Shown: in pieces, positions 1-26,772 of the stretch
Numbering within the stretch: the first letter of the stretch is position 1
Layout: each line of letters begins with the position of its first letter
IMG/VR virus record: IMGVR_UViG_3300028392_000255
Coordinates: 1 to 26,772 of that record
Length of the DNA: 26,772 nucleotides
Direction: 5' to 3' (one strand)
From: a virus
Position numbers and translations under genes: made by a program
Notes under the pieces: generated by a model
What the model was told of the DNA's origin: nothing
What the model saw: the letters and a program-made list of their open reading frames with translations, nothing else
Database searches by the model: none

Positions 1-2119
1 CTTGGTCCATTCCCAGCATCCACATTGCAAAAAGGCGATGATGCCCGTCTACGATAATCAACTTTTCCCCATCGTCATAAACCATTGGGAAATTACGGTA
101 CTCAGTAATTGCCTGACCAGCCGAGACAATATGATCGGCCACATTAGAGCGGTCCATCGAAGTATTTGTTCCGTAGAGTTCCTTGATGTTGACTAGCGTA
201 ACTTTTGCTTTCTGCCAAATATCAGGATCTACCGTGTAAACGCCATTTTCGGTTTCAACAGTCTGCCACGGAGAAGCCACTTCATCTTCGAGTTGTTGTT
301 CAGAGTCAGTAGTCGGGTGAGTTCCGGCGAGGTTAGGTAAAGCCGCTAATCGAGCGAGCGCATCTTTAATCTTAGCCTTATCCGGCACTCCAGCCTTTTC
401 AAAGTCAGGAGCAGTCGTTTCATTTGCATTAGGTAAAGGCTTAGGCTCATTAGGTAAAGGCTTAGCGGAATCCGTAGGCTTTATTTCTCCCTCTGGAACC
501 GTCGGAGCCATAGGGTTAACAGCATCTTGAACATTTTCTACGCCAACGATAGGGGCAGAAGCGTTAATGATTCCTTCTGGAGAGAATAGAAATACGCCAT
601 TACCGGCTACGAGAATTGGTTGGTCGGCGGCTGGAGTGTCCAGAAGCGGAAGCCCTAGTTCAGAGCGGCGTTCGTTGATGGTTTTAGTTCCGCCACGAAG
701 TTCAAGATCAGACTTCTTTGCCATCTGTTCGTTGTCGCGGATTTCTTTAATCATAAACTTAAATTCAAGTTCTCTAGGCATACCGAGGTATGTGTAGGAA
801 ATGTTTGTAAGCATTTTAGAAATCCATTGAGCCAACGGAGCGACCCCAATAGATTGAGCCGCTTCTGCTTCTCCCTCTTGATGACCGCTAGCACCCATTC
901 CACCTTTAGAGGAGAATCCGATTTCGGTAGGCAATACGCCAAAGTGACCAGTTATAGAAGTAATCAAATATTCATCAAGAGCGGCCTTAAACTTCTCGCC
1001 GTAGCCTTCATAAAATTCAGGTTTCAATCCGGCTGGCAAAATAAGAGCACGCTTACGCTGTTCGGTTTGTCCAGCAAGGTTGTCGTTAATAATGTTTTCG
1101 TACTGCTTCATTACGAGCGGGTCATTACCGAAATCCGCATCCGAAGTAAGCATCATTTCAGGAGTTACGCCATCGGTATATTCAGCGCGAAGCCATTGTT
1201 GGCGGCGAAGATATAGGTCGGCTAAAGGTAGGCAACGCTCAACAGGAGACGAGCCATAAACCGAGTTAGCCCTGCGATTGCGAATGAAATAACTTAGGTC
1301 ATCGGAAGTGAATTCACCGTCGGCTTCTGGATCATCCGAGTTTGCTTGAAATTCAGTCCGAGGAAAGCCATAAAGGATTTGTTGGTAAGCGGCTTGTGGA
1401 GCCATCGGGCGCATACCGCGATCATCCAACATTGGTTTGATAGTAGAGCCATCAAGGATTTGGAAACCGTACAAGTCTCCCCCGACAGTCTTTTGCGGCC
1501 AGATAGCCCACGCATCAAGTACGAGAATTTCTTCTAGGCTCATCATCATCCAGTCGATAAATGTTAAGCCGTTTGCCTTGTCGGGGTTTTCCCAGAAGGT
1601 ACGAAGTCGATAAATTTCATCGGAGAATTTTTGTCTTGCTTGACTCATAGCGCGAGTGTGATCTCCGCCTATTTCAGCAATAATCTTTTCGGAAGCATCT
1701 TCGGCAATTACAATGTCCCAGTCGAGTCCGGAAATTTTTGACTTTAATACTTCAATACAGCGACGAACAATATCTATCTGCTCGGCTGCTCCACGAAGGG
1801 TTTTGAATTGAACTAATTTTTGTTCTGAACCGATATTAAGGTTCTGCGCTACTTGATATTCGTAGCGGCGTGGGTCGGGTCTACCGTCTGAGCGTAAAGG
1901 GTTAATCGCGCCCGGCAGGATTGGCATACCCGGACCGAAAGGCACTCCAGCCATAATCGGGTTACGAGTTAGCGGAGTTTGTTGTCCATAAGTTTGACCC
2001 GCACGGGAGTCTCTCATTTCTTGTTCCGTCATTACGACAGATCCCGCAGGAAGATTATTTGGAGCCTTCTCAATTTGTGCTTCAACGATTGCTTTTGCTA
2101 GACGGTCTAATAGACCCAT
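1..2119 (-). CDS. Phage portal protein with C-terminal ParB-like domain (3' end outside window)
   Basis: Open for 706 codons from an ATG preceded by a strong Shine-Dalgarno (AAGGAG) to the window edge, so the C-terminus is missing. Residues about 1-500 read as a portal protein: the dodecameric ring at the capsid vertex through which DNA is packaged. It lies directly after TerL, as expected. A Pro/Thr/Glu-rich linker (about 535-600) contains a KPLPN repeat. After it comes a second domain ending in the motif DGHHRLFAMWMLG (691-703), typical of the ParB/sulfiredoxin-like fold. Portal identity rests on position, length and general resemblance. The ParB-like call rests on the motif. The extra domain may be a virion-delivered or DNA-contacting module; its activity is unknown. 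Confidence 0.85.
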   Translation of the reverse strand, partial: MGLLDRLAKAIVEAQIEKAPNNLPAGSVVMTEQEMRDSRAGQTYGQQTPLTRNPIMAGVPFGPGMPILPGAINPLRSDGRPDPRRYEYQVAQNLNIGSEQKLVQFKTLRGAAEQIDIVRRCIEVLKSKISGLDWDIVIAEDASEKIIAEIGGDHTRAMSQARQKFSDEIYRLRTFWENPDKANGLTFIDWMMMSLEEILVLDAWAIWPQKTVGGDLYGFQILDGSTIKPMLDDRGMRPMAPQAAYQQILYGFPRTEFQANSDDPEADGEFTSDDLSYFIRNRRANSVYGSSPVERCLPLADLYLRRQQWLRAEYTDGVTPEMMLTSDADFGNDPLVMKQYENIINDNLAGQTEQRKRALILPAGLKPEFYEGYGEKFKAALDEYLITSITGHFGVLPTEIGFSSKGGMGASGHQEGEAEAAQSIGVAPLAQWISKMLTNISYTYLGMPRELEFKFMIKEIRDNEQMAKKSDLELRGGTKTINERRSELGLPLLDTPAADQPILVAGNGVFLFSPEGIINASAPIVGVENVQDAVNPMAPTVPEGEIKPTDSAKPLPNEPKPLPNANETTAPDFEKAGVPDKAKIKDALARLAALPNLAGTHPTTDSEQQLEDEVASPWQTVETENGVYTVDPDIWQKAKVTLVNIKELYGTNTSMDRSNVADHIVSAGQAITEYRNFPMVYDDGEKLIIVDGHHRLFAMWMLGMDQ
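428..464. repeat. Two-copy 16-bp direct repeat inside portal gene linker
   Basis: The 16-mer ATTAGGTAAAGGCTTA occurs at 428-443 and 449-464 (period 21 bp) and encodes the repeated KPLPN of the linker between the portal body and the ParB-like domain. A degenerate third copy is visible near 335. It looks like a small slippage-type expansion of an interdomain linker. Confidence 0.8.
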
Positions 2120-2148
2120 TGTCTCTCCTTAGTTATGCCCCTTATATT

Positions 2149-3519
2149 TCAGGCTGGTGTAATGATAGCGGTTTTGCATCTAGGGCATAATTTAGTTCCG
2201 CGCACCAAAGGCAATCTACACGATGGGCAGAAATCAGCCATAGCGGCAAGGGAACGCAACGCAACTGAACCAGCCATTAAATCAGAAACAGCCCAGACCA
2301 TAGCGTCCATCCGGTCTGGAGATTTATCCGAGTCCGGTTCCCAAGTAACTAACTGATCTTCTAACTCAGGGAAATCAGTACCAACGAAATGAAGTTTAAG
2401 TTGCTCACTCAGGGCAGACACCGGTTCGGCTCGCACTCTTTTGCCCCTAGAAGCGTGGACTTTTCTATACGGAACAGAAGCATCGACCTGCCTTAATAGG
2501 CTTTCGATCATATCCCCGCCGTTATTTGCTTCTCCAATTACCCTGTCGCACTTCCATTTTCTATACATTTCAACGGCCCTACGCGCCCACGCTTCCGGAG
2601 TTCCCCGCATAGAAGCATCTTCCAAAATGTAATAATGCCCGTCGGGAGTAGCACCGGCGACCACGATTCCGGTTTCATCGCTTCCCTCTCCACTCGTTAC
2701 GGCAGGATCTATAGCCACCACGCATCGAAAATAAGGCGGAGCATCTTCGACTTTAATTCGCGCTTCTTCAATAAGAGTTCGAGTCCAAAGAGCCGAATCT
2801 GATTCAGTCAGTAACTCCCCATAAAGTTCTTGCCTACCCATACGAGTGCCAGCGTATCGAGCCTGTAATTCAAGCAAGGCTTGTGGCGCAAGATTATCGG
2901 CATTATCAAAAGTTGAGCCACGAACCACCTTTACAGTCCCGTCGGTTCGTTGTACGAGATTTCGTACGAGTGCCACCGGTCTAGGAGTAGTCGTAATAAC
3001 GGTTCGAGGATGGCCACCTAAGCGAAGTCCAAATTGCAGTTGATCCCAAGTGTCCGGATATCTCCACGCGGCTAACTCATCGCACCACGCCCCGTGATGT
3101 TGCGGACCACGAAGGCGGTCAGGCTCATCGGCAGAAAAAAGTTTGATACGAGATCCATTACTCAGGATAATCGAACCTTGCGAACGATTGTAATCTTCTA
3201 AAGAGCCATAATCTCGAAGTATGTTGATAATTCCAGATTCACCTTCGGCGCATACATCTCGCACATCGCCAAAAGTCGGAGCCACGATAGCCCACCGAGT
3301 ATTGTTTTGAGTAGTTGCTTCCCACGCTAGCCATTCAGCCGCAGTACGAGTCTTTCCAGCACCACGCCCAGCAAGATAAAGGTAAATGCTCCACGGCTCA
3401 TCGCTATTCGGTAATTGCTCCGGTCTCGCTAGATCCGTCTCCCACGCTATTCTCCGATTCTCGAACTTCTCGTATAACTTTGATAATCTCTCTTGTTCTT
3501 TGTCGTAGAAGGTTTCCAT
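2149..3519 (-). CDS. terL: Terminase large subunit (ATPase/nuclease) with C-terminal zinc ribbon
   Basis: Motor that translocates and cuts phage DNA during head filling. The ATPase domain has a conserved ARPEQLP entry segment (31-37), Walker A GRGAGKT (51-57), Walker B ending WCDE (D147, E148) and coupling motif TTTPR (177-181). The RNase H-like nuclease domain has D271 (AIDPAVTSG), E330 and the D402/D405 region (SPDRMDA). Beyond the usual end are four cysteines in CPSC...CPRC (431-448), a zinc ribbon that most TerL proteins lack. The first 39 codons overlap terS by 116 nt in another frame, yet ARPEQLP in that stretch resembles other terminases, so the early ATG is probably right. The Shine-Dalgarno is weak (GGAAGTGA), suggesting coupling to terS. 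Confidence 0.96.
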   Translation of the reverse strand: METFYDKEQERLSKLYEKFENRRIAWETDLARPEQLPNSDEPWSIYLYLAGRGAGKTRTAAEWLAWEATTQNNTRWAIVAPTFGDVRDVCAEGESGIINILRDYGSLEDYNRSQGSIILSNGSRIKLFSADEPDRLRGPQHHGAWCDELAAWRYPDTWDQLQFGLRLGGHPRTVITTTPRPVALVRNLVQRTDGTVKVVRGSTFDNADNLAPQALLELQARYAGTRMGRQELYGELLTESDSALWTRTLIEEARIKVEDAPPYFRCVVAIDPAVTSGEGSDETGIVVAGATPDGHYYILEDASMRGTPEAWARRAVEMYRKWKCDRVIGEANNGGDMIESLLRQVDASVPYRKVHASRGKRVRAEPVSALSEQLKLHFVGTDFPELEDQLVTWEPDSDKSPDRMDAMVWAVSDLMAGSVALRSLAAMADFCPSCRLPLVRGTKLCPRCKTAIITPA

Positions 3520-3883
3520 CGTAGGTAGTCACTTCCATTTCTGTCTTTACCGGCATATCTAATCCGTACAGTTTCGCATCTCGTTCCAAAATTCTTAGCA
3601 TCATCGCAATCGCCCTAAGATCACCTTTGAGCACCTTATCCCAAATAGAAGTAAGAGCAGTTTCAAGCCTAGCCCTATGCAACGCCCTACCTTCGGAAGC
3701 GAGAGCATCATCCTTAGTTCTTTCTATCGCCCTTCTAAAAGCAGCGTGCGCCCCAGACGGGTGCGAGTATCCAAGTTTTTCTGCAATCTGATCAAAAGTT
3801 AATCCGCCCTTACGGTATTTTAAAACCTCTCGTTCTTTCTCAATCAGAGCAGAATCGAGTTTAATTACATTACTGTCGCTCAT
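3404..3883 (-). CDS. terS: Terminase small subunit
   Basis: 159 aa, immediately upstream of terL. Residues about 20-60 (KYRKGGLTFDQIAEKLGY then AAFRRAIER) form a helix-turn-helix like those that recognise packaging-site DNA in TerS proteins. The middle (about 75-110) is helical and suits oligomerisation. It starts 2 nt after the glycosyltransferase stop codon, and its 3' end overlaps terL by 116 nt, which makes stoichiometric coupling likely. Identity rests on the HTH, size and position; TerS sequences are too divergent for a motif-level proof. Confidence 0.87.
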   Translation of the reverse strand: MSDSNVIKLDSALIEKEREVLKYRKGGLTFDQIAEKLGYSHPSGAHAAFRRAIERTKDDALASEGRALHRARLETALTSIWDKVLKGDLRAIAMMLRILERDAKLYGLDMPVKTEMEVTTYDGNLLRQRTREIIKVIREVRESENSVGDGSSETGAITE

Positions 3884-3885
3884 AA

Positions 3886-4758
3886 TTACATTGTAACCGT
3901 TACGGTCTGTTTCCGATACCTGCTACTTACTATCTTAGGTACGGCGTTATCCCATTTAATTGAATGATGAAATCTTCTATTCTTTTCACCCATCGTTCTC
4001 ACACTCACACACGACGGAGCCATCATCACCGTATAAAAGGATTTCACATAAGTGCCAGCATCTAAATAGATTTCAGTAAGCCCACCTTTAGCCTTTTGAG
4101 TCTGAACCTGTGTAAGTTGAAGATTCATTACGGTAAAAAATAAATCGCCCAACGCTCCAGAGACTACATAAGCATTAACATCTTCGTTAATTCGCCCAAT
4201 AAATTTAATTGGCTTGTTCATATCCATAAAGAAACTGTTCATCGCTTTACGCAGGATCCCTTTACCGATAGACCCATCTATCCCGCCAATATGATCTCCG
4301 CCTTGACTCATCGCCACCGTTACGGCTCCGGTATTTTTTAAAAGCGTAATCATCGCTTCGACTATCGCGTCAAAATTATGAATTGTTTTAGATCTAATAA
4401 CCCCATCTTCTACATATCTATGGCAAAAGGTCGTGTAATCATCATCCAGTTGAAGCATATAATCCAGCCCCATTGTTTTAGCGATTCTTTGAGATTCATT
4501 ACGGGCATAAGTAACCCCACGAAGGCTTTGAAGCGAATCCCCGATATCAAAAGTTTGAGACGCAGCTTTTTTATCGAACTGAATAACCTTATCTTTTCCA
4601 AAGGTATTACGGTACTCATCGGCAGTTTTATCTTCGCTGTCGATAATGAAATAAATCTTTCCCGTATATCCGGATTTTTTTAAGGCTTGAACAGTTTTAA
4701 CATTATCCGGCCTACCGTGGGTCAAAATGAATACGGCGAAATTATTCACTTTCTTCAT
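3886..4758 (-). CDS. TET-associated glycosyltransferase (TAGT)-like, predicted DNA-base glycosyltransferase
   Basis: 290 aa GT-A-type protein. Visible motifs: N-terminal ILTHGRPDN (11-19), YARNES (84-89), metal/nucleotide-sugar motif QLDDDYTTF (103-111), a central GRINEDVN block (about 188-195), TQKAKGGLTEIY, then GTYVKSF and RRFHH towards the C-terminus. From memory this order matches the TAGT family, predicted to add sugars to hydroxymethylated pyrimidines in phage DNA. It overlaps the upstream ParB gene by 17 nt. No TET/JBP dioxygenase, cytosine methylase or hydroxymethylase gene is in this window, so the substrate base cannot be named. A role in genome hypermodification against restriction is inference; surface glycan transfer is the alternative. 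Confidence 0.84.
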   Translation of the reverse strand: MKKVNNFAVFILTHGRPDNVKTVQALKKSGYTGKIYFIIDSEDKTADEYRNTFGKDKVIQFDKKAASQTFDIGDSLQSLRGVTYARNESQRIAKTMGLDYMLQLDDDYTTFCHRYVEDGVIRSKTIHNFDAIVEAMITLLKNTGAVTVAMSQGGDHIGGIDGSIGKGILRKAMNSFFMDMNKPIKFIGRINEDVNAYVVSGALGDLFFTVMNLQLTQVQTQKAKGGLTEIYLDAGTYVKSFYTVMMAPSCVSVRTMGEKNRRFHHSIKWDNAVPKIVSSRYRKQTVTVTM

Positions 4759-5488
4759 CTTTCATCTCGTTAATTGTCTCCACGAAGGCGGCGTACCCAT
4801 AGCGAATTGCATCATCTAAGTCGATAATTACGAGCGCGGATTTTTCCATCAACTCTTGGATTTCCGGCGTAGCGTGAGGGTAATACTCGGCGATTTTAGA
4901 ATAATTGAAAACTGTATGCCTATTGGCGGCCATAATAAGAAAATCTTGTACATCTTCGGGAAGATCAGCGGCGAGAATCTCATTTCGTAATTCTTTAGCC
5001 TTATCTTCATTAAAAAGATCACTCATTACCGGCTTATCGCCCACGATTTCATATTGAGGAAGATTTACGGTTTTCGTATAAGGGTTTTCTTCCCCCGCTT
5101 TAATATCTTCAAATTCTTTGCTTGTAAATCCCAAATCGCTTAAATCCCACCCGCGCTCATCTAATTCTTTTAATTGAGCCGCAAGTACATCATCGCCCCA
5201 TTCGGCTAGTTCAGAAGATCGATTATCAGCGAGCGCATAAGCCATCGCAGTATCGGCATCCCAATTATCAGGGCATCTTGTTATTGAGATTTCATTCCAG
5301 CCTAAAGATTTGGCGGCTTCAAGCGTTCCATTGCCGGCAATTACTACCCCGTTATGAACGACTATCGGTTTTCTTTGCCCAAACTTATTAAGGCTTGCCG
5401 AAATTGCATCAAGATTTTTTTTGCTATGCCGTCTCGCGTTGTTCGGATCTAGGTTCAGACTTTCTATCGCTACTGTTTCCAAATTCAC
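4742..5488 (-). CDS. ParB-like nuclease-domain protein paired with the glycosyltransferase
   Basis: GTG start with Shine-Dalgarno GAGG six bases upstream. Residues about 5-90 form a ParB/Spo0J N-terminal domain: DPNNARRHSKKNL, FGQRKPIVV and GNGTLEAAKSLGW (the last corresponds to the GxGxRxxA nucleotide motif). The C-terminal half (about 135-240: NPYTK, LPQYEIVGDKP, FLIMAANRHTVFNY, KIAEYY, ALVIIDLDDAI) is a separate conserved block that I recall from phage ParB proteins encoded next to DNA-modifying enzymes. No partner ParA is seen, so chromosome segregation is unlikely. It more plausibly works with the downstream glycosyltransferase in base modification or its targeting (inference). Confidence 0.88.
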   Translation of the reverse strand: MNLETVAIESLNLDPNNARRHSKKNLDAISASLNKFGQRKPIVVHNGVVIAGNGTLEAAKSLGWNEISITRCPDNWDADTAMAYALADNRSSELAEWGDDVLAAQLKELDERGWDLSDLGFTSKEFEDIKAGEENPYTKTVNLPQYEIVGDKPVMSDLFNEDKAKELRNEILAADLPEDVQDFLIMAANRHTVFNYSKIAEYYPHATPEIQELMEKSALVIIDLDDAIRYGYAAFVETINEMKDEESE

Positions 5489-5663
5489 TTATCGCCTCTA
5501 ATCTTGCATCAAGTAAAGAATCTAATTCGCCCATTAAAAATGCTTTGCGTTGGTGAGTCAGCCTATTCCCATACTGATCTTTCATCAAAATAGAAATATG
5601 AGAAATCGCCTCGTCTATATCAGCGACAGTCACTACATCTTTTTCGATAATCACGGGATTCAT
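5424..5663 (-). CDS. Small hypothetical protein
   Basis: 79 aa, not recognised. The N-terminal two thirds look alpha-helical (TVADIDEAISHISILMKDQ, then AFLMGELDSLLDARLEAISEF). The tail is polar, rich in Arg, Ser and Glu, and overlaps the ParB start by 65 nt in another frame. Its ATG overlaps the stop of the upstream HTH gene by 4 nt (ATGA), so translation is coupled. It may be an accessory factor for the ParB/glycosyltransferase genes, by position only. Confidence 0.75.
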   Translation of the reverse strand: MNPVIIEKDVVTVADIDEAISHISILMKDQYGNRLTHQRKAFLMGELDSLLDARLEAISEFGNSSDRKSEPRSEQRETA

Positions 5664-5848
5664 TTTACCGTCTTACGCGACTCCCGTTTTTCTTTATAGG
5701 TTTTAATCTCATCCGCAAGGTAAAAAACAGTTTTCCCTTCGCGTTTTACCCATTTAATCGTTTTCCGATACTGGAGTTGTCTTAGATTATTTATGTTAAT
5801 GCCCAAATGCTCGACCACTTGGGCGCAGTTCCAGAGTTCATCTACCAA
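5660..5848 (-). CDS. Small MerR/excisionase-type helix-turn-helix protein
   Basis: 62 aa with a MerR/Xis-like winged helix: WNCAQVVEHLGININNLRQLQ (HTH), then KTIKWVKREGKTVFYLADEIKTY (wing). This is the size of AlpA/excisionase-like or MerR N-terminal domains that bind DNA. The only start giving an intact domain is TTG, 7 nt inside the end of ssb, with AAGGA about ten bases upstream. A nearby ATG is out of frame. No integrase is present, so a transcriptional role or a DNA-architecture role is likelier than excision. Confidence 0.75.
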   Translation of the reverse strand: MVDELWNCAQVVEHLGININNLRQLQYRKTIKWVKREGKTVFYLADEIKTYKEKRESRKTVK

Positions 5849-6237
5849 TTTGGCACATCCTTAGTTGCGGGAATTTCACCAAAGAATTTATCGCGCACTA
5901 CTGGAGCCTGATTCTTGGGTGATTTAGGCTTTAAGTAGAAATCAGTTCCGGAAATCTCTAATGAAGTTTTAATTTCTCCGGCTTTGTTTGTATAAGTAGA
6001 TTGAGAAAACTTACCCACGACCATAACTTTATCGCCCTTAGTCAGAGAATCGAGCACTAGGTCACTTTTAGAATTCCAAAAAGTAACTCGAAACCATATT
6101 GTCTCGCCATCTTCCCATTGACCCCCGACTTTAGATCTAGGGGTATGTGCCAGCGAAAACGATGCGAGAGTTTCTTCTTTGAATACTTTCATTTCAGGAT
6201 CAGAGCCTAAATTGCCTTCGATAATAATTTGATTCAT
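5842..6237 (-). CDS. ssb: Single-stranded DNA-binding protein
   Basis: 131 aa with an SSB OB fold: MNQIIIEGNLGSDPEMKVF at the start, WFRVTFWNSKSD (about 47-58), LTKGDKVMVVGKFSQSTY (about 65-82) and the LEISGTDFYLKP strand. It coats ssDNA during phage replication and recombination. The tail is short and ends VPNW, lacking the acidic DDDIPF tip of bacterial SSB, so it may not recruit host repair proteins in the usual way. It starts at ATG and sits between HNH and HTH genes rather than with the replication operon further right. Confidence 0.95.
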   Translation of the reverse strand: MNQIIIEGNLGSDPEMKVFKEETLASFSLAHTPRSKVGGQWEDGETIWFRVTFWNSKSDLVLDSLTKGDKVMVVGKFSQSTYTNKAGEIKTSLEISGTDFYLKPKSPKNQAPVVRDKFFGEIPATKDVPNW

Positions 6238-6268
6238 TTAATCGCCTTTCTTGATTGGATTGCTTACA

Positions 6269-6628
6269 TTACACCGATTCTACGCTTCCGTCATTTTTCA
6301 AAAGTACCCAAGAGCCATCCGGTCGAAGAAAGGGTTCAGTCTCAGGATCAGACCAACTGCTCACCATCCAGCCTTTATCGCTAGCCATCGAGGGGTTAAG
6401 GTGAATAGAGTTTGTGCCTAAATTATGGCATTTATGATGAACTTTAATTAAATTTGATGCGGAATCTTTACCGCCGCGAGATTTTAATTTTCTATGATGC
6501 AACGCCATAGATTCGAGAGCGGGGTTACCGCAAGTTTCACAGTAATGCCCCGCCCTCTCATTTACCAACTCAACGATTTCTTGTTTCAATACCAGCCAAT
6601 TTTCTGTTCGTGCATCCACGCTCCGCAA
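6269..6628 (-). CDS. HNH endonuclease-like protein
   Basis: 119 aa with an HNH nuclease core: CETC (30-33), HHRKLKSRGGKD (44-55), SNLIKVHHKCHN (58-69). This is the Cys-pair zinc site, catalytic His and metal-binding His/Asn pattern. Small HNH proteins close to terL in other phages can assist packaging cleavage; this one is about 2.7 kb upstream of terL in the same operon. The best start is uncertain: TTG as given (overlapping the SLT gene by 43 nt), or a GTG three codons in. Confidence 0.87.
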   Translation of the reverse strand: MRSVDARTENWLVLKQEIVELVNERAGHYCETCGNPALESMALHHRKLKSRGGKDSASNLIKVHHKCHNLGTNSIHLNPSMASDKGWMVSSWSDPETEPFLRPDGSWVLLKNDGSVESV

Positions 6629-6975
6629 GGAGAATGATAACGAACAGAAATATAGCGTAATCCATATTCGATTTGTTTCATAGGGTTGGAAGTTTTTGTG
6701 TGTTTATAGTTCCCCCAAGTCTCCGGCATAAATTGAGCGATTCCATACGCCCCCGAAGATTTGTTTAACGCTTTAGGATTCCAGTGACTTTCCTGTGTCC
6801 AAAGAGCATCTAGGCAAGAGAATTGAACCTTATTCGGGATCAAAATCCGCGCATAAAGTTTGGGTTCCTTAAAAAAAGAAACGCTTGTTTTTGGAGCGAA
6901 AGCGGCTGATGCTCCTACCGTTTGACAAGATCCCACCATTAAGGCAACTACAAGGATTTTGCCCCAAGCCTTTAT
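6586..6975 (-). CDS. Secreted lytic transglycosylase (SLT/Apf-like) with probable AUA start
   Basis: The domain reads ALWTQESHWNPKA with the catalytic Glu, then SSGAYGIAQFMPETW, QIEYGLRYI, and a terminal SPCGAWMH...GWY: a goose-type lysozyme/transglycosylase fold cutting peptidoglycan. The first in-frame ATG (6939) has no Shine-Dalgarno and leaves a truncated signal. Twelve codons upstream an ATA follows AAGGAA by 5 nt and shares one base with the TAA of the preceding mini-gene (TAATA, where TAATG is usual). Starting there gives KAWGKILVVALMVGSC...ASAAFA, a complete signal peptide; VGSC also resembles a lipobox. So I extend the gene to the ATA. It lies in the operon with SSB and TerL, not in the lysis cassette. 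Confidence 0.82.
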   Translation of the reverse strand: MKAWGKILVVALMVGSCQTVGASAAFAPKTSVSFFKEPKLYARILIPNKVQFSCLDALWTQESHWNPKALNKSSGAYGIAQFMPETWGNYKHTKTSNPMKQIEYGLRYISVRYHSPCGAWMHEQKIGWY

Positions 6976-7073
6976 TAGGCTTCCTTACTCCGTTTCGTAC
7001 AGAAGGAGCAGACGGTTGCCACCCATAGTTGAACACCGCATCCGCGGCAACGATTTATCTGTGAATCATCCAT
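6975..7073 (-). CDS. 32-aa zinc-ribbon mini-protein
   Basis: A tiny ORF, MDDSQINRCRGCGVQLWV then VCSFCTKRSKEA, containing two CxxC pairs (CRGC, CSFC) that suit one structural zinc. AAAGGA lies 9 nt before the ATG. Its TAA overlaps by one base the ATA that appears to start the SLT gene, so it probably couples that gene's translation. The pattern resembles the other Zn-ribbon mini-genes upstream in the same operon. Function unknown. Confidence 0.65.
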   Translation of the reverse strand: MDDSQINRCRGCGVQLWVATVCSFCTKRSKEA

Positions 7074-7122
7074 TTTCGTACATCCTTTCGGGAGATAGCG
7101 GACTCCAGTATTTTAGACCTAA

Positions 7123-7144
7123 ACCCCCAATGACGGTTGAGGGT
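7123..7144 (-). other. Intercistronic hairpin with adjacent palindrome
   Basis: In the 91-bp gap between two mini-genes, ACCCCCAA and TTGAGGGT form an 8-bp stem with one mismatch and a 6-nt loop. Just downstream on the minus strand is TTTAGGTCTAAA (7112-7123), a near-perfect palindrome, then TAAAAT. There is no long U tract, so this is a weak attenuator, processing site or operator/internal promoter candidate. Confidence 0.4.
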
Positions 7145-7164
7145 CAGGTGTCGCAGCAAAAAAT

Positions 7165-7392
7165 TTAAGCGGCTTTTTCTCTTTTCCAGCGCATTACCGC
7201 TTCCTTCTGCGCATCTTTACACGCTTGACAAGTAGATTCTTTCATTTTTAAATGCCGGTTATATCCAGCACGGGTTCCACATTGAGCCACCTTGCGAGTC
7301 AATGCTCTACCTTCGGCGATTGCTTGTTTTCTGTTTTCCATATTTTCGCAAGAAAGGCATTTATATGTTTTAGTGCAGAAGCAATCTTTCAT
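7165..7392 (-). CDS. Small Cys-rich zinc-binding protein
   Basis: 75 aa from the ATG that overlaps the upstream stop by 4 nt (ATGA); a GTG six codons earlier has no ribosome site. Cysteine pattern: CFC...YKCLSC near the N-terminus, then CGTRAGYNRHLKMKESTCQAC in the second half. The latter matches, from memory, a recurrent actinophage motif (CGTxxGYxRHxRxGxxxCxxC). The C-terminus is basic and helical. Probably a nucleic-acid-binding zinc protein; role unknown. Confidence 0.82.
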   Translation of the reverse strand: MKDCFCTKTYKCLSCENMENRKQAIAEGRALTRKVAQCGTRAGYNRHLKMKESTCQACKDAQKEAVMRWKREKAA

Positions 7393-7694
7393 CTTCCCGT
7401 TACCGCCCACACATAATTTTCGTAATCTTCACGATTTTGATCATATTCATCTTTAAGATTTTCCGGAATTAAAGCGGCAATCGCTTCCGTATGACAGCAA
7501 GCCGTCACAAAATATTCGTCTTTCACACTCCAAAGCATTTCCGAAATTGTCCAAGTTTCGTTATTTGAACACCACCCGCAAGTAAATAATTCTTTGTCTG
7601 TGTAATCATATTCAGCACAATAAACTGCGACGAGAACCGGAGTTGATTTAATTAACTTTCCGCAATCTTTAGCACAATTAGAGATTTTGCTCAT
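7389..7694 (-). CDS. Cys-rich hypothetical protein
   Basis: 101 aa from the ATG at 7694, which shares a base with the stop of the preceding membrane-protein gene (TGATG). An ATG six codons upstream lies inside that gene and is less likely. It contains CGWC (39-42) and ACCH (65-68) plus N-terminal Cys7, Cys11 and Cys26, consistent with a zinc-binding fold. The C-terminus is acidic (DEYDQNREDYENY). Not recognised. Confidence 0.8.
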   Translation of the reverse strand: MSKISNCAKDCGKLIKSTPVLVAVYCAEYDYTDKELFTCGWCSNNETWTISEMLWSVKDEYFVTACCHTEAIAALIPENLKDEYDQNREDYENYVWAVTGR

Positions 7695-7861
7695 CACAAC
7701 CCGCTTTCGCATTTCATAAGATCACCAAAACACCATCCGTTGCCCGTCCACCATATATGATTGACGAGATAATAACCGGCGAGCAATACAGCGAAACCAA
7801 CGATTAAAAGCACACCGAAAGCAACACGACGGCGCATTATGTATTTAGATCCCATTTTCAT
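7694..7861 (-). CDS. 55-aa single-pass membrane protein
   Basis: Short ORF starting MKMGSKYIMRRRVAFG. A basic N-terminus (RRR) precedes a hydrophobic span of about 20 residues (VLLIVGFAVLLAGYYLV), then a Trp/Gly/Cys-rich outer segment (WWTGNGWCFGD). Predicted topology is N-in, C-out. Shine-Dalgarno AAGAAGG lies 6 nt before the ATG. The ATG overlaps the upstream stop by 4 nt and its own TGA overlaps the next ATG. Possible early envelope-targeting function such as superinfection exclusion; not demonstrable. Confidence 0.75.
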   Translation of the reverse strand: MKMGSKYIMRRRVAFGVLLIVGFAVLLAGYYLVNHIWWTGNGWCFGDLMKCESGL

Positions 7862-8001
7862 TCGATACCTTCTTTCATAAGTTGAACTTCAATTTTTATT
7901 GCGCACCACTCACACTCGTAGATTGCTCCTTGCATCCCAATTAAATGAATGATTAACTTATTAGCGAATCCGCCTTTGGTTCCACACCATACGCAATTCA
8001 T
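7858..8001 (-). CDS. 47-aa zinc-ribbon protein
   Basis: MNCVWCGTKGGF at the N-terminus and ECEWCAIKIE in the second half give two CxxC pairs with the spacing of a zinc ribbon. Shine-Dalgarno-like GAGAG precedes the ATG. Both ends overlap neighbours by 4 nt (ATGA), so it is translated as part of a tightly coupled mini-gene chain. Function unknown. Confidence 0.72.
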   Translation of the reverse strand: MNCVWCGTKGGFANKLIIHLIGMQGAIYECEWCAIKIEVQLMKEGIE

Positions 8002-8084
8002 AATTCTCTCTTATCGTCAAAATGAACAATAAACGCGAACAAAATAGTAATGATTACAAGGTTCAGAAAGATCATCCCCCACAT
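7998..8084 (-). CDS. 28-aa membrane peptide
   Basis: MWGMIFLNLVIITILFAFIV followed by HFDDKREL: a single hydrophobic helix with a charged C-terminal tail. The ATG overlaps the upstream TAA by one base (TAATG) and the TGA overlaps the next ATG (ATGA). Those overlaps, together with an open frame that exactly bridges two real genes, are the support for coding. Function unknown. Confidence 0.6.
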   Translation of the reverse strand: MWGMIFLNLVIITILFAFIVHFDDKREL

Positions 8085-8374
8085 TAGAGATCGCCCCCGT
8101 AATTAGTTGTAATCATATAAGTATCATCAGCCGTATCGAAATAAACCCGATAAGGAAAATTTAAAACTTGCAAAAAAGCCTTTACGAATAAAACAGCGGG
8201 GTAACTTTCTACCCAATAAGCGCGAGCGAATTCATAATCAACTTCGGGTTGAAACGCTTCCGAATAGTCAATATCTTCAAACCGACCTTCTTGCAGTTTC
8301 CATTCAGTTGCAGAATTTTTCCAATTAGTTGAATTTACTGTAAGATTTTCAAAATCCGAGTGTGTAAGTTTCAT
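8084..8374 (-). CDS. Hypothetical protein, 96 aa
   Basis: Acidic, aromatic-rich protein (WKNSATEWKLQEGRFEDIDYSEAF, then YEFARAYWVESY, and YRVYFDTADDTYMITT near the end). No family recognised. The pattern of a helix followed by a two-strand beta hairpin suggests a small alpha/beta domain. The ATG overlaps the upstream zinc-ribbon stop by 4 nt. Confidence 0.8.
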   Translation of the reverse strand: MKLTHSDFENLTVNSTNWKNSATEWKLQEGRFEDIDYSEAFQPEVDYEFARAYWVESYPAVLFVKAFLQVLNFPYRVYFDTADDTYMITTNYGGDL

Positions 8375-8532
8375 TTTGCATCCGTTTCGTAATTACACTC
8401 AGGGCATCGAGCGAAGTGCTTCCATTTTTTATCTATTCCGAAAGTCATTGCACTAACTCCGTACATTTCTATTTTGCATTTAGGGCAAACGGGATCAGTT
8501 AAATCCGCTACCGCAAGTTTTGTAAGTTTCAT
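8371..8532 (-). CDS. 53-aa zinc-ribbon protein
   Basis: Contains CPKCKIEMYG and ARCPECNYET, two CPxC knuckles separated by about 23 residues including a WKHF strand: a classic rubredoxin-like zinc ribbon. ATGA overlaps at both ends. Its N-terminus MKLTKLAVADL resembles that of the next gene (MKLTHSDFENL), possibly a shared translation-initiation segment. Function unknown; nucleic-acid or protein contact is typical of such ribbons. Confidence 0.75.
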   Translation of the reverse strand: MKLTKLAVADLTDPVCPKCKIEMYGVSAMTFGIDKKWKHFARCPECNYETDAK

Positions 8533-8678
8533 TTTTCATTTACTCCTATCGAATCGAGATAATTTTCTACGATAATTCCATCGAATTTTTTATTTAAATA
8601 TCTAATTACTTCGCTCAAATCAACATCGAAGTTGATAAGCGCATTGAATACTGCCGCGACTTCGTGTATCTCAGCCAT
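8529..8678 (-). CDS. 49-aa helical hypothetical protein
   Basis: MAEIHEVAAVFNALINFDVDL then SEVIRYLNKKF and IIVENYLDSIGV: a small acidic all-alpha protein. It starts at the base immediately after the stop of the preceding zinc-finger gene and ends with a 4-nt ATGA overlap. Not recognised. Confidence 0.7.
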   Translation of the reverse strand: MAEIHEVAAVFNALINFDVDLSEVIRYLNKKFDGIIVENYLDSIGVNEK

Positions 8679-8870
8679 TTAACGAGTCACCCATTCAGAC
8701 TCATAAACCTTGCCACAAAGAAAACACTCTCCAGCGCGAATGTCGTAAATCTCTCCACACACGCAACCCATTCCGCGAACAGTAGGCTCGCCAGCGTGAA
8801 AGTCGTAATGAAGGAGTAATTCATATTGAGCCTTAAAAGATTTGCCACAGTTAAAACATTTATATTTCAT
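8679..8870 (-). CDS. Zinc-finger protein, first gene of the long operon
   Basis: 63 aa from the ATG at 8870, chosen because GGAAGG lies 6 nt upstream; the ATG nine codons earlier has none and falls in the leader. The N-terminal finger is CFNCGKSFKAQYELLLHYDFH (C2H2: CxxC...HxxxH), followed by a CxC...CxxC ribbon (GCVCGE, CFLCGKVY). Possible DNA or RNA binder; as the first gene behind the 8909-8921 promoter motif it could be an early regulator (inference). Confidence 0.82.
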   Translation of the reverse strand: MKYKCFNCGKSFKAQYELLLHYDFHAGEPTVRGMGCVCGEIYDIRAGECFLCGKVYESEWVTR

Positions 8871-8892
8871 TTTGTTACCTTCCGTCAAAAGG

Positions 8893-8921
8893 GGCATTGT
8901 TGCCTTGTTAAGAGAAATCTA
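8893..8921 (-). promoter_or_regulatory. Shared promoter/leader motif, copy A
   Basis: Minus strand TAGATTTCTCTTA (8909-8921), identical to two other copies. TAGATT fits an actinobacterial -10 (TAnnnT) with a start near the final TTA. It is followed by GGCA-ACAA-TGCC, a 4-bp stem at the expected 5' end of the mRNA, then the Shine-Dalgarno of the 8870 gene. No convincing -35. Confidence 0.6.
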
Positions 8922-8956
8922 CAGCGAGAGCAGAAATTTGTACATAAAAACACCGA

Positions 8957-8986
8957 TTTAAATATAAACTTTTTGTTATATTTAAA
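8957..8986 (-). terminator. AT-only 11-bp inverted repeat, candidate terminator
   Basis: TTTAAATATAA (8957-8967) and TTATATTTAAA (8976-8986) are perfect inverted arms around an 8-nt loop. The repeat lies 5 bp past the last stop of the 9991-8992 operon and is followed on the minus strand by GTGTTTTT. It could terminate that operon ahead of promoter A. The stem has no GC pairs, so it is weaker than a standard intrinsic terminator; a DNA-level role such as protein binding is possible. Confidence 0.45.
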
Positions 8987-8991
8987 ACCAT

Positions 8992-9108
8992 TTAAGACAC
9001 CCACTTGACTTCGCCATAACACTTTTTGCAGACGAGGGTCATTTCAAAATAGGTCACTCTTGCCCCACAACACGACGAAATTTCCGTTTTTGTGTTTACA
9101 GTAGCCAT
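8992..9108 (-). CDS. 38-aa Cys-rich mini-protein
   Basis: Begins MATVNTKTEISSCCGARVTY and ends with CKKCYGEVKWVS: a CC pair and a CxxC pair, suggesting a zinc ribbon. The ATG follows directly after the TAA of the upstream gene. It is the last gene before an AT-rich hairpin. Function unknown. Confidence 0.68.
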   Translation of the reverse strand: MATVNTKTEISSCCGARVTYFEMTLVCKKCYGEVKWVS

Positions 9109-9312
9109 TTATGCCACCGCCTTCACATCGAGTAAATAAACCCCGAACATCCCCGCGTGCTGTTTAATTACATTTACTTTATCGTTATCAGCCAGCCCGA
9201 CCAATTTTTCCTGAATCCACGGTAACTCAACAATTAAAGATTCGAGGAATTTACTAACGCTCATAATTTCTTCTGTAACAACAGTTCCGTTTGTCAGAGT
9301 TTGAGATTTCAT
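9109..9312 (-). CDS. Hypothetical protein, 67 aa
   Basis: A small protein with an N-terminal beta hairpin (SQTLTNGTVVTEEIM) followed by two helices (SVSKFLESLIVELPWIQEKLVG, NVIKQHAGMFGVYLLDVKA). Its ATG overlaps the stop of the LPD29 gene by one base (TAATG), so the two are probably co-translated. Not recognised. Confidence 0.78.
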   Translation of the reverse strand: MKSQTLTNGTVVTEEIMSVSKFLESLIVELPWIQEKLVGLADNDKVNVIKQHAGMFGVYLLDVKAVA

Positions 9313-9827
9313 TATGCACCCACCTTCACGCTTTTGTTGATAGCCAGTCTCCAGATCAAGTTGCCACCGAATCCGCAGTCGAAAGCGAAATCGAAGTTGG
9401 TCGCTAGATTCTTGTAATAAGTATTTTCATCGAAAATCTGACCTTTTGTGTGCTCGTTCATATCAAGAATTGACTGAGCGATTTCAGCAAGTTCAGCCTT
9501 AAATTCAGAAGAAAGTTCGCGGTTTGTAAAGACAAAATCTACGCCGTAAGAAACTTCAACCGGTAATGTTGAACCTTCGAGAATAGTAAAAACAGAAGGC
9601 TTATACGATTTCAAGTCAATCATTCCATCGAACGATGCACCTTCGAAACGCTTTACGACTAAATCAACTTCTTTTGAAGTCGGACCATCAACCCAAGAAA
9701 CATTTATTGAAGATCCACCAGAATACGAATGTGAACGCACTGTAAATTTTACATTTGGAAAATAATGCTTAACTTCTTTGCGAATTAACTTAGCAGTGTC
9801 AGTTGTTGAAAATCGTGTAACTTTCAT
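9312..9827 (-). CDS. LPD29-domain protein
   Basis: 171 aa. The N-terminal 80 residues match, from memory, Large Polyvalent protein-associated Domain 29: TAKLIRKEVKHYFPNVKFTVR, then SYSGGSSINVSWVDGP and FEGASFDGMIDL. LPD domains occur as parts of giant polyvalent proteins of phages and conjugative elements, and also as small standalone proteins like this one. The C-terminal half (TYYKNLATNFDF...FGGNLIWRL) is less conserved. Biochemical role not established; modulation of host or mobile-element DNA processes is the usual conjecture. Confidence 0.8.
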   Translation of the reverse strand: MKVTRFSTTDTAKLIRKEVKHYFPNVKFTVRSHSYSGGSSINVSWVDGPTSKEVDLVVKRFEGASFDGMIDLKSYKPSVFTILEGSTLPVEVSYGVDFVFTNRELSSEFKAELAEIAQSILDMNEHTKGQIFDENTYYKNLATNFDFAFDCGFGGNLIWRLAINKSVKVGA

Positions 9828-9829
9828 TT

Positions 9830-9991
9830 TTATGCACCTACCTTTTCGAATCGGCGAGCGAGAACAGATTCAAAAGATTTTCCATAATTAAACGCATATT
9901 TAGTAATATCCGCTAAACAGATCAAGCAAATTTCGCGATTATTTGTACAAGCCAAAACATCCACTTCATTATTGCAAAGTGTGCAAATCAT
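9830..9991 (-). CDS. 53-aa zinc-ribbon protein, first gene of short operon
   Basis: MICTLCNNEVDVLAC and EICLICLADITKYAF give a four-Cys ribbon, followed by a basic helix (SVLARRFEKVGA). A very strong Shine-Dalgarno (GGGGGAG) lies 7 nt before the ATG, consistent with being the first gene behind promoter copy B. It is similar in style to the 14361-14513 ribbon protein (CVMC...CFSC). Function unknown. Confidence 0.78.
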   Translation of the reverse strand: MICTLCNNEVDVLACTNNREICLICLADITKYAFNYGKSFESVLARRFEKVGA

Positions 9992-10012
9992 TTTTTTCTC
10001 CCCCGTCAAGGT

Positions 10013-10041
10013 TAGGCGTTGTTGCCTATAAGAGAAATCTA
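10013..10041 (-). promoter_or_regulatory. Shared promoter/leader motif, copy B
   Basis: TAGATTTCTCTTA on the minus strand (10029-10041), followed with no gap by the TAGGC...GCCTA hairpin (5-bp stem, 10013-10028) and then CCTTGACGGGGGAG with the Shine-Dalgarno. TTGTAA sits 17 bp upstream of TAGATT and may act as a -35. AATCTA (10036-10041) and TAGATT (10055-10060) form a spaced inverted repeat shared with copy C. Confidence 0.62.
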
Positions 10042-10076
10042 AAGTGACCCCCGATAGATTACAAGCGAATTGCCCG

Positions 10077-10448
10077 TTATTTGGAAAATATTTTTATTTC
10101 AGCCCCCGGACTGTTTGAATAGACTTTTGTCGCTTTAATGTCTATTACTTGAGAATCGTCTTGATAAGCGATTCCAGTCAGGGCATCCAGTACTGCCCGA
10201 ATATATTTATCGAGATCCGGAGCCACCGTCGGAAACTCTCTTTTGACCGTTTTAGGTCGGCGAACCTGAAATTCAATCTCGATGCCGATAGCCCCATCGA
10301 CGGGCTTCGCCCCAGAGAAGCGAGCCGACAGTCCGATAGTAGATCTCCACACCGCCAGAGCAGACCCCTGAGAATGGAGAATATGCCCGTTTATGACCTT
10401 CATCGAACCTTGCGGAACGGGAACGCCATCGGCTCTGAAAGAAATCAC
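10077..10448 (-). CDS. RusA-like Holliday junction resolvase
   Basis: 123 aa. Signatures: GVPVPQGSMKV (8-18), RRPKTVKREFP (63-73), and the catalytic acid block APDLDKYIRAVLDALTG...YQDDSQV (77-101), in which D78, D80, D88 and D97/D98 correspond to the RusA aspartates that bind metal. It resolves branched DNA before packaging. The start is GTG three bases after the upstream stop; the nearby AGGGA is too close to be a good ribosome site, so coupling is likely. A later ATG would remove the conserved N-terminal motif. Confidence 0.92.
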   Translation of the reverse strand: MISFRADGVPVPQGSMKVINGHILHSQGSALAVWRSTIGLSARFSGAKPVDGAIGIEIEFQVRRPKTVKREFPTVAPDLDKYIRAVLDALTGIAYQDDSQVIDIKATKVYSNSPGAEIKIFSK

Positions 10449-10451
10449 TCC

Positions 10452-10634
10452 CTATTGTGGCAGGATTGCTATCGAATCCGTAATTACTTTATGAACAATT
10501 TTACTGCCGTCGGTTAAATAGAAATCGAAGGCTCCGACATAATCCGGCCCATCAATCGCTTTGACGACCATTGTCTCCCCATTCAAGGAAACCTGATCAC
10601 CACTTTGAACCTTATCCGGTGTGACGATTGTCAT
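10452..10634 (-). CDS. Small beta-rich hypothetical protein
   Basis: 60 aa: VQSGDQVSLNGETMVVKAIDG then FDFYLTDGSKIVHKV reads as a small all-beta (SH3/OB-like barrel) domain. It starts at an ATG preceded by AAGGGAAG at a good distance and ends 3 bp before the resolvase start. Not recognised; similar small beta proteins are common in phage replication operons. Confidence 0.8.
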   Translation of the reverse strand: MTIVTPDKVQSGDQVSLNGETMVVKAIDGPDYVGAFDFYLTDGSKIVHKVITDSIAILPQ

Positions 10635-10650
10635 AACTTCCCTTTCGGTT

Positions 10651-10665
10651 GCGTAATGCTTACGC
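10651..10665. repeat. Intergenic inverted repeat GCGTAA-TGC-TTACGC
   Basis: A perfect 6-bp inverted repeat with a 3-nt loop in the 48-bp gap downstream of the DUF1376 gene. There is no T-run on either side, so it is not a standard terminator. RNA processing hairpin or protein-binding site are options. Confidence 0.35.
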
Positions 10666-10682
10666 GTAATGGTAACAGATTA

Positions 10683-11453
10683 CTAAAGGTCTTGGACTCC
10701 CCTAATCAGATCTCTAAGGTTTTTCGGGGCAGGAACGCCCGCTGGAACCTCGTCTGCCGTAAACTTGGGTGGAGTTATCGTCGGCTTGGTATCGAGGCTT
10801 CTAAAGCCATTCTGCGACCGTCTAGGTGGTAGTGGAGAGTCGAGCCATCTGTCCCCATTCAGCCAAGTAGCAGGATGAGCAGTAAATTCAGGTTCACGAT
10901 TAGGATCTTTCGCATATCTTTCCGCCCCTTCGATAATCATCAAAGAAGTGCCACGCTTAACAGCCTTAATCCAAGCCTTCATCGCAGTAGCCTTTCCGAC
11001 CTTTATCGGATATGTGTTCCAGAATTTCTCAAAAGTGTTTAATAAATCTCTTTTTTTATCTTCCTCTTTATCTTCCTCTTTATGGTTCAACGCCCGTTCA
11101 TCATCCGTTGAACGCTCGTTCGTTTTCCGTTGAACGCCAGACCTTTTTCCAGCGAACGAAGCCTGTTCAGACTTCTCCCGAACCTTTGCTAGATCATTTT
11201 CAACCCGAGCGTGTGTCCATATATCCCCATCAACCCAAAAGAATTCGGCAAGGATTTCTCGGTTATCTTCCCACTCTTCCGAAGTCATTTTGGCAACGAA
11301 AGCGAGCCTATCTCCGGTATTGTCTAAAGGCTTACCCCTCTGCCAGTAATTCATTAAAAGCAACATATACGCCCCATTTTGAGCCGCATTTAGGTGAGCA
11401 GTATCGGCAAGATAATCGGAGACATAAAGTTGCATATACGGTAACGAAGTCAT
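10683..11453 (-). CDS. DUF1376 replication-initiator-like protein with internal iteron-like repeats
   Basis: 256 aa. Residues 1-100 match DUF1376 (YdaU-type): LPYMQLYVSDYLADTAHLNAA, GAYMLLLMNYWQRGKPL. A charged low-complexity linker follows (about 105-138, NERSTDDER...EEDKEEDKK), then a second domain starting FEKFWNTYPIKVGKATAMKAW (141-161), seen in phage and plasmid replication proteins. This matches an initiator that binds origin DNA and recruits the host helicase. The DNA encoding the linker carries 22-bp repeats beside an AT-rich tract, as in the lambda O gene. An origin here is inference. Confidence 0.9.
   Translation of the reverse strand: MTSLPYMQLYVSDYLADTAHLNAAQNGAYMLLLMNYWQRGKPLDNTGDRLAFVAKMTSEEWEDNREILAEFFWVDGDIWTHARVENDLAKVREKSEQASFAGKRSGVQRKTNERSTDDERALNHKEEDKEEDKKRDLLNTFEKFWNTYPIKVGKATAMKAWIKAVKRGTSLMIIEGAERYAKDPNREPEFTAHPATWLNGDRWLDSPLPPRRSQNGFRSLDTKPTITPPKFTADEVPAGVPAPKNLRDLIRGVQDL
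11041..11137. repeat. Iteron-like 22-bp repeats plus AT-rich tract: candidate replication origin
   Basis: CCGTTGAACGC occurs at 11105-11115 and 11127-11137, with a degenerate copy (TGGTTCAACGC) at 11083-11093, all at an exact 22-bp period (two helical turns). The core GTTGAAC in the first two units is GTTCAAC in the third, its reverse complement. Immediately left is a tandem 12-bp repeat TCTTCCTCTTTA (11059-11070, 11071-11082) and a T-rich stretch. All of this lies inside the linker of the DUF1376 gene. Confidence 0.6.
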
Positions 11454-11933
11454 TTATTTCCCAATCGCGTCGTTGATCATTTCTTCGGTGATTCCATAAT
11501 GAGCGAAATCTTTAATAACTTTATTCTTCACTTCTGAATTACGGTAGTCAAGAAGCGAACGCCTTTCGTCCGTCGTGCATCCACCCCACACCCCGTAATT
11601 TTCATTAGAAGCCGCATACCGAAGGCATCGAGCCCATATAGGGCAAGGAGCGCAGGTGAACCGGATCACATCAACATCTATGAGTTTTACAATTCCTCGT
11701 TCTTCTATTTTGTAGAAAAACTCAGTCGGAAGATTTTTACACGCCGCTTTACTCCAGTCGATTTCGGTATAAGACGGGTTTGCATAATTTTCATTAAGAG
11801 CATCTAGTTGGTCGCGGTCATAAAGCCCATCTTCGAAACGATGAATTTCGTACCTTTCAATCCATCGAAAAACTGTTCTTTGAGTCACTCTATATCGACT
11901 TGCCGCTTCATTTACCGAGATTTTGATGGACAT
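11454..11933 (-). CDS. WhiB-family Fe-S regulator with N-terminal helix-turn-helix
   Basis: 159 aa. The C-terminal part is a WhiB domain: C65 (AACKN), C94 and C97 (TCAPC), C103 (ARC) for a 4Fe-4S cluster, then GVWGG (114-118) and a basic ERR stretch. WhiB proteins bind the primary sigma factor and alter transcription in Actinobacteria. The first 45 residues (SVNEAASRYRVTQRTVFRWIERYEIHRF) add a MerR/HTH_17-type DNA-binding domain, which normal WhiB proteins lack. ATG start with GGGGG about 6 nt upstream, overlapping the nuclease gene by 22 nt. Likely the phage transcription switch; diagnostic for an actinobacterial host. Confidence 0.93.
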   Translation of the reverse strand: MSIKISVNEAASRYRVTQRTVFRWIERYEIHRFEDGLYDRDQLDALNENYANPSYTEIDWSKAACKNLPTEFFYKIEERGIVKLIDVDVIRFTCAPCPIWARCLRYAASNENYGVWGGCTTDERRSLLDYRNSEVKNKVIKDFAHYGITEEMINDAIGK

Positions 11934-12577
11934 CCATTTACCCCCGACGCATCGTAGTAATCACAAAAGGAACGGCAAAAATAAACATCCTTTTCAGGAT
12001 CAGGGGCGAGATTATTTTTAGCCGACTCTCTTACTTCTTCTAGCCACTTCAAACCTTCTTGCGCCATTACGGGGTCGTAAGGTTCCGTGTGTTCTCGAAT
12101 ATCCGCCGAAGTTCCATCCCTAGCAATAGCAACGAGAGTGACCTTTTCTACTTCATACCCATTAGCAGTAAGTAAGTATCCATAAACCTGAACCTGCATC
12201 CGTTGTTGAGCACTAGGGAAATAACGAAGGCTTTTAACCTTAGTTGTTTTCCAGTCCACTACTTGTTTTCTATCTTTAATAAAGAGATCTATATGACCGC
12301 GCAATCCTTCAATCGAAAATTCTTGCTCAATCATAAAGTTGTCCCCGAAAGGATCTTCTCTCTTAATCGCTTCTGCAATTCCGGAATGAATAAAAGTTCC
12401 CATAATTGCTGGCAACGAATCTGTTTCATTTATCTTTGGAGCCTTAGTAAGATGCATAAACACTCTGCGACGGCAATCTCCTACCGCAGACGGTCCAACA
12501 TCTACTTGCAAAGATCTGTCTCGCTGATCATCGTGCGCCGCTAGAGCAGTTGCCAGCATTTTTGCTATATCGCTCAC
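11912..12577 (-). CDS. Cas4/RecB-like PD-(D/E)XK exonuclease with Fe-S cysteines
   Basis: 221 aa. Motifs: C35 RRRVF, GTFIH (60-64), GHID with D97, VVDWK with D108 and K110, and QVQVYGY (128-134), the RecB-family nuclease order. C35 with C201, C205 and C216 near the C-terminus would bind a 4Fe-4S cluster as in Cas4 and AddB. No cas1, cas2 or repeat array is present, so this is a phage recombination/DNA-processing nuclease rather than part of a CRISPR adaptation locus. GTG start overlapping the upstream stop by 4 nt (GTGA). Confidence 0.92.
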   Translation of the reverse strand: MSDIAKMLATALAAHDDQRDRSLQVDVGPSAVGDCRRRVFMHLTKAPKINETDSLPAIMGTFIHSGIAEAIKREDPFGDNFMIEQEFSIEGLRGHIDLFIKDRKQVVDWKTTKVKSLRYFPSAQQRMQVQVYGYLLTANGYEVEKVTLVAIARDGTSADIREHTEPYDPVMAQEGLKWLEEVRESAKNNLAPDPEKDVYFCRSFCDYYDASGVNGCPSKSR

Positions 12578-12939
12578 GAAGTCTCCATCCCAGTACGAAC
12601 CGAAGTACCAATCGAGCGAGCAATATCTACCTGAGTTTTAATCCGCGCAGCATTAGCCCTCGCTGCTCGTACCATAGCCTCGGCCCTTGCAATTTGAAAG
12701 TGCAACTCCTCGTTTTCAACAATAGCCATATCCTCGCGCTCTCCTACTGTGTAGTTTTTTCCCATCGGAGATGACTTACTCGATAGCGATAAACGACTCT
12801 TTGCCAGAGATACCTCATAATGAGCCTTCGTCGTAAAATACGCCTCCTCGGCAGATGCAAGGTAGTCGTGACACATATCCAATTCTTTAGACAGTTCTTT
12901 GAGTCGTTTCTCAACCTGCATAGGCGTTACGACGCTCAT
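12574..12939 (-). CDS. Coiled-coil hypothetical protein
   Basis: 121 aa, almost entirely helical: VEKRLKELSKELDMCHDYLASAEEAYFTTKAHYEVSLAKSRL, then a short break (SSPMGKNYT) and ENEELHFQIARAEAMVRAARANAARIKTQVD. This predicts an antiparallel helical hairpin or coiled coil. It directly precedes the Cas4-like nuclease and overlaps it by 4 nt, so it could be a structural partner in recombination. Family not recognised. Confidence 0.82.
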   Translation of the reverse strand: MSVVTPMQVEKRLKELSKELDMCHDYLASAEEAYFTTKAHYEVSLAKSRLSLSSKSSPMGKNYTVGEREDMAIVENEELHFQIARAEAMVRAARANAARIKTQVDIARSIGTSVRTGMETS

Positions 12940-13082
12940 TTTTGTAACCCGTGTTTCACTATTGCGATTGCCACCATTTTAGTTCGACTCGTAGCCGCAT
13001 ACCAGTCCGGCGAAATATCTTTAGGCACTTCTATTGCTTCAAGATCCATAGCGATTTGATTACGCAATTCTTGTTCGCTCAT
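12936..13082 (-). CDS. 48-aa hypothetical protein
   Basis: MSEQELRNQIAMDLEAIEV then DWYAATSRTKMVAIAIVKHG: a small helical protein. ATGA overlaps of 4 nt join it to both neighbours, which is the main support for coding, together with an intact frame filling the gap. Not recognised. Confidence 0.72.
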   Translation of the reverse strand: MSEQELRNQIAMDLEAIEVPKDISPDWYAATSRTKMVAIAIVKHGLQK

Positions 13083-13279
13083 TTTCCAACCTTTCTAAAG
13101 AAAAACTTTTTGCCTACATACTCGCACTCGTAATTTATATGATTTTGTAATTTACGCCTACTGTTGAATTTGGCCTCACACTCACTTTCGAGGCAGTGAA
13201 AACGATCCCAATTCCACCACAAATTGACATCTGCCACTATATGAAAACCTAGTATTTGACGAGCAGTTTTGATTTTCAT
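13079..13279 (-). CDS. C2H2/C2HC-type zinc-finger protein
   Basis: 66 aa. The finger HCLESECEAKFNSRRKLQNHINYEC has two Cys, the conserved hydrophobic/Phe-Leu spacing of a classical finger, and His plus Cys as second ligands. The N-terminus (KIKTARQILGFHIV) and basic tail (GKKFFFRKVGK) suit nucleic-acid binding. Coupled by 4-nt overlaps on both sides. Confidence 0.8.
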   Translation of the reverse strand: MKIKTARQILGFHIVADVNLWWNWDRFHCLESECEAKFNSRRKLQNHINYECEYVGKKFFFRKVGK

Positions 13280-13542
13280 TTTTTCTCACCCAACGCAATC
13301 GTCGCGCATATATCTTGAACCTGCATCGCTACATTTTCGATTCCGTATTTAACGATTTTCTTTTTATCCTTAACCAGATCAAGAGCGCAGATTTTGTCGT
13401 AAATTTCTAGTCTGATTTCTGTTTCAAGTCTTGCCATCAAACGAGAAACCATTTCAGATAACTTTTCGTCTGTAGGTGCTTTAAGGATCAACTTGCCATC
13501 TTTAATGCCCCAATGAAGTTCGTCTTTGCAAAAAATTTTCAT
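13276..13542 (-). CDS. Hypothetical protein, 88 aa
   Basis: The start is taken as the ATG overlapping the upstream stop by 4 nt; an earlier in-frame ATG lies inside the winged-helix gene. It begins MKIFCKDELHWGIKDGKLILKA (beta) and continues as a long amphipathic helix (SEMVSRLMARLETEIRLEIYDKICAL). No family recognised. Confidence 0.8.
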   Translation of the reverse strand: MKIFCKDELHWGIKDGKLILKAPTDEKLSEMVSRLMARLETEIRLEIYDKICALDLVKDKKKIVKYGIENVAMQVQDICATIALGEKK

Positions 13543-13814
13543 ATCAACATCCCATCCTCTGATGCTCGCCAAACGATGCACCGATTTCCTTTTTCATTAG
13601 GTCGAGTTAATCCAGTATCTAATACAAGTCCAATATCTACAAGCGCACCACGAATAGGGCGAACCGTGTTGCCTTCGAGGTGAAGATACTTTTCGATTTC
13701 CTGATCAGTCGCTCCCTGCATCCCTCTATTAAGAAGCATTTCGTAAACTCTTTTTTTAAGAGTTCCGATTTTAGGTTCAATCTTTTGTCGTGCTTCAATC
13801 GAAGTTTGTTTCAT
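13539..13814 (-). CDS. Winged-helix DNA-binding protein
   Basis: 91 aa. GTLKKRVYEMLLNRGMQGATDQEIEKYLHL (helices 1-2), EGNTVRPIRGALVDIGLVLDTG (recognition helix) and TRPNEKGNRCIVW (wing) form a typical wHTH of the type common in phage replication operons. May regulate the operon or act in replication. The ATG overlaps the preceding stop by one base (TAATG). Confidence 0.88.
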   Translation of the reverse strand: MKQTSIEARQKIEPKIGTLKKRVYEMLLNRGMQGATDQEIEKYLHLEGNTVRPIRGALVDIGLVLDTGLTRPNEKGNRCIVWRASEDGMLI

Positions 13815-14359
13815 TATGACAACTCCTGAACTCGCTTATTAAGCGCATCTTTAATTGTCGTACCCTTGACCTTTATATCCAAAAAATCCTTTTCGTCTGC
13901 CCATATTTGACGAAGGCGAGTAACATCATTAGTTTCAGTAATTAGATCAAGAATTTTTTCTAAACGCTCCAACTGCTCCGGAGTAAATGTGCGAATAACC
14001 GAAAGATTGCGACGAGGTTCTTTTTCGTAGCGTTCTACTTTTTCCATTTCTTCCCGCGAAGGTCGCTTATTTCCGGAAAAAATAAAGTTAGCAAGCGCAC
14101 GACCTACGGCACTTGTTTCACATACTTCAAGAGCAGACGATTTAGTCACCATCGAAGCCCCGACAATTTCTTCTGCCATTCCAGTTGTTACGCAACGAGA
14201 ATCTTCTCTGTCGGTAAAAACATAAGCCTTGATAATGAAACGATTCTCGTCTTGGTAAAGCACATCCGTATGAATTCTTCCATTCGGAAATTGCTCCCAA
14301 AACTTTTTGATACGGGATTCGACTGTATCGTAATCCTCTAAATTAAAACGACCTGCCAT
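13814..14359 (-). CDS. Conserved phage replication-region protein, possible ssDNA-binding/annealing factor
   Basis: 181 aa from the ATG at 14359 (AGAAGG 8 nt upstream; a start 15 codons earlier would lie inside the previous gene). The layout NLEDYDTVESRIKKFWEQFPNG, RFIIKAYVFTD, GMAEEIVGAS, then LEVCETSAVGRALANFIF resembles a widespread actinophage family near recombination genes, sometimes called ssDNA-binding. ETSAVGRAL is its hallmark and also recalls Erf/Rad52-like annealing proteins. The C-terminus carries an EQLERLEKILDL helix. The family is recognised with moderate confidence; the activity is inference. Confidence 0.82.
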   Translation of the reverse strand: MAGRFNLEDYDTVESRIKKFWEQFPNGRIHTDVLYQDENRFIIKAYVFTDREDSRCVTTGMAEEIVGASMVTKSSALEVCETSAVGRALANFIFSGNKRPSREEMEKVERYEKEPRRNLSVIRTFTPEQLERLEKILDLITETNDVTRLRQIWADEKDFLDIKVKGTTIKDALNKRVQELS

Positions 14360-14360
14360 T

Positions 14361-14513
14361 TTATTTGCCTTCTTTCTCTTGAAAAGGGTTAGGTGCGAAT
14401 ACATCTAACCTGCCAGCCTTTATTGCATTTATACAAGAGAAGCACAACAGCGCACCACTCTCGAATGTATAACCAAGTTTATTTTCCGAACACATTACGC
14501 ACTTTAAATTCAT
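14361..14513 (-). CDS. 50-aa zinc-ribbon protein
   Basis: MNLKCVMCSENKLGYTF and LLCFSCINAIKAGRLDVF give two CxxC pairs spaced about 22 residues apart. The ATG shares one base with the upstream TAA (TAATG); an ATG eleven codons earlier is inside the previous gene and is not used here. It resembles the short-operon ribbon protein at 9830-9991. Function unknown. Confidence 0.8.
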   Translation of the reverse strand: MNLKCVMCSENKLGYTFESGALLCFSCINAIKAGRLDVFAPNPFQEKEGK

Positions 14514-15298
14514 TACATCCACTCCCCTTCGATTAAAACAGTACATTTTGCAGGTCGCTTAGCGAATCCGAATAGAAGATCATCATTAGAAGGAGTTACT
14601 GTTGCAGTAAAACGAATCTGCATACCAGCCTTAACATCGCGATATTCAGGAACGCTTGACCAAACTTTAAAACCGAAAACATCTTGAACGAGCATCTTCA
14701 TTTGGAATCCGTAATCATTTTCGTAAGACTTAACACTAAGGATAATTCCGTCAATAGAGATGCGACCTTCGGGACACTTAACACCTTGCGCAATTAGTTC
14801 GGCACTTTTTGCATCGCGTTCAGCCTTACGAACTTTTTGCTCATCAACTTGCACGAACAGTTTAGCGACTAAATCAAGTTGCTTTGTAGAAAGAGTCGCA
14901 TCACGCTCGAACTTTCCAGCAAGATCAGCAAGAATGTAATGTTCTTCACGACGAGCGATAAGTTCATTAACGATTGGAAATTCAATTTTAAAAGCATCAA
15001 CGCGCTCCGCAATAGTTTTGCGCTGAGCATTTAGACGACCTTCTGCGCGAAGAGCATCGAACTCTGCGCGAGTAATTCCAAAACGAGAATCGAGACAAGT
15101 TTCGCCAACATTAATGATTTCGCCAGTAGAAAGATTTTTTAATTGAGCAACATAACGAATACGAGATCCACAATGATCGCAGTTGAGAAGATACTTATCG
15201 TCCTCGTTGTCGCAAGTGTCATAGCACTTAATAAGTTGATAATTATCAGGATTAAAATCCTTATTACCAGCCTGATGAATTGTTGAAGCCTTTGCCAT
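14513..15298 (-). CDS. Zn-ribbon and OB-like DNA-associated protein, first gene of replication operon
   Basis: About 261 aa. Two adjacent ATGs are possible; the second is chosen because AAAGG then lies 7 nt upstream. The N-terminal region has CDHCGSRIRYVAQLKNLSTGE and VGETCLDSRFG, a zinc-binding module found in phage and polyvalent proteins. The middle (about 90-170) is a charged helical segment with many Arg/Glu. The C-terminus (RISIDGIILSVKSYENDYGFQ, FGFKVWSSVPEY, IRFTATVTPSNDD) reads as an OB-fold-like beta barrel. Nucleic-acid binding is likely. First gene behind promoter copy C. Confidence 0.85.
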   Translation of the reverse strand: MAKASTIHQAGNKDFNPDNYQLIKCYDTCDNEDDKYLLNCDHCGSRIRYVAQLKNLSTGEIINVGETCLDSRFGITRAEFDALRAEGRLNAQRKTIAERVDAFKIEFPIVNELIARREEHYILADLAGKFERDATLSTKQLDLVAKLFVQVDEQKVRKAERDAKSAELIAQGVKCPEGRISIDGIILSVKSYENDYGFQMKMLVQDVFGFKVWSSVPEYRDVKAGMQIRFTATVTPSNDDLLFGFAKRPAKCTVLIEGEWM

Positions 15299-15301
15299 CA
15301 T

Positions 15302-15434
15302 CTTGCCTTTCGTTCGGGGGTTCCTTCTCTGGAACCTGATAAGAGAAATCTACCCCATAGATTACGGAATGGGAAGCATTTGCCGAAAAAGGTTAAAAAA
15401 AGATTTTGGGCGGGTCTTGTGGCAGGATGAGCCT
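15302..15434. other. Divergent intergenic regulatory region
   Basis: 133 bp between the replication operon (leftward) and the only rightward gene. It holds promoter copy C, its 6-bp leader hairpin, and the AATCTA-CCCCA-TAGATT inverted repeat (15347-15363), which puts a TAGATT -10-like box on both strands. To the right lie an A-rich tract (GGTTAAAAAAAGATTTT) and the Shine-Dalgarno AGGA for the plus-strand gene. No RNA gene is recognised. Confidence 0.55.
15319..15352 (-). promoter_or_regulatory. Shared promoter/leader motif, copy C
   Basis: Minus strand TAGATTTCTCTTA (15340-15352), then a perfect GGTTCC-AGAGAA-GGAACC hairpin (15319-15336), then the Shine-Dalgarno AAAGG of the 15298 gene. TAGATT is the candidate -10. 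The hairpin differs in sequence from copies A and B but occupies the same position, arguing for a conserved 5' mRNA stem. Confidence 0.63.
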
Positions 15435-15635
15435 ATGATCAGAGTTCAAATAAGCCTATGGAGCCTTGCCGTCGTGGTCGAGGCTGAACTCAAATACCCT
15501 GACCAGATAGACGATATTGTGAACAGGGCAGGAACCCTCTTTATGACCGGCTTGATGGCTGCCAAAAATCAAGAATTAGACATTATTCAGGGTAATTTCC
15601 TTGACCCCGATGAAGAAATAGCCGAAGAGGATTAA
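15435..15635 (+). CDS. Hypothetical protein, the only plus-strand gene
   Basis: 66 aa from an ATG with AGGA 7 nt upstream. MIRVQISLWSLAVVVEAELK, then DDIVNRAGTLFMTGLMAAK and a very acidic tail (LDPDEEIAEED). Not recognised. The frame is also open upstream, but the Shine-Dalgarno decides this start. No minus-strand ORF competes in this interval. It ends convergently, with its TAA overlapping the stop of the Ntn-hydrolase gene (TTAA). An oppositely transcribed singleton flanked by a repeated promoter motif could be a regulator. Confidence 0.68.
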   Translation: MIRVQISLWSLAVVVEAELKYPDQIDDIVNRAGTLFMTGLMAAKNQELDIIQGNFLDPDEEIAEED

Positions 15636-16165
15636 CTCTTTTTTTGCTCCATAAAGAGAAAAGGTTCAGCCGTGTAAGGATCATATTTGCTGGCAATTTT
15701 TAAAGCCCATTCCAGCGAGGCTCCGGCACTCAAAGCCCCAATCGCAAGGCTAGATCCAGACCCCACTCCATAAATTCCCGACGAGTCTAGGCTTACTGCA
15801 AAATCGTCCCCTACATCAAAAACTTCACCGGCAACCGCAATTAGAAATCCGAATCGAGTTTCTTCCTCTTTATCATCTTCTAACTTTAGGTCGTTATCCT
15901 TAAAACATTGTTTTAGGGAAGGGATTACCTTACTAATAACGAAATGATATAAATCTTTTTTATCCCCCACCGTAGGCGAAGGCGGATTCCAAATATGTTG
16001 GGCTACATCGCAATAACTAGAAAGACCGCTTCCAGCGATTATGTACTGACCCCTTTGAGAAATCTTCACCATACGGGGATGATTAAATTTTCTCGTAGCA
16101 GTCACCAAAGAATCGGCCCCAAACCTGACCCCATCTTTATCTTGAACTGCCACGATAGTTGTCAT
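15632..16165 (-). CDS. Proteasome beta/HslV-like Ntn-hydrolase
   Basis: 177 aa, about HslV size. After Met removal the chain begins TTIVAVQDKDGVRFGADSLV: Thr1 is the N-terminal nucleophile, Asp17 is in GADS, and Lys33 is in HPRMVK, exactly at the canonical proteasome numbering. A YGVGSGSS motif (131-138) corresponds to the Ser129/Gly region, followed by a helix (ASLEWALKIASKYDPY). There is no propeptide, as in HslV. It is predicted to be an active threonine peptidase of a self-compartmentalising type; no AAA+ unfoldase is nearby. The Shine-Dalgarno is weak, so coupling to the phosphoesterase is likely. Substrate unknown. Confidence 0.88.
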   Translation of the reverse strand: MTTIVAVQDKDGVRFGADSLVTATRKFNHPRMVKISQRGQYIIAGSGLSSYCDVAQHIWNPPSPTVGDKKDLYHFVISKVIPSLKQCFKDNDLKLEDDKEEETRFGFLIAVAGEVFDVGDDFAVSLDSSGIYGVGSGSSLAIGALSAGASLEWALKIASKYDPYTAEPFLFMEQKKS

Positions 16166-17188
16166 TTAATCTAACCAGACTTGATATTGAGCCGTGACTC
16201 TACCTTTTTCTGGATCAACGAAGTGTAATCTTTGAGACGGCATCCCACTAGCAGCCATCGAATCTCTTGCGTATCTGTTATCGCTTTCAGTAGAGCCAGT
16301 CCAGTAAAGGTTAAAGTTTTTCTGAATTGGTTCCTGAGCGTGACGATGGTAATGCCCTAAATAGATATCGTGGAAATCATAATCGTGCGCTCCGGCTTTC
16401 CATCTATTTGCCCCCGCAATCCAAGCCGCAGGAGAAGCAAAACCAGAACGACCCAACTCATCGCCGTGCATTAGCAAGGCTCTGTAATTGCCGACAGCCA
16501 CTTCTTGAATATCTTCTGGGCAATCTTCCCAAGTTAATCTTTTTTCATTACTTAGCATTTTCCGTGCAAACTCGTAACACATCCGGTCCACATTGTCGTT
16601 CTTTGGGACTTCCGCTCGCTTCCCGCCAATTCGCCCGTGATTTCCCCACTCAGCAACGACGGTTACTTTTTCAAAGTTAGCAAGCATTAACCGAACAAAA
16701 TCTTCTAATAATCGAGAAACAGTAGTGAATTGAGTAAATAGGCTTGAATCTATCTGCCAAAGTTGAGCAGGATAATTGAACAAACCTTCCACCATATCCC
16801 CACCAAACATAACGACGCACTCTTTAACGGGGTGATGTTGTCTTTGGAGATCAGTAAGCAAGACAATTTTGTCTGCAAACTGGAGAACCCTTTTACGCAT
16901 AATTTCAGAGTTATACGAGGTTGTAACTTTTGCTCCTTGCCAGTCCGTAGAATGAACAAGAGCCACTTCGGATTTTGCTTTTCTTTTATCTATCTTAGGA
17001 GCCGGAATAGGCGGGACTTTACCGAGGGCAAGCATCGCTTCATACGCGCCTAATTGAGTTGCTTCAACTAATTGGTCATTACGAATCTTAGCCGCGGCTA
17101 GTTGCCTTTGAGCATTGTTTAACGCTCGTTGTAAATCTTCTATTTGTTGATTTGATTCCGCTTCATTAAGTTGATCTTCAAGACTCAT
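16166..17188 (-). CDS. Calcineurin-like metallophosphoesterase (Mre11/SbcD-type)
   Basis: 340 aa from the ATG at 17188; a TTG one codon earlier is not needed. All five motifs are present: HSTDWQG (D82), GGDMVEG (D131), WGNHGR (N183, H184), MHGDE (H241) and GHYHRH (H279, H281), giving a two-metal phosphodiesterase active site. The first 45 residues form a coiled coil (NQQIEDLQRALNNAQRQLAAAK). Proteins of this type in actinophages are annotated as DNA exonucleases or phosphoesterases. Overlaps the upstream gene by 11 nt and abuts the Ntn-hydrolase gene. No SbcC/Rad50-like partner in the window. Confidence 0.92.
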   Translation of the reverse strand: MSLEDQLNEAESNQQIEDLQRALNNAQRQLAAAKIRNDQLVEATQLGAYEAMLALGKVPPIPAPKIDKRKAKSEVALVHSTDWQGAKVTTSYNSEIMRKRVLQFADKIVLLTDLQRQHHPVKECVVMFGGDMVEGLFNYPAQLWQIDSSLFTQFTTVSRLLEDFVRLMLANFEKVTVVAEWGNHGRIGGKRAEVPKNDNVDRMCYEFARKMLSNEKRLTWEDCPEDIQEVAVGNYRALLMHGDELGRSGFASPAAWIAGANRWKAGAHDYDFHDIYLGHYHRHAQEPIQKNFNLYWTGSTESDNRYARDSMAASGMPSQRLHFVDPEKGRVTAQYQVWLD

Positions 17189-17444
17189 CAAATCCCGCTA
17201 TCTCTTTTCCGTGCTTCGTGTATCCCTCTTTATCAAGCCACGAATCTTCCTTGAACGGGTTGTGAAATAAACGAACGGATTTAAGCGCATCCATCATAAG
17301 CGCAACTTGATACGCAGGAATATCATCTTCGAGTTTAAGAAATCCAGCCCATACCCGACCAATAGCGGTGAATTCATTATCGGCATCACCATATTCATCA
17401 AGTCGTTCGGCAAGGATTTCGTTTACTTTTTTGGACACCGGCAT
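17178..17444 (-). CDS. DUF6378-like protein
   Basis: 88 aa. The layout ILAERLDEYGDADNEFTAIGRVW, IPAYQVALMMDALKSVRL and KEDSWLDKEGYTKHG matches, from memory, the small helical DUF6378 family of phages (ERxxxYGD ... KxxR ... DSWxDxxGY), which recalls MazG-like all-alpha NTP pyrophosphohydrolases, though the acidic EExxE motif is not evident. It may act on nucleotides. Overlaps both neighbours (22 and 11 nt). Confidence 0.82.
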   Translation of the reverse strand: MPVSKKVNEILAERLDEYGDADNEFTAIGRVWAGFLKLEDDIPAYQVALMMDALKSVRLFHNPFKEDSWLDKEGYTKHGKEIAGFDES

Positions 17445-17665
17445 TGACCGTTCTTATGAGCGCGAATTGAATCGCTACTTGTTTTATGATTCTCGGCCCT
17501 AAGAGCCTTAACGATTAACGATACTGGGTAATTTTTTGCCCAAGCAGTTTCTAAAGATTTTTTATCTTCATCCGAAAGCGAATTAAAAAGTTCTTGATAC
17601 GCGCAAAATTCGCCAACAATTCTCGCTTTCTTGCCGTACATTTCTAAAGTATTTTGCAAAGTCAT
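17423..17665 (-). CDS. Small HTH-like protein, first gene after late terminator
   Basis: 80 aa. LSDEDKKSLETAWAKNYPVSLIVKALRAEN followed by SSDSIRAHKNGQCRC: a helix-turn-helix-like segment ending in HKNGQCRC, a tail I recall from small actinophage proteins. A strong Shine-Dalgarno (AAAGGGGG) precedes the ATG. TACGGT (17689-17694, minus strand) could be a -10, and CTCCC-AAA-GGGGG could fold as a short leader hairpin, loosely like the other operon heads. Confidence 0.8.
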   Translation of the reverse strand: MTLQNTLEMYGKKARIVGEFCAYQELFNSLSDEDKKSLETAWAKNYPVSLIVKALRAENHKTSSDSIRAHKNGQCRCPKK

Positions 17666-17704
17666 AACGCCCCCTTTGGGAGAAGGCTACCGTATCGCTA
17701 AGTA

Positions 17705-17736
17705 AAAGCAAAAACCCCCGATGGTGAGTCGGGGGT
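17705..17736 (-). terminator. Intrinsic terminator closing the late operon
   Basis: ACCCCCGA (17714-17721) and TCGGGGGT (17729-17736) form a perfect GC-rich 8-bp stem with a 7-nt loop. On the minus strand it is followed by TTTTTGCTTTT. It lies just past the holin-candidate gene, separating late structural/lysis genes from the next operon. Confidence 0.9.
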
Positions 17737-17756
17737 CATTGCCGGATGGAAACTTA

Positions 17757-17975
17757 TCAGACTTTAGGAGTTCCGTCTGGGTTTAGTTCAGTAATTCCAT
17801 ATTGGTTCGTAAGCGGAGTTACGATAAGAGTAAGCGCGGCTACGGCAGATCCAGCAAGAGCCGACCACACCGGATTGAGATGCAAAGTGTGAACATATTT
17901 TACGCCTTCTGCAAAAGCCGCTCCAAGTAAAGCGATAAGAGCGTGACGAAGTTGAGGTGAGAGTTTTTCTAGCAT
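17757..17975 (-). CDS. Holin candidate
   Basis: 72 aa with two hydrophobic spans: RHALIALLGAAFAEGVKYV (about 10-28) and WSALAGSAVAALTLIVTPL (about 36-54), joined by a short loop, with a polar C-terminus (GITELNPDGTPKV). This is the size and topology of class II holins, which open the membrane for endolysin release. It is the last gene of the lysis region, sharing a TAATG overlap with the HNH gene, directly before the terminator. Function inferred from topology and context. Confidence 0.75.
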   Translation of the reverse strand: MLEKLSPQLRHALIALLGAAFAEGVKYVHTLHLNPVWSALAGSAVAALTLIVTPLTNQYGITELNPDGTPKV

Positions 17976-18415
17976 TACTTTCCTTCTTTCGTTATGTGTT
18001 CAGCGGCGGGCAAAGTACCTGCCGCCCTATATCTTAGCGATTCCCACAACGGAGCGGGAATTGCGTGTATCCCAAAATGAGTCCGATGGTGAGCCGTACA
18101 TAAAACTTCGAGATTTCCGGGGGATTCAATCCACGCTTGAAAATCTTCATCGCTTTCAAAATGAAGCCCAAACGCTTCTTCTATCTTTTTCGTGTCCGTG
18201 CTGTTGATTTGGCTAAATTCAATATGAGAATGATGCAACTCAGCCCCGCCAGAACAGAGATCATCGTCGATAATGCACTTCCAAAGACCTTGCTTTTTTA
18301 GGCGGGTTTTGGCGGCATTAAACAGATGATAGTGAGGGTCGCTTTCGCGGGGTTCGTGTTCAGGGATATTGGTAATGAGGTGAAGCGTTAGGGGAGTCGA
18401 GTGAGCATCGGTCAT
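17975..18415 (-). CDS. HNH-type nuclease-like protein in the lysis region
   Basis: 146 aa. KCIIDDDLCSGGAELHHSHIEF (C47, C54, H61, H62, H64), then SPGNLEVLCTAHHRTH (N101, C106, H109, H110) is an HNH/beta-beta-alpha-metal pattern. C47 and C54 are spaced wider than the usual CxxC. It is flanked by metallopeptidase and holin genes with 4-nt and 1-nt overlaps, so it is a stable part of the operon rather than a free-standing homing endonuclease insertion. Role unclear. Confidence 0.8.
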   Translation of the reverse strand: MTDAHSTPLTLHLITNIPEHEPRESDPHYHLFNAAKTRLKKQGLWKCIIDDDLCSGGAELHHSHIEFSQINSTDTKKIEEAFGLHFESDEDFQAWIESPGNLEVLCTAHHRTHFGIHAIPAPLWESLRYRAAGTLPAAEHITKEGK

Positions 18416-19047
18416 ACTTTTACAAGCGTTCCAGCCGCATTTTTGTAATAAGCGTAGCCTTTAGGAGCCATCTTAAACGGAGCAGTCAGTAAATTAGCGA
18501 TAGAAAACGGAGCCTTACCCTTTAGGTCATAAAAAGCCGGTGTCGTAATATCAGGAAACACGCAGACCTTTCCAAAGAAAGTCTTGTTAAAGAATCCGCC
18601 GAAAGCGTGATCTCCTACTTCAATTAACCAGACACGACCCAAAGAATCCGGCTTTGAGTAGGTGGCAATAAGAGGGTCGCAAATCATTTCAGCAAGTTCG
18701 TGGCAGACAACGGTGACTAGTCCTGACACATATCTTTCCGCGATTGTCTTATTTATAGATTTCAAAACCTTTGAAGGGTAATAAATTCCAAACATTGAAG
18801 AACCGCTTGCTTTTGGAGATACATACCCCTCCGGCTTGCCAGCAACGACTTTGTGGTAACCAGCCGCTCCAGCGTGTCGATTATTTTCCGTAATATAAAT
18901 AACCCAGTCTCCAGCATCGGCAGTCACTTCTAGCGCAGGAGCGTTCCAAGCCTTCACCACTAAATCGGAAAAATACCCAACGGCAGTAACGAGCGTATGG
19001 AAATCATTGTCAGCAATTCCAGCCTGATTGACGAGTTGAACTTTCAT
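18412..19047 (-). CDS. HExxE metallopeptidase-like protein
   Basis: 211 aa. The signature VTVVCHELAEMICDP (112-125) followed by WLIEVGDHAFGG (140-151) matches a family I recall from phages and bacteria with SHExxEMxxDP and a downstream EVxDP/H motif, predicted to bind zinc. Large beta-rich flanks. It sits between amidase and HNH genes, so it could be a second lysis enzyme cutting peptide cross-bridges, or a virion protein. Four-nt overlaps on both sides. Function inferred. Confidence 0.78.
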   Translation of the reverse strand: MKVQLVNQAGIADNDFHTLVTAVGYFSDLVVKAWNAPALEVTADAGDWVIYITENNRHAGAAGYHKVVAGKPEGYVSPKASGSSMFGIYYPSKVLKSINKTIAERYVSGLVTVVCHELAEMICDPLIATYSKPDSLGRVWLIEVGDHAFGGFFNKTFFGKVCVFPDITTPAFYDLKGKAPFSIANLLTAPFKMAPKGYAYYKNAAGTLVKV

Positions 19048-19580
19048 TTAGACGCCCCTATAAGGAAATCGGATAATGGGAAATTTTTGCCGGGATCAGT
19101 ATGACCACCTGCAATTTTTTTAGCGGAAGTTATATCAGAGTGATAGGCAAAACCTTTAGTTTTCCCATCGAGTATTTGAGCGTTAGTTAGGTGGATTGGC
19201 GGAATCGAGTATTGCTTACATAAATCTTTAGCGAGGGCAATTAAGTGAACAAGTTCGTTTTTGCTATACGCATCGTGCCATTGTGCAGGAGTTTGCGAAG
19301 CCGCTCCAGCAAGTTCAATCGAAATGCTTTGCTGATTAAGGTCGAAATCATCCACCGCCCACGCAGTATCGGAATCCTTAACGGACTGATAAATCTCTTT
19401 ATCATCCACGCAATAATGAGCCGAGGCTTGTGGCGCAGTAGATCCAGCGAACCAAGTAGCGACTTGTTTAGCCCTTCCAGAAGTCTCCGGAGTTTCCATT
19501 GTATGAATTACTATCATTCGAGGAGAATGACCGCCACGACCAGCCGTAAAGTGTTTAGCCTGAATTAAGGGATAACTCAT
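19044..19580 (-). CDS. Endolysin: N-acetylmuramoyl-L-alanine amidase (Amidase_2/PGRP)
   Basis: 178 aa single-domain amidase. MIVIHTME (H26), SAHYCVDDKEIYQSV (Y56), AWAVDDF, SISIELAG, and YHSDI...GGHTDPGKNFP (H147, D162) are the PGRP-fold zinc ligands and substrate groove. It hydrolyses the bond between muramic acid and the stem peptide. No cell-wall-binding domain follows and no signal peptide is seen, so export should depend on the holin. Neighbours on either side are membrane or lysis proteins. Confidence 0.94.
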   Translation of the reverse strand: MSYPLIQAKHFTAGRGGHSPRMIVIHTMETPETSGRAKQVATWFAGSTAPQASAHYCVDDKEIYQSVKDSDTAWAVDDFDLNQQSISIELAGAASQTPAQWHDAYSKNELVHLIALAKDLCKQYSIPPIHLTNAQILDGKTKGFAYHSDITSAKKIAGGHTDPGKNFPLSDFLIGASK

Positions 19581-19894
19581 TTCAAGTTTCGTCTTTCGTA
19601 AAATCTTCCCCGTAATTCGGCTAAATCTTCCCCGTGAGTATCAACCTTTTTGTCGATAGTTTCAACGGTAGATTTCAAAGAGTTAATCGCTTCCCTAGCA
19701 CCACCGGAATTGCCACCGAATTCTTTATTCATTCTTTCGACAATATATGTAACCTGTTGTTGCAATAAAGCAAACTCGACTTCTCGCCTTTTTTCTGCCC
19801 TTTTTTGCTGGATTAAAATACTTCCCCAGAAAACTATAAATGCTCCCGTTCCCCACAAAATTTGAACCCAAGCGGCAGTTTTGTCTACGGTCAC
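19577..19894 (-). CDS. TM plus coiled-coil protein, DUF2746/holin-like
   Basis: 105 aa from GTG with AAAGGT upstream. One hydrophobic segment (VQILWGTGAFIVFWGSILI, about 10-28) is followed by a long charged coiled coil (KRAEKRREVEFALLQQQVTYIVERM, then INSLKSTVETIDKKVDTHGEDL). This resembles holin-accessory or DUF2746 proteins that precede or follow endolysins in actinophages. Together with the 72-aa two-TM protein it makes a two-component membrane lysis set likely. Confidence 0.8.
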   Translation of the reverse strand: MTVDKTAAWVQILWGTGAFIVFWGSILIQQKRAEKRREVEFALLQQQVTYIVERMNKEFGGNSGGAREAINSLKSTVETIDKKVDTHGEDLAELRGRFYERRNLK

Positions 19895-19916
19895 GATTGC
19901 ACCTTTCGGATGTGTG

Positions 19917-20132
19917 TTAAACCCAAGTAATAGTTCGAATTGTACCGCTATTGTCTACCGCTTTGAGCGTGTTAGAAGTTGTGTTCAACCAGATGTCACC
20001 CTTACGCGGATTGGTTGGATCAGTGGTAACACTCGGGGCAGTAAAGCGTTGAGCAGTTTCCAATTTTTGTAAACGAGAATAAACCGAGTCAAACATTTCT
20101 TTTAAATTAGGCGTTAAGTTAATGAATCCCAT
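19917..20132 (-). CDS. Small virion/tail-associated protein
   Basis: 71 aa. An N-terminal helix (NLKEMFDSVYSRLQKLETAQRF) is followed by PTNPRKGDIWLNTTSNTLKA, a short beta motif frequently found at the ends of phage tail-fibre or capsid-fibre proteins. It directly follows the large minor tail protein. Possibly a trimerisation or cap element of the tail tip. Confidence 0.8.
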   Translation of the reverse strand: MGFINLTPNLKEMFDSVYSRLQKLETAQRFTAPSVTTDPTNPRKGDIWLNTTSNTLKAVDNSGTIRTITWV

Positions 20133-21245
20133 TTAGTAAGTTCCTGTCGTGAGAGTAAGCATTACTTGTTCTGGACCATTTTCTCCTGCGGTTACAGAAA
20201 GCGCAACGACACGATATATGCTATCAAGGGTAGTTGGAAAGCGATTGTCGGTAAGACGAACTCGCACATCATCCCCCAATTCATAAGTTCCAAAAGCAGG
20301 ATCTACATACGGAGGGGCGATTACCTTTAGAGTTGTTGGCGGGTAAGAAACGGCGGTTACTTGACCAGTTGCTAAATTTCCAAGCATTGTTGCATCGGTA
20401 ATATCGGAGTAATTTATCTGATCTTCAAGTAAGGGAAATCCAGAAGCGATTGCCGTGGTGCTACTAGCGGAAGCGATTAACTTGCCTTCATTACTTCCAG
20501 CCCCGACTGCGTAAATCATATTAGCGGCAGTTGAGCCATCTTCCGGATATGTGTATTCGACGATATTTCCAGAAGGCAACTCAAAAACAGGAGAAGTTTT
20601 GCTGGTGCTTGAATAAACTTGACCGCTTCGAGGGTAATAAGTATTAAAAGATTTAGCAGGGTTTCCGCTGCCGTCATAATAAACAGAAATTTCAAAGTCA
20701 AACCCACTTGTTCGTTTTGATAAATCTTGAATTGCGCTAAAAACAGGTTTTAATTCATACGAGTAATAAGTACGAGAAACTAATACACCAGAAACAGATG
20801 AAGATCCGGGATCTTGATTGTAGAGAACCCCAATATTTCCACTTGTTACACCTTGCGCCGCCGATATAACTTGTTGAGCAATTTGAAGTTGATCAACGCT
20901 ATTGAAAGCATAAGTTGAAGTAATTCTTCTCCGCTCGAAATACGACATAAACTCACGCGCTTGAAAAACTAAAGTTTGAGATTTTGAATTGTATTCGCGT
21001 CCCCACAAAACCCCGCCCCACACAAGCACACCGTTTCTATCCACATACACAGCCGTTTTTCCGGGAACCGTTGCATTAGGGACATTAAGACCGGCAGAAT
21101 TTACACCGGATAAAAGTAAGTGACCAGTAAAAGTCCCCGGTGTATTTAATTGCTGAGCATAAGTAACACCCGTCATTGGCAATTCAGCCAATATCTGATT
21201 AGTTACTAAATCCGCAAATAAATACCGATACTGTGTCGTCGTCAT
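20133..21245 (-). CDS. Minor tail protein (Gp37-like baseplate/tail-tip protein)
   Basis: 370 aa. The N-terminus YRYLFADLVTNQILAELPMTG, then LNTPGTFTGHLLL and GKTAVYVDRNGVLVWGGVLWG, is typical of a siphovirus tail protein family (ReqiPepy6 Gp37-like) seen in actinophages. The C-terminal part (YELGDDVRVRLTDNRFPTTLD, YRVVALSVTAG, VMLTLTT) is a beta-rich gp27-like fold. It probably forms the tail hub or a baseplate ring near the cell surface. Identity comes from recalled family features and position. Confidence 0.85.
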   Translation of the reverse strand: MTTTQYRYLFADLVTNQILAELPMTGVTYAQQLNTPGTFTGHLLLSGVNSAGLNVPNATVPGKTAVYVDRNGVLVWGGVLWGREYNSKSQTLVFQAREFMSYFERRRITSTYAFNSVDQLQIAQQVISAAQGVTSGNIGVLYNQDPGSSSVSGVLVSRTYYSYELKPVFSAIQDLSKRTSGFDFEISVYYDGSGNPAKSFNTYYPRSGQVYSSTSKTSPVFELPSGNIVEYTYPEDGSTAANMIYAVGAGSNEGKLIASASSTTAIASGFPLLEDQINYSDITDATMLGNLATGQVTAVSYPPTTLKVIAPPYVDPAFGTYELGDDVRVRLTDNRFPTTLDSIYRVVALSVTAGENGPEQVMLTLTTGTY

Positions 21246-21249
21246 TCGA

Positions 21250-21516
21250 CTACTTTACAGGTTGAGCAGGAGTCTCCGGCAAATCAGCAAGTACGCCAAT
21301 AGAGATGAGATACTCATTAGTTGGCTTCGTAAACGAGTCCGACTTTTTATCATAGGTCGCCCACCGATGAGGCACTTCCTTCTCATCAAGCCAAATAAAC
21401 TTATCGTAGCCAGACTCGATACAGATACGAGTCGCTAGGTCGTCGTTCTGCTCAGCAAATACCAAAGTATTTTCAACGCGATTAGCGATGAGAAATGTGT
21501 AATGTTTTTCAGCCAT
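21250..21516 (-). CDS. Small fibre-partner protein (copy 2)
   Basis: 88 aa: HYTFLIANRVENTLVFAEQND, CIESGYDKFIWLDEKE and WATYDKKSDSFTKP. The layout (short strand, N-x-V-x-N, ...G..YD....F..P) parallels the small protein at 22350-22583 and others that follow tail-fibre genes in aquatic phages. It may be a fibre assembly chaperone or tip component. Follows the second glycine-rich gene by 12 bp. Confidence 0.78.
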   Translation of the reverse strand: MAEKHYTFLIANRVENTLVFAEQNDDLATRICIESGYDKFIWLDEKEVPHRWATYDKKSDSFTKPTNEYLISIGVLADLPETPAQPVK

Positions 21517-21528
21517 TATTAGTCTCCT

Positions 21529-22350
21529 TTATGACCAGTATGTAACGCGAGCATATCCAGAGCCACCAGTGCCGCCTATGTTGTTTGTTGTTACTGCTCC
21601 AGCACCTCCGCCACCTCCGCCACCGCCAGTATTTACTACTCCAGCAGTTCCAGCAGTCCCCGTACCGCCACCGCCTCCACCAGAAGGAGCGATACCAGCA
21701 GGAAATCCGGAACCTGCGCTACCACCACCACCACCACCACCAAAACCATCTATACCTATGCCGCCGTTGCTTCCCAAAGACCCCGTTGTTGTTGTAGGGC
21801 TAGAAGCAATTCCACTTCCGCCACCGCCACCTTGCGACCCTGCGCCCGGGAAAGCGCCCGAACTTGGCGAACTATATGACTGAACATTTCCTCCAGCACC
21901 TCCGCCACCTCCACCCGTTACTGCTCCAGTTCCAGCAGTAGCGCCACTACCACCACCGCAACCGCCAGACAATCCGCTGGCAGGGCTGCAATTTCCGCCT
22001 CCACCGCCACCTTTTGCTGTTGCTAACGCGCCAAAAGTTGTGTCTCCACCATTAGAACCAGATGTTGCAGCGGCACCAGTTCCTCCAGTACCTCCGTTGC
22101 CGATTGTAACGGTATAAGCAGTTCCAGCAGTGACAGCAAGCGTTTTCCTAACAATTCCGCCACCTCCGCCACCTCCACCGCCATCGCTAATATTGGCGGA
22201 ATAACTATTTGCTCCACCCCCACCACCACCGACCATAAACACTTCAACAGTCGTGCAGTTAGACGGAGTAGTGAATGTAGCAGTAGAGAGAAACTCCTGA
22301 ACCTTCTGAGTCACGCCACCACCGGCAGCTGGAATAGTTGAGGATCCCAT
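21529..22350 (-). CDS. Glycine-rich tail adhesin (copy 2)
   Basis: 273 aa. A non-glycine N-terminal segment (VTQKVQEFLSTATFTTPSNCTTVEVFMV) is followed by about 210 residues dominated by Gly runs with Ser/Thr/Ala spacers, ending SGYARVTYWS. This is the glycine-rich domain type of phage tail fibres and adhesins, likely packed polyglycine-II helices with variable loops for receptor contact. It starts MGSSTIPA, almost the same as the neighbour's MGSSVVPA, so the two genes are paralogues. Its ATG overlaps the upstream stop. Confidence 0.85.
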   Translation of the reverse strand: MGSSTIPAAGGGVTQKVQEFLSTATFTTPSNCTTVEVFMVGGGGGGANSYSANISDGGGGGGGGGIVRKTLAVTAGTAYTVTIGNGGTGGTGAAATSGSNGGDTTFGALATAKGGGGGGNCSPASGLSGGCGGGSGATAGTGAVTGGGGGGAGGNVQSYSSPSSGAFPGAGSQGGGGGSGIASSPTTTTGSLGSNGGIGIDGFGGGGGGGSAGSGFPAGIAPSGGGGGGTGTAGTAGVVNTGGGGGGGGAGAVTTNNIGGTGGSGYARVTYWS

Positions 22351-22583
22351 TACAGAGCCGCCTTTTCATCAGGAGTCATTATTTTTTTAGATATAGGTTC
22401 ATAGACCATACCGACAGGAACGCAGACATTCCACTTACGGTCATAATAATCACCTTGTTTGATATGGTCTTCTGGAACAACTTTAACGCACTCAGCGCCA
22501 GTAACTTCCTCGGCGATGTTTTGAGTATCGGCAACAATAATATTTACAATTATATCGCCATTCAAGACTGCATAGTTAGCCAT
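22350..22583 (-). CDS. Small fibre-partner protein (copy 1)
   Basis: 77 aa: NYAVLNGDIIVNIIVADTQNIAEEV, CVKVVPEDHIKQGDYYDRKW, then a C-terminal KKIMTPDEKAAL. This family (ExxVVNIIVAD...GDxYD) commonly follows tail-fibre genes. It lies between the two glycine-rich genes, 12 bp from the first and overlapping the second by one base. Probably a fibre assembly or tip protein; function not shown. Confidence 0.82.
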   Translation of the reverse strand: MANYAVLNGDIIVNIIVADTQNIAEEVTGAECVKVVPEDHIKQGDYYDRKWNVCVPVGMVYEPISKKIMTPDEKAAL

Positions 22584-22594
22584 TCAGATTCTCC

Positions 22595-23386
22595 TTAGTA
22601 ATAAATATAAACAACACCAGCACCACCGGCGCCAGCAACAGTTCCACCACCACCACCACCACCACCGGTTCCACCTGCACCACCCGTAGTTGTTACCGCG
22701 TTATTGCCTGCTCCGGTGTATCCTGCACCACCGCCGCCAGCAAATACTGCTCCAGTTCCACCGACTCCACCAAGTGCAGAACCACCTGCTCCACCAGTAT
22801 TTGCTGAATTAGCAGCACCACCACCACCGCCAGTACCAGTACCATTGCCACCTAATGCTCCGTTTTGTCCAAACGAACCGCCACCACCGCCACCTGAAAT
22901 AGCAAATCCACCAGCACCACCTGCACCGGAAGATTGTGCGCTTCCTCCATAACCACCTGTTGCTGATAAATAATTATTGGAAGGAACTGGAGCAAATGCA
23001 CTTGCTCCACCCACATTCCCTCCTGAGCCTGAACCACCAGTTCCCGGGTATCCAGCACCACCTCCCATGCTTAGGATGCCGCCTGCTCCTCCGGCACAAG
23101 CAATCAAAGAACCAACAGCAGAATAACCATTGCTTGCTCCAACTGTCACTGCCGTTGGACTTGCTACCCAACCTTGTTGAACTGCACCACCACCACCAGC
23201 ACCGCCGGCCGAAGCGCTTCCACCGCTACCTCCACCTCCAACTGCAATGACATAGACCTGTGTAACAGGAAATGACAAACCAGTTGTGGTTGTTGTGTAA
23301 GTATTGCGAAGTGTTAATCCAAGAGGAACACCTATTGTGAGTGCGGGTGTACTGGAACTAGAGGCAGGTACTACCGATGAACCCAT
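22595..23386 (-). CDS. Glycine-rich tail adhesin (copy 1)
   Basis: 263 aa. N-terminus MGSSVVPASSSSTPALTIGV and a strand pair (LRNTYTTTTTGLSFPVTQVYVIAV) are followed by about 200 residues of Gly/Ala/Ser repeats (GGGGG tracts with Asn, Tyr, Phe loops), ending GAGVVYIYY. It has the same architecture as the downstream copy, but the Gly-rich body is diverged, as expected if the loops face receptor selection. Probable receptor-binding part of the tail. Confidence 0.85.
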   Translation of the reverse strand: MGSSVVPASSSSTPALTIGVPLGLTLRNTYTTTTTGLSFPVTQVYVIAVGGGGSGGSASAGGAGGGGAVQQGWVASPTAVTVGASNGYSAVGSLIACAGGAGGILSMGGGAGYPGTGGSGSGGNVGGASAFAPVPSNNYLSATGGYGGSAQSSGAGGAGGFAISGGGGGGSFGQNGALGGNGTGTGGGGGAANSANTGGAGGSALGGVGGTGAVFAGGGGAGYTGAGNNAVTTTGGAGGTGGGGGGGGTVAGAGGAGVVYIYY

Positions 23387-23706
23387 TACGCAACCGTCAT
23401 TCCGCTAATCTGGAAGTTCACTGTGGTAGCCGAGGCTCCGCCTGTGAGTGTGTTTGTTGTCAGCAAAACCTGCTTCAAGTCAATATAAATAGTTGAGTTT
23501 GCAGCGATAGCAGTCGTTGTATGGAGAGCGACCTGACCGGCTGACGGACCCATAGCGAGAGTAAAAGTAGCGGCAGTAGCGGCAGTATTGGTCACAGCAA
23601 TATTAGTCACCACAGTAGTCGTCGATGACGGTACTGTGTAAAGAACTGTCGTTGTAGTAAGAGTCGCTGCTCCGCGAAATAGAACTGCTGGGGTATTTGT
23701 TGCCAT
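23386..23706 (-). CDS. Beta-rich virion protein
   Basis: 106 aa, Thr/Ala/Val-rich: LFRGAATLTTTTVLYTVPSS, TTVVTNIAVTNTAATAATFTLAM, STIYIDLKQVL. The pattern of alternating strands suggests an Ig-like or jelly-roll virion module of the sort placed between tail tip and adhesin. TAATG overlap with the glycine-rich gene. Not assigned to a named family. Confidence 0.82.
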   Translation of the reverse strand: MATNTPAVLFRGAATLTTTTVLYTVPSSTTTVVTNIAVTNTAATAATFTLAMGPSAGQVALHTTTAIAANSTIYIDLKQVLLTTNTLTGGASATTVNFQISGMTVA

Positions 23707-23716
23707 TTATTTCTCC

Positions 23717-24256
23717 TTAGTATGCCTGCATAAAGACAGCAGTTTCGATGTTTGAAGTACTAATAGGGGTAGTAACAAGAACTCGGTTGTCAGTTATATT
23801 TGCGTTCAGAATTTGAGTAACTGCCGCACCGACGGCAATAGTAGCAAGCAACAAAGAGTTTGCCGGTTGCGTTGGGGCAACAGGAGACACGGCTGGAGTT
23901 CCGGCAATTACCGAGAATGAAACGGCGTTAAGAGATCCAGTATAAAAAGCATCATTAACCTGAACCACGACAATATCTATTCGAGGGTTAGACGGGTTAG
24001 CGGTTGAAACAGTAAGAGTCGCTGCGGCATCGTTGTATGCCATATACGCACCCATATTGGTTTGCGTTGTGCCGATGATATTTCCCCAACCGGAAGCAAC
24101 AGAAACGGACATTCCGGGAGAAGCAGATTGGGTCACTTGAAGGTCGGTTGAGTTAATTACGCCCGTTGTTTTCCACAAAGCCTGAGCGGTTAGGCGGTCA
24201 TTTTCGGCAGGGTGAGAGCCGTTCTGTAACCAACTTGGAGGGGTTCTTAATGCCAT
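23717..24256 (-). CDS. Tail fibre/minor tail protein
   Basis: 179 aa. MALRTPPSWLQNGSHPAENDRLTAQALW, then MSVSVASGWGNIIGTTQTNMGAYMAYND, TLTVSTANPSNPRIDIVVVQV and VTQILNANITDNRV. This combination (GxxxAExxR, SGWxxIxGTxQ, RIDxVVxxVxD, NANITDxR) is a recurrent siphovirus tail/baseplate adaptor protein in actinophages. Likely links the tail tip to the fibres encoded next. Confidence 0.85.
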   Translation of the reverse strand: MALRTPPSWLQNGSHPAENDRLTAQALWKTTGVINSTDLQVTQSASPGMSVSVASGWGNIIGTTQTNMGAYMAYNDAAATLTVSTANPSNPRIDIVVVQVNDAFYTGSLNAVSFSVIAGTPAVSPVAPTQPANSLLLATIAVGAAVTQILNANITDNRVLVTTPISTSNIETAVFMQAY

Positions 24257-24265
24257 TTCATCTCC

Positions 24266-25132
24266 TTAGATATACGCGTTTCGCCAAGTCACACTAGCCG
24301 TTGTTGTACCGGCAAGTGTACCCGTTCCTGTTAGATAGTAAAGGTTATTGCCCGGAGGCGCAGAGAACCAATTAGACCCACCGGCAACAAGATTTCGGGC
24401 AGGAGAACCATTTATTGAAACTAATTTGCTATCAAGGTCAATAATAATTACATCGGTATTTGTATAACCACCGTTAATAGTTATGTAAGTCCCTTGCGTT
24501 AAGTTTCCAAAAGTTGGGTTGTTAATTGGCCCATTAAGGGTAATTGTTGGATAAGTAGTTGCCCATCCAGCGTTGTTGACGGTTGTAGTGATAGCGGAAG
24601 ATCCCCCTCCATAAGTAAGAGGGTAAACACGATTATAAGTACGCCCAAGAGAGTTGGTGACGGTAAGGCTTCCTGTTTGTAGCGCATCATCGTAATATTT
24701 AGGATCAGGGCAGAAGAAAGAATATTGAGACTTAATATATCCGTAAGTGTATTCAGGATCAACCCTTGTTGCATTGACGCGAACGCGAGCACTAATTCTT
24801 TGCAAACCACCTGACGAAGATAATTGAAATTGCAAAATTGTTGTTCCGCTTGTTTGAGGAAGTAAAGAATTTTGTAAAAGATTATAGTTTTTTTGTGCGC
24901 TATTTCCGCCACCGGCTAAAGTTAAAATATCGACAATAATAGTTCTTCCTGCTAAGAAGTCATTACCGGAATACATACCGTCGTTGTATCCGCGGTTATC
25001 ATCTTGATTTCTGATTCCGGGCAACGCTTCCAAGCCATCGACAGAAGTAATTTGATACGGAGAACCAGCCCCACCAAATACAAAACCATTGAAAGCAAAT
25101 GAATAGTTATTTAGAGATGAAACCGTTGGCAT
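24266..25132 (-). CDS. Distal tail protein-like
   Basis: 288 aa, the first gene after the tape measure, where Dit is expected. The N-terminal half (FAFNGFVFGG, YQITSVDGLEALPGIRNQDDNRGYNDGMYSG, GRTIIVDIL, LQRISARVRVNATRVDPEYTYGY) matches the siphovirus Dit/Tail_2 plan, a ring at the tail tip. The C-terminal part (TVTNSLGRTYNRVYP, TITLNGPINNPTF, DVIIIDLDSKLVSIN, WFSAPPGNNLYYL) is a galectin/CBM-like beta sandwich. ATG shares one base with the tape measure stop. Confidence 0.88.
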   Translation of the reverse strand: MPTVSSLNNYSFAFNGFVFGGAGSPYQITSVDGLEALPGIRNQDDNRGYNDGMYSGNDFLAGRTIIVDILTLAGGGNSAQKNYNLLQNSLLPQTSGTTILQFQLSSSGGLQRISARVRVNATRVDPEYTYGYIKSQYSFFCPDPKYYDDALQTGSLTVTNSLGRTYNRVYPLTYGGGSSAITTTVNNAGWATTYPTITLNGPINNPTFGNLTQGTYITINGGYTNTDVIIIDLDSKLVSINGSPARNLVAGGSNWFSAPPGNNLYYLTGTGTLAGTTTASVTWRNAYI

Positions 25133-26772
25133 TAGTTACCCCTTGCTTGACCAGCGCCAGATAAAGCATTTGAAGCCGAAACATTTGTTGCGACAGAAGT
25201 TCCAAATTTAATAGCACTTACTACTTGTTGCGCAGTTGCGGCAGGATCAGTTAAATTGACTCCAGTAATTGAAATGTTGTTGGTGTAACTTGACGAACCG
25301 CCAGCGACATCTGCGCCATTGGAACCGCGAACAATAGAACCATCTGGAAGTTGCACATCTCCACTTGGCAAAAGAGTTGGAACCGTAATTGGAGTAACCG
25401 AAGGAATTTTTTCTGTTGGCATTGGCTTTTTGGTTGGTCCACTACCGCCGCCACCGGATAATTGAACTTGCCCAAGAGCGGCAAGAGCAGCGGCGACTGC
25501 GGCTATTTTTGCAAGTAGCGCATCTAGTTGTTTCATTATTTCAGCCGAAATTGCTTTAACCGATTTGTCGAAGGCTTCTTGCGCTGCTAATAAAGAAGCC
25601 GTTAAAATGTCTTGCGCTTTCTTCAAAGCAATATCTCGCGCATCGCTAGCCGCTTGCGTAGCCTTGTCCAAAGTATCCTGAGCCTTTTTCATTGCCGTAT
25701 TAAAAGAATCGTTTTCTTTATCAAGCGCAGACTGGAGCGCATTAGCGTTGTCTTTCAAGTCAAAATTAAGTTGAGCAGCAACAGTAGCAAATTGTTCTGC
25801 CAATTTTTGATCAGCAAAATGAACTCCATCATTCATTTTTGTTGCTAGATCAGTAACTCCATTTTGAGAAATAGTGTTGATTTGGTCATAAAGAGTTTTG
25901 ATTGCTGCTTGCGTTTCAGGAGAAGCTGACAATACCGACTGCGCCAGCGCATCGCCTTGTTGCGGACCCTGCGAAATAACTTCATCTATAAACGCTTGGT
26001 TATACCCCTGAGCCGAAAGCAATCCAGCATCTTTTTGGAGTTTAGTTACATCATTTAATTGTGTTTTGAGTTGGTCTTGAAGTCCAGAAGCGGTTCCCGC
26101 TCCAGCCGTAAAGAGTTTTCCTAAGTCAATTTTAGTCGCGCCTTCAAACGCGCTAGTCATTAGCCCGATAGATTGATTGATAATTGACCCTTGTTGGTCA
26201 TTAGCCTTTTGAATAAGTTGCGTAGCCTTATCAGCATATTGTTGCTGGATACTCAGCATATTTTGTTCGTGAGAAGTCTGAGCATTTTCTACGGCATTGT
26301 TATACGCTTCTTGAGCCGCGGCAACTTTATCATCGTAAGTTTGCTGAATATTTGCAACTGTTTCATCGTACTTAGTTTGCGCTGCTAATCTTTTATCATC
26401 TAAAGTCTTTTGGGCATCGGCCATTTTTGTTTGGCGTTCCAAAAGGACAGCGTTCATCTGGTCATTTAGCGTTACCGCTTGATCGTTTAACTTTTTGATT
26501 GTAGCGTTACGAGCATCAAGAGCCTTTTGTGCGGCGGCGGCGGCCTTGTTTACATCCCCAGCCGCACCTAATCCGCCAGTAATTCCAGTATCTCCACCGG
26601 CAGAAGTACCACCAGAAGTTGCCAAAACACTTCCAAGAGTAGGGAGAACAATCTTTTTATTTGCAAGACTATCAAGGCTTGACCCAAATTTGCCTACCGA
26701 AAGCGCGGCTTCGTCAATTCCTTTTCCAATAGCCTTAAACGGCGCACCGAGAACAGGGATCTTTGCAACCGT
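25132..26772 (-). CDS. Tail tape measure protein (5' end outside window)
   Basis: 547 codons visible, with the frame open to the window edge, so the true start lies beyond it; a TTG at 26625 is not a credible start. Long helical, coiled-coil sequence: repeated Q/A/K/D-rich heptads (KTLDDKRLAAQTKYDETVANIQ, ALDKENDSFNTAMKKAQDTLDK) and an Ala-rich hydrophobic helix (LLAKIAAVAAALAALGQV), then a Gly-Pro linker and a C-terminal beta/Asn-rich tail. It sets tail length and is ejected with DNA. Its place before the Dit-like gene supports the call. Confidence 0.9.
   Translation of the reverse strand, partial: TVAKIPVLGAPFKAIGKGIDEAALSVGKFGSSLDSLANKKIVLPTLGSVLATSGGTSAGGDTGITGGLGAAGDVNKAAAAAQKALDARNATIKKLNDQAVTLNDQMNAVLLERQTKMADAQKTLDDKRLAAQTKYDETVANIQQTYDDKVAAAQEAYNNAVENAQTSHEQNMLSIQQQYADKATQLIQKANDQQGSIINQSIGLMTSAFEGATKIDLGKLFTAGAGTASGLQDQLKTQLNDVTKLQKDAGLLSAQGYNQAFIDEVISQGPQQGDALAQSVLSASPETQAAIKTLYDQINTISQNGVTDLATKMNDGVHFADQKLAEQFATVAAQLNFDLKDNANALQSALDKENDSFNTAMKKAQDTLDKATQAASDARDIALKKAQDILTASLLAAQEAFDKSVKAISAEIMKQLDALLAKIAAVAAALAALGQVQLSGGGGSGPTKKPMPTEKIPSVTPITVPTLLPSGDVQLPDGSIVRGSNGADVAGGSSSYTNNISITGVNLTDPAATAQQVVSAIKFGTSVATNVSASNALSGAGQARGN

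Follow-up and report, generated by a model that had tools for sequence, protein, structure and literature searches.

Conserved active site and accessory genomic position of a BPH-like, proteasome-type threonine peptidase encoded by actinophages

Introduction

Proteasome homologues of phages have already been published. A survey of 2021 treated PPH and AAH, reported no phage specific to Actinobacteria among the carriers of AAH and offered no clue to the function of these proteins; in the same work the group I homologues are derived from HslV-like, self-assembling double rings, and connectase serves as an example of how specific the proteasome fold can become (PMC8665760). A long acidic pore loop is distinctive of BPH, the beta-proteobacterial proteasome homologue, and sets it apart from HslV. 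Purified BPH was inert on casein and on a wide range of peptides, and a specialised substrate range has been suggested for it (PMC5777263).

The present study concerns a 26,772-base IMG/VR virus record (the window, by which we mean this whole stretch) with nearly all genes on the minus strand. One of its products shares with BPH (5ovs, 5ovt, 5ovu) the absence of a propeptide, the long acidic loop, T1/D17/K33 and the GSG motif, and BPH represents both its top fold score and its best PDB sequence match; as for BPH, there is no known unfoldase. It differs from BPH by an identity of only ~24%, by its occurrence in actinophages rather than on bacterial chromosomes, and in that its rings are a prediction, those of BPH being tetradecameric double rings. 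With HslV/ClpQ it has length, fold (Z 16.7), active site and GSG in common, but the pore cluster is acidic here and basic in HslV, and no HslU was present in the phage records examined. It resembles AAH and PPH in being a phage-encoded group I homologue without an unfoldase (PMC8665760), and it matches PHROG 1040. Homologues in DSL-LC01, in the Arthrobacter phages Hum25 and Pitbull and in the Microbacterium phage Pumpernickel, annotated as 'protease' or 'HslV', are 29–32% identical to the window protein and have other genomic surroundings; the three of them that were checked have the same active-site residues.

Results

The peptidase gene and its putative active site

15632–16165, minus strand: proteasome-like (BPH/HslV-type) N-terminal threonine peptidase of 177 amino acids, assigned from PHROG 1040, the AlphaFold2 model, the Z scores for BPH and HslV, and T1/D17/K33
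16064–16162, minus strand: codons of the putative catalytic triad, mature Thr1 to Lys33 (T1, D17, K33), from translation and conservation
15854–15895, minus strand: acidic pore-loop codons, residues 91–104 counting Met, located in the model between helix H2 (ending at 90) and a strand (starting at 105)

The open reading frame is read from an ATG at 16165 down to 15632, and the plus strand of this region is full of stops. A preliminary description of the DNA had proposed a proteasome/HslV-like threonine peptidase here without a propeptide, of HslV-like length and with T1, D17 and K33 in place after removal of Met, and had not given the strand. The translation agrees in each of these points. The N-terminus reads M-TTIVAVQ, so that threonine is the second codon, no residues stand ahead of Met-Thr1 and a propeptide is absent; the 177 residues correspond to the length of HslV; and T1, D17 and K33 fall at the canonical proteasome positions once Met is removed. 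The GSGS motif that had been pointed out is seen as GSG at mature positions 134–136, in register with the corresponding motif of BPH and HslV. The pair D161-x-x-T164 has the same spacing as proteasome Asp166/Ser169.

Conservation and spread of the family

The window protein was aligned with 80 IMG/VR homologues (81 rows). T1 is present in 79 of 79 non-gap rows, D17 in 80 of 80, and K33 as well as G46 in all 81; S135 and D161 are each found in 80 of the 81 proteins and T164 in 79. The earlier proposal to look for a loss of Thr1 or Lys33 among relatives is answered by this alignment: T1, D17 and K33 are invariant where present and none of the 80 homologues has lost Thr1 or Lys33. All three residues also occur in 31/31 rows of a diverse set that comprises phage proteins 26–50% identical, Streptomyces copies, BPH and HslV.

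Narrow patterns retrieved 143 relatives from IMG/VR and broader patterns at least 552, with more than 500 viral contigs encoding a relative. The median dN/dS of the family amounts to ~0.08 (272 pairs), which indicates strong purifying selection and, together with the more than 500 contigs, argues against a chance reading frame.

Bacterial genome contigs yielded no relative when scanned with a profile of the phage family. A second scan, seeded by a Streptomyces plasmid homologue, returned six actinobacterial chromosomal copies, of which those tested fall outside the clade of the window. The phage profile had a single strong match in 396 Actinomycetota genomes, namely the Streptomyces genome used as centre, and for this reason no recent host donor is identified.

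Predicted fold

AlphaFold2, supplied with an alignment of 27 family proteins, gave a model with a pLDDT of 88.4 and a pTM of 0.86, in which residues 23–31 alone are poorly predicted and helix H2 is predicted at residues 72–90. As modelled, the peptidase has the proteasome beta fold. BPH and HslV are the top Foldseek matches. By VIA-align, Thiobacillus BPH (5ovt) comes first (Z 17.0, rmsd 3.0 over 160 residues, 24% identity), T. brucei HslV reaches Z 16.7, and HslV, 20S beta subunits and Anbu all lie within about one Z unit of BPH; at 17.0 versus 16.7, BPH and HslV are therefore tied by fold alone. Z was at least 8 for all 1000 compared chains (best 17.0, BPH). The structural comparison that the preliminary description had recommended thus leads to proteasome-type structures (BPH, HslV) and not to another fold, and fold and conserved active site together back the original assignment. 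Several dozen phage proteins in BFVD are similar, and some of these carry the annotation HslV or proteasome subunit.

Placement among the proteasome homologues

PHROG 1040 ('peptidase HslV family') matches residues 1–172 with E=2.1e-23. The Pfam model PF00227 (Proteasome) scores 15.5 bits, below its gathering score of 22.4 bits; this score is a detection threshold and not a defining structural feature, so that the superfamily assignment stands on fold and active site. HslV proper was rejected, as the equivalog TIGR03692 gives 17.0 bits and thereby stays far under its cut-off of 157.75 bits. A host-type PrcB was likewise rejected, on account of the missing propeptide and of the bacterial 20S beta model TIGR03690, which had no match at E<=1. 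PPH was dismissed since its members have ~140 amino acids and lack H2, in contrast to 177 residues with a predicted H2. The sole convincing match of a single-sequence PDB search was Cupriavidus BPH (E=9e-6). In 81/81 proteins the pore loop contains 5–7 Asp/Glu residues (mean 6.4) and has a net charge of -2 to -4 (mean -3.5).

In the phylogenetic tree, a single clade (support 100/100) unites the Streptomyces and Actinomadura copies with proteins from Moorella, Geobacillus, Ochrobactrum, Vibrio and Salmonella phages; it is probably AAH, the cluster for which OC.661151 and WP_035979212 are the references. The window clade is placed outside this candidate AAH clade, with ct2KA10 and Cm-BPH nearby. 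Cm-BPH stands beside it with a support of 93/81, or 86/75 with more rows, on a branch of ~3 changes per site; because of this very long branch the placement is a lead only, and a greater closeness to BPH than to HslV is not firm. Of the likeness to HslV claimed beforehand, fold, length and active site hold, but the protein fails the HslV equivalog, its sequence comes closest to BPH in the PDB search and its loop is acidic. We therefore call it BPH-like and place it among the group I homologues, without assigning it to BPH itself.

Two genomic sites

16166–17188, minus strand: calcineurin-like phosphoesterase/exonuclease directly upstream of the peptidase (phrog_284 exonuclease, E=9e-48; the relative in DSL-LC01 is annotated as calcineurin-like phosphoesterase)
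15435–15635, plus strand: convergent 66-codon gene, the other boundary of the slot, kept in relatives with and without peptidase
5842–6628, minus strand: HNH endonuclease (6269–6628) and SSB (5842–6237), the peptidase site in 41 relatives; no gene lies between the two here

The stop codon of the phosphoesterase (16166–16168) abuts the ATG of the peptidase (16163–16165) without a gap. A link between both genes had been claimed, and their abutting arrangement in the window is in agreement with it. The link is not obligatory, though: in about half of the sampled relatives the peptidase gene lies at another place, and many phages encode the phosphoesterase but no peptidase. The peptidase is found beside the phosphoesterase in 39 of 93 distinct relatives and between HNH and SSB in 41, so that the idea of a peptidase tied to the phosphoesterase was given up. 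When the peptidase occupies the other site, the HNH–SSB gap measures 25–42 bases. The phosphoesterase-adjacent copies constitute essentially one clade, which is consistent with one relocation.

Loci fetched by the phosphoesterase itself were added for a survey of the slot between phosphoesterase and 66-codon gene. A peptidase fills it in 67 loci, where the median gap is 551 bases, and is missing from it in 50; these counts are not frequencies, as some contigs were counted twice and many loci were chosen for holding a peptidase. The median gap of a slot without peptidase is 54 bases if none was found nearby and 173 bases if a peptidase is encoded elsewhere. A homologue is held somewhere by 9 of the 11 phosphoesterase-bearing records of at least 30 kb. 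The peptidase is accessory cargo in this slot.

The slot occupants are 26–83% identical to the window peptidase, with the triad intact in those aligned. At 16 loci with occupants less than 60% identical, the phosphoesterase is still 85–88% identical. The phosphoesterase-seeded search is biased towards loci in which that gene is very similar, and those genomes are divergent in other genes too (WhiB, 37–49%), so that the pattern shows mosaic exchange, but the peptidase need not be evolving rapidly.

Several loci deserve separate mention. Divergent proteasome-like proteins, 26–51% identical to the window peptidase and with T1, D17 and K33 intact where aligned, are encoded at L195, L182, L209, L171 and L178, mostly behind the phosphoesterase, and at L210 near HNH/SSB. 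Ochrobactrum phage OC has a proteasome homologue between an HNH endonuclease and a phosphatase (L154:2410-4379); the likeness to both neighbour types described here may be a coincidence. In DSL-LC01 a regulator gene of the WhiB family comes immediately after the HslV-like gene (L081:10001-10954). The 66-codon gene of the window (15435–15635, plus strand) is oriented opposite to its neighbours, runs head-on to the end of the peptidase gene and has no Pfam match. Anti-phage defence models gave no match, the window contains no tRNA, and a promoter scan near the peptidase gene stayed below chance level.

Host and search for an unfoldase

11454–11933, minus strand: HTH-WhiB fusion that points to an actinobacterial host (Pfam Whib at 46.4 bits against a cut-off of 23.6; HTH_28; phrog_472 WhiB)

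WhiB is used as a marker of actinophages (PMC6802176, PMC10202952). Judged by this gene, the host is actinobacterial, as the preliminary description had assumed, and WhiB is also found in 14/16 distinct related loci of more than 15 kb. The position of the WhiB domain behind an N-terminal helix-turn-helix looks unusual as an architecture. DSL-LC01, an actinophage from lake water, encodes a distantly related peptidase, phosphoesterase and terminase; this and the kind of literature on such phages, not metadata of the window, suggest a freshwater habitat.

The earlier statement that no unfoldase is encoded was extended from the window to 19 related viral records, mostly fragments. AAA_2 was detected in 0/19 related records and AAA in 0/20 records including the window, and both searches were positive in all 14 controls. 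Unfolding might be supplied by a gene elsewhere in these fragmentary phage genomes, by ClpX of the host or by some other ATPase.

Discussion

We favour, with a probability of roughly 0.55, the interpretation that the protein is a BPH-like, self-compartmentalising and ATP-independent threonine peptidase used during infection, whereby activity, rings and ATP independence are presumed. It is probably catalytically active. Host methionine aminopeptidase would strip Met and expose Thr1 as the nucleophile. Lys33 and Asp17 would then constitute the proton relay to Thr1, and Ser135, probably along with D161 and T164, would shape the site. The subunits presumably assemble to a homo-oligomeric double ring with a pore lined by the acidic loops, which may stand in for an unfoldase-controlled gate. 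Such a chamber would probably act, with no need of ATP, on host or phage proteins that are unfolded, oxidised or flexible in some other way, and the peptidase would represent accessory cargo of the infection phase and not a part of the virion. A BPH-like build is, however, no guarantee of proteolysis, given that purified BPH is inert (PMC5777263).

This inertness in standard assays makes a narrow substrate range the main rival, in which the enzyme processes, for example, a protein of the phage head or tail or a single defence protein of the host and is not a general degradative chamber. We regard this as possible, though rather unlikely. The suggested specialised range of BPH (PMC5777263) and the precedent of connectase (PMC8665760) speak in its favour, as do alleles 26–83% identical to the window at one slot, which would be expected if targets differ; the gene is located, however, among early/replication-type genes outside the structural module, and many relatives that share its neighbours lack it, so that a role in virion maturation is unlikely. 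The inert BPH proteins (PMC5777263) could also point to a relic devoid of catalysis or to a binding module in which only the fold is kept. Strong purifying selection and an active site that stays unchanged in proteins otherwise 26–30% identical make this very improbable.

Two further interpretations involve host machinery. Cooperation with a host AAA+ unfoldase, either ClpX or the proteasomal ARC/Mpa, would follow the example of HslV, the best-known relative, which needs HslU. In most of the sampled Actinomycetota the HslU model indeed cross-matches an AAA+ protein, probably ClpX, with a score under the cut-off. Genuine HslU was above cut-off in only 1/198 Actinomycetota genomes and was not found in the viral records, so that a partnership with HslU is unlikely, and the long acidic pore loop is that of the unfoldase-free BPH. 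ARC and Mpa dock on an alpha-type subunit. No such subunit was seen, and PrcB is present in only 88/198 genomes; overall we consider the dependence on a host unfoldase doubtful. The idea of the preliminary description that the peptidase replaces or poisons the rings of the host 20S proteasome found no support and has in our view hardly any likelihood. It could build on the common fold and on the PrcB of those 88 genomes, but hosts without PrcB are common and would lack the target, the identity to 20S beta subunits is ~20%, the PrcB model is unmatched, and group I homologues go back to HslV-like double rings that assemble by themselves (PMC8665760).

Phage proteasome homologues (PMC8665760) and the 'protease' annotations in cultured Arthrobacter and Microbacterium phages were known before. 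New are the size of the lineage (>500 viral contigs), its actinophage setting, the BPH-like loop and the swap-like genomic behaviour at two sites. As a speculation that we consider improbable, the slot might be a swap site in freshwater actinophages for highly divergent, active proteasome-like proteases, an unfoldase-free weapon of the phage that has diversified to hit host targets, for instance defence proteins. Occupied and unoccupied slots provide natural pairs with and without the gene and, with the many divergent alleles, make the function testable. If active, the peptidase would strengthen the case that an ATPase is dispensable for some chambers of the proteasome type.

Note that the window has two other conspicuous regions. 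A TET-associated glycosyltransferase (Pfam TAGT, 115.6 bits; 3886–4758, minus strand) adjoins a ParB-like gene (4742–5488) near the terminase and is a possible hint at hypermodification of DNA bases. Two very glycine-rich proteins are encoded in the tail region (21529–23386, minus strand).
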